64,000 bases of DNA, from positions 124,001-188,000 of the forward strand of contig NZ_JACYHB010000004.1 in the NCBI RefSeq assembly GCF_014837295.1. The letters run 5' to 3'. The first letter of the stretch is position 1, and the number at the start of each line of letters is the position of its first letter. The position numbers and the translations under genes were made by a program. Shown here one piece after another: positions 1 to 64,000 of the stretch. This DNA is from Cellulosimicrobium arenosum. Lineage in GTDB: Bacteria; Actinomycetota; Actinomycetes; Actinomycetales; Cellulomonadaceae. The notes beneath the pieces are model-generated. The model made no database searches. It was not told the DNA's origin and saw only the letters and a list, made by a program, of their open reading frames with translations.

Positions 1-185
1 CGACCTACGGCGGCCCTCGGCGGCCCGGGCGGCCCTGGGCGACCGTCGACGGCACCGACCCGGGGCGGGGTGACAGATCCGGTGCACATGGGGCAAGGTG
101 GGGGCGGACCCGACCGAGCGGCGGGCCGCGCGCCGTCTCGCGGCCCCGGCACCACCCGTCCAGCACTGCAGGAGGGAGGCGCGCC

Positions 186-1073
186 ATGCCTCGTCGAACC
201 GGACCGAACGCTCCCCCCGGGTCGCCCGTGCCCGCGCGCGGCTCTCGCGACGCTCTCCGCGCCCGTTCCGCCCTGCCCTGGCTGTCCGTGGTCGCCGGTG
301 CCGGCGTGATCGTCCTCGCCGTCTCCGTCGCCGGCGTGGTCGGTGCGGCGACAGGGGGCGGACAGCCCGTCGTCGTGCCCGGCTCCGTGGCCGAGGGGCA
401 GGGCCCGGCCGAGCCCGACGACCTGGTCGTCGAGCCGCGACCCGAGCCGAGCGTCCGGGTCACCCGGGTCCCGCCACCCGTCGTCGACGACCCGCCCACG
501 CGCGGCGGGGGCGAGCGGGTCCCGCCCCGTGAGCCCGACGAGCCCGCGGGCACGCCCACCGACCCGGGGACCACCGAGCCGGACGACGACGCGTCCGACG
601 AACCGGCCGAGCCGAGCACCGAGGAGCAGGCCACCCCGGCCCCGTCTCCCGACGACGCGCCGACGTCCCCCGCCGCCCCCGACGAGGAGGCGGGCGTGCA
701 GTGGGTCCAGCAGCGCCTCGTCGCGTTCGGCGCCGACCTCGAGACGACAGGTCGGCTCGACGACGCGACCGTCGCCGCGCTGACCGCGTTCCAGCAGGGG
801 AACGGCCTGGTCCCGACGGGGACGGTGACCGCGGAGACGGTGCACGCCCTGGCCGCCGAGCCGGGCGACCTGGACGGCGCCGACGTGGAGGACGGCGACG
901 GCGGCGACTCGGACGGCGACTCGGGCGACTCGGGCGGTGGCTCGGGCGGTGCGGAGACCGCGGAACCCGACGACGGCTCGGACGCCGGTGCCCTCGCTCC
1001 GCCGGCGTCGCGGGAGCCCGCGGAGCCGACCGAGCCCGCGGAGCCGACGGAGTCCGCCGAGCCGACGGAGTAG
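186..1073 (+). CDS. Membrane-anchored protein with peptidoglycan-binding-like domain
   Basis: A 295-residue protein. Residues about 33-56 form one hydrophobic segment (LSVVAGAGVIVLAVSVAGVV), probably a membrane anchor or uncleaved signal. A long Pro/Glu/Asp-rich linker follows to about 170. Residues about 175-220 (VQWVQQRLVAFGADLETTGR...) have the helix pattern of a PG_binding_1 domain, with the typical DDATVAALTAFQQGNGL stretch. The tail is Asp/Gly-rich and then Glu-Pro-Thr repeats. The start is set by a strong purine-rich site (GGAGGGAGG) about 6-7 bp before ATG. It is probably a wall-associated protein; its partner or enzymatic role is unknown and no catalytic domain is visible. Confidence 0.75.
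   Translation: MPRRTGPNAPPGSPVPARGSRDALRARSALPWLSVVAGAGVIVLAVSVAGVVGAATGGGQPVVVPGSVAEGQGPAEPDDLVVEPRPEPSVRVTRVPPPVVDDPPTRGGGERVPPREPDEPAGTPTDPGTTEPDDDASDEPAEPSTEEQATPAPSPDDAPTSPAAPDEEAGVQWVQQRLVAFGADLETTGRLDDATVAALTAFQQGNGLVPTGTVTAETVHALAAEPGDLDGADVEDGDGGDSDGDSGDSGGGSGGAETAEPDDGSDAGALAPPASREPAEPTEPAEPTESAEPTE
1015..1070 (+). repeat. Short tandem repeats coding Glu-Pro-(Ala/Thr/Ser) tail
   Basis: The last part of the peptidoglycan-binding-like gene is built from near-identical short units of the GAGCC(C/G)(A/G)C type, giving repeated EPAEPTEPAEPTESAEPTE at the C-terminus. Such tracts are prone to slippage and usually act as extended wall-spanning linkers. Confidence 0.6.
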
Positions 1074-1108
1074 TCCGCCGGAAGGCGTGGCCGGGGACGA
1101 CCCCGCGG

Positions 1109-1900
1109 TCAGCCGAGCAGGTCGGCGGGCAGCGGTTCGTCTCCGCCCGCGAGGCAGAGACCGGTGCGGTCCCCGCCGGACCACGACGCGTCGGTGGGCG
1201 CCCACACGACGAGGTCGACGCCGTCGGGCGCGTCCGGACCGAGCACGCCCGGCGTGCAGACCTTCGCCACACGCGCGCTCACGCCCTCCTGACCGTGCCA
1301 CACCTCGTCGGCACCGAAGTCGGTGCGCGCGACGACCTGGGCGCGGTGCTCGTCCGCGCAGGGGACGACCCGCACCTGCGAGACCTCCCCGTCCGGTGGG
1401 AGCTCTGCGAGGCAGCTGCCGACCACGAGGCGCGTCGCCGCCACGGTGACGGGTGCCTCGACGTCCCCGGCCAGCGGCGTGCTCGCCCGGTCCGCCTGCC
1501 ACCAGAGGGCCGCTCCCGCGGCCCAGGCGACGGTCACGACCGCACCGGTCACCATGCCCGCGATCGCGAGACCGCGACCGCGGGTGCGGTGCGCGCGGAC
1601 GCGGCTCAGCGCGGCGCCGCCCAGACCGATGCCGACCGGTCCGAGGACCACCCCGGCGGGCACGGACGCGAGTGCGAGCGCGTCGGTCCGCGGCCGCACG
1701 GGCCGTTGCGGGTCCCAGCCCGGCGCGTACGTGCCGGCCGCGAAGCCGCCCTCGTGCTGCGATCCGGTGGGCATCCGAGGGTCGCTGACCGGTACCGACC
1801 CGGGTGGTGGCGGTACCGGAGGGACACCCGGGGCGGGCGTCGGCCCGGACGGGTCGGGACGAGCCGGCGGCTCGGGCGCGGCGAAGAGGTCGTCGGTCAT
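1109..1900 (-). CDS. DUF4190 / septum-formation-domain membrane protein
   Basis: A 263-residue protein. It has a Pro-rich N-terminus (about 1-75), then two hydrophobic segments (about 80-100 and 108-132) in the DUF4190 layout (ALALASVPAGVVLGPVGIGL ... GLAIAGMVTGAVVTVAWAAG). The extracytoplasmic C-terminal half begins VVGSCLAELPP with conserved Cys, as in the septum formation (Septum_form) family; VVPCADEHRAQVV and KVCTPG supply further Cys. The stop of the upstream DUF4190 gene lies 2 bp before the ATG, so the two are co-transcribed. The domain names are from memory of the family patterns; the molecular role is not established. Confidence 0.75.
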   Translation of the reverse strand: MTDDLFAAPEPPARPDPSGPTPAPGVPPVPPPPGSVPVSDPRMPTGSQHEGGFAAGTYAPGWDPQRPVRPRTDALALASVPAGVVLGPVGIGLGGAALSRVRAHRTRGRGLAIAGMVTGAVVTVAWAAGAALWWQADRASTPLAGDVEAPVTVAATRLVVGSCLAELPPDGEVSQVRVVPCADEHRAQVVARTDFGADEVWHGQEGVSARVAKVCTPGVLGPDAPDGVDLVVWAPTDASWSGGDRTGLCLAGGDEPLPADLLG

Positions 1901-1902
1901 GG

Positions 1903-2523
1903 TCAGCTGTCCAGCGCGACACCGATCAGGAACAACCCCGCGAAGATCATCCCGAGGAGTCCGACGACGATGCCCGTGACCGCGAAGCCCATGCCCTTGG
2001 TCTTGTCCCGGCTGATCTGCATCGCGCCGACGACGCCCAGCACGAGCCCCACGATGCCCGGGAACCCGCACAGCAGGACCCCGGCGAGCGAGACGATCAT
2101 CGACCAGAGCGCGAGCTGGTTCGTCGGCACCGGAGGGGTGTACACCGACGAGTACCCGGGACTGGGGTAGCCCGGCGGCGGGTAGCCACCGCCGACGGGC
2201 CCGTAGGGGGTCGGCTGCCCGGATCCGGGCGGCGCGCCGTAGGGCGCGGGCGTGCCGTAGGGCGGGGGAGCGCCCGGTGCCGAGCCCGACGGCGGGGTCC
2301 ACCCGGGCGCATCCGAGGGCGCGTCGCCGGGCGGGCTGTACGGCGAGAACGGCTGCTGGTGGGGACGCGGCGCCGCCTGCGGGTCGGGTGCACCGTAGGG
2401 GCCCGGCGAGCCGTAGGGGTTCGGCGACCCGTAGGGGTTCGACGTCCGGTCCGGGTCCTGCGGGGCGTACGGGTCCTGAGGTCCCCGGTCGGGATCCTCG
2501 GGACTGCCAGGCGTCGTGGTCAT
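1903..2523 (-). CDS. DUF4190 domain-containing membrane protein with Pro-Tyr-Gly repeats
   Basis: A 206-residue protein. Residues 1-130 are low-complexity with repeated NPYGSP/GPYGAP units. Two membrane segments follow at about 137-160 (LALWSMIVSLAGVLLCGFPG) and 177-200, the DUF4190 hairpin. The start ATG overlaps the stop of xthA by 4 bp. A TACGGT box (2530-2535, minus strand) ends 6 bp before the ATG and lies inside the end of xthA, so the gene may also be made as a leaderless transcript. Proteins of this type are common in Actinobacteria and of unknown function. Confidence 0.75.
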   Translation of the reverse strand: MTTTPGSPEDPDRGPQDPYAPQDPDRTSNPYGSPNPYGSPGPYGAPDPQAAPRPHQQPFSPYSPPGDAPSDAPGWTPPSGSAPGAPPPYGTPAPYGAPPGSGQPTPYGPVGGGYPPPGYPSPGYSSVYTPPVPTNQLALWSMIVSLAGVLLCGFPGIVGLVLGVVGAMQISRDKTKGMGFAVTGIVVGLLGMIFAGLFLIGVALDS

Positions 2524-3350
2524 GGGGACACCGTATCGATTCCCGGGCCACGCCCGTGCAGGTCGTCCAGGTCCACGACCACCGGCACGTGGTCCGACGC
2601 GCCCTTGCCCTTGCGTTCGTCGCGGTCGATCGCGACGCCGGTCACCCGGGCGCGCGCGGCGGGGGACAGGTAGGCGAAGTCGATCCGCATGCCCTCGTTC
2701 CGCGGGAACCGCAGCCGCTGGTAGTCCCAGTAGGTGTAGGACCGCTCCGCGGGGATGGTCTCGCGCGTGACCTCGGTGTACCCGGCGGCGCCGAACGCCG
2801 CGAACGCGTCGCGCTCGGCAGGTGTCACGTGGGTCTTGCCCGCGAAGTACGCGACGTCCCACACGTCGGTGTCGAGCGGCGCGACGTTCCAGTCGCCGAC
2901 GAGCGCGACCTGCGCGGCGGCGTCGTCCGCGAGCCAGCCCGCGGCCCGGGCCCGCAGCTCGTCGAGCCAGCGCAGCTTGTACGCGTAGTGCGGGTCGCCC
3001 AGCTCGCGGCCGTGCGGCACGTACAGGCTCCACACGCGGACCCCGCCGCACGTCGCGCCCAGCGCGCGCGCCTCGACCCGGGCGGGGTCCCCGAACGCGG
3101 GCTGGCCGTCGAAGGAGGTCGCGACGTCGTCCAGCCCGACGCGCGAGACGACCGCCACGCCGTTCCACTGGTTCAGCCCCGCGCACGCGACCTCGTACCC
3201 GGCGGCCTCGAACGCCTCGCGGGGGAACTGCTCGGGCGTGCACTTGGTCTCCTGCAGCGCGAGCACGTCCGTGCCCGACCGTTCGAGGAACGCGACCGCC
3301 CGGTCGACGCGGGCGCGGACGGAGTTGATGTTCCAGGTGGCCAGGCGCAC
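2520..3350 (-). CDS. xthA: Exodeoxyribonuclease III
   Basis: A 276-residue enzyme of the exonuclease III/AP endonuclease family, which cleaves abasic sites and removes 3' blocks in base-excision repair. Visible motifs are MRLATWNINSVRAR at the N-terminus, LALQETK with the metal-binding Glu, SLYVPHG, LVGDWNVAP with the Asp/Asn pair, and DHVPVVVDL with the catalytic His at the end. Length matches the family. The GTG start follows TAGGGT (3357-3362, minus strand) by 6 bp with no Shine-Dalgarno, so initiation is probably leaderless. It is followed by the DUF4190 genes with a 4-bp overlap. Confidence 0.93.
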   Translation of the reverse strand: MRLATWNINSVRARVDRAVAFLERSGTDVLALQETKCTPEQFPREAFEAAGYEVACAGLNQWNGVAVVSRVGLDDVATSFDGQPAFGDPARVEARALGATCGGVRVWSLYVPHGRELGDPHYAYKLRWLDELRARAAGWLADDAAAQVALVGDWNVAPLDTDVWDVAYFAGKTHVTPAERDAFAAFGAAGYTEVTRETIPAERSYTYWDYQRLRFPRNEGMRIDFAYLSPAARARVTGVAIDRDERKGKGASDHVPVVVDLDDLHGRGPGIDTVSP

Positions 3351-3409
3351 GCCCCCACCCTAGGTGCCGCAGGCACGCCGGACCGCCCGTTCGACCGTAG
3401 GCTGACCCC
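3351..3409. promoter_or_regulatory. Divergent leaderless promoters, xthA / SDR gene
   Basis: The 59-bp gap holds a minus-strand -10 (TAGGGT, 3357-3362) 6 bp before the xthA GTG and a plus-strand -10 (TAGGCT, 3398-3403) 6 bp before the dehydrogenase ATG. Neither start has a ribosome-binding site. Assignment rests on the box sequence and spacing only. Confidence 0.55.
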
Positions 3410-4174
3410 ATGGCGACAGCACTGATCACCGGCGCGAGCGCCGGTCTCGGCCTGGAGTTCGCGTGGCAGCTCGCCACCGCCCGGCACGACCTGGTCCTCG
3501 TCGCGCGCGACGAGGACCGGCTCCAGGACCTCGCGGGCCAGCTGCGAGCTGCCGCGGGCGTGCGCGTGCAGGTCCTGCCCGCGGACCTGTCCGTGCCCGA
3601 CGACGTCGCGCGCGTCGCCCGGCGCCTGGCCTCCCCGGGCGCCGGGGACGAGGGACCGGTCGGGCTGCTGGTCAACAACGCGGGCTTCGCGACGCACCAG
3701 CGCTTCGTGGGCGGCGACGTCGATCTCGAGGTGAACGCGCTCGACGTCATGGTCGAGGCCGTCCTGGTGCTCTCCCACGCCGCCGCCGGGCAGATGACGG
3801 CACGGGGTCGCGGCGCGATCCTCAACGTCGCGTCCGTCGCCGCGCTCACCGCCGGCGGCACCTACGCCGCGGCGAAGGCGTGGGTGCGGTCGTTCACCGA
3901 GGGCCTGGCCGTCGAGCTCAAGGACTCCGGGGTCACCGCCACCGTCCTGTGCCCCGGGTTCACCCACACCGAGTTCCACGACCGGGCCGGGGTCGACGTG
4001 TCGGGCATGCCCGGGATCGCCTGGCTCAACGCCGACCGGGTCGTGACGGCGGCGCTCGCGGACGTGCGCCGCGGCGTCGTGATCTCGACGCCGTCGGCGC
4101 GGTACCGGCTCGCGTCCGCCGCGCTGCGGGTGCTTCCGCGCACGGCGGTCCGCGCCGTGGGGAGCTACCGCTGA
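3410..4174 (+). CDS. Short-chain dehydrogenase/reductase (SDR)
   Basis: A 254-residue classical SDR oxidoreductase. The N-terminal Rossmann motif is TGASAGLGLEFA (residues about 7-18). An Asp in LPADLSVPDD suits cofactor binding, NNAG is at about 87-90, and the catalytic Ser and YxxxK are in NVASVAALTAGGTYAAAKAWV. The C-terminus (VVTAALADVRRGVVISTPS) resembles the acyl/steroid-reductase-like DltE-type SDRs. Substrate cannot be told from sequence. Its stop lies 29 bp before pyrE, which has its own -10. Confidence 0.88.
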   Translation: MATALITGASAGLGLEFAWQLATARHDLVLVARDEDRLQDLAGQLRAAAGVRVQVLPADLSVPDDVARVARRLASPGAGDEGPVGLLVNNAGFATHQRFVGGDVDLEVNALDVMVEAVLVLSHAAAGQMTARGRGAILNVASVAALTAGGTYAAAKAWVRSFTEGLAVELKDSGVTATVLCPGFTHTEFHDRAGVDVSGMPGIAWLNADRVVTAALADVRRGVVISTPSARYRLASAALRVLPRTAVRAVGSYR

Positions 4175-4203
4175 CCACCGCCCCGGCCGCTACCCTGGCG
4201 GAC

Positions 4204-4779
4204 GTGACCGACGAACTCTCCTCGACGCCCCGCGAGCAGCTGCTCGCCCTCATCCGCGAGCTCGCCGTGGTGCACGGCCGCGTGACGCTGTCCTCCGGCA
4301 AGGAGGCGGACTACTACGTCGACCTGCGCCGGGTGACGCTGCACCACCGGGCCGCGCCGCTGATCGGGCACCAGCTGCTCGACCTGCTGGAGGAGCAGGG
4401 CCTCGGCACCGCGGAGATCGACGCCGTCGGCGGCCTCACGCTCGGGGCCGACCCCATCGCCGCCGCGCTGCTGCACGCCGCGGCGTCGCGCGGGCAGGAC
4501 CTCGACGCGTTCGTCGTGCGCAAGGCCGCGAAGGCGCACGGCATGCAGCGTCAGATCGAGGGACCGGACGTCGCGGGCCGCAAGGTCGTCGTCGTGGAGG
4601 ACACCACGACCACCGGCGGCTCCCCGATCGCCGCCGTCGAGGCCGTGCGCGCGGCCGGGGGCGAGGTGCTCGGCGTCGCGACGATCGTCGACCGTGCCAC
4701 GGGCGCGGGCGAGAAGATCGAGGCGCTCGGCGTGCCGTACCACCACCTGTTCGACCTGGCCGACCTCGGCCTGTCCTGA
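4204..4779 (+). CDS. pyrE: Orotate phosphoribosyltransferase
   Basis: A 191-residue enzyme that joins orotate to PRPP to give OMP in de novo pyrimidine synthesis. It shows TLSSGKEADYYVDLRRVTL (substrate loop), VGGLTLGADPIA, the conserved KAAKAHGMQ lysine loop, and the PRPP-binding motif VVVVEDTTTTGGS near residue 125. The GTG start is chosen because the homologous N-terminus begins there and because TACCCT (4191-4196) sits 7 bp upstream, a leaderless arrangement. Length agrees with the family. Confidence 0.93.
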   Translation: MTDELSSTPREQLLALIRELAVVHGRVTLSSGKEADYYVDLRRVTLHHRAAPLIGHQLLDLLEEQGLGTAEIDAVGGLTLGADPIAAALLHAAASRGQDLDAFVVRKAAKAHGMQRQIEGPDVAGRKVVVVEDTTTTGGSPIAAVEAVRAAGGEVLGVATIVDRATGAGEKIEALGVPYHHLFDLADLGLS

Positions 4780-4827
4780 CGCGGTCGCGGCACTCCGGCC
4801 CGGGAAGGACGCCGGTCCGGGGGCCGG

Positions 4828-5604
4828 TCAGATGCGGTCGACCAGGTCCGCGACCGAGTCGATCACCTGGCTCGGACGGAACGGGAACCGGTCGACCTCC
4901 GACGCGCGCGTCGACCCCGTCATGACGAGGTACGTGTAGAGGCCCGCCTCGATGCCCGCGACGACGTCGGTGTCCATGCGGTCGCCGATCATCGCCGTCT
5001 TCTCCGAGTGCGCGTCGATCCGGTTGAGCGCGGACCGGAACATCATCGGGTTCGGCTTGCCCACGAAGTACGGCTTGCGGCCCGTCGCGGACGTGATCAT
5101 CGCCGCGACGGCGCCCGTCGCGGGCAGCGGGCCCTCCTGGGAGGGGCCGGTCGTGTCCGGGTTGGTGCAGATGAAGCGTGCGCCGCCGAGGATGAGCCGG
5201 ACCGCCTTGGTGATCGCCTCGAACGAGTAGGTACGCGTCTCACCGAGCACCACGTAGTCCGGGTCGGCCTCGGTGAGCGTGTACCCCGCCTCGTACAGAG
5301 CCGTGGTCAGGCCCGCCTCGCCGATCGCGTAGGCGCTGCCCTCGGGGATCTGGTCGTGCAGGAACTGGGCCGTCGCGAGGGCGGACGTCCAGATCGCGTC
5401 CTCGGGGACGTCGATGCCCGACGTCGCGAGCCGCGCCCGCAGGTCGCGCGCCGTGAAGATGGAGTTGTTCGTCAGGATGAGGAACGGGCGCCCCTTGTCA
5501 CGCAGCGCGCGGATGAACTCCGGCGCGCCGGGGATCGCGTGCCCCTCGTGGACGAGCACGCCGTCCATGTCGGTGAGCCACGCCTCGATGGTGCGCTCGG
5601 TCAC
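4828..5604 (-). CDS. HAD-IIA family hydrolase (NagD/AraL-like phosphatase)
   Basis: A 258-residue haloacid dehalogenase-superfamily phosphatase. Motif I is WLTDMDGVLVHEG with the nucleophile Asp, motif II is LILTNNS, and motif III/IV are KPNPMMF (Lys) and MIGDRMDTDVVAG (acidic pair). The large cap between motifs II and III places it in subclass IIA with NagD and p-nitrophenyl phosphatases. The GTG start is set by AGAAGGAG about 6 bp upstream; a TAGGCT box (5640-5645, minus strand) gives a short leader. The natural substrate is unknown. Confidence 0.88.
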   Translation of the reverse strand: MTERTIEAWLTDMDGVLVHEGHAIPGAPEFIRALRDKGRPFLILTNNSIFTARDLRARLATSGIDVPEDAIWTSALATAQFLHDQIPEGSAYAIGEAGLTTALYEAGYTLTEADPDYVVLGETRTYSFEAITKAVRLILGGARFICTNPDTTGPSQEGPLPATGAVAAMITSATGRKPYFVGKPNPMMFRSALNRIDAHSEKTAMIGDRMDTDVVAGIEAGLYTYLVMTGSTRASEVDRFPFRPSQVIDSVADLVDRI

Positions 5605-5671
5605 GGTCCGCTCCTTCTGCCGGGGGTGGGGCCGCAGCCAGCCTACTGTCCGTCCGGCTACGCTCTCGCAG
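5605..5671. promoter_or_regulatory. Divergent promoter region, HAD hydrolase / DUF368 gene
   Basis: The minus strand carries TAGGCT (5640-5645) followed by a leader with an AGAAGGAG site before the HAD gene. The plus strand carries TACGCT (5659-5664) 7 bp before the DUF368 GTG, indicating a leaderless mRNA. The two -10 boxes are only 13 bp apart, so the two polymerases probably compete. Confidence 0.5.
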
Positions 5672-6652
5672 GTGACGACCACGCCGCCGCCCGACCCTCC
5701 GCAGGACGTGCACCACGAGCACCCTGCCCACGCGCGCCGTCCCCGCACGTCGTGGACCTCCGCTCCCGGCTCGGCGGTCCGCGGCGGCCTCGTCGGCGCA
5801 GCCGAGTCGGTCCCCGGCATCTCGGGCGGCACCATCGCGCTCGTCGTCGGCCTCTACGACGACCTGATCGACGCCGCGGGGCAGGTCCTGCACGCGGCCC
5901 GCGAGCTCGTCGGCGGACTGGCCCGCCGCCGGGGGATCGCCCCCGCCGCGCGCGCGTGGCGCGCCGTGGACTGGCCGCTGATCGTGCCCGTTCTGCTCGG
6001 CATGGCCGTCGTCCTGCTCGCGTCCCTGTCGTTCGTCGCGCCGCTGCTGGAGTCGCACCCGGTACCGGTGCGGTCGGTGTTCTTCGGGATGATCGTCGTC
6101 TCGATCGCCGTCCCGCTGCGGCTCATGCCCGCGCGGTTCCGCGTGCTGGACGGCGTGCTGCTCGTCGTCGCGGCGGCCGCCGGGTTCTGGCTCACGAGCC
6201 TGCCACCGGGGCAGGTCGACGACCCGTCGCTGTGGCTCGTGTTCCTCGCCGCCGCGGTCGCGATCAACGCACTCGTGCTGCCGGGGGTCTCCGGCTCGTT
6301 CATCCTGCTCGCGATGGGCCTGTACGTCCCGGTGCAGGAGGCGATCCACGACCGCGACCTGGCGTTCGTGGGTGCCTTCGCCCTGGGCGCGCTCATCGGC
6401 CTCGCGAGCTTCGTGAAGCTCCTGCAGTGGCTCCTGCACCAGCACCGGCAGGGGACGATGGCGGTCCTCGCCGGCCTCATGGTCGGGTCGCTGCGCGCGC
6501 TGTGGCCCTGGCAGTCCGACGACGGGATGCTCCTCGCGCCGTCGGGCTCGCTCGTGGGGCCGGTCCTGCTGGCGCTCGCGGGTGCCGGCGTCGTGCTGTT
6601 CGCGATGGTCTGGGAGGCGCGCGTGACGCGCCGCAGGGCCGCGGTGGCCTGA
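5672..6652 (+). CDS. DUF368 domain-containing membrane protein
   Basis: A 326-residue polytopic membrane protein. A cytoplasmic N-terminus with many His/Pro residues is followed by GLVGAAESVPGISGGTIALV, the conserved PGxSGGT signature of DUF368, and by its inverted repeat VLPGVSGSFILLAMGLY about 150 residues later. Around eight hydrophobic segments are visible. DUF368 proteins have been linked to polyprenyl-phosphate flipping in some bacteria; that role here is inference. The start is GTG with a -10 box 7 bp upstream. Confidence 0.85.
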   Translation: MTTTPPPDPPQDVHHEHPAHARRPRTSWTSAPGSAVRGGLVGAAESVPGISGGTIALVVGLYDDLIDAAGQVLHAARELVGGLARRRGIAPAARAWRAVDWPLIVPVLLGMAVVLLASLSFVAPLLESHPVPVRSVFFGMIVVSIAVPLRLMPARFRVLDGVLLVVAAAAGFWLTSLPPGQVDDPSLWLVFLAAAVAINALVLPGVSGSFILLAMGLYVPVQEAIHDRDLAFVGAFALGALIGLASFVKLLQWLLHQHRQGTMAVLAGLMVGSLRALWPWQSDDGMLLAPSGSLVGPVLLALAGAGVVLFAMVWEARVTRRRAAVA

Positions 6653-6701
6653 CGACCGTCGTCGCCGCGGGCGGCGCGCGGACCCGGGGCACAATGACCG
6701 C

Positions 6702-7382
6702 ATGACGAGCAGCGGGACCACGCCCGAGGAGAGGGCGGTGGGCGTGGGTCCCTGGCCCGGGGGCCCGGACGCGTGGCCGACCGACGCGCGGTACGACCCC
6801 GAGCTGCTCGCCCACGGCGACCGGCGCAACGTCGTGGACGGCTACCGGTACTGGACGGTCGAGGCGATCGTCGCGGACATGGACGCCCGCCGGCCGCCCG
6901 GCCGCGCGCTGCACGTGGCGATCGAGAACTGGGCGCACGACCTCAACATCGGGTCCGTCGTGCGCACCGCGAACGCGTTCAACGCGACGGGCGTGCACGT
7001 CGTCGGGCGGCGGCGCTGGAACCGGCGCGGCGCGATGGTCACGGACCGCTATCTGCACGTGCACCACCACGCGACGGCGGCCGACCTCGCGGCGTGGGCC
7101 GCAGAGGAAGGGCTGCCCGTGATCGGGGTCGACAACGTGCCCGGCTCGGTGCCGATCGAGGGCTACGCCCTCCCGGCGTCGTGCGTGCTGCTGCTCGGCC
7201 AGGAGTCCTCGGGACTGACGCCCGACGCCGTGGCCGCCTGCCGCGACGTCGTGCACATCACCCAGCTCGGGTCGACGCGCTCGCTCAACGCCGGTGCCGC
7301 GGCCGCGATCGCGCTGCACACGTGGGCCGCGCAGCACGTGCTCGGTGCGGACGGCGGAGGACCAGAGGGCGAACGGCACTGA
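6702..7382 (+). CDS. TrmH/SpoU family RNA 2'-O-methyltransferase
   Basis: A 226-residue SPOUT-fold methyltransferase using SAM to methylate a ribose of tRNA or rRNA. The three family motifs are present: NIGSVVRTANAF (motif 1), LLLGQESSGLTPDAV (motif 2) and STRSLNAGAAAAIALH (motif 3). Target specificity cannot be read. The box CACAAT (6690-6695) lies 6 bp before the ATG with no Shine-Dalgarno. The gene is followed 70 bp later by the aldolase gene, which has its own ribosome site. Confidence 0.88.
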   Translation: MTSSGTTPEERAVGVGPWPGGPDAWPTDARYDPELLAHGDRRNVVDGYRYWTVEAIVADMDARRPPGRALHVAIENWAHDLNIGSVVRTANAFNATGVHVVGRRRWNRRGAMVTDRYLHVHHHATAADLAAWAAEEGLPVIGVDNVPGSVPIEGYALPASCVLLLGQESSGLTPDAVAACRDVVHITQLGSTRSLNAGAAAAIALHTWAAQHVLGADGGGPEGERH

Positions 7383-7452
7383 CACCGACGCACGCATCCG
7401 TGCCAGACTTTCCCCTGACATCACACCCCGCACGACTCCACAGGAGCTCCGC

Positions 7453-8475
<1,023 letters not shown>

Positions 8476-8520
8476 CCCTCGAACGGCCCGCGCGGCTCTC
8501 CGCCCGGCCGTTCGCTGGCA

Positions 8521-8552
8521 CGAAGGCCCCCGGCTCGCGCCGGGGGCCTTCG
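8521..8552 (+). terminator. Intrinsic terminator-like hairpin after fbaA
   Basis: A perfect 14-bp inverted repeat (8521-8534 and 8539-8552, arm CGAAGGCCCCCGGC) with a 4-nt loop TCGC. No clean T-run follows, as is usual in high-GC Actinobacteria. It sits between fbaA and the convergent STAS gene and could serve both. Confidence 0.75.
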
Positions 8553-8642
8553 TCATGCCGGGCGTCGCCCGACCGCGGTGTCGGTGGACGCGTGCGTCCG
8601 GTCGCACGACGCTCCTGGTCGGACCGCCGGCGCGTGCGGAGG

Positions 8643-9065
8643 TCAGCCGGGCTCGGGAGCGGGGCGTGCGCCGTCGTCGAAGCCCGGGTCCGTGTCGACG
8701 ATGTCGAGCAGCTCGCCGATCCGGGTCACCTCGAGCAGGAACCGGACCGTCGGGGGAGCGCGCAGCACGCGCACGCGCTGCGGCCCGCGCGACGCGAGCC
8801 GGGCGAGGAACGCGACACCGGACGAGTCCATGAACGTGACGTGGTGCGCGTCGATCTCCACCGGGAGCCCTGACTCCTCGGCCGCGACGGTCGCCTCCTG
8901 CAGGTCCGCGCCGAGCTCCGCGTCGATCTCGCCGGACAGCACGATCCTCGCTCGTGACGCGCCGACGATGACGTGCACGCTCGCGGGGTCGCCGGCAGCG
9001 GATCGTGCTCCGTCCCTGCCGACGCCGACCTCACGGTCCGTGGCTGAGGGTGTACCGTCGCCCAC
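8643..9065 (-). CDS. STAS-domain anti-sigma factor antagonist
   Basis: A 140-residue STAS protein of the SpoIIAA/RsbV type. The fold core starts around residue 30, and the phosphorylation loop HVTFMDSSGVAFL holds Ser81/Ser82, matching the phospho-acceptor of SpoIIAA. N- and C-terminal extensions are Gly/Pro-rich and probably disordered. The GTG start has AAAGGAG upstream. It is divergent from the SpoIIE-type phosphatase gene at 9238, which suggests that phosphatase dephosphorylates it. Confidence 0.88.
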   Translation of the reverse strand: MGDGTPSATDREVGVGRDGARSAAGDPASVHVIVGASRARIVLSGEIDAELGADLQEATVAAEESGLPVEIDAHHVTFMDSSGVAFLARLASRGPQRVRVLRAPPTVRFLLEVTRIGELLDIVDTDPGFDDGARPAPEPG

Positions 9066-9227
9066 CGGTGCTCCTTTCCGCTGTCCAGACCCTTGGAGGC
9101 CTCGGTGGCCCCCAATCTACGGTTGAATGTCCTGTCGGGACAGTAGCGTGGCCGAGGCAGTTGAATCGACCTGACGCCCGGACAGATGGGGAATCGCGAC
9201 GTATTCCACCCGAAGTGACCCACCGCC

Positions 9228-9237
9228 GGAGGTGATC
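9228..9237 (+). promoter_or_regulatory. Full-length Shine-Dalgarno that fixes the SpoIIE-type gene start
   Basis: The sequence GGAGGTGATC is fully complementary to the 16S 3' end and immediately precedes ATG 9238. An in-frame GTG at 9232 lies inside this site and is therefore unlikely to be the start. Confidence 0.8.
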
Positions 9238-11448
9238 ATGGGCCGTTCGCCCGACCTCGGGGCGGCGCTGCCGGAACACGTCCGGCAGATGTGCGCCGAC
9301 GCGATCGCGAGTGCCGGCATCGCGATGTTCGTCACCGGTCCGCGGGCGCAGGAGATGCCCATCGTGTGGGTCAACCGCGCCTTCGAGCGTCAGACGGGCT
9401 TCACCTCCCAGGACGTCGTCGGCCGCAGCCCCCACGTGCTCGAGTCGTTGCTGACCGACCCGGTCGACGCGCAGCAGCTGCGGTCCGCGATCACCGAGGA
9501 ACGGGAGATCACCCAGACCCTGAGGCTCGCCCGGCGGGACGGGTCGCTCGTGTGGTGCCAGCTGTCGTTCGCGCCCGTCCCCGACGCGGACGGTGAGGTC
9601 ACGCACTGGGTCGGCGCGCAGATCGACGTCTCGGAGCTGCACGGGCGGTATGCCGCCCAGGTCGCGTCGCTCGACGTGGAGAGGCGGGAACGGGCTCTCC
9701 TCGACGTCGTCACGCAGAGCTCCGACCTGCTGGTCGACCTCGAGCAGCCCTTCGTCCTGCGGGACATCACCGAGCTGGTCACGGGCGTCGTGGTCGACTG
9801 GGCGGGGTTCTACCTCAACGACGACGGGCTGCGGTACGCCGAGGGCATCGACGCGAGCTCCCCGCCGACCGGCCGCGGTCGTCGGCACGGACGGTTCTCG
9901 CCGGGGATGGTGCTCCCTGCGCCCGGATCGCACGAGACGGATGCGCTCGGCGACGCGGCGCGGGCGGACGACTCGTCCTCCGGGGTCCCCCGGCCCGACG
10001 TCCCGGACCGCGTGCAGGACCTGCTGGACGGCCGGATCGCCGGGCCGGTGCGTCTCGACCTGGCCGCGCCGTACGGGCAGTGGTCGGCCTCGGGCTGGCT
10101 GCAGCGCGACATCGAGCACCGCCTGGAGGTGCCCGGCACGACCCCGACGAGCCTGCGCGTGATCGCCGTCCCGGGCCGACGCTGCGTGCTCGGGCTGCTC
10201 GTGGTCGCGCTGCCGGACCCGACGAACGCGGTCGGTGAGAGCGCGCTGGAGCTGCTCGAGGTCGTCGCGCGGCGCGTGGGTGCGGCCGTCGACAACGTGC
10301 GTCTCTACGCACGCGAGCACCGCCTCGCGGAGACCCTGCAGAGGGCCATGCTCCCGGAGCAGGCGGACGTCGTCGGGCTCGACGTGTGGACCTACTACGC
10401 GCCGAACTCGGAGCACGCCCAGGTGGGCGGCGACTGGTACGACGTCCTGCAGATCGCGCCGGACGTCGTCGGGCTCGTCATCGGCGACGTCGTGGGGCAC
10501 GACGTCGAGGCCGCGGCCGCGATGGGTCAGCTGCGGTCGGTGGTCCGGTCCTACGCCTTCGAGCTGACGACACCGGGACCCGTGCTCGAGCGCGTCGACC
10601 AGCTCGTCCAGGGCATGCGCATCCCGCGCTCGGCGAGCCTCGTCTACGGCGCCCTGATCCGGCCCGACGCCGACGACCCGGACGACGCGTGGCGGATCGA
10701 GTACTCGCGGGCCGGTCACCTGCCGCCGCTGCTGCTGCGTGACGGCACCGTCACCCAGCTCGACGAGGCGGGCGGCCCGCTGGTCGGGTTCGGCGGCCGC
10801 AGCCGGGCGACGGGCTCCGCCGCGCTGCGACCGGGCGACACTCTCGTGCTGTACACCGACGGCCTCATCGAACGCCGGGACCGCGCGCTGCGGGTCGGGC
10901 TCGACGCGCTCGTCGCGGCGTCGTCCGCGGTCTCGGCCGTCGATGCCGCCGGCGTCGGGGAGGAGCTGTTGTCCCGGCTCGCCGACGCGCCCGAGGACGA
11001 CGTCGCGCTCGTCGTCGTGCGCATCCCGGACCCGGTGCGGGACGCGGACGTCGTGGCGCTCAGCCCGCGCAGCCGGCGCTGGCTCCTCCCGAGCGAGCCG
11101 GCCTCGATCGGCCGCGCGCGGCACGCCGTGGTGCGCACGTGCCAGGCCTGGGGCGTCAAGGACGCGGCGAACGCGGAGCTCGTGGTCTCCGAGCTCGTCG
11201 CGAACGGGGTCCTGCACGGGTGGGGTCACCTGGCGCTGCGCCTGTTCGACACGGGCGACGGGATCCGTGTCGAGGTCGAGGACGCGAATCCTGCCCCCCC
11301 GATGCCGACGGACGGGCACGCGAACCGGATGGGCGGGTTCGGCATGCAGATCGTCGAGCGCCTCGCGGACTGGGGCTGGCGCCCGACGGGTACGGGCAAG
11401 CTGGTGTGGGCGAAGGTGCGCCCGGCGCCCCGGTCCTCGGAGGACTGA
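9238..11448 (+). CDS. PAS-GAF-SpoIIE phosphatase with C-terminal HATPase (partner-switch regulator)
   Basis: A 736-residue cytoplasmic signalling protein. Order of domains: PAS (about 15-135, WVNRAFERQTGFTSQDVVGR and the HWVGAQIDVSE PAC end); GAF-like (about 155-350, WAGFYLNDDGLRYAEG); PP2C/SpoIIE phosphatase (about 360-595, with GGDWYDVL, GDVVGHDVEAAAAMGQLR, YSRAGHLPPLLL, LYTDGLIERRD and EDDVALVVV metal motifs); and an RsbW-like HATPase (about 610-725, ELVVSELVANGVLHG N-box, GGFGMQIVERLADWG). It can thus both dephosphorylate STAS antagonists and act as a kinase/anti-sigma factor. STAS genes lie on both sides. The cognate sigma factor is not in the window. Confidence 0.92.
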   Translation: MGRSPDLGAALPEHVRQMCADAIASAGIAMFVTGPRAQEMPIVWVNRAFERQTGFTSQDVVGRSPHVLESLLTDPVDAQQLRSAITEEREITQTLRLARRDGSLVWCQLSFAPVPDADGEVTHWVGAQIDVSELHGRYAAQVASLDVERRERALLDVVTQSSDLLVDLEQPFVLRDITELVTGVVVDWAGFYLNDDGLRYAEGIDASSPPTGRGRRHGRFSPGMVLPAPGSHETDALGDAARADDSSSGVPRPDVPDRVQDLLDGRIAGPVRLDLAAPYGQWSASGWLQRDIEHRLEVPGTTPTSLRVIAVPGRRCVLGLLVVALPDPTNAVGESALELLEVVARRVGAAVDNVRLYAREHRLAETLQRAMLPEQADVVGLDVWTYYAPNSEHAQVGGDWYDVLQIAPDVVGLVIGDVVGHDVEAAAAMGQLRSVVRSYAFELTTPGPVLERVDQLVQGMRIPRSASLVYGALIRPDADDPDDAWRIEYSRAGHLPPLLLRDGTVTQLDEAGGPLVGFGGRSRATGSAALRPGDTLVLYTDGLIERRDRALRVGLDALVAASSAVSAVDAAGVGEELLSRLADAPEDDVALVVVRIPDPVRDADVVALSPRSRRWLLPSEPASIGRARHAVVRTCQAWGVKDAANAELVVSELVANGVLHGWGHLALRLFDTGDGIRVEVEDANPAPPMPTDGHANRMGGFGMQIVERLADWGWRPTGTGKLVWAKVRPAPRSSED

Positions 11449-11465
11449 GCGCCGGGGCCGCAGGC

Positions 11466-11831
11466 TCAGTGGCGCCGCGGGTCCACGCTCGTGAACCCCG
11501 ACGGCGGCGTGGTCGGCTCGCAGCGGTGCTCGGAGTCGATGCGGAACAGCTCGAGCGCGCCGCAGACCTCGAGCACGAACAGGTCGCGGTCGTCGCAGCC
11601 GCGCAGCACCGTCGCACCGCCGCGCTTGCGCCCCGAGTCCGCGAGCGAGATGAGGAACGCGGCGCCCGTGGAGTCCATGAAGGTCACGCGGCACATGTCG
11701 ATGACCAGGAGCTGACGGCGGAGCCCTACCACCCGCGCGGCGATCTCCGGGAACTGGTCCCGCTCGGCGAGGTCGAGATCGCCGGCGATGACGAGGGTCG
11801 TCGTCGCGGGCGATGTGGCGATCTCGATCAT
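11466..11831 (-). CDS. STAS-domain anti-sigma factor antagonist (second copy)
   Basis: A 121-residue STAS protein. The phosphorylation loop is RVTFMDSTGAAFL, with Ser54/Thr55 in place of the Ser-Ser of the other copy, so the acceptor at the SpoIIAA position would be Thr55. The gene is convergent with the SpoIIE-type gene, 17 bp apart. TAGAGT (11839-11844, minus strand) stands 7 bp before the ATG with no Shine-Dalgarno, so it is probably leaderless and expressed independently of the phosphatase gene. Confidence 0.85.
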   Translation of the reverse strand: MIEIATSPATTTLVIAGDLDLAERDQFPEIAARVVGLRRQLLVIDMCRVTFMDSTGAAFLISLADSGRKRGGATVLRGCDDRDLFVLEVCGALELFRIDSEHRCEPTTPPSGFTSVDPRRH

Positions 11832-11893
11832 GTCGACGACTCTAGACGCGCGCCCACCGCGCCGCACACTCCACGATCTCCGGGTCGGCGCTC

Positions 11894-12328
11894 TCAGCGC
11901 AGGGCGCGGACCTCGTCCGGTGAGGTGCCGCAGTCGCGCAGGAACGTCTCGCAGCGCTGGGCCTCGTCGATCTCGCCGATGTACGCGGCGCACTCGGCGA
12001 GCGCGAGGAGGGCGCGCAGGAAGCCCTGGTTCGGCACGTGGTCGGCCGGGACAGGACCCTGGCCCCGCCAGCCGGCGCGGCGCAGCGCGTCGAGACCACG
12101 GTGGTAGCCGGTGCGGGCCAACGCGTAGGCGGTCACGGCGCCCTTCGACCCGTTCTCGTGGAGGTAGTCCTCCGCGAGGAGCGCCCACACGAGGGACGAC
12201 GACGGGGCGCGCGCGGCCACCTCGTACGGGTCCTCTCCCGCGTCGAGCGCGTCACGGACGGCGGCGTAGTCGTCGGGGAGCTCGGTCGGGGCGAGGCCGC
12301 CGAGCAGGTTCTGGTGAGAGTCGCTCAT
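11894..12328 (-). CDS. DUF3151 domain-containing protein
   Basis: A 144-residue soluble protein with the DUF3151 layout: [14 protein letters not shown] at the N-terminus, [28 protein letters not shown] and a C-terminal [15 protein letters not shown]. This family is restricted to Actinobacteria and often lies near purA and fba genes; function unknown. A CACAAT box ends 6 bp before the ATG, a leaderless arrangement. The gene is divergent from purA. Confidence 0.85.
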
Positions 12329-12380
12329 GGGTCCATTGTGCCGAACCGGGGGCCGTCCGGCCCCCGAGGTCAACGACCGG

Positions 12381-12481
12381 TAAACTCGTCGCGGTCCCCG
12401 GGTGACTGCCGCCCGGGTGACGCCTCGGCCCCGCGCGCGACCGGACCGGTCCGAGGAACAGGCAGTGCGAAAGTGGGGAAC
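12381..12481 (+). promoter_or_regulatory. purA promoter and 5' leader
   Basis: TAAACT (12381-12386) is a good -10 box. Transcription from about 12393 would give a leader of about 90 nt, unlike the many leaderless genes here. The leader carries a direct repeat CCCGGGTGAC (12397-12406 and 12412-12421, 15-bp period) and GC-rich potential hairpins. It may hold a regulatory element, but I recognise no known riboswitch. Confidence 0.45.
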
Positions 12482-13768
12482 ATGCCAGGCGTGGTGCTCG
12501 TCGGTGCCCAGTGGGGCGACGAAGGCAAGGGCAAGGCGACCGACCTCCTCGGGTCCAGGGTCGACTACGTGGTGAAGTTCAACGGCGGCAACAACGCCGG
12601 CCACACCGTGGTGATCGGCGACGAGAAGTACGCGCTGCACCTGCTGCCCTCGGGCATCCTCTCGCCGGGCGTGACGCCCGTCATCGCCAACGGCGTGGTC
12701 GTCGACATCGAGGTCCTGTTCCAGGAGCTGGACGACCTGATCTCCCGCGGCGTCGACGTCTCGAAGCTGCTCGTCTCGGGCTCCGCGCACGTGATCGCCG
12801 GATACCACCGCACGATCGACAAGGTCAGCGAGCGGTTCCTCGGCAACCGCCGGATCGGCACGACCGGCCGGGGCATCGGCCCGGCGTACGCCGACAAGAT
12901 CAACCGAGTCGGCATCCGGGTGTGGGACCTGTTCGACGAGAAGATCCTCGCCGAGAAGATCGAGGGCTCGCTCGACCAGAAGAACCACCTGCTGGTCAAG
13001 GTCTACAACCGACGCGCGATCACCGTCGACGAGACGGTCGCCGAGCTGCGCGAGTACGGCGAGCGGCTGCGGCCGATGGTCGCGGACACCTCCCTCGTGC
13101 TCAACCAGGCGCTCGACGCCGGCAAGAACGTCCTGTTCGAGGGCGGCCAGGCCACGATGCTCGACGTCGACCACGGCACGTACCCGTTCGTCACGTCGTC
13201 GAACGCGACGGCAGGCGGCGCGCTGACCGGGTCGGGCATCGGACCGACGCGGATCAGCTCGGTCATCGGCGTGATCAAGGCGTACACGACCCGCGTGGGC
13301 GAGGGTCCGTTCCCCACCGAGCTGTTCGACGCGAACGGCGAGTACCTGCTCAAGACCGGCGGCGAGTACGGGGTCACGACGGGCCGCTCCCGGCGCTGCG
13401 GCTGGTACGACTCGGTCATCGCGCGCTACGCGACGCGCGTCAACGGCATCACGGACATGGTGCTCACCAAGCTCGACATCCTCACGGGGTTCGAGAAGGT
13501 CCCCGTGTGCGTCGCGTACGACGTGGACGGCGTGCGCCACGACGAGATGCCGCTCGACCAGACGGCGTTCCACCACGCGAAGCCGATCTACGAGGACCTC
13601 GACGGCTGGTGGGAGGACATCTCCGGCGCCCGCACCTTCGAGGAGCTGCCCGTCAACGCGCAGCGCTACGTGCTCGCGCTCGAGGAGATGTCCGGGACGC
13701 GGATCTCGGCGATCGGCGTCGGGCCGAGCCGTGACGCGATCATCCCCCGTCACGACCTCATCCACTGA
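12482..13768 (+). CDS. purA: Adenylosuccinate synthetase
   Basis: A 428-residue GTP-dependent enzyme joining IMP and aspartate on the route to AMP. The N-terminal signature is [14 protein letters not shown] with the catalytic Asp and His region (NAGHTVV). [46 protein letters not shown] and TKLDIL are all conserved. The ATG is preceded by a weak GTGGGGAAC site. purD follows 70 bp downstream with its own promoter. Confidence 0.97.
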
Positions 13769-13824
13769 AGGCTCGTCGGGCAGAGGTGAGCGACCGCCGA
13801 GGATCGCGGCGCCCGGCACGTCGG

Positions 13825-13838
13825 TAGACTCGTCGCCC
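13825..13838 (+). promoter_or_regulatory. purD leaderless promoter
   Basis: TAGACT at 13825-13830 is followed by 8 bp and then the purD GTG. No Shine-Dalgarno is present. This indicates transcription starting at or very near the start codon. Confidence 0.55.
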
Positions 13839-15128
13839 GTGAAGATCCTCGTCGTCGGAACCGGTGCCCGCGAGCACGCCATCGTCCACGCCCTCGCGGG
13901 CGAGTCCGAGCGGCTCGGCACCGCGCCGCACGAGCTGCACGCCGCTCCCGGGAACCCGGGCATCGGTGAGCTCGCGTCGCTGCACTCCGTCGACGCGCTC
14001 GACGGAGAGGCGGTGGCCTCGCTCGCGACGGACCTCGGTGCGGAGCTCGTCGTCGTCGGGCCCGAGGCGCCGCTCGTCGCGGGGGTCGGGGACGCGGTGC
14101 GTGCCGTCGGGATCCCGGTGTTCGGCCCGTCCGCCGAGGCCGCGCGGCTCGAGGGCTCCAAGGCGTTCGCCAAGGAGGTCATGGCGGCAGCGTCAGTCCC
14201 CACCGCGCTCGCGCACGTGTGCACCGACCTCGACCAGGTCGCCGCCGCCGTGGACGCGTTCGGCGCGCCGCACGTCGTCAAGGACGACGGGCTCGCCGCA
14301 GGCAAGGGCGTCGTCGTGACGGACGACCGCGCCGCCGCGCTCGACCACGCCGCGGCCTGCCTCGTGTCGTCGCAGGTCGTCGTCGAGGAGTACCTCGACG
14401 GGCCCGAGGTGTCCTTGTTCTGCGTGTGCGACGGCACCACCGTGGTGCCGCTCGTCCCCGCCCAGGACTTCAAGCGGGTCTTCGACGCCGACGCCGGTCC
14501 CAACACGGGCGGCATGGGGGCGTACACCCCGCTCCCGTGGGCACCGGAAGGGCTCGTCGAGGAGGTCGTGGCGCGGGTCGCACAGCCCACGGTCGACGAG
14601 ATGGCGCGCCGCGGTGCCCCGTTCGTCGGGATCCTGTACGTCGGTCTCGCCCTGACGAGCCGCGGCGCGCGCGTGGTGGAGTTCAACGCCCGGTTCGGCG
14701 ATCCCGAGACCCAGTCGGTGCTCGACCGCCTGCGCACCCCGCTGTCCGTGGTCATGCTCGCGGCCGCGCACGGCCGACTCGCCGAGCTGCCGCCCCTCGC
14801 TTGGTCCGACGACGCGTCCGTGACCGTGGTCCTGGCCGCGCGGGGTTACCCGGAGTCGCCCCGCACGGGCGATCGCATCATCGGTGCCGACGCCGCGCAG
14901 GAGGTCGAGGGTGTGCACGTGCTGCACGCCGGCACGTCGCTCGACGCTGACGGCGCGCTGGTCTCCGCCGGTGGGCGAGTGCTCTCGGTGGTCGCGAGCG
15001 GGGCAGACCTCGGCCAGGCGCGCAGCCGCGCGTACGAGGCGATCGGGCGGATCGAGCTGGCCGGGTCACAGCACCGCACCGACATCGCGGCGCGGGCCGC
15101 CGCGGGCGAGGTCACCCTCGCGGGCTGA
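13839..15128 (+). CDS. purD: Phosphoribosylamine-glycine ligase
   Basis: A 429-residue ATP-grasp enzyme making GAR from phosphoribosylamine and glycine, second step of purine synthesis. Motifs are VVGTGAREHAIV at the N-terminus, VVGPEAPLVAG, EGSKAFAKEVM, the ATP-grasp KDDGLAAGKGVVVTD, FDADAGPNTGGMGAYTP and VEFNARFGDPETQ. Here the usual GREHA is present as GAREHA. The 3' end overlaps the convergent AAA ATPase gene by 17 bp. Confidence 0.96.
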   Translation: MKILVVGTGAREHAIVHALAGESERLGTAPHELHAAPGNPGIGELASLHSVDALDGEAVASLATDLGAELVVVGPEAPLVAGVGDAVRAVGIPVFGPSAEAARLEGSKAFAKEVMAAASVPTALAHVCTDLDQVAAAVDAFGAPHVVKDDGLAAGKGVVVTDDRAAALDHAAACLVSSQVVVEEYLDGPEVSLFCVCDGTTVVPLVPAQDFKRVFDADAGPNTGGMGAYTPLPWAPEGLVEEVVARVAQPTVDEMARRGAPFVGILYVGLALTSRGARVVEFNARFGDPETQSVLDRLRTPLSVVMLAAAHGRLAELPPLAWSDDASVTVVLAARGYPESPRTGDRIIGADAAQEVEGVHVLHAGTSLDADGALVSAGGRVLSVVASGADLGQARSRAYEAIGRIELAGSQHRTDIAARAAAGEVTLAG

Positions 15129-16647
15129 CCGGCTCCTCGGGCGGCTCGACGACGTCGAACCCGTCGTCGTCCGTCCAGGCGGGCTCGTCGTCGAGAAGGT
15201 CCGGTGTGGAGCCGAGGAGCGACCGCGTGATGCGTTCGGCGTCGTCGGTCATCTCGTCGACCGCGCTGCGCAGGTCGACGTCGCCGACACCGTGACCGGC
15301 CTCGGCCGCACGCAGGACGGCGCGTCGGATGGCCTCCTTGACGAACGAGGCCGTCACGCCGTCGGTGCGCCGGGCGACGTCGTCGAGCACGGCGGCGGAG
15401 AAGGGTAGACCGCCGCGGTAGAGCGCGAACAGCCGCCTGCGTGCGTTCTCGTCGGGCAGCGGGATCTCCACCGCGAGGTCGACGCGTCCCGGCCGCTGCG
15501 CGAGCGCGCGCTCGAGGAGGTCGGCGCGGTTCGTCGTGAGGACGAACGCGACGTCCGCGTCCTGGGCGAGGCCGTCCATCGCGTCGAGCACCTCGAACAG
15601 CAGGGGCTGCGGTCCGTCGTGGAACGAGCGGTCCTCGGCGATGAGGTCGCAGTCCTCGAGCACCACCACGGCAGGCTGGAGCGCGCGCGCCGTCTCCGCG
15701 GCCAGGCGGACCAGCTGGAGTGCTCCGCCCGCGAGGAGGATCACGGTGGTCCCCGGGCTCTCGCCCACGAGGTGGCGCACCGTGTGGGTCTTGCCCGTCC
15801 CGGGCGCGCCGTGGAGCAGGACCCCTCGCTTGAGGTGCTGACCGGCGGACCTCAGCACCTCGCGATGGCGCGCCACCCCGATGACCTGACGCTCGATCCG
15901 GGCCAGCGTGCCCTCGGGCAGGACGACGTCGGACGCCGGGACCCGGTCCCTGCGCAGGAACGCCATGCCACCGACCGAAGGGCCGTACTCGGAGGCCGTG
16001 AACGTCACGACCCGGCCGCGGAGCACGCTGTGCTCGACCATCGCCTCGCGCAGCTCGCCGAGCAGCGTGAGCGCCGCGTCCTCGTCGGACCCCATCACCT
16101 CGACCGCACCCTCGTTCCCGTGGCGCGGGCTCGCGGCCCGCTGGAGCACGGCCACGGGGGAACCGGCGTAGGTGAACAGGTGCAGCCCGAACGCGACGGT
16201 GCGCCGCTCGGTGTCCGGGCCGGTCGCCGCTCGCGCGTAGTCGACCGCACCGACGGGGAACTGCTGCCACACGGCCGACTGCTCGGCGATCTCGGAGAAC
16301 GACGTGTGCATCCGCTGCTCGCCGCCTCCCACGCCCACCAGCCGCCCGCCGCCGTGCCGCTGCACCACGACCTCCAGCGCCACGTCGGCGTCGACGGATC
16401 GCAACGCGGACACGGTCTCGGTGACGACCGCGAGCCCCCGCGGGTCGGTGCCGAGATGTTCTCGCAGCAGGGTGGCGACGGAGGGGCCGGGCGTGCCGTG
16501 GTGCCGCTGTGCACGCTGGTTGACGGCCTCCATGAAGGTCGCGAAGGTGTCGAGAAAGGCGGCGGTCCTCGGATCGTCCTCGAGGTCCTCGTGCGGCGGA
16601 CCGCCGGAGGGGCCGGCAGCGGACGCGGGGGAGCCCTCGAAGTGCAT
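15112..16647 (-). CDS. AAA-family ATPase
   Basis: A 511-residue ATPase. Residues 1-250 carry no recognised domain (several beta-rich stretches, RRTVAFGLHLFTYAGSPVAV). The AAA module runs from about 255 to 450: Walker A GAPGTGKT at 280-287, Walker B VVVLEDCD, sensor 1 VLTTNRAD, and arginine finger region RPGRVDLAVEIPLP. It is probably a chaperone- or ATPase-type remodeller like the bacterial CDC48-like AAA proteins; the substrate is unknown. The ATG follows TAGTCT by 6 bp, and the start is 18 bp from that of divergent purC. Confidence 0.85.
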   Translation of the reverse strand: MHFEGSPASAAGPSGGPPHEDLEDDPRTAAFLDTFATFMEAVNQRAQRHHGTPGPSVATLLREHLGTDPRGLAVVTETVSALRSVDADVALEVVVQRHGGGRLVGVGGGEQRMHTSFSEIAEQSAVWQQFPVGAVDYARAATGPDTERRTVAFGLHLFTYAGSPVAVLQRAASPRHGNEGAVEVMGSDEDAALTLLGELREAMVEHSVLRGRVVTFTASEYGPSVGGMAFLRRDRVPASDVVLPEGTLARIERQVIGVARHREVLRSAGQHLKRGVLLHGAPGTGKTHTVRHLVGESPGTTVILLAGGALQLVRLAAETARALQPAVVVLEDCDLIAEDRSFHDGPQPLLFEVLDAMDGLAQDADVAFVLTTNRADLLERALAQRPGRVDLAVEIPLPDENARRRLFALYRGGLPFSAAVLDDVARRTDGVTASFVKEAIRRAVLRAAEAGHGVGDVDLRSAVDEMTDDAERITRSLLGSTPDLLDDEPAWTDDDGFDVVEPPEEPVSPRG

Positions 16648-16665
16648 GGTGCGAGACTAGGCCCC
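16648..16665. promoter_or_regulatory. 18-bp bidirectional leaderless promoter, AAA ATPase / purC
   Basis: Plus strand: GAGACT (16653-16658) then 7 bp to the purC GTG. Minus strand: TAGTCT (16654-16659) then 6 bp to the ATPase ATG. The two -10 boxes share five bases because GAGACTAGG reads as CCTAGTCTC on the other strand. No room exists for ribosome sites. Confidence 0.6.
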
Positions 16666-17658
16666 GTGACCGACATGCCCTTGGACCCTGCCCCGGAGCT
16701 CTCGCTCGGCGAGACGGACGCCCTCGACACCGCACGCCTCGAGCTGCCCGGGTGGACGCACGTGTACTCCGGCAAGGTGCGCGACCTGTACGAGCCGGAC
16801 CTGCCCGCCGTGGGCGGCGTCCACCCGCTCGGCGACGTCGTGCTCGTCGTCGCGAGCGACCGCGTGAGCGCGTTCGACCACGTGCTCTCGCCCGGGATCC
16901 CCGACAAGGGCGTGGTCCTCACGCAGCTCAGCCTCTGGTGGTTCGACCAGCTCGGGGACCTCGTGCCGAACCACGTCGTCTCGACCGAGATCTCCGCCGA
17001 ACCGGGTGACGGGCTGGTGCCGGACGTCGTCGCCGGGAGGGCGATGATCTGCCGCCGACTGGACATGTTCCCGGTCGAGTGCGTGGTCCGCGGCTACCTC
17101 ACCGGCTCCGGGCTGGTCGAGTACCGCGCCGGGGGCGCGGTGTGCGGCGTGCCGCTCCCGGACGGTCTGGTCGACGGGTCCAGGCTGCCCGAGCCGATCT
17201 TCACGCCCGCGACGAAGGCGGCGGTCGGGGAGCACGACGAGAACGTCCCGTTCGAGGTCGTCGCCGCGCGGCTCGGCGTCGACGTCGCGGCCCGTCTGCG
17301 CGACCTGACGCTCGCGGTGTACGGGAGGGCGGAGCAGATCGCGCGCGAGCGTGGTGTGATCCTCGCCGACACCAAGCTCGAGTTCGGAGCAGACCCTGCG
17401 ACCGGAGCGACGGTGCTCGGCGACGAGGTCCTCACGCCGGACTCGTCGCGCTTCTGGCCGGCCGACCAGTGGGAACCAGGGCGTGCCCAGCCCAGCTTCG
17501 ACAAGCAGTTCGTCCGCGACTGGCTCGCGTCCGGGGACTCGGGCTGGGACCGCGCGTCCGACGTCCCGCCGCCGGCGCTGCCCGCCGACGTCGTCGTGCA
17601 CACGCGGGACCGGTACCTCGAGGCGTACGAGCGCATCACGGGCTCGCCGCTGCGCTGA
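16666..17658 (+). CDS. purC: Phosphoribosylaminoimidazole-succinocarboxamide synthase
   Basis: A 330-residue SAICAR synthetase, joining CAIR and aspartate with ATP. Visible are VYSGKVRDLYE at the start, VASDRVSAFDHVL, ECVVRGYLTGSG, EPIFTPATKA, LADTKLEFG and the C-terminal SRFWPADQWEPG with SFDKQFVRDWL. The length fits the longer actinobacterial/yeast-type form. GTG 16666 is chosen because of the -10 spacing; ATG 16675 three codons on is the alternative. Confidence 0.95.
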   Translation: MTDMPLDPAPELSLGETDALDTARLELPGWTHVYSGKVRDLYEPDLPAVGGVHPLGDVVLVVASDRVSAFDHVLSPGIPDKGVVLTQLSLWWFDQLGDLVPNHVVSTEISAEPGDGLVPDVVAGRAMICRRLDMFPVECVVRGYLTGSGLVEYRAGGAVCGVPLPDGLVDGSRLPEPIFTPATKAAVGEHDENVPFEVVAARLGVDVAARLRDLTLAVYGRAEQIARERGVILADTKLEFGADPATGATVLGDEVLTPDSSRFWPADQWEPGRAQPSFDKQFVRDWLASGDSGWDRASDVPPPALPADVVVHTRDRYLEAYERITGSPLR

Positions 17659-17763
17659 CCCTGCCGGACCGACGCGTTCCCGGACGGGCGCGACGCATCC
17701 TCGGACGGGCACGACGCCGGTGGCCCGGCGGGTCACCGGCGTCGTGCGTGGCGCGTCCGCGAG

Positions 17764-19500
<1,737 letters not shown>

Positions 19501-19551
19501 TCACCAGGGAGCGTTCTCCCGGGCTTCTCGGGCGGAGCTCGCCGGAGTGGG

Positions 19552-19905
19552 TCATGCGCCGCGACGCGGCGCCGGCCGTTCGTACGTGTGCCCGCTCGGC
19601 CCGGTCCAACGCACCGTGCCGTCGCCGAGCAGCGCGGGACGCCAGCCGTCCCGGGCGCGCAGGACCCGATGGCGCCGGCAGAGCGCGACGAGGTTGTGAG
19701 CGCCGTTGCCGGACTCGTCGCCGGGTCGTGGGGCGACGACGTGGTCGAGGTCGCACCGGAACGCCGGCACGCTGCAGCCGGGAAAGGTGCATGTCGCGTC
19801 CCGCGCGAAGACCCGGGCGACGGTCCGAGCGGACGGGCGCTGCGTCGTCGGGACCTGTCCGGTCGGGGCTGCCTGGTCGGTCGGCACCTGTGGACGTGCT
19901 GGCAC
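19552..19905 (-). CDS. Short HNH-endonuclease domain protein (DUF222/HNH C-terminal type)
   Basis: A 117-residue protein matching only the C-terminal HNH part of the actinobacterial DUF222/13E12-type nucleases: RDATCTFPGC, RCDLDHVVAP (catalytic His), GAHNLVALCRRHR and a C-terminal GTVRWTGPSGHTYERP. The usual CRRHHR-type second metal histidine reads CRRHRV, so one histidine of the pair is lost. The roughly 300-residue DUF222 half is absent; upstream there is only about 300 bp before purS. However AAGGAG lies correctly before the GTG, so it may be expressed. Either a truncated remnant or a small stand-alone HNH protein. Confidence 0.65.
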   Translation of the reverse strand: MPARPQVPTDQAAPTGQVPTTQRPSARTVARVFARDATCTFPGCSVPAFRCDLDHVVAPRPGDESGNGAHNLVALCRRHRVLRARDGWRPALLGDGTVRWTGPSGHTYERPAPRRGA

Positions 19906-20126
19906 GAGCGATCTCCTTCGCGTCGGTCACTCCGGCGGCCTCTGCCTGTCTCGACCCGTGCAAGGGCGGGGAAGGGGCAGGACCCCGCCCTCGCACGTGT
20001 GGTCGAGCGTGCGTCTCGAACACACGTTCGATCGTAGCGACACCTACCCACGGTCGTGTTCCGACGCGCGCTGCGGAGCCCGACTCGCGCCGCTGGACCG
20101 CGGGCCCGGACGGGCCCCTGGCTGGG
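19906..20126. other. Intergenic region between HNH gene and purS promoter
   Basis: No convincing gene on either strand. It holds the HNH ribosome site (AAGGAG, minus strand, just upstream of 19905) and presumably its promoter. Remnants of the missing DUF222 half were looked for in the minus-strand frames and not recognised. Confidence 0.4.
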
Positions 20127-20214
20127 TAGAATGACCGTGGAATCACGCCGTCGGCTCCCGAGGAACCCTCCGGGACAGCCCGACTCTCCTCAACTCTCTT
20201 GCCAAGGAGCCCCC
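20127..20214 (+). promoter_or_regulatory. purSQ promoter and leader
   Basis: TAGAAT (20127-20132) is a good -10 box. The leader of about 75 nt ends in AAGGAGC before the purS GTG. A bulged hairpin can form at about 20158-20175 (CCCGAGG / CCTCCGGG). Genes purS, purQ and the GNAT gene overlap and probably share this promoter. Confidence 0.5.
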
Positions 20215-20511
20215 GTGGGACGCGTCGTCGTCGAGGTCATGCCCAAGCCCGAGATCCTGGACCCGCAGGGCAAGGCCGTCGTCGGGGCGCTGCCTCGGCT
20301 CGGCTTCACCCAGTTCACCTCGGTGCGTCAGGGCAAGCGGTTCGAGCTCGAGGTCGAGGGCGACGTCACGCCCGAGGTGCTTGCCGCCGCGCAGGAGGCC
20401 GCCTCGACGGTGCTCTCCAACCCGGTCATCGAGGACGTCGTCCGCGTGGCCGACGCGGTGACCGACTCGTCCGACATCGTGACGACCGCGCCTTCCCAGG
20501 GCCTCGCCTGA
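20215..20511 (+). CDS. purS: Phosphoribosylformylglycinamidine synthase subunit PurS
   Basis: A 98-residue small subunit that bridges PurL and PurQ in the three-part FGAM synthase. The pattern [38 protein letters not shown] and the C-terminal [10 protein letters not shown] is typical. The N-terminus is set by AAGGAGC before GTG. Its TGA overlaps the purQ ATG by one base. The tail after residue 82 is a short acidic/Ser-Thr extension. Confidence 0.94.
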
Positions 20512-21233
20512 TGACGACGCCCACCTCGCTCGCGACGGCCCGCGTCGGCGTCGTCACGTTCCCCGGCACGCTCGACGACCGCGACGCCGCCCGCGCCGTG
20601 CGCCTCGCGGGCGGCGAGCCCGTCTCGCTGTGGCACGCGGACGCGGACCTGCACGGGGTCGACGCGGTCGTCCTGCCGGGCGGCTTCTCGTACGGGGACT
20701 ACCTGCGCGCCGGCGCGATCAGCCGGTTCGCGCCGGTCATGGAGTCCCTCGTCGACGCCGCGAACGGCGGTCTGCCTGTCCTCGGCATCTGCAACGGCTT
20801 CCAGGTCCTCACCGAGGCCCACCTGCTCCCGGGCTCGATGATCAAGAACGACCACCTGCACTTCGTGTGCCGCGAGCAGGTCCTCGTCGTCGAGAACGCC
20901 GAGACGGTGTGGACGCGCGACTTCACCGCCGGACAGCGCATCACCGTCCCCCTGAAGAACCAGGACGGCCAGTTCGTCGCCGACGACCGCACGCTCGACG
21001 AGCTCGAGGCCGAGGGACGGGTCGTGTTCCGCTACGACGGCCAGAACCCGAACGGCTCGCGCCGCGGCATCGCGGGCATCTCGAACGCGGCGGGCAACGT
21101 CGTCGGTCTCATGCCGCACCCCGAGCACGCCGTCGAGGCGGGCTTCGGCCCGGCTGCGGAGGCCGGGCCCCGAGCCGGCACCGACGGGCTGGCCCTCTTC
21201 ACGTCCGTGCTGGGCGTGCTCGTCCACGCGTGA
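20511..21233 (+). CDS. purQ: Phosphoribosylformylglycinamidine synthase subunit PurQ
   Basis: A 240-residue class I glutamine amidotransferase giving ammonia to PurL. It shows [35 protein letters not shown], the nucleophile Cys in [10 protein letters not shown], and the His/Glu pair in MPHPEHAVE. It is translationally coupled to purS by a one-base overlap and to the GNAT gene by GTGA. purL lies 33 kb away at 54079. Confidence 0.96.
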
Positions 21234-22336
21234 CCTCGCCGCCCGAGGCCGCGTACCCGCCGCCGGGTCGCGTCAGCCTGGTCGCCGGCGACCACCCGGA
21301 GGCGGTCGCGCTGTTCGCGCGCCAGCAGGCCGAGCTGACCGAGCGCTACGGCGAGCCCGACGACGGTGACTTCGACCCCGCGGGGCTGCTCGGCGTCGTC
21401 GTGCTGCACGCCGGCGACGTGCCCGTCGCGTGCGTCGCGCTGCGCGACGTCTCCGGCGCGCCGGACGGGCGCGGCGGCGTCCACCCGCTCGCGACCGGCG
21501 AGGCCAAGCGCCTGTTCGTCGCCCCCGAGCACCGCGGGCACGGGTACGCCCGTGCGGTGATGCGCGCGGTGCACGACCAGGCCGCGTCGGTCGGGCTGGG
21601 ACGGCTCGTCCTCGAGACCGGCACGCTCCAGCCGGAGTCGATCGACCTGTACCTGAGCCTCGGCTATCTGCCGATCGAGCGGTACGGGCACTACGCGGAC
21701 CAGCCGGAGTCGCGATGCTTCGCGCTGGACCTCGCTCGCCTCGGTGCCGACGGCGCGGCGGCGGCCGTGCGCCGGTCCGACACCCGCGGCGTCGGGAGCG
21801 CGGTGGGGCTCGGAGCAGGGCGGGACGTCGAGGTCCGGCCGAGCACCTGGGACGACCCGGACGCGGCGCGGCTGCGGCGCGAGATGCACGAGAGCTCGTC
21901 GGCCGTGCTCTACCCCGAGGTGTTCGGCGCACTGGACGCTGCCGGGTACGCCGCGCTCGACGCGCGGCTGGGTGCGGACGTGGTCGCGTCGTTCCTCGCG
22001 GTGGCCGCGGACGGCGAGGCGGTCGGCTGCGCGTTCCTGCGCCGGCCCGATGCGGGCGCTCCGGAGGGATCGCTGGAGGTGAAGAAGGTGTTCGTGCGGG
22101 AGTCGGCGCGCGGTGCGGGTGCCGCGCGGGCCCTCATGGCCGCCGCCGAGGACGCGGCGCGGCGGCTCGGGGCGAGCACGGCCGTGCTCGAGACCGGTAT
22201 CCGCCAGCCCGCGGCCATCACGCTGTACCGGTCGCTCGGCTACCGCGTCGTGCTGCCGTTCCCGCCGTTCGACGGCCCGAACCCCATCGCGCTCTGCTTC
22301 GGCAAGCCGCTGGAACCGCGTCGTCCTGGCCGCTAG
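21230..22336 (+). CDS. Tandem GNAT acetyltransferase protein
   Basis: A 368-residue protein with two GNAT folds. Repeat 1 (about 15-165) has [21 protein letters not shown], the acetyl-CoA-binding R/Q-x-x-G-x-G/A region, and [22 protein letters not shown]. Repeat 2 (about 205-360) has [20 protein letters not shown] and [22 protein letters not shown]. Both look intact. The start GTG overlaps purQ by 4 bp. The substrate is unknown. The TAG stop is part of the -10 box of the next gene. Confidence 0.85.
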
Positions 22337-22345
22337 GGTCGATGC
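22334..22345 (+). promoter_or_regulatory. Leaderless promoter whose -10 contains a TAG stop codon
   Basis: TAGGGT at 22334-22339 starts with the TAG stop of the GNAT gene and is followed by CGATGC (6 bp) and the ATG of the next gene. No ribosome site is present. Confidence 0.55.
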
Positions 22346-22642
22346 ATGCTTCCTGCCGTCGCGGGTATCTCTACCGTGCCCGGGCTCGTGGGCCAGCTTC
22401 TCGGGTGGGTCCTCGGCGTCGCCGCCCTGGTCCCCGGTCGGCTGGGCGCGACCGCCGAGCAGGTCCGCGAGACCGCCGTCGCCTGGGGTCTGCCCGTCAC
22501 CGAGGTCACCGACCTCTACGCGTCGTTCCCCGTCCGCCTCGTCGTGGCCGCCGCCGCCGTGGTGCTCGTGAGCGCGACGGTCGTGCTCGTGCACGCGCTG
22601 CACGAGCGGCGGCGCGCACAGCGACGGCCCGTCGGGCGCTGA
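22346..22642 (+). CDS. Small membrane protein of unknown function
   Basis: A 98-residue protein with two hydrophobic stretches, about 5-33 (VPGLVGQLLGWVLGVAALVP) and 60-84 (FPVRLVVAAAAVVLVSATVV), and a basic C-terminal tail (ERRRAQRRPVGR) probably in the cytoplasm. I do not recognise a family. The leaderless -10 arrangement and the coding-like composition support it being real. Confidence 0.6.
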   Translation: MLPAVAGISTVPGLVGQLLGWVLGVAALVPGRLGATAEQVRETAVAWGLPVTEVTDLYASFPVRLVVAAAAVVLVSATVVLVHALHERRRAQRRPVGR

Positions 22643-22673
22643 TCCCGGGTCGGTAGACCGCCGGGTCCGGCGG

Positions 22674-23555
22674 TCAGCCCGCGACGACCAGGGGCCGGAC
22701 CTCGCGGCCGAGGAACCGCACGAAGCCGGCGAGGTCGGGCTCGTCGGCGGTCGGCTGGATCGCGACCGCGGTGGCACCCGCGTGCGCCATCGCGAGCACG
22801 GCGTCCGCCACGGCGCGCGCGTCGCCCGCCGCCCCGATACCGATGCCGGCCTCGCGCCCCCACAGCGGCACCTCGCGGTCCACGCGCTCCTGCGCGTCCC
22901 GGCCGGTCGCGGCGATGACCGTGGCCTGCACGTCGAGGCCGGTCCGGCCGGCGTCACGTGCAGCCGACGACGCGGCGTCCGCGATCGCCCGCACCTCCGT
23001 CGGGGTGTAGGCGTTCGCGAGGATGAGGCCGTCGCCCAGCTCGCCGGCGAGCGCTACCGACCGCGGTCCGACCCCGCCGAGCCACAGCGGCACCCGCTCG
23101 ACCGGCGGCCAGTCGAGGCGCACGCGGTCGAGGTTCACGTACCGGCCCGACGTCGTGACCTCCTCGCCCGCGAGCAGCGCACGCAGCGCGACCGTGTGCT
23201 CGCGCAGCAGGGTCAGCGGTGACGCGGCCCGCACGCCCGCCTGCTCCATCCAGTCCTGCACGCCGTGCCCGACGCCCGGGACGAACCGGCCCGGGAACGC
23301 GCGCCCGAGCGTCGCGACCTCCATCGCCGTGATCGCGGTGCTGCGCAGCGGCGCGGGCATGAGACCCAGGCCGACCCGCAGCCGGTCCGTCCACGCGAGC
23401 GCCGCTGCTGCCGACGTGAGCCCGCTCTGCTTGAAGCAGTCCTCCCACACCCACAGGTCGTCGAGGCCCGCGGCCTCCGCGCCCGTCGCGAGCGCCCGCA
23501 GGCTCTCCGGGGAGTGGGTGGGGACGAACGCGATACCGAGCCGAGGAGCCTTCAT
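22674..23555 (-). CDS. LLM-class flavin-dependent oxidoreductase
   Basis: A 293-residue luciferase-like (F420/FMN) oxidoreductase. It shows LGIAFVPTHSPE at the start, LDDLWVWEDCF, RLRVGLGLMPAPLRS, the phosphate-loop-like GRFVPGVGHGV, PLWLGGVGPRSVALAGELGDGLIL and a C-terminal LGREVRPLV. The pattern is closer to F420-dependent enzymes than to FMN luciferases, but cofactor and substrate are unproven. A weak CACGAT box is 6 bp before the ATG. The MBL hydrolase gene lies 49 bp upstream on the same strand. Confidence 0.85.
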   Translation of the reverse strand: MKAPRLGIAFVPTHSPESLRALATGAEAAGLDDLWVWEDCFKQSGLTSAAAALAWTDRLRVGLGLMPAPLRSTAITAMEVATLGRAFPGRFVPGVGHGVQDWMEQAGVRAASPLTLLREHTVALRALLAGEEVTTSGRYVNLDRVRLDWPPVERVPLWLGGVGPRSVALAGELGDGLILANAYTPTEVRAIADAASSAARDAGRTGLDVQATVIAATGRDAQERVDREVPLWGREAGIGIGAAGDARAVADAVLAMAHAGATAVAIQPTADEPDLAGFVRFLGREVRPLVVAG

Positions 23556-23604
23556 GCGCCCATCGTGCCCGACACCGCCGACACCGCCGACACTCTGCCG
23601 ACGC

Positions 23605-24537
23605 TCACAGCGAGGTGCGCCGCCCGCGAGAACGTCCTCGTGGTCGCCGGACCGCCACCTGCTGCGCCCGCTGCAGGAACGCGAGCTGGGCCGCGACGCT
23701 CTGCCGCGCGGCACCGAGCACGGACGCGTCGACGTCGGCGTAGACGCGCGCGGTCACGCGCTCGACGGCGAGCGGGTCGCCGGCGGTGACGCCGAGCGAG
23801 GCGAGCGCGGCACGCACCTGGGTCAGCCGGTCGAGGCGGTGCTCGCGGTACGCCCGTACGCGTGCGGCGAGGTCGTCGATCACGGGCCCGTGCCCGGGCA
23901 GGCCGGTGACGGGCCGCCCGCCCCCGAGCCGGTCGGCGGCGTCCTGGATCGCGTCCAGGCTCGCGAGGTACGCGCCGAGCGCGCCGTCGGGCTCGGCGAT
24001 GACCGTGGTGCCCGTGCCGAGCACGGTGTCGCCTGTGAGCACGCTGCCCGACGCCGCGTGGCCGGCCCGCCGGGGCGCGTCCTCCCCGCCCCCCGCGGCC
24101 GGTGCACGCGGTGCCGAGAGGGGCGGGCCGTCGTCGGGCAGGACGAGGCAGACGGAGTCCGCCGTGTGGCCGGGCGTGGCGAGGGCGTGGATGCGCACGC
24201 CGGAGGCCGTGATCGTCTCGCCGCCGACGAGCGGCGGGCCGGCATGGCAGGAGGCGGGCTCGGCGCCGCGGACCGGTGCGCCGGTGAGCGCGTGCAGCCG
24301 GGCGGACCCGGCGGTGTGGTCGGAGTGGCGGTGCGTGACGAGGACCAGCTCGACCGGGCCGGCCGCGGCGAGCGCGCGGAGGTGCGCGTCGTCGTCGGGC
24401 CCGGGATCCACGACGACGCACCCGGCGGCACCGGGAGCTCGCAGCACGTACGAGCGCGTGCCGTCGAGCGTCATGGGGCCGGGGTTGTCGGCGCGCAGCA
24501 CCGAGACGAGCGGCGTGACGGGCGTGGGGGAGGGCAC
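23605..24537 (-). CDS. MBL-fold metallo-hydrolase
   Basis: A 310-residue beta-lactamase-fold hydrolase. The zinc motif is VLVTHRHSDHTAGSA; other metal ligands are ATPGHTADSV and LTGDTVLG, and the late His is in GLPGHGPVI. The C-terminal helical part (YREHRLDRLTQVRAAL) and the NPGPMTLDGTRSYVL start match the LACTB2-like group, which includes RNA- and thioester-hydrolysing enzymes. The GTG start is 3 bp after the vapC remnant's stop, so the genes are co-transcribed. Confidence 0.85.
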   Translation of the reverse strand: MPSPTPVTPLVSVLRADNPGPMTLDGTRSYVLRAPGAAGCVVVDPGPDDDAHLRALAAAGPVELVLVTHRHSDHTAGSARLHALTGAPVRGAEPASCHAGPPLVGGETITASGVRIHALATPGHTADSVCLVLPDDGPPLSAPRAPAAGGGEDAPRRAGHAASGSVLTGDTVLGTGTTVIAEPDGALGAYLASLDAIQDAADRLGGGRPVTGLPGHGPVIDDLAARVRAYREHRLDRLTQVRAALASLGVTAGDPLAVERVTARVYADVDASVLGAARQSVAAQLAFLQRAQQVAVRRPRGRSRGRRTSL

Positions 24538-24540
24538 GGC

Positions 24541-24756
24541 TCAGGCGACCTGGATCGGGCCGGGGGAGCGGTCGAGAGCCGCGTCGTGGGTGCCCAGCGG
24601 GATCCCCTCGGTGATCGCCTGCGCGACGAGGAGGCGATGAGACGGGTAGCGATGCACCGGTGGCAGCCCCGCCCAGAGCAGGAGGTGGGTGTCGAGAAGG
24701 CCCTTCGCTCGTCGTACTGGGACATCGAGAGCGGTCCGGACGGTCGCAGCACTCAT
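24541..24756 (-). pseudogene. Internally deleted PIN-domain (VapC-like) toxin remnant
   Basis: A 71-codon reading frame. Codons about 17-30 (GLLDTHLLLWAGLPP) match the N-terminus of a PIN toxin with its first catalytic Asp. They run straight into HRYPSHRLLVAQAITEGIPLGTHDAALDRSP, the C-terminal end with the last acidic residues. The middle of the roughly 125-residue PIN fold, about 60-70 residues with two catalytic acids, is missing. The start ATG overlaps the upstream gene by 4 bp. No antitoxin gene was recognised. It is almost certainly not an active nuclease. Confidence 0.65.
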
Positions 24757-25232
24757 CCGCGCTGACGCAGGACCGCGGGGCGACCCTCGTCCTCCCACTG
24801 CGAGAACCGGGCGCTGATCAGCGGGCCGACGAGGTCGTAGGTCTCCCACGTGTCCGGGACGCGATAGACGTCCTCGGGATCGCCGGCGTCGGGGCTCGCC
24901 GCGTCGACGTAGTCCTCGAGGTAGAGACCGGCGCCGTCCGGGTCGTCCTCGTCGCCGGTGTAGTAGGCGGCGGCGAACGCTGCCGCGTCGTCGTCGAGGT
25001 CGGCGTCGGTGAGGGCACCGCCGCGGGCCAGGACGAGCCGGGCACCGGTGGCCGCTCGCGCACGCAGCCCGACGACCTCGTCGGTGGCGTCGCGCAGCAG
25101 GTCGGCGGACGCGTGGCCCTCGAGCACCGCCCAGGCGAGGAACACACCGATGTGGGTCGCAGCGCCCCCGGGCCCGACGTCCGCGGGAAGCCCTTCGCCG
25201 CCGGAGTGCCAGTCAACGTCGTCGTACATCAC
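24753..25232 (-). CDS. Hypothetical acidic protein with MYDDVDWHSGG / ATHIGVFLAWAV motif
   Basis: A 159-residue, strongly acidic soluble protein. The N-terminus MMYDDVDWHSGG...AATHIGVFLAWAVLEG resembles a widespread family of uncharacterised proteins (possibly DUF7832; not verified). The C-terminal YRVPDTWETYDLVGPLISARF is also well formed. GTG 25232 is preferred because TAGCGT (25239-25244, minus strand) is 6 bp upstream; ATG 25229 is the alternative. It heads a putative operon with the toxin remnant, MBL hydrolase and LLM oxidoreductase. Confidence 0.7.
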   Translation of the reverse strand: MMYDDVDWHSGGEGLPADVGPGGAATHIGVFLAWAVLEGHASADLLRDATDEVVGLRARAATGARLVLARGGALTDADLDDDAAAFAAAYYTGDEDDPDGAGLYLEDYVDAASPDAGDPEDVYRVPDTWETYDLVGPLISARFSQWEDEGRPAVLRQRG

Positions 25233-25360
25233 CCGGCGACGCTACCCCAACCCGCTGCCCGCCACCCCCGGCCGCCGACCACGCCGCCACCCGCCGTCGA
25301 CACGACCTGAAGGTCGCGAAGCGGCTCAGAACGACCCTCATGGCGTGTTCGACGGCGAGC

Positions 25361-25427
25361 GGGGAGGGGGGAGGGGCGGGGAGGGGCGGGCGGGTCGGGG
25401 TCGGGGTCGGGGCAGGAGGGGTCAGGG
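25361..25427 (+). other. G-tract cluster with G-quadruplex potential
   Basis: About ten runs of three to six G within 67 bp on the plus strand, with loops of only one to three bases (GGGGAGGGGGGAGGGGCGGGG and onward). It lies in the gap beyond the 3' ends of two minus-strand genes and reaches the last codons of the LLM gene, so it is C-rich in that gene's mRNA and G-rich in DNA plus strand. Confidence 0.6.
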
Positions 25428-26489
25428 GCGGAGGGCGGCGGCCAGGAGCTCGAGGGTCTGGGTGCGGCCCGGGGTCTTGTCGAGCGGCTCGTCCGTGCGG
25501 GATGCCGCGACCGGGACGATCATGACCTCTTCGACGCCGTGCCTCTCGGCCAGGCGACGGATCTCGGCGGCCGATGCGTCGGGCGTGCCGACCGCCCACC
25601 GGCGCAGCTGGTCCTCGACCATCTGCTCCGCCAGCGCGTCGAGCGGGGCCGCCAGCGCGTCCTCGACAGTCTCCAGGGACGTGAGCGGCTTGCCCGTGCG
25701 CATCCGGGCCATCATCCGCGCCTGGGGGAGCGCGCGGGCGCGCGCCTCGTCGTCGGTCTCCGCGACGGCCGCGTTGAGCGTGAGGAACGTCCGCGGCTCG
25801 GGGTTCGCCTCGCTCGGGCGGAAGCCGTCGCGGTAGAGCGCGAGGATCTCGTCGACGCCCTGGCCGGAGAAGTGGTTCGCGAACACGTAGGGCAGGCCCA
25901 GCTCGGCGGCGAGGCGCGCGGAGTAGTCGCTCGACCCGAGCAGCCAGACCGTCGGGGTGCTCTCGGCGGCGGGCGTCGCGCGCACGTCGTAGACCTGCCC
26001 GCTCGTGAGGCGCAGCTGCGCACCGTCAGGGCTCATGAGGGCGAGGATGTCCGTCACGTGCTGCGGGAAGCGGTCGACGTCGGCCGTCGGGCCGGTCGCG
26101 CGCAGCAGCTGGGTGACGACCGGGTCGGAGCCGGGCGCGCGGCCCAGGCCGAGGTCGATGCGCCCGGGCGCGATCGCCTCCAGCGCAGCGAACTGCTCCG
26201 CGACGACGAGCGGCGCGTGGTTCGGCAGCATGACACCACCGGACCCGACGCGGATGCGCTGCGTCACCGACGCCGCCGCGGCGATCATCACCGGCGGTGT
26301 GGACGCGGCCACGGCGGGCATGTTGTGGTGCTCGGCGAACCAGTAGCGCTCGAACCCGAGGCGGTCCGCGAGGCGGGCCAGGTCGAGCGACGCGGCCACC
26401 GCGTGCGCGGTGGTCTGGCCCGAACGGACCGGGACGAGGTCGAGGACGGACAGGCGGGGGGACGGCGTGACGCCGGGCGAGGTGCTCAT
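25422..26489 (-). CDS. LLM-class flavin-dependent oxidoreductase (MsnO8-like)
   Basis: A 355-residue luciferase-like monooxygenase. Typical features are LSVLDLVPVRSGQT, FERYWFAEHHNMPAVAAS, GSGGVMLPNHAPLVVAEQFAALEA, GRIDLGLGRAPGSD and VWLLGSSDYSARLAAELGLPYVFANHF, which mark the MsnO8/YtmO-like subgroup. It probably uses FMNH2. ATG 26489 is chosen; GTG and TTG codons lie just upstream in frame and no ribosome site is seen. It is unlike the other LLM gene at 22674 in subgroup and so not a recent duplicate. Confidence 0.85.
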   Translation of the reverse strand: MSTSPGVTPSPRLSVLDLVPVRSGQTTAHAVAASLDLARLADRLGFERYWFAEHHNMPAVAASTPPVMIAAAASVTQRIRVGSGGVMLPNHAPLVVAEQFAALEAIAPGRIDLGLGRAPGSDPVVTQLLRATGPTADVDRFPQHVTDILALMSPDGAQLRLTSGQVYDVRATPAAESTPTVWLLGSSDYSARLAAELGLPYVFANHFSGQGVDEILALYRDGFRPSEANPEPRTFLTLNAAVAETDDEARARALPQARMMARMRTGKPLTSLETVEDALAAPLDALAEQMVEDQLRRWAVGTPDASAAEIRRLAERHGVEEVMIVPVAASRTDEPLDKTPGRTQTLELLAAALRP

Positions 26490-26733
26490 CACCGGTGTCA
26501 ACCCCGACGCCCGGAGCGACTATTCCGGGCTGGTCGGATGCTGGTCGGATGGCTGGTGGGATGCCGGGCGGATGTCGGCCCGTGGCGGGCGAGCAGCGGT
26601 GTTCATCCTGGTGAGGAGGGTCCCGTCGTGTCGAATGGCGCCGACCGTGCGGACGTTGCATCATCGCTGGACGAGGCCGGTGCAACGACGACGAGGCTGC
26701 GCACCGGACGGCCCTGGGGCGAGGGGAGCGGCC

Positions 26734-27090
26734 GTGGACGAGGACATCAACTTCCACGCGGACGTGGTGCTGTACTACGACTTCGACGGCGTGCCGATCG
26801 ACGAACGCACATGGCACGAGCTGCGCGCGGACGACCGCTCCGTGATCGGCCTCGACGTCGTCGGCGGCTGGTCGGTCTTCACGCGCTGGGTCGGGTACGA
26901 CCGGTCCGAGGGTCGCATGCCGCTCATGTACTCCACACGCGTCGAGCCGGGCGGGCTGTTCAGCTCGTCGTTCACGCGCGAGGGCGCCGAGGTGCTGCAC
27001 CAGCACGTGGTCGACCGCCTCGTGGACGGCGACGCGGCGTCGCGCGCCCTGTTCGACGTCTCGCCCTGGGAGTACCCCGGCTTCGAGTGA
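26734..27090 (+). CDS. Hypothetical protein
   Basis: A 118-residue soluble acidic protein (HADVVLYYDFDGVPIDERTW, VGGWSVFTRWVGYD, SSSFTREGAEVLHQHVV). No family is recognised and no membrane segment is seen. GTG 26734 is chosen because of GAGGGGAGC upstream; the frame stays open further upstream, but that part has no protein-like character. The preceding 230 bp hold no other gene. The C-terminal half is typical of real coding sequence. Confidence 0.55.
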   Translation: MDEDINFHADVVLYYDFDGVPIDERTWHELRADDRSVIGLDVVGGWSVFTRWVGYDRSEGRMPLMYSTRVEPGGLFSSSFTREGAEVLHQHVVDRLVDGDAASRALFDVSPWEYPGFE

Positions 27091-27110
27091 GGGGGACGCA
27101 GCAACTGGTG

Positions 27111-27518
27111 TCAGTCCCGGATCGCGGCGACCGCCTCGATCTCCACGAGCTGGTCCGCGTAGCCGAGGACGGTGACGCCGAGCAGCGTGCTGGGCACGTC
27201 GTGGTCGCCGAACGCAGCACGCACGACGTCCCATGCGGCGACGAGGTCGTCCTGGCGCGACGACGCGACGAGGACGCGCGTGCTCACGACGTCCTCCAGG
27301 GTGGCGCCCGCCGCGTCGAGGGCGAGCAGCACGTTCTCGATGCACTGCGCCGCCTGCGCGGCGTGGTCCCCGGGTGCGACCGTGCGCCCGTCCGCGTCGA
27401 GAGGGCACGCACCGGCGAGGAAGACGAGTCGGGTGCCCGCGGTGACCGTCGCGGCGTAGGCGTACTGGGCGACGTCCGACAGCGCGGACGAGCGGACGAG
27501 GGTGACGTTCTTCGGCAC
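27111..27518 (-). CDS. RidA family protein
   Basis: A 135-residue YjgF/YER057c/UK114 protein, an enamine/imine deaminase family. Visible are YAYAATVTAGTRLVFLAGACPLD, AAQAAQCIENVLLALDAAGATLEDVV and ASTRVLVAS-like strand residues; the Arg that binds the substrate carboxylate in true RidA is expected in the TRVLVASS segment. GTG start with GGAGGAACC immediately upstream. It is 41 bp downstream of recD and probably read with it. Confidence 0.88.
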   Translation of the reverse strand: MPKNVTLVRSSALSDVAQYAYAATVTAGTRLVFLAGACPLDADGRTVAPGDHAAQAAQCIENVLLALDAAGATLEDVVSTRVLVASSRQDDLVAAWDVVRAAFGDHDVPSTLLGVTVLGYADQLVEIEAVAAIRD

Positions 27519-27559
27519 GGTTCCTCCAGGAGGGTCGAGGTCGGTCCTGCGGACGGACG

Positions 27560-29593
27560 TCACGGGCCGAGCGGCTCGCGCAGCCCGCTCGCCCTCCGCA
27601 CCGGATGCGCGACGGCGGCCCGCACCGCGGCCTCGCTGCCCACCACCCGGACGCCCTCCTGGGCCCGGGTGACCGCCGTGTACAGCAGCTCCCGGGTCAG
27701 GAGCGGGGAGGTCTCCGGCGGGAGCAGGAGCGTGACGCGGCGGAACTGGCTGCCCTGGGCGCGGTGGACGGTCATCGCGTGGACCGACTCGACGGGCGGG
27801 AGCCGGTGCGTGCGCACGCGCACCGGGGCGTCGGGGTCGCCGAACACCGCGACGACACCGGACGCGTCGCCGTCGGCCACGAGGACGCCGGTGTCGCCGT
27901 TGTAGAGCCCGACGTCCGGGGCGTTCGTCGTGACGATCAACGGGCGCCCCGCGACCCACGGGTTGTCGGTCGCGGGCCGATCGGTGGCCTCTTCGACCCA
28001 CGCCTCGACCTGCGCCGCCCAGCGACCCCGGCCCGCAGGGCCCCGGCGGTGCGCCACCATGACGCGGTGCTCGGCGAGCGCTGCCAGGGCCCCGGTGGCG
28101 TCGCCCGCGCGGGCGGCGGCGACCAGGCGGGCACCGGCGTCGACGGCGTCGGTCCGGATCTCGGCGACGGCCGCGTCGTCGGGCTCGCCGTCCGGGGACT
28201 CGAAGAACTGCACGGTGCGGTCGCCCGCACGCAGCAGCGCGAGGACGTCGTCCGCCCTGCCCGCCTTGATCGCGGCGGCGAGCGGCAGGATCTCCGAGTC
28301 CTGGTCCTGACGGTGCACCGTGCGCAGCCGCACGACGCCGTTGCTCAACGCCGAACGGTCGTCCACCTCGTCCGGCAGGAGAGGCGGCGCATCGACCAGA
28401 GCCGTGTCCGCCGCGGCGAGGACGGCGGGCGCGCTCGGGGGCGGGGCCACCGGGGAGCGGTTCACCAGGTCGCCGAGCACCGCTCCCGCCTCGACCGACG
28501 CGAGCTGGTCCGGGTCGCCCACGAGGACGAGCCTCGCGTCGGGGCGCATCGCCTCCAGGAGTCTGGCCATCAGCGGCAACGCGACCATCGACGTCTCGTC
28601 GACGACCACCACGTCGTGCGGCAGGTGGTGATGAGCGTCGTGCTTGAACCGGGTGGTGCTCCCGGGGCGGAAGCCGAGCAGCCGGTGCAGCGTGGACGCG
28701 ATGGGTGCTCCGACCCGGTCGCGGTCGGTGGGGTCGTCGAACCGGGAGACCACGTCGCGGACCGCCTCCTGGAGCCGAGCCGCCGCCTTGCCCGTCGGCG
28801 CCGCGAGCGCGACGCGCAGCCCCGAAGGCCGGGACGCGTGCGCGCCGACCGATCCGGGCACCCGAGGCGCGCCCGGCGGGGGGCCCTGCGCCCCGTCCGG
28901 CCGGGCGGCGTCGTGCAGGACGGCGAGCAGGCGGGCGACCGTCGTGGTCTTGCCGGTGCCCGGCCCGCCCGTGAGGACGGTGAGCCGGCGGTGCGCGGCG
29001 TGAGCGGCGGCGAGGCGCTGCCGGGAGTCCTGCTCGGCGGGGAACAGCCGGTCGAGGGCAGCGGCCAGACGTGCGTCGTCGACGGGCAGGTCCACCGCGG
29101 TGAGCCGACCGTCGACGTCGTGCCGCACAGCCAGCTCGTCGCGCCAGTACCGGTCGAGGTAGAGCATGCCGCCGACCCAGCGCACCGGCCGGTCGTCCGG
29201 TCCGTCCACGCCCGCCGCGACGAGCGGGCTGCGCGCGACGGCCTCGGCCCACTCGTCGGCGGGGGGCCACGGCAGGTGGTCCGTGTCCACGCCCACCGAC
29301 TCCTCGTCCTCGGGCCGCCGCAGCGAGTCGAGGTCGGCGAGCCGCACGCACACCGATCCGCTGCGCACGGCGCGCACGGCGAGCGCGACGGCGAGCAGCA
29401 CGCGGTCGTCGCCCTCGCCCGTCAGGCGGCCGAGGCGCAGCGCGACGCGCAGGTCCGCCGCGGAGACGACGCGCGCGACGTTGAAGGTGGCGAGCCACGC
29501 GGGGGCGCCGACGGCGAGGCGCGGGTCCCCCTCGTCGGTCGGCTCGGGCGTCGGAACGGCGGCCGGGGTGGGGGCGTGCGTGGTGGTGCTCAC
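27560..29593 (-). CDS. recD: Exodeoxyribonuclease V alpha subunit
   Basis: A 677-residue 5'-3' superfamily 1B helicase, the fast motor of RecBCD. Walker A GGPGTGKTTT is at 209-218, Walker B VVVVDETSM follows, then LVLVGDPDQLASVEAG, NGDTGVLV and the C-terminal MTVHRAQGSQF and LYTAVTRAQEGV motifs of UvrD/RecD helicases. The start GTG overlaps the recB stop by 4 bp. The insertion between Walker A and motif Ia is Pro/Ala-rich. Confidence 0.94.
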   Translation of the reverse strand: MSTTTHAPTPAAVPTPEPTDEGDPRLAVGAPAWLATFNVARVVSAADLRVALRLGRLTGEGDDRVLLAVALAVRAVRSGSVCVRLADLDSLRRPEDEESVGVDTDHLPWPPADEWAEAVARSPLVAAGVDGPDDRPVRWVGGMLYLDRYWRDELAVRHDVDGRLTAVDLPVDDARLAAALDRLFPAEQDSRQRLAAAHAAHRRLTVLTGGPGTGKTTTVARLLAVLHDAARPDGAQGPPPGAPRVPGSVGAHASRPSGLRVALAAPTGKAAARLQEAVRDVVSRFDDPTDRDRVGAPIASTLHRLLGFRPGSTTRFKHDAHHHLPHDVVVVDETSMVALPLMARLLEAMRPDARLVLVGDPDQLASVEAGAVLGDLVNRSPVAPPPSAPAVLAAADTALVDAPPLLPDEVDDRSALSNGVVRLRTVHRQDQDSEILPLAAAIKAGRADDVLALLRAGDRTVQFFESPDGEPDDAAVAEIRTDAVDAGARLVAAARAGDATGALAALAEHRVMVAHRRGPAGRGRWAAQVEAWVEEATDRPATDNPWVAGRPLIVTTNAPDVGLYNGDTGVLVADGDASGVVAVFGDPDAPVRVRTHRLPPVESVHAMTVHRAQGSQFRRVTLLLPPETSPLLTRELLYTAVTRAQEGVRVVGSEAAVRAAVAHPVRRASGLREPLGP

Positions 29594-32500
29594 TCGCGAC
29601 CTCCGTCGAGCAGGGCGGACAGGGCGACGACGAGCCCCTGTGGAGGCGTCCACGCGACGACGCCGTAGGGGGCGCCGTCGGGCCCGACCGGGGTGTCCGG
29701 GCCGGCCATGCCGCGCACGAACAGATAAGCGCCGCCCGCGAGGTCGCGGTCCGGGTCGTAGCCGGGCACGCGCCAGCGCAGGTACCGGTGCAGCGCGACG
29801 AGGTACAGCACGAGCTGCAGCGGGTAGTGCGACGCGAGCATCGCGTCGCACGTCGCCTCGGGGCGGTAGTCGGCGACCGTCAACGGTGCCCCGGGCGGCC
29901 CGACGCGGTTCGTCTTGTAGTCCACGACGAGATAGCGGCAGCGCGCGGGATCCGCCGGGCCGTCCGCGTGCGTCGCGGGAACGCGCAGCACGGCGTCGAT
30001 CGAGCCGGTGAGGTAGCCGCGCAGCGGAACCCCGTCAGGCCCCGACTCGGTGGCCAGCGCCGCCAGCAGGTCCGGGTAGCGGGCGAACGGGTCGTCGGCG
30101 GCGAGGTGCGCGCGCAGGACTCCCGCGAGGTCGCGCAGGGTGGACGGCAGGATCCCCCGCGTCGCGTCGCCGCCGGCGAGCGGCAGCTCGAAGTCGAGCT
30201 CGGGCAGCCGGTCGCGAGGGTCGATCTCGGCGAGCGAGAGCCCGCCCGCGAGCGGCCCGAGCGGGGTGCGCAGCGCGAGGCCGAGAGCGGCCGCGAGCGC
30301 GACCGGCTCCACACCGGGGACGCGGACCGTCGCCGCCTGGGCGCACCGGGCCAGGACCTCCGCGTCGAGGTCGCCCGCGGAGGTGTCCACGTACTCAAGG
30401 ATCTCGTGGACGAGCGTGCCGAACGCCGTCCCGCCCGGCTGTCCCTCGAACGCGGACGGTACGTCGGCACCCGGGGCGACCGCCCGGTCGGCCCCGGCCC
30501 CCCGGTCCGTCGTGCCCGGGCCCGCCGTGACGCCCGGGGCGTCGTCGTCGGGCGACTCCTCCGGCTCGTCCTGGATGCCCGGGTCCTCGGGCTCGGACTC
30601 GATCCCGCCGACGGGTCCGTGGTGTGCGGCCGCGGTCAGGGCCGAGTACGACGCGCGCCGCCACTCGCGGTCCGGCAGGTGGCCGCCGGTCGCGAGCGCG
30701 AGGTTCGTCTCGCCGTCGTCGGCAGGGGACCAGTGCTCGCCCTTCGGCCGGGAGTCGACCTGCTCGACGACGACCGTCCCGCCCGAGCGTGCGGCGACGG
30801 CTTCGAACGCGGCCCGCACCGCGTCGTCGCGCATCGCGTCCGGGCGCGCGTGCGGTCCCGGCTCGTCGCCGAGCCGGCGGTCGGAGAGCAGCAGCCGTGT
30901 GAGCGGGCCGGACGCCGTGTTCTTCTTGGTCGGGGTCCAGTGCACGACCACCTGGTGGCGCGCGCGCGTGAGCGCGACGTAGAGCAGACGCAGGTCCTCG
31001 CCCAGCTCCTCGTCGCGCGCCCGCTTGCGGGCATCGACGTAGCCGGGGGAGCCGACCCCGCCCACGTGCAGCACCCGCTGCCCGTGGTCGTCGTGGAACG
31101 CGAACGTCTCGAGGTCGTCCGGCTCGTACCGGTCCCAGCCGAACGGGACGTACACGACCCCGAACTCCAGTCCCTTGGCCCCGTGCACCGTGACCACCTG
31201 CACGGCGGCGGCGTCCGTCTCGAGGCGGCGGGTGCGCTCGTCGGTGAACACGGCCCCGACCTCGGCGATCCGGGCGCGCAGCCACGCGGTCAGCGCCGCC
31301 GTGCCCAGGCCGTCGGTCGTCGCGGCCTCGTGCAGCGCCTGCGTCACGTGCCTCAGGTCCGTCAGGTAGCGCTCGCCGTCCGACCGCGTCATGACGCGTT
31401 CCGTGGAGCCCCGCCGGGCCGCGACCTCCGCGACCGCGGACACACCCCGGTCCGCCAGCAGCCGCGCCCAGGCGCGGACGGTGTCGCTCAGCTCGTCGTG
31501 GTCCGCGTCGTCGGCCGAGGCAAGCCGCTGCGCGTCCCAGCCGACGAACGGGGTGAGCGCGAGCGCGGTCGCGCGGCGGTGCAGGCCGGGCTGCTCGAGC
31601 GCCGCGAGCAGCGTGAGCCAGTCCTGCGCGGCCGCCGAGCCGAACACGCTCGACGGCCCCGAGACGACGGCCGGCACCCCGAGCGCCACGAGCGCGGAGC
31701 GCACCGCCTCGGCCTGCGCGTTCGTCCGGGTGAGCACCGCGACGTCGCGAGGCTCGAGCGCCCGCCAGCGCTCCGGACCGTCCTCCGCGCTGCCGGTCCG
31801 GTCGAGCACCCGGTCTCCGCCCGTCGCGGTCCCGAGCCGGCCCGCGACGTCGGCCGCGACGTCCTTCGCGAGCAGCGACCGCGCGTCCGGGGCCGACGGC
31901 GCGGACGACCCACCGAGCCGGAACGCCCGCCGCGTGACCTGGCGCAGCCGAACCGGCGCCCCGCCGGCGAGACGGGCCGAGGGGTTCGCCGCGTCGACCG
32001 GCCGGACGACGATGCGCGGGTCGCCGAGCGCCGTCTCGCCGAGCAGTGCGTGCAGCCCGGCGAGCAACGGGCCGTCGCTGCGCCAGCTCCTGCTCAGCGT
32101 CGCCGTGTCCTGCGCGTCCTCCACGGCCTGCAGGTACGTCACGACGTCCGCCCCGCGGAAGGCGTAGATCGCCTGCTTCGGGTCGCCGATGAGGACGAGC
32201 GTGCGGTGCCCGTGGAACGCGGTGCGCAGGATCTCCCACTGGTCCGGGTCGGTGTCCTGGAACTCGTCGACCATGACGACGCGGAACCGGGACCGCACCC
32301 GTCCTGCCGCTGTCTCGCCGTGCTCGGGATCCGTCAGGGCGCGTCGCAGCAGCACGAGCAGGTCGTCGTAGTCGAGCAGGTGCATCGCGCGCTTGCGCGC
32401 CTCCACGTCGCGCCGGGCGGAGACGGCCAGGCCGTGCCGCAGGGCCGCGAGCGTCCCCGAGGGCGCGTCGGCCGGGGCGAGCACCGCGCCGTGGTCGCTC

Positions 32501-33135
32501 ACCGCCCTGCGCACGACGTCGCGCACGTCCGCGGGTGTCAGCGGTGGCTCGCCCTGGTCGGCGAAGGTCCGCACGTACAGGTCGTCGGTCACCTCCTGGA
32601 CCAGGTCCGCGACGTCCGGCAGGAACGTCGTGGTCAGGTCCACGTCCGCCGAGGTACCGAGCGCACGGAGCATCTGCTGGCAGAACCCGTGCGTCGTGGT
32701 GATGGTCGCGGCGTCGAGCTGGGACAGCGCGACGCGCAGCCGGTCACGGCGCCGGTCCAGCTCGGCGTCGTCCGTCGCGGCGAGGAACGCGACGAACGCG
32801 TCCGGGTCCTGCGCGGGGTCGGGGCCGCGCAGCGCCCGCTCGGTCGCGACGAGGCGTTCCCGGACGCGGTCGCGCAGCTCGGACGTGGCCGCGCGGCCGA
32901 ACGTGACGAGCATGATCTCCGGCAGCGTCGCCACGCCCTCGGCGACGTAGCGGGCCGTCAGGGTCGCGATCGTGTGCGTCTTGCCCGTCCCCGCGCTCGC
33001 CTCGAGCACGACCGTCCCCGTCGGGAGCGCACCGAACGGGTCGAAGCGCCGCGGCGCTGCGTCGTGCGCGGTCGCCTCGTGCACGCTCGCCTCGTGCGTG
33101 TTCGCGAGCGGTGCGGCGGACTCCGGGCCGGTCAT
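29590..33135 (-). CDS. recB: Exodeoxyribonuclease V beta subunit
   Basis: A 1181-residue 3'-5' helicase-nuclease. The helicase part has Walker A ASAGTGKTHT at 46-55, VVMVDEFQDTDPDQWEIL, LIGDPKQAIYAFRGAD and VVTVHGAKGLEFGVVYVP. The C-terminal RecB nuclease domain carries YLVVDYKTN with the catalytic Asp and Lys, and YPLQLVLYLVALHRYL. It completes RecBCD, which processes double-strand ends for recombination and degrades linear DNA. The ATG overlaps the recC stop by 4 bp. Confidence 0.95.
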   Translation of the reverse strand: MTGPESAAPLANTHEASVHEATAHDAAPRRFDPFGALPTGTVVLEASAGTGKTHTIATLTARYVAEGVATLPEIMLVTFGRAATSELRDRVRERLVATERALRGPDPAQDPDAFVAFLAATDDAELDRRRDRLRVALSQLDAATITTTHGFCQQMLRALGTSADVDLTTTFLPDVADLVQEVTDDLYVRTFADQGEPPLTPADVRDVVRRAVSDHGAVLAPADAPSGTLAALRHGLAVSARRDVEARKRAMHLLDYDDLLVLLRRALTDPEHGETAAGRVRSRFRVVMVDEFQDTDPDQWEILRTAFHGHRTLVLIGDPKQAIYAFRGADVVTYLQAVEDAQDTATLSRSWRSDGPLLAGLHALLGETALGDPRIVVRPVDAANPSARLAGGAPVRLRQVTRRAFRLGGSSAPSAPDARSLLAKDVAADVAGRLGTATGGDRVLDRTGSAEDGPERWRALEPRDVAVLTRTNAQAEAVRSALVALGVPAVVSGPSSVFGSAAAQDWLTLLAALEQPGLHRRATALALTPFVGWDAQRLASADDADHDELSDTVRAWARLLADRGVSAVAEVAARRGSTERVMTRSDGERYLTDLRHVTQALHEAATTDGLGTAALTAWLRARIAEVGAVFTDERTRRLETDAAAVQVVTVHGAKGLEFGVVYVPFGWDRYEPDDLETFAFHDDHGQRVLHVGGVGSPGYVDARKRARDEELGEDLRLLYVALTRARHQVVVHWTPTKKNTASGPLTRLLLSDRRLGDEPGPHARPDAMRDDAVRAAFEAVAARSGGTVVVEQVDSRPKGEHWSPADDGETNLALATGGHLPDREWRRASYSALTAAAHHGPVGGIESEPEDPGIQDEPEESPDDDAPGVTAGPGTTDRGAGADRAVAPGADVPSAFEGQPGGTAFGTLVHEILEYVDTSAGDLDAEVLARCAQAATVRVPGVEPVALAAALGLALRTPLGPLAGGLSLAEIDPRDRLPELDFELPLAGGDATRGILPSTLRDLAGVLRAHLAADDPFARYPDLLAALATESGPDGVPLRGYLTGSIDAVLRVPATHADGPADPARCRYLVVDYKTNRVGPPGAPLTVADYRPEATCDAMLASHYPLQLVLYLVALHRYLRWRVPGYDPDRDLAGGAYLFVRGMAGPDTPVGPDGAPYGVVAWTPPQGLVVALSALLDGGRE

Positions 33136-36100
33136 CGGGTACCTCGTTGCTCGTTCGCCAGCAGGGGGTCCCACACGCGGCGCGCGACGGCGCCGAGCCG
33201 GGACGGGTCGTCGGGCAGCCGGTCGAGGTCGGCGGGCGTCGACTGCCCGGCGACGTCGGACAGCTGCGGGTCGCGGCCCCACGCGAGGACCACGTACGGG
33301 TCCTTGCGCTCGAACCCCTTGTTCCACGACCAGCTCGCACGCATCACGGCGTCGCGGGCGTCGCTCGCGCGTCGCTCCTCCGCATACTTCAGCGACACCT
33401 CGGGCAGCAGCGGCAGCGGCTCGCGCGCGCCCTCGTCGCGCAGTGCGACCAGGTCGGCGAGCAGCGTGCCCGCCGTCGCGGTGTCCGGCGGTACGAGCGT
33501 GGACCACGCGACGGAGGCCCCGTGGGACGACCGCCCGACCGTCACCGCGTCCCACGACTGCCCGGGCGCGCTCACGGCGAGGGCGAGGACCTGCGCCCAC
33601 GCACGCAGCCGGTGCTTGGGGCCGAGCCGCGAGTACTCGGTCCGTACCACACGCCGCCCGTGCACCCCCGGCACGGTGCCGACGACGGTACGCCCGTCCG
33701 GCAGGACGGCACGCACGTCCACCGTCTCCCCGGAGCGCAGCACGTCCGCGCTCGCCGGTCGCCCCGCCGCGGCGTCGGCCTCGCGGGCGGCCTCCACGGC
33801 GACGACGCGCAGCGGGCCCACCGAGTGCACCACGCGCTGCAGCGCCGTGCGGCCCAGCTCGCGCGGCGGGACCTGCCCCCGGCGCCACTCGGCCTGCATC
33901 GCTCGTCCCGGGTCGACGCCGGCGAGCGCGGCCCGCAGGACGCGGTCGCCGACGCCCCAGCCGGTCAGACCCGTCAGTGCCAGCGGGAGCCGGTCGTCCA
34001 CGTCGTCGGAGTCCACGACGAGGCTCAGGTCGAGGGTGTTCTGCGCGAACCACCGGGGTGCGTTCTCCAGCAGCCGCACCAGGTCGTCGAGCTCGACGTC
34101 CCCGCCGTCGGCGCCGGACCCTCGGCCGGTCGGTGCGCCGACCGGCAGGTCCAGCGGCCGCGGCACCAGCGCGCCGACGACCTGGCGCTCGCCACGTGCC
34201 GCGCGGGCGCCGTCCAGCGCCGCGGCGTCGTGGCTGAACGCCCCGGGAACCCCCAGGGCGCCAGGGGCGAAGTTGCGCTCGTCGACGGTCTGCAACGGGT
34301 GCCGCACGACGACGTGCTCGCGCACCGGTCCGCCGCTGGACGTGGTCGCCGCCCGGTCCAGCGCGTCGAGCAGCTCCGCGACGGGCACGGCCGGGGGGCG
34401 GGCGGCACCGGTCCTCTCGTCGGCCCCGGTGTGCACGACGACGAGGTGGTCGCCCGCGGCGGCGACGGCGTCGAGGAAGATCTGCCGGTCCTCGCTGCGT
34501 GCGTCGCGCTCGCCGATCTCGGGGTGCCGCGCGAGCAGGTCGTCGCCCGCCGGGGTGGCGTTGCGGGGGAAGGCTCCGTCGTCCAGCCCGAGGAGGCACA
34601 CCACGCGGTGCGGGACCGAGCGCATGGGTTCCATGGAGCACACCGTGAGGGCGCCGGTGCGGAACCCGGCGCGCGTCGGCCGGCCGGCGAGACGGTCGTC
34701 CAGCACCGCGCGCACGTCCGCCAGGCGGAGGGGTACCTGCCCGTGCGCCGACCCCGCTGCCCGCACGTCGCCGAGGACCCGGCGCGCGGCACCGATCTGC
34801 CAGGCCTCGGTCGGGGGCGCTTCCGCCAGGAGCGTCAGCGCGCGGTCGAGCGTGTCGAGCCAGTGACCCAGCGGATGCACGTCGGAGAGCCCGCCCAGCA
34901 CCTCGGTCAGCCGGGCGGCCAGCTCCGCGAGGCGCCCGGCGAGGTCCACGTCCGTCGACCCGACGTCGTCGAGCGGGAGCGCGGGACCGACGAACCGGGC
35001 GTCCTCGTCGGCCATCGCCGCGCCCAGCAGGATGCGGTCCAGCGCCGCGTCCCACGTGCCCTGCCGGACGCGGGCGTCGATGCCGAACCGCGTGCGCCGC
35101 TCCCCGTCCTCGCCCCAGTGGACGCCGGCCTCGACCGCCCACCCGCGCAGGCGGTCGACGTCGTCGTCCGAGAAGCGGAACCTGCGCCGCACCGGCGCGC
35201 TCGCCGCGACGTCGAGCACCTCGGACGCGGTCACCCGGCCGTCCGCGAGGCGCAGCAGCGCAGCGAGGAGCCCGAGCACGGGGTTGGTCGTCGCCGCGCC
35301 GCGGTCGGCGAGGCTGACCCGCAGGCGCTGGCCCGGGTGGGCGTCGTCGCCGAGCTCGGGGACCGCGCCGAACGTGGCCGTCACGAGCGGGGCGAACGTC
35401 TCGATGTCCGGGCACAGCACGATGACGTCGCGCGCCTGCAGGGTCGGGTCGGCGGCGAAGATCCCGACGAGCGCCTCCCGCAGCACCTCCACCTGCCGCG
35501 CCCGGCCGTGGCACGCGTGCACCTGGACGGAGCGGTCCGTCGGGGCGAGGACGTGCCCCTGGTCGGGGGCGTCGGCGCGCAGCGCGGACTGCAGGGCGCC
35601 GAGCAGCGTGGGCGGCGGCGTCTCGGCCGCGTGATGGGTCGCCTCCGCTCCCTGCAGCCTCAGCTGCAGCTCGACGGCGTCGCGCGCCGTCGAGCCGAGG
35701 AAGGGGTGCCGGGCGAGCGGCGGGACGTCCGCGCGGCTGCCCACGACCCTCGGGGCGTCGTCGGGCGCGGTGCTTTCGATGACGTCGTCGCCGTGCGCGG
35801 CGACGCGCTCCCAGAGGGCAGGGGAGGGGTGCACGAGCCACAGGTGGAGGTCGCGGTGCTCGGCGAGGGCGCCCAGGACCCGCAGCTCGTCCTCCGGCAC
35901 GCGGGTCGGCCCGAACACGGACAGGCGCGCCGGGAGGTCGACGAGGGTCGGGTCCGCGCGCAGCGCGGCGACGGCGTCCTCGACGCGCCGCGCCGGGTCC
36001 GCTCCGGGCACGCGGTCGAGCAGGCGGCGCCACAGCTGCGGCTGCCAGTCGAGGTCGTCGGGCACGGGCTCGTCGGCCGGCGACGACCGAGGGACCGGAC

Positions 36101-36596
36101 CCGCGTCGGACCAGCCGAGCACGACGTCGGGGCGTTGCCGCGCGTAGTCGACGAGCAGGTCCGCCGCGTGCCTGGCGAGCGTCAGCCGACGACCGCGCCG
36201 CACCTCGTCGTCCGGGTCGCCGACGTACCGCGCGAGCGGAGCCGCCCACGGCTCGGCGAGGCACGCGTCGAGAACTTCGAGCACCGACCACGCGAGGCGC
36301 TCGGGCCGCCAGGGGTCGTCGTCGGGCTGCACGCCGGTGACGTCCGCGACGACCTGCTCCACGAGGCGCCTCGGCCCGCGGAAGTCGACGTTGGCGCACA
36401 CGCCGCCCGGTGCCGCCGCGGCCGTCGGATCGGTGCCGAGGTGGTGCGACAGCCGCTGCGCGAGCCACCGCTCGACCCCCCGCGTCGGCACCGCGACGAC
36501 GTCGGGCGTGAACGGGTCCTCCGGCGGCTGCGACAGCACGGCGGCGAGCGGTGCGATCAGCGCGTCCGCGCGCTCCGACCGGTGCACGTGCAGCAA
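33132..36596 (-). CDS. recC: Exodeoxyribonuclease V gamma subunit
   Basis: A 1154-residue RecC, the inactive-helicase subunit that scans for Chi. The N-terminus LHVHRSERADALIAPLAAVL and PTRGVERWLAQRLSHHLG, then SVFGPTRVPEDELRVLGALAEH, HACHGRARQVEVLREAL and QRLRVSLADR are all RecC-like. TTG 36596 is used because it gives the usual N-terminus; GTG 36587 is an alternative. It is the first gene of recC-recB-recD-ridA. Confidence 0.92.
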   Translation of the reverse strand: MLHVHRSERADALIAPLAAVLSQPPEDPFTPDVVAVPTRGVERWLAQRLSHHLGTDPTAAAAPGGVCANVDFRGPRRLVEQVVADVTGVQPDDDPWRPERLAWSVLEVLDACLAEPWAAPLARYVGDPDDEVRRGRRLTLARHAADLLVDYARQRPDVVLGWSDAGPVPRSSPADEPVPDDLDWQPQLWRRLLDRVPGADPARRVEDAVAALRADPTLVDLPARLSVFGPTRVPEDELRVLGALAEHRDLHLWLVHPSPALWERVAAHGDDVIESTAPDDAPRVVGSRADVPPLARHPFLGSTARDAVELQLRLQGAEATHHAAETPPPTLLGALQSALRADAPDQGHVLAPTDRSVQVHACHGRARQVEVLREALVGIFAADPTLQARDVIVLCPDIETFAPLVTATFGAVPELGDDAHPGQRLRVSLADRGAATTNPVLGLLAALLRLADGRVTASEVLDVAASAPVRRRFRFSDDDVDRLRGWAVEAGVHWGEDGERRTRFGIDARVRQGTWDAALDRILLGAAMADEDARFVGPALPLDDVGSTDVDLAGRLAELAARLTEVLGGLSDVHPLGHWLDTLDRALTLLAEAPPTEAWQIGAARRVLGDVRAAGSAHGQVPLRLADVRAVLDDRLAGRPTRAGFRTGALTVCSMEPMRSVPHRVVCLLGLDDGAFPRNATPAGDDLLARHPEIGERDARSEDRQIFLDAVAAAGDHLVVVHTGADERTGAARPPAVPVAELLDALDRAATTSSGGPVREHVVVRHPLQTVDERNFAPGALGVPGAFSHDAAALDGARAARGERQVVGALVPRPLDLPVGAPTGRGSGADGGDVELDDLVRLLENAPRWFAQNTLDLSLVVDSDDVDDRLPLALTGLTGWGVGDRVLRAALAGVDPGRAMQAEWRRGQVPPRELGRTALQRVVHSVGPLRVVAVEAAREADAAAGRPASADVLRSGETVDVRAVLPDGRTVVGTVPGVHGRRVVRTEYSRLGPKHRLRAWAQVLALAVSAPGQSWDAVTVGRSSHGASVAWSTLVPPDTATAGTLLADLVALRDEGAREPLPLLPEVSLKYAEERRASDARDAVMRASWSWNKGFERKDPYVVLAWGRDPQLSDVAGQSTPADLDRLPDDPSRLGAVARRVWDPLLANEQRGTR

Positions 36597-36715
36597 ACGA
36601 GGACCCCTGTCAGGTTGGTCATGACCGAACCGCGCCGGCCGGACGGCGACGCGCTACGAGGAGGCTACGAGGTGCCGCCCACAGGGGCGAGACGTCGTCC
36701 ACACGCGCACCGCCG
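36597..36715 (-). promoter_or_regulatory. recC upstream region with palindrome and direct repeat
   Basis: The 119-bp gap carries a perfect 10-bp palindrome GGTCATGACC (36617-36626) about 20 bp before the recC start and a direct repeat GCTACGAGG (36653-36661 and 36664-36672). No clear TANNNT box with good spacing and no LexA-type GAAC-N4-GTTC site were seen. Confidence 0.3.
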
Positions 36716-37447
36716 TCAGCTCCGTCGTGCGACGAACACCCACTCCCGCGCGGGCCGGTCCGGCGCGTCGCGGACGTCCTCGACGACGAACCCGCACGCG
36801 CCGAGCGACGCCTCGACCTCCTCGCGCGAGCGGAACCGCAGCGTCGAGTCCGAGTGGAGCACCCGCCCGTCGGGCAGGACGGTCGTGTCGTGGAAGGACA
36901 CGAGCGGGAGCGCGACGTCGGTCAGCTCGGTCCAGCTCTCGACCACCCCGACGCCGGGGACGTCGACCCGGACGAACGTCTCGTCGCGCACCCAGCCCTC
37001 CCAGGCCCGGCCCGCGGGCACCCGGGTCTCGAGGACCAGGTGTCCCCCCGGGGCGAGAGCCGCGTGCACGCCGCGCAGCGTCGAGGTCCACGCGTCGTCG
37101 GTCAGGAACACCTGCGCGACGTTCGCGGTCATGGTCGCGAGGTCGACCTGCAGCGGCGGCAGGGTCAGCAGTGCGGCTGCGTCGCCGTGCACCCAGCGCA
37201 CCCGGTCGGCGCCGGGCTTGGTCCGCGCCAGGTCGAGCGACGCGCCCGCCGGGTCCACGCCGACCACCTCGACCCCGCGCAGCGCGAGCAGGCACGCGAA
37301 CGTGCCCGTGCCGCAGCCGACGTCCAGCACGGACCGCGCCCCCAGCTCGTCGACGACCGCCGCGTACGCGTCGAGGTCCGAGCGGTCCGGGTCGAGCGGG
37401 TCGTAGAGCGCAGCGAGTGTCGGGTCGTCGAAGATCGCGTCGGGCAC
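36716..37447 (-). CDS. SAM-dependent methyltransferase
   Basis: A 243-residue class I methyltransferase. Motif I is VLDVGCGTGTFACLLA near residue 40; the post-I acidic residue is in VVGVDPAGASLDLAR, motif II in DLATMTANVAQVF, and motif III in LAPGGHLVLETR. The acceptor is unknown. The GTG start follows TAGTGT by 7 bp with no Shine-Dalgarno, so it is leaderless. It is followed, on the same strand, by recC 119 bp away. Confidence 0.87.
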   Translation of the reverse strand: MPDAIFDDPTLAALYDPLDPDRSDLDAYAAVVDELGARSVLDVGCGTGTFACLLALRGVEVVGVDPAGASLDLARTKPGADRVRWVHGDAAALLTLPPLQVDLATMTANVAQVFLTDDAWTSTLRGVHAALAPGGHLVLETRVPAGRAWEGWVRDETFVRVDVPGVGVVESWTELTDVALPLVSFHDTTVLPDGRVLHSDSTLRFRSREEVEASLGACGFVVEDVRDAPDRPAREWVFVARRS

Positions 37448-37574
37448 GGCTCCGACACTAGTCCCGCCGCGCGCCAGCGAGATCGATCATGCCCCTATCC
37501 CCCGTCGAGCATGCGGTCGTGGCCCGTCCCAGCGTCAGGACAGGCCACAACCACATGTTCGACGGAGGGTGGGG

Positions 37575-38831
37575 TTAGAACCCCAGGGCCTGGGTCACGT
37601 CGGTGATGATGTCCTCGGGGGCTTCCAGGCCGATCGACAGGCGGATCGTGGTCTCCGCGATGCCGACCGCCGCGCGGCCCTCGGGGCCCAGCTTGCGGTG
37701 GGTCGTCGTGGCGGGGTGCGTGACCATCGACTTCGCGTCGCCCAGGTTGTTGGAGATGTCCACGAGCTGCAGCGCGTCGAGGAACGTGAAGGCCCGCTTC
37801 TTGGCGGTCTCCGCGTCGGTCCCGGGTGCCACGTCGAGGTCGAACGTCACGACCGTCCCGCCGCCCGTCTGCTGCGAGCGCGCGAGCTCGACCTGCGGGT
37901 GGGACTCGAGGAACGGGTAGCGGACGCGTGCGACGCCCGGCAGCTTCTCGAGCTCGCGTGCGATCCGCTCCGCCCCGGCGTTCTGCGCGGCGACACGCAC
38001 CGGCATCGTCTCGAGGCCCTTGAGCAGGACCCACGCGTTGAACGCCGAGAGGGTCGGGCCCGTGTTGCGGATGAACGTCTGCACGGGCCCGCCGATGTAC
38101 TCCTCGGTCCCGAGGATCGCCCCGCCCAGCACGCGGCCCTGCCCGTCGATGTGCTTGGTCGCCGAGTACACGACGACGTCCGCGCCGAGCTCGAGCGGCT
38201 TCTGCATGAGCGGCGTAGCGAACACGTTGTCGAGCACGACGACGGCGCCCGCCGCGTGCGCGAGCTCGGCCACACGTCGTGCGTCGACGATGTCCTGCAT
38301 CGGGTTGGACGGCGTCTCGAAGAACACGACGTCCGCGGGCGTGGACAGCGCCTCCTCCCACTGCGACAGCACGTGGCCGTCGACGTAGTCGGTGCGCACG
38401 CCCCACTTGGCGAAGATCTCGTCGAAGATCACGACGCTCGACCCGAACAGCGCGCGCGCCGTGACGATCCGCGACCCGGACTGCACGAGCGCCGCGAGCG
38501 ACGTGAACACGGCCGACATGCCCGACGCCGTCGCGTAGCACGCCTCGGCGCCCTCGATCAGGCGCAGGCGCTCCTCGAACGTGTGCACGGTCGGGTTGCC
38601 GTAGCGGGAGTAGACGAACCGGTCGAGCTCGCCCTTGAAGGCGGCCTCGGCGTCGGCCGCCCGGTCGTACGTGTATCCCTGCGTGAGGAAGAGCGCCTCG
38701 GACGTCTCCTGGAACTCGGTCCGCGCGTTGCCGCCGCGCACGGCGAGCGTCGCCGGGCGGGCGCTCGCGGGCAGCGGCTTGCGGCCGGAGCCACCGGGGA
38801 CGGGTCGCCCGACGCCGTCGCCCGCGCTCAC
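37575..38831 (-). CDS. metZ: O-succinylhomoserine sulfhydrylase
   Basis: A 418-residue PLP enzyme of the Cys/Met gamma-family, making homocysteine directly from O-succinylhomoserine and sulfide. YSRYGNPTVHTFEERL, ATASGMSAVF, FFETPSNPMQDIVD and VYSATKHIDGQGRVLGGAI with the PLP Lys at 226 are visible; the last motif distinguishes MetZ from MetB. The GTG overlaps the rhodanese stop by 4 bp, so translation is coupled, and both lie behind a SAM-I riboswitch. It ends with TAA. Confidence 0.92.
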   Translation of the reverse strand: MSAGDGVGRPVPGGSGRKPLPASARPATLAVRGGNARTEFQETSEALFLTQGYTYDRAADAEAAFKGELDRFVYSRYGNPTVHTFEERLRLIEGAEACYATASGMSAVFTSLAALVQSGSRIVTARALFGSSVVIFDEIFAKWGVRTDYVDGHVLSQWEEALSTPADVVFFETPSNPMQDIVDARRVAELAHAAGAVVVLDNVFATPLMQKPLELGADVVVYSATKHIDGQGRVLGGAILGTEEYIGGPVQTFIRNTGPTLSAFNAWVLLKGLETMPVRVAAQNAGAERIARELEKLPGVARVRYPFLESHPQVELARSQQTGGGTVVTFDLDVAPGTDAETAKKRAFTFLDALQLVDISNNLGDAKSMVTHPATTTHRKLGPEGRAAVGIAETTIRLSIGLEAPEDIITDVTQALGF

Positions 38832-39298
38832 CGGTCCGTCTCCGCCTGGTCGGGGGAGTAGGTCGTGGTCGGCAGGCCGCGGACCTTCCAGCCCTCGACG
38901 TCGCGCGCGCCGGTGAAGCCGGGAGCGCCCTCGAAGCCCTCGAGCACGTTGTAGGCGGGGCCCAGCCCGGCACCGGTGGCAGCACGGGCCGCGCCGATCG
39001 AGCGCTGCCCGGACCGGCACAGGAACACGACCGGTCGCTCGTCCCCCGGCGCGAGCCCCGCCTGCGCGAGCTCGTCCAGGAACGCCGGGTTGGGGCCCTG
39101 CGGCGTCACCCACTCGTCGAACACGACGTCGCGGCCCAGCCCTGCGACGTCGGGCACCCCGATGGTGCGCCACTCGCCCACCGTGCGGACGTCCACGAGG
39201 ACGGCGCGCTCGTCGGCGGCGAGCAGGTCCCATGCCTGCTGAGGCGTGAGGTCACCGGCGTAGCCGGCGGCAGGGCGGGGGGTCAGGTCATCGCTCAT
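38828..39298 (-). CDS. Rhodanese-like sulfurtransferase
   Basis: A 156-residue single rhodanese domain. DLTPQQAWDLLAADERAVLVDVRTVGEW, FLDELAQAG and the active loop VVFLCRSGQRSIGAARAA with Cys94 are intact, so persulfide transfer is likely. The C-terminal EGFEGAPGFTGARDVEGWKVRGLP is of the kind found beside MetZ. It is the first gene of the SAM-I-controlled unit and is coupled to metZ. The ATG is preceded by GGAGGAG, which overlaps the riboswitch P1 stem. Confidence 0.9.
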   Translation of the reverse strand: MSDDLTPRPAAGYAGDLTPQQAWDLLAADERAVLVDVRTVGEWRTIGVPDVAGLGRDVVFDEWVTPQGPNPAFLDELAQAGLAPGDERPVVFLCRSGQRSIGAARAATGAGLGPAYNVLEGFEGAPGFTGARDVEGWKVRGLPTTTYSPDQAETDR

Positions 39299-39299
39299 G

Positions 39300-39414
39300 G
39301 GATCTCCTCCATCGGTCGTGGCAGTAGCACCCTGCGCCCTGCCTCGCCGCGACGGCGGGGCCGGGGGGTTGCTGCGGCGTCGACGTGCCACGTCACTCGG
39401 CCGCTCCGGATGGT
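39300..39414 (-). ncRNA. SAM-I (S-box) riboswitch before rhodanese-metZ
   Basis: Reading the minus strand: P1 is CCATC (39413-39409) with GATGG (39313-39309). P2 is GCGGC (39404-39400) with GCCGC (39378-39374), with a GA-rich kink-turn-like part between (CCGAGTGACG). Then comes the conserved GCAGCAACC joint, a GC-rich P3, and the GGGTGCTACTGCC segment of SAM-I. The 3' P1 strand overlaps the Shine-Dalgarno GGAGGAG (39310-39304), so SAM binding would hide the ribosome site. The class is assigned from remembered consensus, by eye. Confidence 0.85.
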
Positions 39415-39488
39415 TGAGGGGATCGTACGTCACCGCGCCCGGTGCCGGGCCTCCGCCGGCTCAGGATGCGAGACGACGTGCCCATCGG

Positions 39489-39518
39489 TTGACACGCTCC
39501 GCGGGCCTCGCCCATCCT
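39489..39518 (+). promoter_or_regulatory. Promoter for the SAM-IV-controlled gene
   Basis: TTGACA (39489-39494) is a perfect -35 hexamer. After 18 bp CATCCT (39513-39518) is the best -10. Transcription would begin near 39525, at the 5' strand of riboswitch P1, leaving almost no sequence before the aptamer. Confidence 0.5.
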
Positions 39519-39521
39519 GGA

Positions 39522-39645
39522 CGCAGGTCATGAGTGCCAGCGCAAAACCCCGGTTTGCTGGCCGGCAACCCTCCTCTCGCGGCGGGGTGCCCCGGGTGAC
39601 GACCTGGCCCCGCGTCGACCGGCGTGCGGGCAAGCGCGGGGAGGA
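39522..39645 (+). ncRNA. SAM-IV riboswitch before the cysteine-desulfurase-like gene
   Basis: P1 is AGGTC (39525-39529) with GACCT (39601-39605). P2 is GCCAGC (39536-39541) with GCTGGC (39557-39562), capped by AAACC/GGTTT and without a kink-turn. CCGGCAACC, the GGGGTGCCCCGGGTGA segment and the 3' stem CCCCGCG (39608-39614) with CGCGGGG (39635-39641) ending GGCAAGCGCGGGG match the actinobacterial SAM-IV consensus. Beyond it, CCTCC (39646-39650) can pair with either GGGGA upstream or the ribosome site GGAGG (39664-39668). Confidence 0.85.
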
Positions 39646-39672
39646 CCTCCCCGACGACCCATCGGAGGACCC

Positions 39673-41094
39673 ATGACCGCTCTCGCCGAACGCGACTGTC
39701 AGCCCGCCGCGCGAACCGTCGCCGACGTCCCCGCCCTGCTTCCCGTCGTCGGGAGCGACACGCTCGTCCCGCTCGTCGACGGCAGCAGCGTGACCTACGC
39801 CAACCTCGACGTCGCGGCGTCCGCGCCGGCGCTGCGGTCCGTCGCGGACCGCGTCACCGAGGTCCTTCCGCTGTACGCGAGCGTGCACCGCGGCGCCGGG
39901 TACCTCTCCCAGGTCTCGACCGCGCTGTACGAGGCGTCGCGCGCCACGATCGGCGTGTTCGTCGGTGCCCGGCCCGACGACGTGACGATCGTCACGCGCA
40001 ACACCACCGACTCGCTGAACCTCCTCGCGGGCTGCGTGCCCGCCCGCGCGGACGGCACGCCCGGCCGGGTGCTCGTCCTCGACGTCGAGCACCACGCGAA
40101 CCTGCTGCCGTGGCAGCGCACCGGCGGGGCGACGGTCCTCGCGGGCGGCGGGTCGGTCGCCGAGACCCTCTCGGGCCTGCGCGCCGAGCTCGCCCGCTTC
40201 GACTACGCGCTCCTCGCGCTGACGGGCGCCTCGAACGTCACGGGCGAGTCGCTGCCCGTCGCGGAGGTCGTGCGGATCGCGCACGACGCCGGTGCGCGCG
40301 TCCTGCTCGACGGCGCCCAGCTCGTCCCGCACCGCGGGTTCTCCCTCGCCGGCACCGGGGCGGACTACGTCGCGTTCTCGGGTCACAAGACGTACGCGCC
40401 GTTCGGCTCGGGCGCGCTCGTGGGCCGGCGGGACTGGCTCGACACCGGCACGCCGTACCTCGCCGGCGGCGGTGCGGTGAGCCAGGTCCGCGTCGACGGG
40501 ACCGACTGGCAGCCGGCGCCCGCGCGCCACGAGGCGGGCTCGCCCAACGTCGTCGGCACGGTCGCGCTCGCGGCGGCGTGCGACGCGCTGGCCGCGCTCG
40601 ACCCCGCCGCGCTGGGCGCGCACGAGGCCGCGCTGCGGGACGCGCTCGTCGACGGGCTGTCGGGGATCGACGGGGTGGAGGTCGTGACCGTGTGGAGCGA
40701 CGCCGTCGACCCCGTCGGCGTCGTCACGTTCTCGGTGGCCGGGCACGACCCCGGCCTCGTGGCCGCCTACCTGTCGGCCGAGCACGGCATCGGCGTGCGG
40801 GACGGCCGGTTCTGCGCGCACCCGCTGCTCGCGCGCCTCGGGTACGACGCCGGAGCAATCCGCGCGTCCGTCGGTGTCGGGACGACCGGGGCCGAGGTCG
40901 TGCGTCTCGTCGGCGCGGTGCGGAGCTACGTCGAGAGCGGTCCGGGAGTGCGGTACGAGGTGGTCGACGGCTGCTGGGCCGTCGTCGACGACCCGCGTCC
41001 GGTGCCTGCCGGGTCCGGGCTGGAGGGCCTGTTCGCGACCGCCGCGGCGGGCTTCCTGGCCGACGCCGCGAGCTGCGGACCGGCGCCAGCCTGA
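39673..41094 (+). CDS. Class-V aminotransferase-fold PLP enzyme, cysteine-desulfurase-like
   Basis: A 473-residue PLP enzyme. DVEHHANLLPW has the PLP-stacking His (about 141), LLDGAQLVPH the PLP Asp (213), and FSGHKTYAPFG the PLP Lys (239). GVRDGRFCAHPLL places Cys381 where SufS/CsdB enzymes have the persulfide-forming Cys in RxGHHCAxP. A C-terminal extension of about 60 residues is unusual. It is SAM-IV-controlled and divergent from rhodanese-metZ, so a role in sulfur supply is likely. It may instead be another lyase of the same fold. GGAGGACCC precedes the ATG. Confidence 0.85.
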   Translation: MTALAERDCQPAARTVADVPALLPVVGSDTLVPLVDGSSVTYANLDVAASAPALRSVADRVTEVLPLYASVHRGAGYLSQVSTALYEASRATIGVFVGARPDDVTIVTRNTTDSLNLLAGCVPARADGTPGRVLVLDVEHHANLLPWQRTGGATVLAGGGSVAETLSGLRAELARFDYALLALTGASNVTGESLPVAEVVRIAHDAGARVLLDGAQLVPHRGFSLAGTGADYVAFSGHKTYAPFGSGALVGRRDWLDTGTPYLAGGGAVSQVRVDGTDWQPAPARHEAGSPNVVGTVALAAACDALAALDPAALGAHEAALRDALVDGLSGIDGVEVVTVWSDAVDPVGVVTFSVAGHDPGLVAAYLSAEHGIGVRDGRFCAHPLLARLGYDAGAIRASVGVGTTGAEVVRLVGAVRSYVESGPGVRYEVVDGCWAVVDDPRPVPAGSGLEGLFATAAAGFLADAASCGPAPA

Positions 41095-41148
41095 CCCTGG
41101 GGCAGCAGATCACGCGTCCGCACCCGTCGCGTCGCGCGCCCCGGCGCA

Positions 41149-41188
41149 GACGAGCGGGAGCGCGCGTGGGGGCACGCTCCCGCTCGTC
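41149..41188. terminator. Bidirectional hairpin terminator
   Basis: A perfect 14-bp inverted repeat, GACGAGCGGGAGCG (41149-41162) and its complement (41175-41188), with a 12-nt loop. It lies between two convergent genes and so can end both transcripts. Confidence 0.7.
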
Positions 41189-41209
41189 GTCACGGGTGCA
41201 CGGCGTCGA

Positions 41210-41380
41210 CTACTTGAACGCGTCCTTGACGTCGTCGCCCGCCTGCTTCATGTTCGCCGAGGCCTGGTCGGTCTTGCCCTCGGCCTCGAGGCGCTCGTCG
41301 TCCTTCGCCTTGCCGGTGGCCTCCTTGACCTTGCCCTTGGCCTCCTCGGCCGAGTGCTTGATCTTGTCGTCCAGTCCCAT
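41210..41380 (-). CDS. CsbD family stress protein
   Basis: A 56-residue, highly charged, probably disordered protein: GLDDKIKHSAEEAKGKVKEA and GKTDQASANMKQAGDDVKDAFK are standard CsbD-like patterns. CsbD genes are general-stress genes in other bacteria; the function is unknown. AAGGAG stands 5 bp before the ATG. The stop is TAG. Confidence 0.9.
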   Translation of the reverse strand: MGLDDKIKHSAEEAKGKVKEATGKAKDDERLEAEGKTDQASANMKQAGDDVKDAFK

Positions 41381-41562
41381 CTCAGCTCCTTCGTCGTCGG
41401 ACCTCGACGGTAGGCACGACCCGCTCCGCTCGCACGCGGACAGGAGTCGCCCCGGCACTCGGGCCAGGGCTGTGGACAACCTCCGGGACGTCTCCGGCGG
41501 ACAGTAGGTTTGCCCCGGTTCGCAGGGGACGGACCGGCAGGTCGTCAAGGGGGAGAGGGACG

Positions 41563-42111
41563 ATGCACCCGGATCAGCGTGAGCTCGAGCAGGGCGGGCT
41601 CGGTGGGACAGCGGACGACTGGGCGCGCGTGCTCGAGGCGGAGCGAGCACGCGAGTGCGCGCGGCGACAGGGCGAGGAGAGGCTGCTGGTGACGCCCGTC
41701 GCCCTGGTCACGGGTTCGCGCCTGCTCGGGGTCCAGGTGCTGCTCGCGGTGGTCGGCGCCGGACTCCTGCTCGGGGCGGGCACGACGCGCGAGCCGTCGG
41801 CGGGTGCGACGTGGGCCCTGGTCGGTCTCCAGGTGGTGCTCGTGCTCGTCGCCGTCGCGCTCCCGCAGTCCGTGGCCCGGGGCGGTCGGGCGTCCTGGAC
41901 CGCCGCACTGCACCTTGCGGCCGGCGGCGTGGTCCTGGCCGTGGTCGACGTCCTCGTGGCGCGCGTCGCGGGATCCGGGACGCTCTCGCTGCCCGGGCTC
42001 GGGGCTGCCGCGTGCTCGGCGGCGGCGGGGCTCGGCGCGCTCGTCTCGCTCACGAGCCGGTCGGCACGCGCCTTCGTCGCCCAACGTTCCGTGCCGCTCA
42101 ACCGTCGCTGA
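41563..42111 (+). CDS. Integral membrane protein of unknown function
   Basis: A 182-residue protein with a charged N-terminal 45 residues and four hydrophobic segments (about 52-72, 82-102, 113-135, 143-160). No family recognised. A purine-rich GGGGGAGAGGGA lies before the ATG. The TGA is inside the left arm of a strong terminator hairpin. No link to the neighbouring lipid genes is evident. Confidence 0.65.
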   Translation: MHPDQRELEQGGLGGTADDWARVLEAERARECARRQGEERLLVTPVALVTGSRLLGVQVLLAVVGAGLLLGAGTTREPSAGATWALVGLQVVLVLVAVALPQSVARGGRASWTAALHLAAGGVVLAVVDVLVARVAGSGTLSLPGLGAAACSAAAGLGALVSLTSRSARAFVAQRSVPLNRR

Positions 42112-42138
42112 GACCCCGCGCCCGGGGTCTCAGCGACG
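42103..42138. terminator. 16-bp perfect hairpin terminator overlapping a stop codon
   Basis: CGTCGCTGAGACCCCG (42103-42118) pairs exactly with 42123-42138 over a 4-nt loop. It includes the last codons and stop of the membrane protein gene and ends 15 bp from the convergent MaoC-like gene, so it probably terminates both. Confidence 0.75.
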
Positions 42139-42152
42139 ACACCGCCGGACGG

Positions 42153-43214
42153 TCAGGGGCGCGGTGCGACCCGGCCCGACAGGTGCGGACGGCCGGCGCG
42201 GTCCCACGCGACGTAGGTGAGGCCGGTGCGGGGGTCGCCCGCGCCGTCGGGCACGGGAGCCTCGACCTGCTCGACGTCCTGCCGTCCCCGGGCCGACGCG
42301 TCCGCCGCGGGGCGGATGGCGACGTCCACCGTGCTCGGCAGGAGGGCCGGCTTGGCGAACGACACCGTCCAGTCGTAGGTCTCGCCGCGGCCCGCTCCCG
42401 ACTCGGCGAGCGCGCGCGCCGCCGTGTACATGCCGTGGGCGATCGCGCGCGGGAACCCGAACGCCTTCGCACCGAGCGCGGACGTGTGGATCGGGTTGCG
42501 GTCGCCGGAGACGGCGGCGTACGCACGGCCCGTCCCGCCGTCGAGAGACCAGCGCGCCGTGGGCAGCGGCGGCTGGAACGTCTGGGCGTCCCGGCCCGTG
42601 TCCCGGTGCGCCTCGGGCGTCCGCCCGGCCGAGTCGTCGGGCAGGCGCGTCCCCTTCGCCAGGTAGGTCGAGACGCCGCGGTACGCGAACGTCGTCGCGG
42701 GCAGGCCGACGCCCGCGGCGCGCTCGTCGTCGGTGCGCTCGACCGAGATCTCGGTGACGAGGTCCACCTGGACACCCTTGCGGTGCGGGCGCAGGTCCTG
42801 GGCCCAGGCGCGCACCTCGAGCGTGTCGCCGAGCCGCACGGGCCGCACGAGCGAGACCGCGTTGGCGAGGTGGACCATGCCCAGCAGCGACAGGGGGAAG
42901 TCGCCGCGCACCATGAGCGCCGTCGCGAGGGGGAAGCCGAGCACGTGCAGGTACCCCGCCGGCAGGTGCTCCGACGGCGCCTCGCCGACGACCTGCGCGT
43001 AGCGCGCGAGGTGCGCGGCGCTGCCGACCGCGCCGGGCGCGGCGTCGTCCCCGGTCGCGACGCCCGCGACGCGGTACGCGACGTCGGGCAGGGCGAGGTC
43101 CGACGCGCCGCCGCCCGGCAGCCGCCGGGTCATCATCAGTCTGCCCGACGCCGCGAGCCCCTTGCCGTAGAGCCCGCCGAGTCCCGGGACGGCCGGCAGC
43201 GTCTCGACCCTCAT
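42153..43214 (-). CDS. MaoC-family (R)-hydratase/dehydratase, HtdX-like
   Basis: A 353-residue double-hotdog protein. The C-terminal hotdog has AVSGDRNPIHTSALGAKAFG and AIAHGMYTAARAL, the hydratase-2 motif with catalytic Asp and His; the N-terminal half (AGYLHVLGFPLATALMVRG, ANAVSLVRPVRLGDTLEV) is the second, inactive hotdog. It hydrates or dehydrates (3R)-hydroxyacyl thioesters. The ATG overlaps the fabG stop by 4 bp. The neighbourhood resembles mycobacterial htdX-fabG4. Confidence 0.87.
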   Translation of the reverse strand: MRVETLPAVPGLGGLYGKGLAASGRLMMTRRLPGGGASDLALPDVAYRVAGVATGDDAAPGAVGSAAHLARYAQVVGEAPSEHLPAGYLHVLGFPLATALMVRGDFPLSLLGMVHLANAVSLVRPVRLGDTLEVRAWAQDLRPHRKGVQVDLVTEISVERTDDERAAGVGLPATTFAYRGVSTYLAKGTRLPDDSAGRTPEAHRDTGRDAQTFQPPLPTARWSLDGGTGRAYAAVSGDRNPIHTSALGAKAFGFPRAIAHGMYTAARALAESGAGRGETYDWTVSFAKPALLPSTVDVAIRPAADASARGRQDVEQVEAPVPDGAGDPRTGLTYVAWDRAGRPHLSGRVAPRP

Positions 43215-44581
43215 CGGCCCACCAGGTTCTGCCCGCACACGCGCAGCACCTGCCCGTTCACGCCCGTGGCCGCGGGCGAGGCGAGGAACGCGATGGCCTC
43301 GGCGACGTCGACCGGCCGGCCGCCCTGCTGGAGCGAGGCGACCCGGCGTGCGACCTCGCGCGTGACGAACGGGATCGACGCGGTCATCTCGGTCTCGATG
43401 AACCCGGGCGCGACGGCGTTCGCCGTCCCGCCGAGGTCCGCGAGCCGCGCCGCGAACGCGCGCGTGTGCCCGATGACCCCGGCCTTGGAGAACGCGTAGT
43501 TCGACTGGCCGCGGTTGCCCGCGATACCGCTCGTCGAGGCGAGCGAGACGATGCGCGGCTCGGCCGAGAACCCGCTCGCGCCGAGGAGGTGCTCGGAGAT
43601 GCGGACCTGGGCGGCGAGGTTCACCGCGATCACGGCGTCCCACCTGTCGGCCGTCATGTTGGCGAGCAGCTTGTCGCGCAGGATGCCCGCGTTGTGGATC
43701 AGGACGTCGAGCCCGCCGTGGCGTGCCCGGGCGTGCTCGAGGATGCGCGCGCCCGCGTCGTCGGCGGTCACGTCGAGCTGGAGCGCGGTGCCCCCGATCT
43801 CGTTGGCGACCGTGGTGAGCTGCTCGCCCGCGGCGGGGACGTCCACGACGACGACCCGCGCGCCGTCGCGGGCGAGGGTCCGGGCGACCTGGGCGCCGAT
43901 GCCGCGCGCGGCACCGGTGACGACGGCGACCTTGCCCTCGAGGGGCCGGTCCCAGTACGCGCCGGCCACGCCGACGTCGGCCACCGGCGACCCGACGCGG
44001 AGCACCTGGCCGTCGACGAACGCCGAGCGTGCCGAGAGGAAGAACCGCAGTGCCGCGAGGGAGCTGACGGCGTCGACGGGCACCTCGTCGCGGCTCGTGA
44101 CGAGCTGGACCCCGTTGCCGGTCGCGCCGTAGCGCAGCTCCTTGGCGACGGAGCGCAGGAACCCGTCCACGCCCTCGCGGGCGGCGGCGAGGGCCGGGTC
44201 GTCGCCGTCGGCGGGGGCACGCGAGATCGTCACGACGCGGCCGTTCGGCGCGAGGCGCCGCAGGTTCGCCGCGAGCGCCAGGACGGTCGGCGACGCGTCC
44301 TCGGGCCGGGCGATCTCGGTGAGCACGACGACGATCGCTCCCCACCGGGTGCTGTCGTCGGCGTTCTGGCGCACGTCCAGGTCCCAGCCGAGCAGCGCGT
44401 CGGCGACGCGGTCGGCGTCGTCGGCCACGCCGGGAGTGCCGCCGAGCACGAGCACGGGCCCGACGGTCAGAGGATCACCCGCGCGGAAGCGGCGGAGCAC
44501 CGCCGGGCGGGGCAGCCCGAGCTTCTTGGCGAGGGTCTTGGTGAAGCCGGAGTTGACGGCCTTGACGTAGGAGTCGGTCAC
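43211..44581 (-). CDS. 3-oxoacyl reductase, high-molecular-weight FabG4-type
   Basis: A 456-residue protein, twice the usual FabG size. Residues about 40-210 form a degenerate flavodoxin-like Rossmann domain (VGPVLVLGGTPGVADDADRV). Residues about 215-456 form an active SDR: VVTGAARGIGAQVA, HNAGILRD, SLASTSGIAGNRGQSNYAFSKAG (Ser, Tyr, Lys) and VAPGFIETEMT. This matches FabG4, which reduces 3-oxoacyl-CoA with NADH. GAGGAAC precedes the GTG. It is coupled to the MaoC-like gene and follows the thiolase gene by 34 bp. Confidence 0.9.
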   Translation of the reverse strand: MTDSYVKAVNSGFTKTLAKKLGLPRPAVLRRFRAGDPLTVGPVLVLGGTPGVADDADRVADALLGWDLDVRQNADDSTRWGAIVVVLTEIARPEDASPTVLALAANLRRLAPNGRVVTISRAPADGDDPALAAAREGVDGFLRSVAKELRYGATGNGVQLVTSRDEVPVDAVSSLAALRFFLSARSAFVDGQVLRVGSPVADVGVAGAYWDRPLEGKVAVVTGAARGIGAQVARTLARDGARVVVVDVPAAGEQLTTVANEIGGTALQLDVTADDAGARILEHARARHGGLDVLIHNAGILRDKLLANMTADRWDAVIAVNLAAQVRISEHLLGASGFSAEPRIVSLASTSGIAGNRGQSNYAFSKAGVIGHTRAFAARLADLGGTANAVAPGFIETEMTASIPFVTREVARRVASLQQGGRPVDVAEAIAFLASPAATGVNGQVLRVCGQNLVGR

Positions 44582-44615
44582 GGTGGGGGTTCCTCTCGGG
44601 TCGTCGGTCGGGCCG

Positions 44616-46022
44616 TCAGGCGGTGGCGTCGGTGCTGTGGACCGACTCCAGGATCATCGCGACGCCGAGGCCGCCGGCGGCGCACACGGAGATGAGCGCG
44701 CGCGTGGTGCCGCCGGTCTCGGCAGCCTTGCGTGCGACGAGCTTGGCCGCCGTCGCGACGATGCGTCCGCCGGTCGCGGCGAACGGGTGGCCCGCCGCGA
44801 GGGACGACCCGGTGACGTTGAGGCGGCCGCGGTCGATCGACCCGAGCCGGCCGTCGAGCCCGAGCTCGGTGCGGCAGTACTCGTCGTCCTCCCACGCCGC
44901 GAGCGTCGTGAGCACCGTCGAGGCGAACGCCTCGTGGATCTCGTAGAAGTCGAGGTCGCCCAGCATCAGGCCGTTGCGGGCCAGGAGGCGTGGCACGGCA
45001 TGCGCCGGGGCCATGAGCAGCCCTTCGTGGCCGTGCACGTAGTCGACCGCGGCGGTCTCGGCGTCGACGACGCGCGCGAGCAGCGGGAGGTTGCGCTCGG
45101 ACGCCCACTCGCGCGAGCCGAGCAGGACGGTCGACGCGCCGTCGGTCAGGGGGGTCGAGTTCCCCGCGGTCATCGTCGGCTCGGGACCGTCGCGGTGGCC
45201 GCTGTCGTCCGGCGACCCGCCGAGGCGCTTGCCGTAGACCGGCTTGAGCCTCGCGAGCTTCTCGAGCGACGAGTCGGCGCGCAGGTTCTGGTCGCGCACG
45301 AGCCCGCGGTGCGGCGTGACCAGGTCGTCGAAGAACCCGGCGTCCCACGCCGCGGCCAGGTGCTCGTGCGAGGCGAGCGCGAGCGCGTCCTGCGCCTCGC
45401 GCGTGATGCCCCAGCGCGCGGTGGTGATCGCCTGGTGCTCACCCATCGACAGGCCGGTGCGCGGCTCGTCGGTCGAGGGCGTCAGCGGCGCGAGGTCGGA
45501 CGGGCGGACCGAGCCGAAGGCCTTCACGCGCGCACCGAAGGTCTTGGCGTGGCTGGCTTCGAGCAGCGCGCGACGGAGCCCTTCGCTCACGGCGATCGGA
45601 GCGTCGGAGACCGTGTCGCTCCCGCCGGCGACCCCCGACTCGACCTGGCCCAGCCGGATCTTGTTCGAGACGGCGATCGCCGCCTCGAGCCCGGTGGCGC
45701 ACGCCTGCTGGAGGTCGTACGCCGGGGTCTGCGCGGACAGCGAGGAGCCGAGCACGCTCTCGCGCACGAGGTTGAAGTCGCGTGCGTGCTTGAGCACCGC
45801 GCCGCCGACGACCTCCCCGAGCCGCTCGCCCTGGAGCCCGTAGCGCGCGACGAGCCCTTCGAGCGCGGCGGTGAACATCTCCTGGTTGCTCGCCCGGGAG
45901 TACTTCCCGCCGGCCCGCGCGAACGGGATCCGGTTGCCGCCGATCACGTAGGCGTCGCGCGGGGCGCCGCTCGTGGGTGCCGGGGCGCCTGCGGTCGGTA
46001 CGGGGGGATTCCTGGTGGCCAC
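44616..46022 (-). CDS. Acetyl-CoA C-acyltransferase (thiolase, FadA2-like)
   Basis: A 468-residue thiolase. The acylated Cys is in YDLQQACATGLEAA (about 125); later motifs are EIHEAFAST, SLAAGHPFAATGGRI with catalytic His, and ISVCAAGGLGVAMIL with the base Cys. It cleaves or forms 3-ketoacyl-CoA. A GTG start with GAGGAAG upstream. It is the first gene of a thiolase-FabG4-MaoC unit and is divergent from a TetR gene, which probably controls it. Confidence 0.92.
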   Translation of the reverse strand: MATRNPPVPTAGAPAPTSGAPRDAYVIGGNRIPFARAGGKYSRASNQEMFTAALEGLVARYGLQGERLGEVVGGAVLKHARDFNLVRESVLGSSLSAQTPAYDLQQACATGLEAAIAVSNKIRLGQVESGVAGGSDTVSDAPIAVSEGLRRALLEASHAKTFGARVKAFGSVRPSDLAPLTPSTDEPRTGLSMGEHQAITTARWGITREAQDALALASHEHLAAAWDAGFFDDLVTPHRGLVRDQNLRADSSLEKLARLKPVYGKRLGGSPDDSGHRDGPEPTMTAGNSTPLTDGASTVLLGSREWASERNLPLLARVVDAETAAVDYVHGHEGLLMAPAHAVPRLLARNGLMLGDLDFYEIHEAFASTVLTTLAAWEDDEYCRTELGLDGRLGSIDRGRLNVTGSSLAAGHPFAATGGRIVATAAKLVARKAAETGGTTRALISVCAAGGLGVAMILESVHSTDATA

Positions 46023-46075
46023 TGCGTCTCACTTCCTCGTCGCGCTTCGGAACTGGTGTCCAATACCCACAGTAC

Positions 46076-46094
46076 CTGATACTCTCGGTATCGG
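46076..46094. promoter_or_regulatory. Imperfect palindrome, candidate TetR operator
   Basis: GATAC (46078-46082) and GTATC (46088-46092) form an inverted repeat with a 5-bp centre inside CTGATACTCTCGGTATCGG. It lies between the divergent thiolase and TetR genes and next to a TACTGT box (46070-46075, minus strand), so a repressor here could block the thiolase promoter. Confidence 0.45.
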
Positions 46095-46209
46095 AAGGTG
46101 GGGCGACACTCGTGCTGCCTTCCGCCCCAGCACGCAGGCAGCAGCAGGCAGCAGTGCGGCGACGTGGATACCAGGACGTCGCCGTCGAGGAGTCACGACG
46201 GAGGACTTC

Positions 46210-47022
46210 GTGGTCGCACACGTCAGCGAACCCGGCGCACGGTCGGGTGGCCGCGGGCAGGTCGCGTCGGTCGACGGGCGCTCGACCCGTTGGGACGACC
46301 ACCGCGCGGCACGTCGGGCAGAGCTCCTGCGCGCGGCCAGCAAGGCCGTGCACCACGAAGGTCCCGGCGTCTCGATGGACGAGATCGCGACCGCGGCCGG
46401 CACGTCCAAGTCGATCGTGTACCGCTACTTCGACGACAAGACCGGCCTCCAGGTCGCGCTCGGCTCGGCCGTCGTCGGGCAGATGCACGACGCGCTCACC
46501 CAGGCCGCCGAGGAGGCAGAGACCCCACGGGGCGCCCTGCGCGCCATGGTCGCGGTCTATCTCGAGATGATCGAGAGCTCGCCCAACGTCTACTTCTTCG
46601 TGACGCGCACGAGCGCCGTCGCGGGCACGCAGGACGTGGCGCTGCCGGGTTCCGGTGGCCGCCCCGACGACGGCCACTCGGGCCGGGCTCCGCTCGCCGC
46701 CTTCCTCGACTCCGTGATCGAGCTCGTCGCCCGCCCGTTCGCGCGCGTCGCCGACGTCCCGGCCGGTGACGCCGCCGCGTGGGCGGCCGGTGCCGTCGGG
46801 TTCGTCCGCGGTGCCGGCGAGTGGTGGCTCACCCACCGCGACACGCCCGGAGCGCCCGATCGCGAGCAGCTCACCGAGAGCGTCGCCGCGTGGCTCTGGT
46901 CCGGGCCCGTCGGCGTCATCTCCCGCAGCCCGTCCCAGAGCTCCACCTCCCACGACCCTGCCTCGCACGACGCCGCCGCACGCGCGGTCGGTGCCGGCAC
47001 CCCGACCGAGGAGTCCGCATGA
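46210..47022 (+). CDS. TetR-family transcriptional regulator
   Basis: A 270-residue regulator. The HTH is at about 35-80: ELLRAASKAVHHEGPGVSMDEIATAAGTSKSIVYRYFDDKTGL. The C-terminal ligand domain is helical, and a disordered Ser/Ala tail of about 35 residues is extra. GTG 46210 is chosen for GGAGG five bases upstream. The stop overlaps the acyl-CoA oxidase ATG by 4 bp. It probably senses an acyl-CoA and controls the lipid module. Ligand and mode are inference. Confidence 0.88.
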   Translation: MVAHVSEPGARSGGRGQVASVDGRSTRWDDHRAARRAELLRAASKAVHHEGPGVSMDEIATAAGTSKSIVYRYFDDKTGLQVALGSAVVGQMHDALTQAAEEAETPRGALRAMVAVYLEMIESSPNVYFFVTRTSAVAGTQDVALPGSGGRPDDGHSGRAPLAAFLDSVIELVARPFARVADVPAGDAAAWAAGAVGFVRGAGEWWLTHRDTPGAPDREQLTESVAAWLWSGPVGVISRSPSQSSTSHDPASHDAAARAVGAGTPTEESA

Positions 47023-49157
47023 CCGCCACGTCCGACCGCCGCGCCACCACGTCCGGTGCGCCCGTCACGTCCGTCGACGCACCGGGCGAGGCCCGCGTCG
47101 ACGTCGACGAGCTCTCGAGCCTGCTCCTCGGCCGCTGGGCCGACCTGCGCGCCGCGGCGCGCGCGACGGCGGGCGAGGAGGCGTTCTGGCGTGTGGAGGG
47201 GCAGCCCAAGGAGGTGCACCGCGAGCACGTGCTCGAGCAGATGCACCTGCTCGTCGGCAAGCAGCAGGTGTGGCGCGCGTTCCCGGAGCGGCTCGGCGGT
47301 GCGAACGACCCCGGCGGCAACCTCGCCGGGTTCGAGGAGCTCGTCGCGGCAGACCCGTCGCTGCAGATCAAGGCCGGGGTCCAGTGGGGCCTGTTCAGCT
47401 CGGCGATCCTGCACCTCGGCCTGCCCGAGCAGCACGACCGGCTCCTGCCGGGCGCGATGGACCTCAGCGTCCCCGGCGCGTTCGCGATGACCGAGACGGG
47501 CCACGGGTCCGACGTCGCGAGCATCGGCACGACCGCGACCTACGACCCGCAGTCGGAGGAGTTCGTCCTGCACACCCCGTTCCGGGGCGCGTGGAAGGAC
47601 TACCTGGGCAACGCCGCCGTGCACGCGACCGCCGCGGTCGTGTTCGCCCAGCTCGTCACCAAGAACGTGGACCACGGCGTGCACGCGTTCTACGTGCCGA
47701 TCCGCGACCCGCAGGGCGAGCGCGACGCGCACGGTGCCCTGCCGTTCCTGCCCGGCGTCGGCGGCGAGGACGACGGCCAGAAGGGCGGGCTCAACGGCAT
47801 CGACAACGGGCGCCTGCACTTCGACCACGTGCGCGTCCCGCGCGCCGACCTGCTCGCGCGCTACGGGTCGGTCGACGCCGACGGCACCTACGAGAGTCCC
47901 ATCGACAGCCCCGGTCGACGGTTCTTCACCATGCTCGGCTCCCTCGTGCAGGGCCGCGTGTCGCTCGACGGCGCGGCCGTCACGGCGTCGAAGCTGGGTC
48001 TCGCGATCGCCGTGCGCTACGCGAACGAGCGCCGCCAGTTCACGGGTGCGTCCCCGACGGAGGAGATGGTGCTCCTCGACTACGGCACGCACAAGCGCCG
48101 GCTGATCGTGCCGATCGCCGAGGCCTACGCCGCGCACTTCGCGCACGACCGTCTGCTCGACCTGTTCCACTCGGTGTTCTCCGGCGAGGAGGACACCCCG
48201 GAGCAGCGCGAGGACCTCGAGACGACGGCAGCAGCGCTCAAGGCGACGAGCACGCGGTTCGCGCTCGACACCCTGCAGGAGACGCGCGAGGCGTGCGGCG
48301 GGGCAGGATTCCTGACCGAGAACCGCATCACGAGCCTGCACGCCGACATGGACGTCTACGCGACGTTCGAGGGCGACAACACCGTCCTGCTCCAGCTCGT
48401 CGCGAAGCGGCTGCTCAAGGACTACGCGGCACAGTTCAAGGGCATCACGCCGGGCCGGATGGCGCGCGTGGTCGTCGAGCGCGCCTCGGACATGGCACTG
48501 CACCGCACACCCCTCAAGCGTGCGGCGCAGGCGCTCGCCGACGTCGGCGACGTGCGTCGCGCCGCCGGCCACCTGCGCGACGCCGAGACGCAGCGCGAGC
48601 TGCTCACCGACCGCGTCGAGAGCATGGTCGCGGAGGTCGCGCAGGCCCTGCGGCCGGCGCAGAAGGCGGACCCGGAGACCGCGGCGAACCTGTTCAACGC
48701 GCACCAGGTCGAGCTCGTCGAGGCGGCGCGCGCGCACGCCGAGCTGCTGCGGTGGGAGGCGTTCACGCAGGCGTTGTCCACGATCGAGGACGAGGGCACG
48801 CGCGAGGTCCTCACGACCGTCCGCGACCTCTACGGGCTCAGCCTCGTCGAGCGCCACCTCGACTGGTACCTCCTGAACGGTCGCCTGTCGACGCAGCGCG
48901 CCCGTACGGTGACGAGCTACCTCGACCGTCTGATCGACCGCCTGCGCCCGCACGCGCAGGACCTCGTCGACGCCTGGGGCTACGGCCCGGAGCACCTGCG
49001 CGCCAAGATCGCGTCGGGTGCCGAGAAGCAGCGCCAGGACGAGGCCCGCGACTACTACCGCCGCCTGCGGGCCAGCGGCGACGAGCCGCTGAGCGAGAAG
49101 TCGCTCCGCAAGGCGGAGAGGGCCACGAACGGCTCGTCGGTGGCCACCCGCCACTGA
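47019..49157 (+). CDS. Acyl-CoA oxidase / large acyl-CoA dehydrogenase
   Basis: A 712-residue flavoenzyme, longer than ordinary acyl-CoA dehydrogenases (380-610) and of peroxisomal acyl-CoA-oxidase length. It shows GAFAMTETGHGSDVASIGTTATYD (FAD/substrate region), GGLNGIDNGRLHFDHVRVPR, ERRQFTGASPTEEMVLLDYG, EACGGAGFLTENRI, and YATFEGDNTVLLQLVAKRLL, where the Glu of FEGDN is the catalytic base of oxidases. It introduces the alpha-beta double bond. It sits where fadE5 lies in mycobacteria. Translationally coupled to TetR. Confidence 0.88.
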   Translation: MTATSDRRATTSGAPVTSVDAPGEARVDVDELSSLLLGRWADLRAAARATAGEEAFWRVEGQPKEVHREHVLEQMHLLVGKQQVWRAFPERLGGANDPGGNLAGFEELVAADPSLQIKAGVQWGLFSSAILHLGLPEQHDRLLPGAMDLSVPGAFAMTETGHGSDVASIGTTATYDPQSEEFVLHTPFRGAWKDYLGNAAVHATAAVVFAQLVTKNVDHGVHAFYVPIRDPQGERDAHGALPFLPGVGGEDDGQKGGLNGIDNGRLHFDHVRVPRADLLARYGSVDADGTYESPIDSPGRRFFTMLGSLVQGRVSLDGAAVTASKLGLAIAVRYANERRQFTGASPTEEMVLLDYGTHKRRLIVPIAEAYAAHFAHDRLLDLFHSVFSGEEDTPEQREDLETTAAALKATSTRFALDTLQETREACGGAGFLTENRITSLHADMDVYATFEGDNTVLLQLVAKRLLKDYAAQFKGITPGRMARVVVERASDMALHRTPLKRAAQALADVGDVRRAAGHLRDAETQRELLTDRVESMVAEVAQALRPAQKADPETAANLFNAHQVELVEAARAHAELLRWEAFTQALSTIEDEGTREVLTTVRDLYGLSLVERHLDWYLLNGRLSTQRARTVTSYLDRLIDRLRPHAQDLVDAWGYGPEHLRAKIASGAEKQRQDEARDYYRRLRASGDEPLSEKSLRKAERATNGSSVATRH

Positions 49158-49203
49158 CGCGCCGGCCTTCGGCTCCCGCACGGCGCCTGGACCCGACCGT
49201 CGC

Positions 49204-50040
49204 TCAGGTCGGGTTGCAGCGCGCCGCGAGCACCGCGACCAGCCCGACGTCGGGCCGCCACGGCTCGAGGTTCCAGGTCGCCTTGTCCGGGGCGCCGAGC
49301 GCGTGGCACGTGAGCTGGTCGCGCATCGTGGGCGAGTCCGCCTCGGGCTCGGTGGCCACGAGCCGAGCCCGCACGACGTCCTGGCCCGCGCGGCCCGCGG
49401 ATCGCGCCCACGCGGTCGGGTCGACGGCGAGCGAGCGGCCGCCCTCGCGCTCACCCCACGTGGCGCTGCGGATCCCGTCGGTGCCGAGCGTCGTCGTGAC
49501 CGACGCCGGCCCGTCCGTCTCGACGCCGATCTCGACGTGGCGGTCGTCGACCTGCTCGACCGTCACGCCCGACGACGTCGCCGCGGCCGGGCCGTCGTCG
49601 GGCGGCACGATCTGCGGGGCGAGGAGCCCGCCGACGGCGGTGCCGTCGTCGGCGACGACGGTGACGCTGTCGTCGGCGTTCACCGCCAACGACCCGGACG
49701 AGGTGAGCACGAGCGACGCCACCCCGGGCGCGTCGAGATCGATCGACACGGCCCGACCGCCGTCGTCGTCGGTGACGGAGATGCGCGACTGCCGGCTCTC
49801 CGGCGCCGCGGCCTCGAGCGTGACGTCGCCGGACGAGACCACCACGCTCTCGCGCTCGGGCGACGGCTGTGACGCGCTCGGGTCGTCGTCCTGCACCGTC
49901 CCCGACGGGCCCGGCGTCGGGCTCGACGTCGGGTCCGGCGCGCTCGGAGAGCAGGCCGCGATCCCGGACAGCGTGACGGTCAGCACGAGCACGGCACCGA
50001 CACGCGGCGCGCGCGCACGCGCGAGTGGTCGGGTCCGCAT
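49204..50040 (-). CDS. DUF2599-containing lipoprotein
   Basis: A 278-residue secreted lipoprotein. The signal ends in a lipobox (SGIAAC, lipidated Cys30), then a Ser/Pro/Asp linker. Residues about 235-278, DSPTMRDQLTCHALGAPDKA and WNLEPWRPDVG...RCNPT, have the DUF2599 pattern with two Cys likely in a disulfide. The middle part is beta-rich. CAGGAT stands 6 bp before the ATG without a ribosome site. Function unknown. Confidence 0.85.
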   Translation of the reverse strand: MRTRPLARARAPRVGAVLVLTVTLSGIAACSPSAPDPTSSPTPGPSGTVQDDDPSASQPSPERESVVVSSGDVTLEAAAPESRQSRISVTDDDGGRAVSIDLDAPGVASLVLTSSGSLAVNADDSVTVVADDGTAVGGLLAPQIVPPDDGPAAATSSGVTVEQVDDRHVEIGVETDGPASVTTTLGTDGIRSATWGEREGGRSLAVDPTAWARSAGRAGQDVVRARLVATEPEADSPTMRDQLTCHALGAPDKATWNLEPWRPDVGLVAVLAARCNPT

Positions 50041-50147
50041 GCCCCCATCCTGCCCCGCCGGAAGAACGACGAGGAGCTCGGCGGCCCATGGCCCCCGGTC
50101 GCGGGCGACGCGGTGAGGGCGGAAAGGGCTCCACCGTGGTGCGACGC

Positions 50148-50543
50148 TCAGTGGTCGCGGGAGAGGGCGAACGCCGTCGGGCCGACGACGGCGAGCCCGA
50201 CGCCCCACCACACCAGGCCGGTCAGTGCGACGACGAGACCGCCCGCCGCGAAGACCGCGACCTGGACGTCGAGGCGCCACGGTTGGGACAGCCGGTGCGC
50301 GGCCCGCGGCGCGAGCCACCGCCCCCACACCACGATCGTGGCCGCGGGGAGCGCGAGCGCCAGGGCGACCCCGAGCGGTACCGCGAGCCCCGTCGCGGTA
50401 CCGAGGCGCCAGCCGGCCACACCGAGCAGCACGACGAGCGCGACCTCGCACGCGAACGCGAGCAGGCCCACGGGGCCGACGCCGTCCGCAGGCGGGCGCG
50501 GCGCCCCTCGGCCGGTGGCTCCCGCGTGGTCGTCGCCGCTCAC
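50148..50543 (-). CDS. DUF2568 membrane protein
   Basis: A 131-residue protein with about four membrane segments (LLAFACEVALVVLLGVAGW, TGLAVPLGVALALALPAATIVVWG, VQVAVFAAGGLVVALTGLVWWG and a short last one). The ALAxP and W-GxxxAPRAAHRL pattern is that of DUF2568. The GTG overlaps the permease stop by 4 bp, so it is coupled to it. Role unknown. Confidence 0.8.
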   Translation of the reverse strand: MSGDDHAGATGRGAPRPPADGVGPVGLLAFACEVALVVLLGVAGWRLGTATGLAVPLGVALALALPAATIVVWGRWLAPRAAHRLSQPWRLDVQVAVFAAGGLVVALTGLVWWGVGLAVVGPTAFALSRDH

Positions 50544-52003
50544 TTCTGCTCGACGTCGTCGTCGAGGCGCGAGACGTCGCTGAACCCGGTCGTGCGGTGC
50601 TCGACGAACCGGTTGTAGAGCCACGTCAGGAACGACAGGAACATGCCGAGCGCCACGAGCGCGCCGGCGATGAGGTACTGCTCCTGCTGGTCGGCGCTGC
50701 GTGCCCAGGGGCCGGCGAGGTACGCGCACGTCAGGGCACCCAGCACCGCGAGCGGGGTCCTCGTGCGGAAGTGCGGGTGGTCCACGTGGTCTCGGCGCAG
50801 CACGAGCAGGGCGACGTTCACCACGGCGAACACCACCAGGAGCAGCAGGGACGTCGTCCCGCCGAGCAGGGCGACGGAGTCGGCACCCTCGGTGGTCGCG
50901 GACTGGCGCACGACGTACGTGATGAGCGCGAACGCGATCGCCGTCGTCACGAGGATCGACACCCAGGGCGTCCGGCGGCGGGGGAGCACCCGGCCGAACG
51001 CGCGCGGCAGCACGCCCTGGTTCGCCATCCCGTACAGCAGGCGCGAGGCCATGAGCATGTTGATGAGCGCGGAGTTGGCGACCGCGAACATCGCGATGAA
51101 CGGGAAGATCGTGTCGAACGGGAGGTCGGGCGCCCCGGCCGCGACGACCTGGGTCAGCGCCGAGCCCTTCGCCGCGTCGGTCAGGTCGCCGACGGGGACG
51201 AGCGCGACCGCGGTGATGGCCACGAGGACGTAGATCACGCCCGTGATCGACAGGCCGGTGAGCATCATCCGCGGGAAGTCGCGGACGGGGTCCTTGCACT
51301 CCTCGACCATGTTCACGGAGTCCTCGAACCCGACCATGGCGAAGAACGCGAGCGTGGTCGCGGCGGTCACGGCGAGGAAGATGCTCTTGTCGTCGGGACT
51401 CTCGAACACGACGACGCGCGAGAAGTCCGCCCGCCCCTGCGTCACCGCCCACATGCCGACGAAGATGACGAGCAGGAGGCCGGAGATCTCGATGAGCGTG
51501 AGCACCACGTTGGCCCGGACGCTCTCCGAGACGCCCCGCAGGTTGATCAGCGCGACGACCGCCATGAAGCCGAGCGCGATCGCGAGCTGCCCGCCGCCAC
51601 CGAGGGGGAGCTCCATCCCGAACCCGTCGGCCGCGAACCCGGCGAACGCGTTCGACGCCGTCGACGCGGAGGTGATGCCCGAGCTCATGACCATGAACGC
51701 GACGACGAACGTCAGGAGGTGGAGGCCGAACGCCTTGTGCGTGTAGAGCGCGGCGCCGGCGGCGCTCGGGTACTTCGTGACGAGCTCGAGGTAGGAGAGC
51801 GCGGTGATCGTCGCGACGACGAACGCGACGAGGAACGGCAGCCACGCGGCCCCGCCGACCTCGCCGGCGACCTGTCCCGTCAGGGCGTACACGCCCGTGC
51901 CGAGGATGTCGCCGACGATGAAGAGCAGGAGCAGCTTCGGCCCCATCACCTTCCGCAGGGTCGGCTGCTGCTGCTCGTCCGTCTGTCCTGCGGCCTGGCT
52001 CAT
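50540..52003 (-). CDS. APC-family amino acid permease
   Basis: A 487-residue transporter with about 12 hydrophobic segments. The N-terminal KLLLLFIVGDILGTGVYALTG has the unwound helix 1 glycine motif of APC transporters; FFAMVGFEDSVNMVEECKDPVRDFPRM is the conserved segment after helix 6; MLMASRLLYGMANQG is also typical. The substrate is probably a cationic or neutral amino acid. GGGAG precedes the ATG. It forms a two-gene unit with the DUF2568 protein. Confidence 0.88.
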   Translation of the reverse strand: MSQAAGQTDEQQQPTLRKVMGPKLLLLFIVGDILGTGVYALTGQVAGEVGGAAWLPFLVAFVVATITALSYLELVTKYPSAAGAALYTHKAFGLHLLTFVVAFMVMSSGITSASTASNAFAGFAADGFGMELPLGGGGQLAIALGFMAVVALINLRGVSESVRANVVLTLIEISGLLLVIFVGMWAVTQGRADFSRVVVFESPDDKSIFLAVTAATTLAFFAMVGFEDSVNMVEECKDPVRDFPRMMLTGLSITGVIYVLVAITAVALVPVGDLTDAAKGSALTQVVAAGAPDLPFDTIFPFIAMFAVANSALINMLMASRLLYGMANQGVLPRAFGRVLPRRRTPWVSILVTTAIAFALITYVVRQSATTEGADSVALLGGTTSLLLLVVFAVVNVALLVLRRDHVDHPHFRTRTPLAVLGALTCAYLAGPWARSADQQEQYLIAGALVALGMFLSFLTWLYNRFVEHRTTGFSDVSRLDDDVEQK

Positions 52004-52065
52004 GAGCGGCTCCCTCGCGTCCCGGACATCCCGGACCTCCATTCGACCGCGCCGGGGCCCGGTTG

Positions 52066-53028
52066 TCAGCGCGCACGGGTGCGTGTCGCTGCCGGGCTCG
52101 GCAGCAGCGCGCGGCGTCGTCGCCCGAGCACGCCGGTCGTGATCGCGACGCCGAGCAGGAGCACGACGCCGCCCGCCGCCTCCGCGCCGTTGGGCACCTC
52201 GTCGAGCACGAGCCACGCGGCGCCCGTCCCGACCACGGGCACGAGCATCGTGAACGGCACGACCGCCGACGCCGGGTACCGCGCGAGGAGCCCGTTCCAG
52301 ATGCCGTAGCCGACGAGGCTCGCGAGCCACGCGGTGTACACGGTGGACAGCAGCGGCGCGAGCGTCAGGTGCGTGAGCGCGTGCCCGACGACGTCCGGCC
52401 CGTCGATCCACAGCGCGAGCCCGACCATGGGGACGGGTACGACGAGCGCGGACCACACGGTCATCGACAACCCGTCCGTCCAGGTCGCCGCGCCCCGTGC
52501 GGGAGAACCGCGGAGCGGACGACCGAGCGCGCCACGTCCCGAGCGTCGCTGGATCACGTTACCGGTCGCCCACGACGCCGCCGCGGCGAGCGTGACGACG
52601 AACGCGAGGGCGGGCGTCGTCGCGCTGCGGCCCAGTCCGACGGCCACGAGCCCGGCCGCCCCGACCAGCACCCCGGCGAGCTGCCAGCGGGTCGGTACCT
52701 CGCGCAGCGCTGCCGCGGCGAACAGCACGGTGAGACCGACCTGGGCCTGCAGGACGAGGGACGCGAGACCGGCGGGCATGCCGAGCGCGAGCGCGGTGTA
52801 GAGCAGGCCGAACTGGCCGAGGCTCATGAAGGCCCCGACGAGCAGGACGTCGCGCCACCTCGCCGCCGGGCGGGGCACGAGGAAGATCGCGGGCAGCAGC
52901 ACCGCGGTGAAGCGCATCGCGACGAAGAGCGTCGGCGGGACGTCGCCGAGTCCGAGGTCGATGACGACGAAGTTCGCGCCCCAGATGACGGCGACGAGGG
53001 TGGCGAGCAGGGACGGGCGCAGCGGCAT
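52066..53028 (-). CDS. EamA (DMT) family transporter
   Basis: A 320-residue transporter with ten predicted membrane segments in two EamA repeats: LLATLVAVIWGANFVVIDLGL opens repeat 1, and the second holds SLVGYGIWNGLLARYPASAVVPFTMLVPVVG. ATG 53028 is chosen for the typical N-terminus; GTG 53058, 12 bp after a TAATTT box, would add ten residues. It is divergent from a LysR regulator and probably exports an amino acid or metabolite under its control. Confidence 0.85.
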   Translation of the reverse strand: MPLRPSLLATLVAVIWGANFVVIDLGLGDVPPTLFVAMRFTAVLLPAIFLVPRPAARWRDVLLVGAFMSLGQFGLLYTALALGMPAGLASLVLQAQVGLTVLFAAAALREVPTRWQLAGVLVGAAGLVAVGLGRSATTPALAFVVTLAAAASWATGNVIQRRSGRGALGRPLRGSPARGAATWTDGLSMTVWSALVVPVPMVGLALWIDGPDVVGHALTHLTLAPLLSTVYTAWLASLVGYGIWNGLLARYPASAVVPFTMLVPVVGTGAAWLVLDEVPNGAEAAGGVVLLLGVAITTGVLGRRRRALLPSPAATRTRAR

Positions 53029-53058
53029 GCAGACATGGTTCCCGGTCGTACCGTGCAC

Positions 53059-53116
53059 GTCTAGCGAATGAAATTACGCTGTTCCCGGTAGCGCTGCTGC
53101 ACGGTAGCCTGTCGGG
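53059..53116. promoter_or_regulatory. Divergent promoter region, EamA transporter / LysR
   Basis: Minus strand TAATTT (53071-53076) serves the transporter. Plus strand TAGCCT (53105-53110) stands 6 bp before the LysR ATG, giving a leaderless LysR mRNA. The AT-richer core AATGAAATTACG between them is a likely LysR binding region. Confidence 0.5.
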
Positions 53117-54082
53117 ATGATCGATCTCGCCGCCGTGGACTCGCTCGTCGCGGTCGACCGCACGGGAACCGTGCACGCCGCCGCCCGGGACCTCGGGTAC
53201 ACGCCGTCGGCCGTGTCGCAGCAGGTCAAGCGGCTCGAGCGCGAGCTGGGTGTCCGTCTGCTCGACCGTGAAGGCCGGGGCGTGGTGCTCACGGCCGCCG
53301 GCCGCCGCGTCGTCGACGAGGGGCTCGTGCTGCGGGCGCAGGTGGAGGCTCTGCGCTCGCGCCTGCACGACGCCGGTGCGCGTCCCACGGGGACCGTCCG
53401 GCTCGGGACGTTCTCGACCGCGGTGCGCGGGATGGTCGCGCCGCTCGCCGCGACGGTGCGCGCCGACGAGCCGGACCTGCGGCTCGTCGTGCAGGAGGCC
53501 GAGCCCTGGGACGCGGTCGCGGCGGTCGCCGCGGGGACGCTCGACCTCGCGCTCGTGCACCACTGGGAGGGCGTCGGCCTCACCGTGCCGCCCAGCCTGC
53601 GACGCGAGGAGCTGTTCCGTGACGAGGCGGACGTCCTCGTGCACCGTTCCTCGCCGTTGGCCGCGCGCGCCGTCCTCACGCCGGCGGACCTTCTCGACGA
53701 GACCTGGGTCTGCACCCCGGACGGAACCATCTGCTACGAGTGGTTCTGCCACATGTTCGCGACCCAGCCGCGCGTGCCGCGCATCGACTACCGGTGCCTC
53801 GAGTTCGCGTCACAGGTCGAGCTCGTCGCGCACGGTCTCGCGGTCGCGCTCGTGCCGCGGCTGGGGCGCGGGCCGCTGCCGTCCGACGTCGTGCCCGTCC
53901 CGGTGCGCGAGCCCGTCCCCACGCGGCCCGTGACGGTGGTGTGGCGCGCGACGATGACCGACGCGCCGGCGGTGCGCTACCTGCGGGAACGGCTGCGCAC
54001 GACCGGCCCTCGGGAGGCGCGGCTAGACTGGCCCCGCGCCGTCGTGCGCCTCCCGCCAGCGCCCACCCGAGGGAACCGATGA
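53117..54082 (+). CDS. LysR-family transcriptional regulator
   Basis: A 321-residue LysR-type regulator. The winged HTH is at 1-62 ([39 protein letters not shown]), followed by a linker helix and a periplasmic-binding-protein-like effector domain ([23 protein letters not shown] to the end). It probably controls the divergent EamA transporter. The purL ATG overlaps its stop by 4 bp, and a purL promoter lies within its last 60 bases. Confidence 0.9.
54025..54078 (+). promoter_or_regulatory. purL promoter inside the lysR gene end
   Basis: TAGACT (54025-54030) is identical to the purD -10 box. It would give a leader of about 42 nt ending in GAGGGAACC before the purL ATG. purL thus need not depend on lysR transcription although the genes overlap. 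Confidence 0.5.
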
Positions 54083-56466
54083 CCGCCCCCGCATCACAGG
54101 CTTCTGCACGCTCTGCCGCCCGTTCCGCCGCTCGACCGACCTTGGACACCGTCGAGCACGCCACCGCGACGCCGGACGAGGCCCAGCCGTTCGCCGAGCT
54201 CGGCCTCAAGCCGGACGAGTACCAGCGCATCCGCGACATCCTCGGCCGCCGCCCGACGGCCGCCGAGCTCGCCATGTACTCGGTCATGTGGTCCGAGCAC
54301 TGCTCCTACAAGTCCTCCAAGGTGCACCTGTCGACGTTCGGCACGGCGACGACGGACGAGATGAAGAAGCACCTGCTCGTCGGCATCGGCGAGAACGCGG
54401 GCGTCGTCGACATCGGCGACGGCTGGGCCGTGACGTTCAAGGTCGAGTCGCACAACCACCCGTCCTACGTCGAGCCCTACCAGGGCGCGGCCACGGGTGT
54501 CGGCGGGATCGTGCGCGACATCATCTCGATGGGCGCCCGCCCCGTCGCCGTCATGGACCAGCTGCGCTTCGGCGCCGTCGACCACCCGGACACGGCACGC
54601 GTGGTGCACGGGGTCGTGTCCGGCGTCGGCGGCTACGGCAACTCGCTCGGCCTGCCGAACATCGGCGGCGAGCTCGTGTTCGACCCGTCCTACCAGGGCA
54701 ACCCGCTCGTCAACGCGCTGTGCCTCGGCGTGCTGCGGCACGAGGACATCCACCTCGCCAACGCGTCCGGCACGGGCAACAAGGTCATCCTGTTCGGCGC
54801 GCGCACGGGCGGAGACGGCATCGGCGGCGCGTCGATCCTCGCGTCCGAGACGTTCGAGGACGGCGTCCCCGCGAAGCGCCCGAGCGTCCAGGTGGGCGAC
54901 CCCTTCATGGAGAAGGTGCTCATCGAGTGCTGCCTCGAGCTCTACGCGGCGCGCGTGGTCGAGGGCATCCAGGACCTGGGCGCCGCGGGCATCTCGTGCG
55001 CGACCTCCGAGCTCGCCTCGAACGGCGACGGCGGCATGCACGTGTGGCTCGACGACGTCCTGCTGCGCGACCCGTCGCTCAACGCGGGCGAGATCCTCAT
55101 GTCGGAGTCGCAGGAGCGCATGATGGCGGTCGTCACGCCCGACAAGCTCGACGCGTTCCTCGCCATCACCGGCAAGTGGGACGTCGAGACGGCCGTCGTC
55201 GGCGAGGTCAACGGCTCCGGTCGGTTGACCATCGACCACCACGGCCAGCGCATCGTGGACGTCGACCCGAAGACGGTCGCCCACGAGGGACCCGTCTACC
55301 ACCGCCCGTACGCCCGGCCCTCGTGGCAGGACGGGCTCAACGCCTCGACCGTCCTGGCCGACGGGCTGGACCGGCCCGAGTCCGGCGACGACCTGCGTGC
55401 CACGGCGTTGCGCCTGCTCGCGTCGCCCAACCTCGCGTCGAAGGAGTGGGTGACGAACCAGTACGACCGGTTCGTCCAGGGCAACACGGCGCTCGCGCAG
55501 CCCGACGACTCGGGCGTGGTCCGCGTCGACGAGACCACGGGCCTCGGCGTCGCGCTCGCGACCGACGCGAACGGCCGCTACGCCAAGCTCGACCCCCGCA
55601 CGGGCGCGCAGCTCGCGCTCGCCGAGGCCTACCGCAACGTCGCGACGACGGGCGCGCGGCCGCTCGCCGTGACGGACTGCCTCAACTTCGGGTCACCCGA
55701 GGACCCCGACTCGATGTGGCAGCTGGTCGAGGCGATCGAGGGCCTCGCGGACGCGTGCCGCGAGCTCGGCGTCCCGGTCACCGGCGGGAACGTCTCGCTC
55801 TACAACGGGACGGGCGAGCCCGGCCAGATCGACTCGTCCATCCACCCCACGCCCGTGGTCGGCGTGCTCGGCGTGCTCGACGACGTCGCGCACGCCACGC
55901 CGTCCGGCTGGCGCGAGGCAGGGGAGAGCATCTACCTGCTCGGCACGACCCGCCCCGAGCTCGACGGGTCCGCCTGGGCCGACGTCGAGCACTCCCACCT
56001 CGGCGGCGTGCCGCCGCGCGTCGACCTGGCGGCGGAGAGGGCGCTCGCGGGCGTGCTCGTCAACGCGAGCCGCGACGACCTCGTGACCGCTGCGCACGAC
56101 CTGTCCGAGGGTGGTCTCGTCCAGGGTCTGCTCGAGGCGTCGCTGCGGTTCGGTGTCGGGGCGACCGTGTCGCTCGACGCGATCACCGAGCGCGACGGCG
56201 TCACGGCGTTCGAGGCGCTGTTCTCGGAGTCGACCGCGCGCGTGCTGGTCTCCGTGCCGCACGGGAGCGGACGCAGCGCCGAGTCCCAGCTGGTCGACGC
56301 GTGCGTCGCCCGGGGCGTGCCCGTCGTGAAGATCGGCGAGACGGGCACCGACCCGGCGCTCGTGTCCGAGTCGGGCGAGACGCTGGACGTCCAGGGGCTG
56401 TTCACCATCCCGCTCGACGAGGCATCCGGAGTGCACCGCGCCACGCTCCCCGGCATCTTCGGCTGA
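54079..56466 (+). CDS. purL: Phosphoribosylformylglycinamidine synthase subunit PurL
   Basis: A 795-residue small-type PurL, working with PurS and PurQ to convert FGAR to FGAM with ATP. Present are [70 protein letters not shown] and NVSLYNGTG. Residues 1-35 are an Ala/Ser-rich extension. Its partner subunits are encoded at 20215-21233, 33 kb upstream. Confidence 0.96.
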
Positions 56467-56574
56467 CCTTCGGCCGACCTGACCGGGCCCGCCCTGCGCG
56501 GGTTCGGTGAAGGCCGACGGGCGAGGTCGTGGCGCCTCCTCGCGCCAGGACCGAGACACTGCGAGAGTCCTGCC

Positions 56575-57594
56575 ATGACGACGGCGACCGTCACGAGGCT
56601 CCCGACCGGGCGGGTGACGACGCGCCGTCGCCCCGGCGGGCGGATCGTCACCGTGCTGCTCACCGCCCTGGCGGTGGTGGTGGTCGTGATGACCCTCGTG
56701 CGGGCCGTCCCGTACGACGCCGTCCCACCCCTCGCGCAGGTGGTCGGGTTCACGCCGTGGGTCGCCGCGCTCGCCGCCGTGACCCTGGTCGCGGCCGCGC
56801 TCGCCCGGCGCGGGGCGCTCGCCGCGGTCGTCGGGGTGTGCGTCGTCGCGCAGGCGTTCTGGGTGGTCCCGTACGTCGTGCCCGGACCCGCCGCGGCGAC
56901 CGGGTCGGCGTCGCTGCGGGTGCTCGGCGTCAACGCGTGGGTGGGTTCCGCGGACGCGGAGCAGGTCGTCGACCTCGTGCGCGACGAGGACGTGCAGGTG
57001 CTCGCGGTCGTCGAGCTCACCGAGGAGCTCCGCGACCGGCTCGTGGATGCGGGGATCGAGGACGTCCTGCCGCACCATGTCGACGCCAAGGTCGCGAACG
57101 GGTCGCCGGGCAGCGGGCTGTGGAGCGCGCTGCCGCTCTCCGACCCGGACACGACCGAGTTCTCGACGTTCGCCATGCCCTCGGCGACCGTCGAGGTCGA
57201 CGGCACCCCCGTCCGGGTCACGGCCGTCCACCCCGTGCCGCCGCTGCTCGAGATCACCGACGTGTGGCACACCGAGATGCTCGCGCTCGCGGACCGCGCC
57301 CAGGCGGACCCGACGCCGCAGGTGCTCGTCGGCGACTTCAACTCCACGTACGAGCACGCGACGTTCCGACGGTTGCTCGGGGACCGCTTCCACGACGCGA
57401 CCCGGTCGTCCGGGAGCGGTCTCGACCTCTCGTGGTCGCTGCGCGAGGGCCAGCCACCGGTGCTCGACCTGGACCACGTCGTCACGGACCGGGAGAACGT
57501 CGTGACCGACGTCGAGTCCCTCCAGCTCCACGACAGCGACCACCGCGCGCTCGTCGCGACGGTCCATGTGCTCCCGGCGGCCGTTCAGGACTGA
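56575..57594 (+). CDS. Membrane-anchored endonuclease/exonuclease/phosphatase-family protein
   Basis: A 339-residue protein. Three hydrophobic segments (about 23-42, 57-80, 82-102) are followed by an extracytoplasmic EEP domain: LGVNAWVGSAD, VVELTEEL, TAVHPVPP, VLVGDFNSTYEHATF and HDSDHRALVATV with the catalytic Asp-Asn and His. It may hydrolyse nucleic acid or phosphoesters outside the membrane. GAGAGT stands 6 bp before the ATG, again without a ribosome site. Confidence 0.86.
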   Translation: MTTATVTRLPTGRVTTRRRPGGRIVTVLLTALAVVVVVMTLVRAVPYDAVPPLAQVVGFTPWVAALAAVTLVAAALARRGALAAVVGVCVVAQAFWVVPYVVPGPAAATGSASLRVLGVNAWVGSADAEQVVDLVRDEDVQVLAVVELTEELRDRLVDAGIEDVLPHHVDAKVANGSPGSGLWSALPLSDPDTTEFSTFAMPSATVEVDGTPVRVTAVHPVPPLLEITDVWHTEMLALADRAQADPTPQVLVGDFNSTYEHATFRRLLGDRFHDATRSSGSGLDLSWSLREGQPPVLDLDHVVTDRENVVTDVESLQLHDSDHRALVATVHVLPAAVQD

Positions 57595-57640
57595 GCGGTA
57601 GCAGTGGCCCGGTCCGGCCACCCGACGGGACGACGGCGGC

Positions 57641-57685
57641 GCGGCCCCCCCCGCAGGGGGGCGCGCCGCCGGCGGGGGGGGCCGC
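57641..57685. terminator. Homopolymer-rich inverted repeat between convergent genes
   Basis: GCGGCCCCCCCCGC (57641-57654) pairs perfectly with 57672-57685. Inside, a run of six G (57656-57661) can pair with the eight C as an alternative. The C8 and G8 runs are prone to slippage and sequencing error. It probably terminates the EEP and dps transcripts. Confidence 0.6.
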
Positions 57686-57688
57686 CGC

Positions 57689-58174
57689 TCAGACCACGCG
57701 GGTCTCCCCGGAGATCATCCAGGCCTGCTTCTCGAGGCCGTCGATCACGGCGTGCAGCAGGTCCGCGGTCGTCGGGTCCTCGGCGTCGACGTCGTCGTGC
57801 ACCTCGCGCACGACCTCGACGGTCTGCGCGACGCGCTCGACGATCGCGTCGGCGGTGTCGCCCACGGACACGAGACCGGCCGGGTACGGCGAGAGGTCGG
57901 TCGTGGTGGCGACGGTCTCCGTGCGGCCGTCGGGCACGGCCTGCAGGGCGCGCAGGCGCTCGGCGACGACGTCGCTGTGCTCGCGCGCGGTGTCCACGAG
58001 CTCGTCGAGCTGCAGGTGCAGGTCGCGGAAACCGCGGCCCGTGACGTTCCAGTGCGCCTGCTTGCCCTGGACGTGCAGGTCCACGAGCGCGACGAGCACG
58101 CGCTGGAGGTGGCCCTGGAGCTTCTGGGACGCCTCGAAGCGTGACGTGCTGCGCTTGATGCTGGGTGCGGACAT
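57689..58174 (-). CDS. dps: Dps/ferritin-like DNA-binding stress protein
   Basis: A 161-residue Dps protein. The ferroxidase ligands are in KQAHWNVTGRGFRDLHLQLDELVD (His, Asp, Glu), and AERLRALQAVPDGR follows. The N-terminus (SAPSIKRSTSRFEAS) is basic and may bind DNA. It stores iron and protects from peroxide. GAGGAGCACC precedes the ATG. A GGAAT-N18-GTT sequence upstream suggests control by an oxidative-stress ECF sigma factor of the SigR/SigH type. Confidence 0.92.
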   Translation of the reverse strand: MSAPSIKRSTSRFEASQKLQGHLQRVLVALVDLHVQGKQAHWNVTGRGFRDLHLQLDELVDTAREHSDVVAERLRALQAVPDGRTETVATTTDLSPYPAGLVSVGDTADAIVERVAQTVEVVREVHDDVDAEDPTTADLLHAVIDGLEKQAWMISGETRVV

Positions 58175-58534
58175 GGTGCTCCTCGCTTCCTCCGGGGGTT
58201 GCCCGGTCCGTGCGGCGGCCACCTGTGCTGTGCTGTCTCGACCGGTGCCGTTCTCTTGAACCATTCCAGACTAGAGAGCATTCCGTGCTCCCGCCAGCAA
58301 GGACAGGCGAGCCTACGCGGCCCTCTCGCCCCGCTGTGCGGCGAGGACCGTCTGGGCCGGCGGGAGTCCTCGAAGGAAGGTGGCGACGCCTCCGGTCCTC
58401 TCCCCTGACCAGGGTTTCAACCCGGGTGATGGGTTCCATGCCCCCGCCGTCGGGAGTCGCCCGACGCGTGGCCCGCGACGGTCGAGCGCTCTAGGGTAGA
58501 ACAAGGCCCCCGGAACCCGCGGAGGGTGGCTTCG
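58175..58534. other. Intergenic region between dps and the next gene
   Basis: About 360 bp without a convincing gene. It contains the dps leader and promoter (minus strand, up to about 58290). TAGGGTAG near 58491-58500 is a -10-like box for the plus-strand gene at 58535. The stretch 58290-58490 shows nothing I can assign; reading frames there lack protein-like character. Confidence 0.45.
58259..58284 (-). promoter_or_regulatory. SigR/SigH-type promoter of dps
   Basis: On the minus strand GGAAT (58284-58280) and GTT (58261-58259) are separated by 18 bp, matching the GGAAT-N18/19-GTT consensus of SigR/SigH. A second GGAATG copy lies in the spacer (58267-58262). Confidence 0.45.
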
Positions 58535-58933
58535 ATGACGTGGCAGCTCATGCTCTGGTCCGCGGCGGTGTGCACCGTCGCCGCGGTGGTCTTCGTGCTG
58601 CACCGGGTGGGTCGGCCGCCGGGTGGTGCTCCTCGGCCTCGGCCTGGGCGTCGGCGGAACGGGCCCGTGGACCCCCTGGCGACGCTCGCGCTCCAGGTCC
58701 GGCTCAGCGAGCTTGCCACCGAGCTGCGGCGCATCGAGTCCGACCCACGTCTCTTCGCCCGCGCGCACCACTACCTCGCCGTCCAGGGCGCGTACGACGC
58801 GCTGCTGCGCGAGGCCTGCCGGCTGACGGGCCTCGCGGTCGAGGACGCGCCGCTGCGCGCCGGGCTGCGGGCCCGCGACGAGGAGCGCTTCCGCGAGGAG
58901 CTCGAGCTGAGCGAGCGCGGCTGGAGCTGGTGA
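58535..58933 (+). CDS. Small membrane-anchored protein of unknown function
   Basis: A 132-residue protein with one N-terminal membrane segment (about 5-24, LMLWSAAVCTVAAVVFVLHR), a Pro/Arg/Gly linker, then a helical cytoplasmic domain (LQVRLSELATELRRIESD, ARAHHYLAVQGAYDALLREACRLTGL). No family is recognised. ATG is chosen with GGAGG 9 bp upstream; GTG 58526 is possible. Confidence 0.65.
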   Translation: MTWQLMLWSAAVCTVAAVVFVLHRVGRPPGGAPRPRPGRRRNGPVDPLATLALQVRLSELATELRRIESDPRLFARAHHYLAVQGAYDALLREACRLTGLAVEDAPLRAGLRARDEERFREELELSERGWSW

Positions 58934-58971
58934 CGCGCCGGACCCGGAGGGGTCGGCGCCCACTGCCGTGA

Positions 58972-60387
<1,416 letters not shown>

Positions 60388-60453
60388 CGGGACCCGCACG
60401 GTGAGACGATGCACGGCGGGCGGGAGCGGTTCCCGTCGCCCAGGAGGTGCACC

Positions 60454-61302
60454 GTGCAGTCAGGAGCGCAGCGGCGCGAGGTCGCGCTCGAGCTCGCCGT
60501 CCAGGACCCGGCTGGCGTGGGTGTCGCGGCCGACGTCGGCGCGCGACGTGTCGAGCTGTGCGTCGCGCTCGGCGCGACCGGAGGGCTGACGCCGAGCGCA
60601 GGCCTGCTCGACGCCGCGCTCGACGTGGCCCGGGCGGCAGGCGTGGAGCGCGGGGCACCCGCCGTCGAGGTGCACGTCCTCGTGCGTCCCCGCCCGGGCG
60701 GGTTCACGTACGACGCCGTGGACCTGGACCTGCAGGTGCGCGACGTCCGCTCGGCCGTGGCCGCCGGAGCGCGGGGCGTCGTCGTGGGCGCGCTCGACGC
60801 CGCGGGCCGCGTGGACGTGGCGGCTGTCCGCGCGCTGGTCGACGCGGCGGCGGGGAACGAGGTGACGTTCCACCGCGCGCTCGACGTCGTGACCGACCCC
60901 GTCGAGGCGCTCGACCTGCTCGTCGACCTCGGGGTCGCGCGCGTCCTCACGTCCGGCGGGGCGCCGCGCAGCGTCGACGGTCTCGACCGTCTGCGGGCGC
61001 TCGCGACGCACGCGCACGACGCGCTCGAGGGGCGGATCCAGGTCATGGCGGGCGGGGGAGTGCGCCCCCAGGACGTGGGCGCGCTGGTCGCGGCCGGCGT
61101 CGACGCGGTGCACCTGTCGGCCAAGCGCACGGTGCACGACGACGCGGGGCCGGGCGGCGGCGGTGACGGCGGGTTCGAGGTCACGGACCCCGGGATCGCG
61201 GTCGTGGCACGGGCCGCGCTCGACGCCGCCGCGTCCGGCCACGCGGTCCGTCCGCCCGACGGCCCCGGTCCGCACCGGGTGGGGGACGACGCGACTGGTT
61301 AG
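60454..61302 (+). CDS. cutC: CutC family protein
   Basis: A 282-residue TIM-barrel protein of the copper homeostasis CutC family. [84 protein letters not shown] and [11 protein letters not shown] are conserved. A role in copper handling is historical and uncertain. GTG 60454 is chosen because AGGAGGTG lies 5 bp upstream. Its TAG stop is part of the next gene's -10 box. Confidence 0.9.
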
Positions 61303-61311
61303 GGTCGGTCT

Positions 61312-62838
61312 GTGCCTGCTCGCCGTCTGCGCCTCGTCCCGCCAGCCCGTCTCCTCGACGCCGCCCGCGTCGTGCAGGACGCCCTCGCGGCGCTGCGCCG
61401 CGAGCTGGAGATCCCGTCGGACTTCCCGGCCGCGGCGCTCGCGGAGGCGGAGGCCGCCGCGGCCGCGGGTCCGCGGGACACGGGGGGCGGCCGCGAGGAC
61501 CTGCGGGCCCTGCCGTTCGTGACGATCGACCCGCCCGGGTCGATGGACCTCGACCAGGCGATGTTCCTCGAGCGCGCGGACGACGGCTTCGTCGTGCACT
61601 ACGCGATCGCCGACGTCGGCGCGTTCGTCGAGCCCGGCGGCGCGCTCGACGCCGAGGCGCACGAGCGGGGCACGACCCTCTACGCGCCCGACGTCCGGAC
61701 ACCGCTGCACCCGCCCGTCCTGTCGGAGGGCGCCGCGAGCCTGCTGCCGGGCGAGGACCGGCCCGCCGTCGTCTGGCGCATCGCGCTCGACGGCCGGGGC
61801 GAGCCGGTCGAGGCGGTCGTGCGACGCGCCGTCGTGCGCTCGCGCGAGCGGCTGTCCTACGACGACGCGCAGGCGCGGATCGACGCCGGGACCACCGGGC
61901 AAGAGGCTGCCGCGTCCCTGGCCCTCCTGCGCGAGGTGGGCGAGCTCCGGATCGCACGCGAGCGCGAACGAGGCGGGGTGTCGCTCGACGTCCCGGAGCA
62001 GGAGACCGTCGCGCGCGACGACGGCACGTTCGGGCTCGAGCTGCGCTCGACCCTGCCCGTCGAGGGCTGGAACGCGCAGATCTCGCTCCTGACGGGGATC
62101 GTCGCCGCGCGCATCATGCGCGACGGCGGCACCGGGATCTTCCGCTCCCTGCCGGCAGCGGACCCGCGCGACGTCGAGCGACTGCGGCGGACCGCGGCAG
62201 CGCTCGGCATCGGCTGGCCGACCGAGGTGGCGTACGCGGACCTGCTGCCGACGCTCGACTCGGCGGTGCCGCGGCACGCGGCCTTCCTGACCGAGGCGAC
62301 GAGCCTGTTCCGTGGCGCGTCCTACGAGGCGTTCGGCGGCACGGGTCAGGATGCCGGGGTCCCGCACGACGCCGCGCACGCCGCGATCGCCGCGGAGTAC
62401 GCGCACGTCACGGCCCCGCTGCGTCGCCTCGTGGACCGGTACGGGACCGAGGCGTGCCTCGCGCTGTGCGCGGGCGAGCCGGTGCCGCGCTGGGTGCTCG
62501 ACGCCCTGCCCGGCCTGCCGCGGACGATGGCGCGCACGGGACAGCGCGCCGGGTCGTTCGAGCGCGCGACGCTCGACGTGGTCGAGGCGGCGGTCCTCGC
62601 GGGCCGCGAGGGAGAGGAGTTCGACGCCGTCGTCGTGGACGTCGCCGAGCGGGACGACGACGCGCCCCCCGGTGCTCCCGCGCGGGGGCAGGTCGTCCTC
62701 GCCGAGCCCGCGGTGCGGGCGCGTGCGGAGGGCGTCGACCTGCCCCTGGGCGAGCGGGTGCGGGCGACCCTGCGCGAGGCGTCCGTCGCGGAGCGCCGCG
62801 TGCTTTTCACGGTCGGCCCGTCCGGCGACGCGGACTAG
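61312..62838 (+). CDS. RNB-domain ribonuclease
   Basis: A 508-residue RNase II/R-type 3'-5' exoribonuclease without cold-shock domains. [24 protein letters not shown] holds the catalytic Asp cluster; [46 protein letters not shown] and [17 protein letters not shown] follow. The GTG start lies 6 bp after TAGGGT (61300-61305), which includes the cutC TAG stop. Likely in RNA turnover. Confidence 0.92.
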
Positions 62839-62849
62839 GCTCGGGTGCC

Positions 62850-63221
62850 ATGCCTGCCCGACGCCGCACCGATCCCGCCGTCGGCCGCGCGGCGCTCGCC
62901 GCGTGGCAGGACTCTCGTGCCGAGCGAAAGGACGTGACGACCGCGGTGCGGTTCACGCTCGAGGAGCTGGCCGACGTCGCGCCCGGGCACGCGGTCGAGG
63001 TGCGGGTCCCGCCCGCCGGCGTCGTGCAGGCCGTCGAGGGGCCGCGCCATACCCGTGGCACGCCCCCGAACGTCGTGGAGACGGATCCGCAGACCTGGCT
63101 CGGGCTGGCGACGGGCGCCGAGCACTGGGCGGACGCGGTGGCCGACGGCCGCGTGCGGGCGTCGGGAGAACGTGCGGACCTGTCGGGTCTGCTGCCGCTC
63201 CAGGCCGCCCGACGGCGCTGA
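62850..63221 (+). CDS. Sterol carrier family (SCP-like) protein
   Basis: A 123-residue soluble protein: [39 protein letters not shown] and [29 protein letters not shown] match the small bacterial SCP-ortholog family of Actinobacteria. The ligand is unknown. The ATG is 8 bp after TAGGCT (62836-62841), which starts with the TAG stop of the RNB gene. Confidence 0.8.
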
Positions 63222-63244
63222 CGTCCGATTCGCGGCATGGCCGT

Positions 63245-63260
63245 GTTACCAGTGGGTAAC
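63245..63260. promoter_or_regulatory. Inverted repeat upstream of the secreted lamin-tail gene
   Basis: GTTACC-AGTG-GGTAAC is an inverted repeat with perfect 6-bp arms. It lies 41 bp before a TAGCGT -10-like box (63301-63306), about 190 bp before the secreted protein start, fitting an operator near the promoter. Confidence 0.4.
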
Positions 63261-63497
63261 GGTCCGGCCGCCAGGTCTGGCGGGGACTGCCGGAGGGGTC
63301 TAGCGTCCGAGCATGATCGGCCGCCGCTCGCGCGGACGCGTTGCCGCACGAGGTCGTGCACAGCGTTCTCGCGGTGGTGATCCGGCTGCAACCGTGCGTT
63401 CACACGAGTGCGGTGCGATGGTCCCGGCAGTGCGGGCCGCGTGCCGTGGCTGGACGTCGGCTCCGCCGGGCCGTCCGCACGAGATGAAGGAGTCAGC

Positions 63498-64000
63498 GTG
63501 TCCCACCACCACTTCTCGCGGCGTCGGGGGGTGGTGGCGAGCACGCTGAGCGTGGCTCTCGCCCTGCCGCTCACCGCCGTCGTCGCCCCCGCCGCCACCG
63601 CGGCACCAGACGGTGACGCCGTCGTCATCAACGAGGCCTACCTCAGCGGCGGCAGCGCGAACGCGCCCTACACGAACAAGTTCGTGGAGCTCTACAACCC
63701 GACGGACGCTCCGGTGTCGCTCGACGGCTGGTCGGTCCAGTACCGCGCCGCGGGCACGTCGAGCGCCTTCACGGGCAAGATCGAGCTCGCCGGCAGCATC
63801 GCCGGCGGCGGGTACTACCTGGTCCAGGCGGCGTCGAACGGCACGAACGGAGCGTCCCTCCCGACGCCCGACGCGAGCGGGGGCGTCTCCTTCCAGGGGC
63901 AGAACGGGACCATCGCGCTCGCCGACTCGACCGCGACGCTGGACCCGGGCGTGGGCGACCTCGCCGGCACGGACGGCGTCGTCGACCTGCTCGGGTACGG
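63498..64000 (+). CDS. Secreted lamin-tail-domain protein, ExeM/NucH-like (partial, runs off the window)
   Basis: The first 167 residues of a larger protein. The signal peptide (about 1-36) has a twin-arginine-like SRRRGVVAS start and ends in APAATAA. A lamin tail domain follows: DAVVINEAYLSGGSANAPYT, FVELYNPTDAPVSLDGWSVQYR and GYYLVQAASNGTNG. This N-terminus is typical of the ExeM/NucH extracellular endonucleases, in which an EEP nuclease domain comes later; that domain is beyond the edge. AAGGAG lies 5 bp before the GTG. Confidence 0.8.
   Translation, partial: MSHHHFSRRRGVVASTLSVALALPLTAVVAPAATAAPDGDAVVINEAYLSGGSANAPYTNKFVELYNPTDAPVSLDGWSVQYRAAGTSSAFTGKIELAGSIAGGGYYLVQAASNGTNGASLPTPDASGGVSFQGQNGTIALADSTATLDPGVGDLAGTDGVVDLLGY

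Follow-up and report, generated by a model that had tools for sequence, protein, structure and literature searches.

The locus described here raises the question of why two different classes of SAM riboswitch should lie back to back in one intergenic gap, and whether such mixing reflects a regulatory design or the history of the genes concerned. It was found in the window, a stretch of 64,000 nucleotides of Cellulosimicrobium arenosum DNA, in which the start codons of two divergent genes are separated by a gap of 374 bp (39299-39672), exactly as long as the original prediction had stated. The gap was scanned with every Rfam family, and both of the expected families matched, on the strands and before the target genes that had been claimed: with the models run on both strands, SAM-I (RF00162) was found on the minus strand (E 4.3e-7 in a search of 431 bases) and SAM-IV (RF00634) on the plus strand (E 4.3e-18 over the window). 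By sequence and structure, these two back-to-back aptamers are real. We consider it probable that they belong to two translational riboswitches of the SAM-OFF type, which differ in class, act independently, lead divergent sulfur genes and have been inherited together with them.

Two aptamers between divergent sulfur genes

The minus strand carries a gene for a rhodanese-domain protein of 156 aa (38828..39298; PF00581, E 3e-7), followed by metZ (37575..38831), encoding an O-succinylhomoserine sulfhydrylase (PRK07810, 725.9 bits with a cut-off of 618). The GTG start of metZ, chosen from the sequence, overlaps the rhodanese stop codon (GTGA), and the two genes, in this order, make up the minus-strand operon. 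The plus-strand gene (39673..41094) encodes a class-V PLP enzyme of the SufS/CsdA-like type (PF00266, E 1.4e-76), which is read as retaining the motifs of both the catalytic cysteine and the PLP lysine. Its description as cysteine-desulfurase-like is fair, but the protein scores far under the cut-off of the SufS model (269 vs 475 bits). The possibility that it is the SufS of this genome was rejected, as a protein over that cut-off (562.8 bits) is encoded elsewhere. At a guess, the enzyme might have a sulfur-relay role alongside the rhodanese and MetZ.

The SAM-I (S-box) aptamer precedes rhodanese-metZ (39306..39416, minus strand) and matches RF00162 with 37.7 bits (E 9.5e-7 when the whole genome is searched). 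This is under the Rfam gathering score of 44.4 bits, which is why a default Rfam scan of the gap shows SAM-IV alone. The low score is probably due to the missing P4 helix, which takes up 20 nt in the model and is replaced by 4 nt in the window. The genome holds two SAM-I matches in all, the second of which (52.2 bits, over the cut-off) lies before a gene that was read from its sequence as metF-like. The SAM-I-IV variant (RF01725) was considered for the minus-strand element and rejected, as no match to this family was obtained anywhere in the genome with an E limit of 1.

For structural comparison, 36 SAM-I sequences were aligned, namely the window, 34 of the 67 distinct leaders (of at most 100 nt) found at related loci, and the metF-like leader. 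Most core positions are invariant, and, as judged by eye, none of the 36 rows has a P4, which also holds for the metF-like leader. In these sequences 99.7% of the cells of the SAM-I structure are paired, vs 28-66% for structures slid along the alignment. Four pairs are changed on both sides, all of them in P2; for one P2b pair this is the case in 17 of the sequences. In a set of 500 shuffles, none matched the alignment in the share of cells paired, in either count of double changes or in the covariation score; for the number of further pair types, 17 of the 500 were as high, and a shift of the structure by +3 gives a higher count (6 vs 4). RNAalifold, applied unaided, recovered P1 and P2 and missed P3. 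P1, P2 with its K-turn region, P3 and the pseudoknot of the P2 loop, all of which are features of the SAM-I family, are thus present, with covariation; as P1, P3 and the pseudoknot are nearly invariant, they add no covariation support of their own. What sets these leaders apart from the family is the lack of P4, common to all 36 aligned sequences, and scores that lie around the cut-off (24.6-61.7 bits at the same locus in 49 genomes searched with Rfam, of which 28 reach the cut-off and 21 miss it). The sequence at L001:1506-1600 and the SAM-I leaders of loci L084-L092 are also P4-less, this being the sole form among the leaders of the order that were examined.

A score under the gathering score and the absence of P4 could also mean that the minus-strand element is a decayed or chance look-alike of SAM-I. 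This is highly improbable, given that the core is conserved throughout the alignment, that P2 shows compensatory changes, that the same P4-less form exceeds the cut-off before the metF-like gene of the same genome, and that more than half of the relatives (the 28 of 49 mentioned above) reach the cut-off at this very locus, with up to 61.7 bits.

The SAM-IV aptamer (39526..39642, plus strand) is the only match to its family in the genome. It is full-length (model positions 1-116) and scores 104.2 bits, vs a cut-off of 38, and no difference from the known aptamer was seen. As in other members of RF00634, complementary pseudoknot strands are found: UCUCGCG in the P3 loop (39575..39581, plus strand) is complementary over 7 nt to the 3' strand CGCGGGG (39635..39641, plus strand), and the two are predicted to form the SAM-IV pseudoknot. 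Complementarity of 5-10 nt between this loop and the tail was found in all 53 distinct pairs compared, a count made without a shuffle control, and in 9 of the 53, the window included, the best pairing found by script is in another register.

Predicted expression platforms and promoters

On the minus strand, P1 is formed by CCAUC (39409..39413) and GAUGG (39309..39313), and the last two G of the latter are shared with GGAGG (39306..39310), the Shine-Dalgarno core of the rhodanese gene, placed 7 nt before the ATG at 39298. The same overlap was found in 74 of 80 loci (the sample is defined below), the core being displaced or altered in the other 6. According to the part of the source consulted (PMC2258182), a ribosome-binding site on the 3' side of P1 is a layout described for SAM-I riboswitches generally. 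Because of this overlap, a P1 stabilized by SAM would hide the ribosome-binding site of the rhodanese gene: SAM would close P1 of the P4-less aptamer, the 3' strand of P1 would hold the beginning of the Shine-Dalgarno sequence, and the rhodanese-metZ mRNA would be blocked from translation. A -10-like hexamer TACGAT (39422..39427, minus strand) lies 8 nt before P1, and a TAnnnT-like hexamer directly precedes P1 in 73 of 80 loci; it follows from this position that the SAM-I RNA may begin with P1 itself.

The presumed promoter of the SAM-IV leader consists of a -35-like TTGACA (39489..39494, plus strand) and a weak -10, CATCCT (39513..39518, plus strand), and TTGAC occurs upstream of SAM-IV in 78 of 80 loci. 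A strict promoter scan of the locus found no site for either leader. Downstream of the aptamer, two mutually exclusive hairpins can be drawn on the plus strand. The first, H1 (39635..39656; -14.7 kcal/mol, z -2.6), is an anti-pseudoknot hairpin, whose 5' arm includes the 3' strand of the pseudoknot; the second, H2 (39648..39669; -7.6 kcal/mol, z -0.9), pairs the Shine-Dalgarno sequence GGAGG of the plus-strand gene (39664..39668). They have a C-rich strand in common, which can pair either with the pseudoknot strand (H1) or with the Shine-Dalgarno sequence (H2), in the window and in many relatives. In the switch that these pairings suggest, H1 would form without SAM, leaving the Shine-Dalgarno sequence open, while SAM would stabilize the pseudoknot and thereby take the CGCGGGG strand from H1; the freed C-rich strand would then pair with the Shine-Dalgarno sequence, and the class-V PLP enzyme gene would be turned off. 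In the parts of the SAM riboswitch literature that were searched, no counterpart of this H1/H2 platform, which was derived here, was found.

The model was evaluated thermodynamically on 68 distinct tails, identical tails and those of L081 and L027 (wrong start call) being left out. When the tails were folded freely, 67 of the 68 had two or more of the four pseudoknot bases that were checked in a paired state. H1 and H2 are modestly more stable than in shuffles (mean z -0.95 and -0.69, respectively), and with the 5' arm of H1 removed the Shine-Dalgarno sequence is paired to 0.81, vs 0.76 in shuffles. A first switch test, in which six pseudoknot bases were blocked and 18 coding bases included, was null (mean difference 0.024 vs 0.002 in shuffles, and negative in 16 of the 68 tails). 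A second test, designed after this result and hence post hoc, blocked the full pseudoknot strand. The mean unpaired fraction of the Shine-Dalgarno sequence then fell from 0.41 to 0.17 (from 0.39 to 0.26 in shuffled tails), i.e. a mean drop of 0.244 vs 0.136, with p 6.5e-5 in a paired test, a value that is optimistic because the tail sequences are related. The drop exceeded 0.1 in 42 of the 68 tails and was 0.1 or less in 26, a rise of more than 0.1 was seen in none, and in the window the fraction fell from 0.62 to 0.10.

By this modelling, a translational switch built of pseudoknot, H1 and H2 is likely. Action of the SAM-IV leader on transcription, Rho-dependent or terminator-like, rather than on the ribosome-binding site would fit the null outcome of the first test and the 26 tails with little or no drop in the second. 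It is nevertheless quite unlikely in our estimation, since no intrinsic (T-run) terminator was found in 39250-39720 and since the C-rich strand has the two alternative partners described above in the window and many relatives alike. Both leaders are thus most likely SAM-OFF translational switches.

A further element of the SAM-IV side is a GAGAC box (39470..39474, plus strand), located 14 nt before TTGAC. Within 35 nt upstream of TTGAC it is present in 59 of 78 loci, with 2.5 expected from mononucleotide shuffles. Of these 59 loci, 46 have a spacing of 14-15 nt and 8 a spacing of 5 nt, two classes that are roughly a helical turn apart. For the SAM-I side, the region from 30 to 90 nt upstream of P1 was found to contain GAGAC in 39 of 80 loci, where 4.6 would be expected; in 37 of these it stands 42-44 nt from P1. 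In the window, an exact box is present on the SAM-IV side only. All these counts are inflated by the relatedness of the loci, and the box was counted in the very sequences that had drawn attention to it. The fixed spacing suggests a putative transcription factor site. In the genome, the combination of GAGAC and TTGAC gave 11 matches, vs 1 for a backward control, and no regulon emerged from this search. Just one other match has the 14-nt spacing, and it lies among frames that we take to be RimM-like and ribosomal protein S16-like.

Occurrence in relatives and comparison with known systems

Related loci were sampled through the plus-strand protein (best 80 of 189), so that the sample is conditioned on this gene; they come mostly from Cellulosimicrobium, Oerskovia, Sanguibacter, Promicromonospora, Isoptericola and Cellulomonas and are not independent of one another. 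The rhodanese gene is located divergently upstream of the plus-strand gene in 79 of the 80, while in L016 the contig starts inside the gene. Leaving L016 out, pattern counts were made on 80 loci (79 related ones and that of the genome itself), and a SAM-I core on the minus strand and a SAM-IV core before the plus-strand gene were found in all of them, with patterns that had been written after viewing the sequences and, for SAM-IV, loosened between rounds. Independently of the patterns, Rfam searches were performed on 49 genomes (from 50 of the 80 loci, L065 being left out), and both RF00162 and RF00634 matched at the locus in every one. The paired arrangement proposed for survey is, then, conserved in relatives, and a chance neighbourhood of one genome was rejected on the same counts. 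The distance between the two cores is 86-191 nt in 58 of the 80 loci and 321-3372 nt in the other 22, where adjacency is lost; a requirement for adjacency was accordingly rejected.

Among 129 genomes of the host's order (E up to 1e-4), SAM-IV was found in 78, SAM-I in 62 and both in 52. Divergent SAM-I/SAM-IV neighbours at most 160 nt apart were recognized by eye, among the matches listed, in at least 8 genomes besides that of the window, three of them of its own family and five of family f14, and two of the genomes (G081 and G155) have two such pairs each. As a separate observation, the SAM-I leader at L052:3322-3816 is separated from the rhodanese gene by a small DUF1737 gene (Pfam, one locus), and on visual inspection some twelve further Cellulomonas-like loci appear similar.

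Each part of this system has been described before, the two classes of riboswitch as well as the direct P1 layout; for the divergent arrangement, no description was found. No report of a divergent SAM-I/SAM-IV pair was found in the open-licence literature, outside of which most subscription papers lie, nor is one described in the consulted parts of PMC6890682, PMC3766115, PMC2864571, PMC9481103 and PMC2258182. In its main text, PMC9481103 does not use the words divergent, opposite or bidirectional. The closest likeness is offered by tandem SAM riboswitches of two classes, SAM-II/SAM-V and SAM-II/SAM-I-IV, described in the sections of PMC9481103 that were available; these too combine two SAM classes at one locus, but on a single transcript, whereas here the aptamers are on opposite strands and lead different genes. 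The P4-less form of SAM-I can fall under the default Rfam cut-off, as it does in the 21 of 49 genomes noted above, and half of many such pairs may therefore be missed.

Thresholds or inheritance

According to the part of PMC6890682 consulted, SAM-I and SAM-IV are believed to present a common binding pocket on scaffolds that differ. The original prediction had proposed that different affinities could let one SAM pool set two thresholds, and an alternative to inheritance can be built on this: the affinity for SAM or the kinetics would not be the same in the two classes, and the pair would be kept together in order to shut the genes at different levels. Retention of both classes at all 80 loci examined would agree with this, as would the further divergent SAM-I/SAM-IV pairs that family f14 has at different genes. 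We regard it as unlikely. Both classes persist at the 22 of 80 loci where the genes have been separated, and same-class divergent pairs also exist, SAM-IV/SAM-IV in G041 and G042 and SAM-I/SAM-I in G120. The case for a need of two thresholds is also weakened by three f14 genomes (G097, G127 and G155), in which the homologue of the plus-strand gene (61% identical) keeps its SAM-IV leader and faces a different SAM-I-led gene, metF (identified as MTHFR with Pfam at L084, one of these three loci, and judged alike in the other two).

Since the class stays with the gene despite separation or a change of partner, and since pairs of one class exist, inheritance is the simpler account. The facing orientation of the switches would follow from that of the divergent genes, each leader having been inherited with its own gene, and the mixing of classes may be a matter of inheritance rather than of design. 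Given the recurrence of facing SAM-I/SAM-IV pairs at other gene pairs of family f14, there may also be a functional reason for them. A more elaborate reading, in which control has three layers, would place a single transcription factor on the GAGAC boxes of the SAM-IV promoter, and in roughly every second relative on those of the SAM-I promoter as well, above SAM-I and SAM-IV with different platforms and distinct thresholds, the facing pair having been rebuilt at several gene pairs. Taken as a whole, it appears improbable, slightly more so than two thresholds on their own, and it is made less probable by the window, where the SAM-I side has no exact box.

The gap constitutes a natural paired experiment, in which one ligand meets two aptamers with different predicted platforms in the same cell. 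Leaders paired in this way make it possible to ask whether the class of a riboswitch sets its threshold, its speed or just its mechanism, with much else held constant.

Several other divergent pairs were seen in the course of this comparison. At L085:3049-3396, SAM-IV precedes a gene whose product is an ABC-transporter ATPase and matches the NIL domain slightly below the cut-off, and SAM-I precedes a luciferase-like monooxygenase gene. At L087:3066-3333, SAM-IV and SAM-I are divergent and 65 nt apart, SAM-IV being near a gene with a riboflavin-kinase domain (Pfam) and SAM-I preceding a frame judged to encode an FAD-linked oxidase. At L088:2983-3278, a SAM-I/SAM-I divergent pair lies before genes for an ABC ATPase and a flavin reductase.
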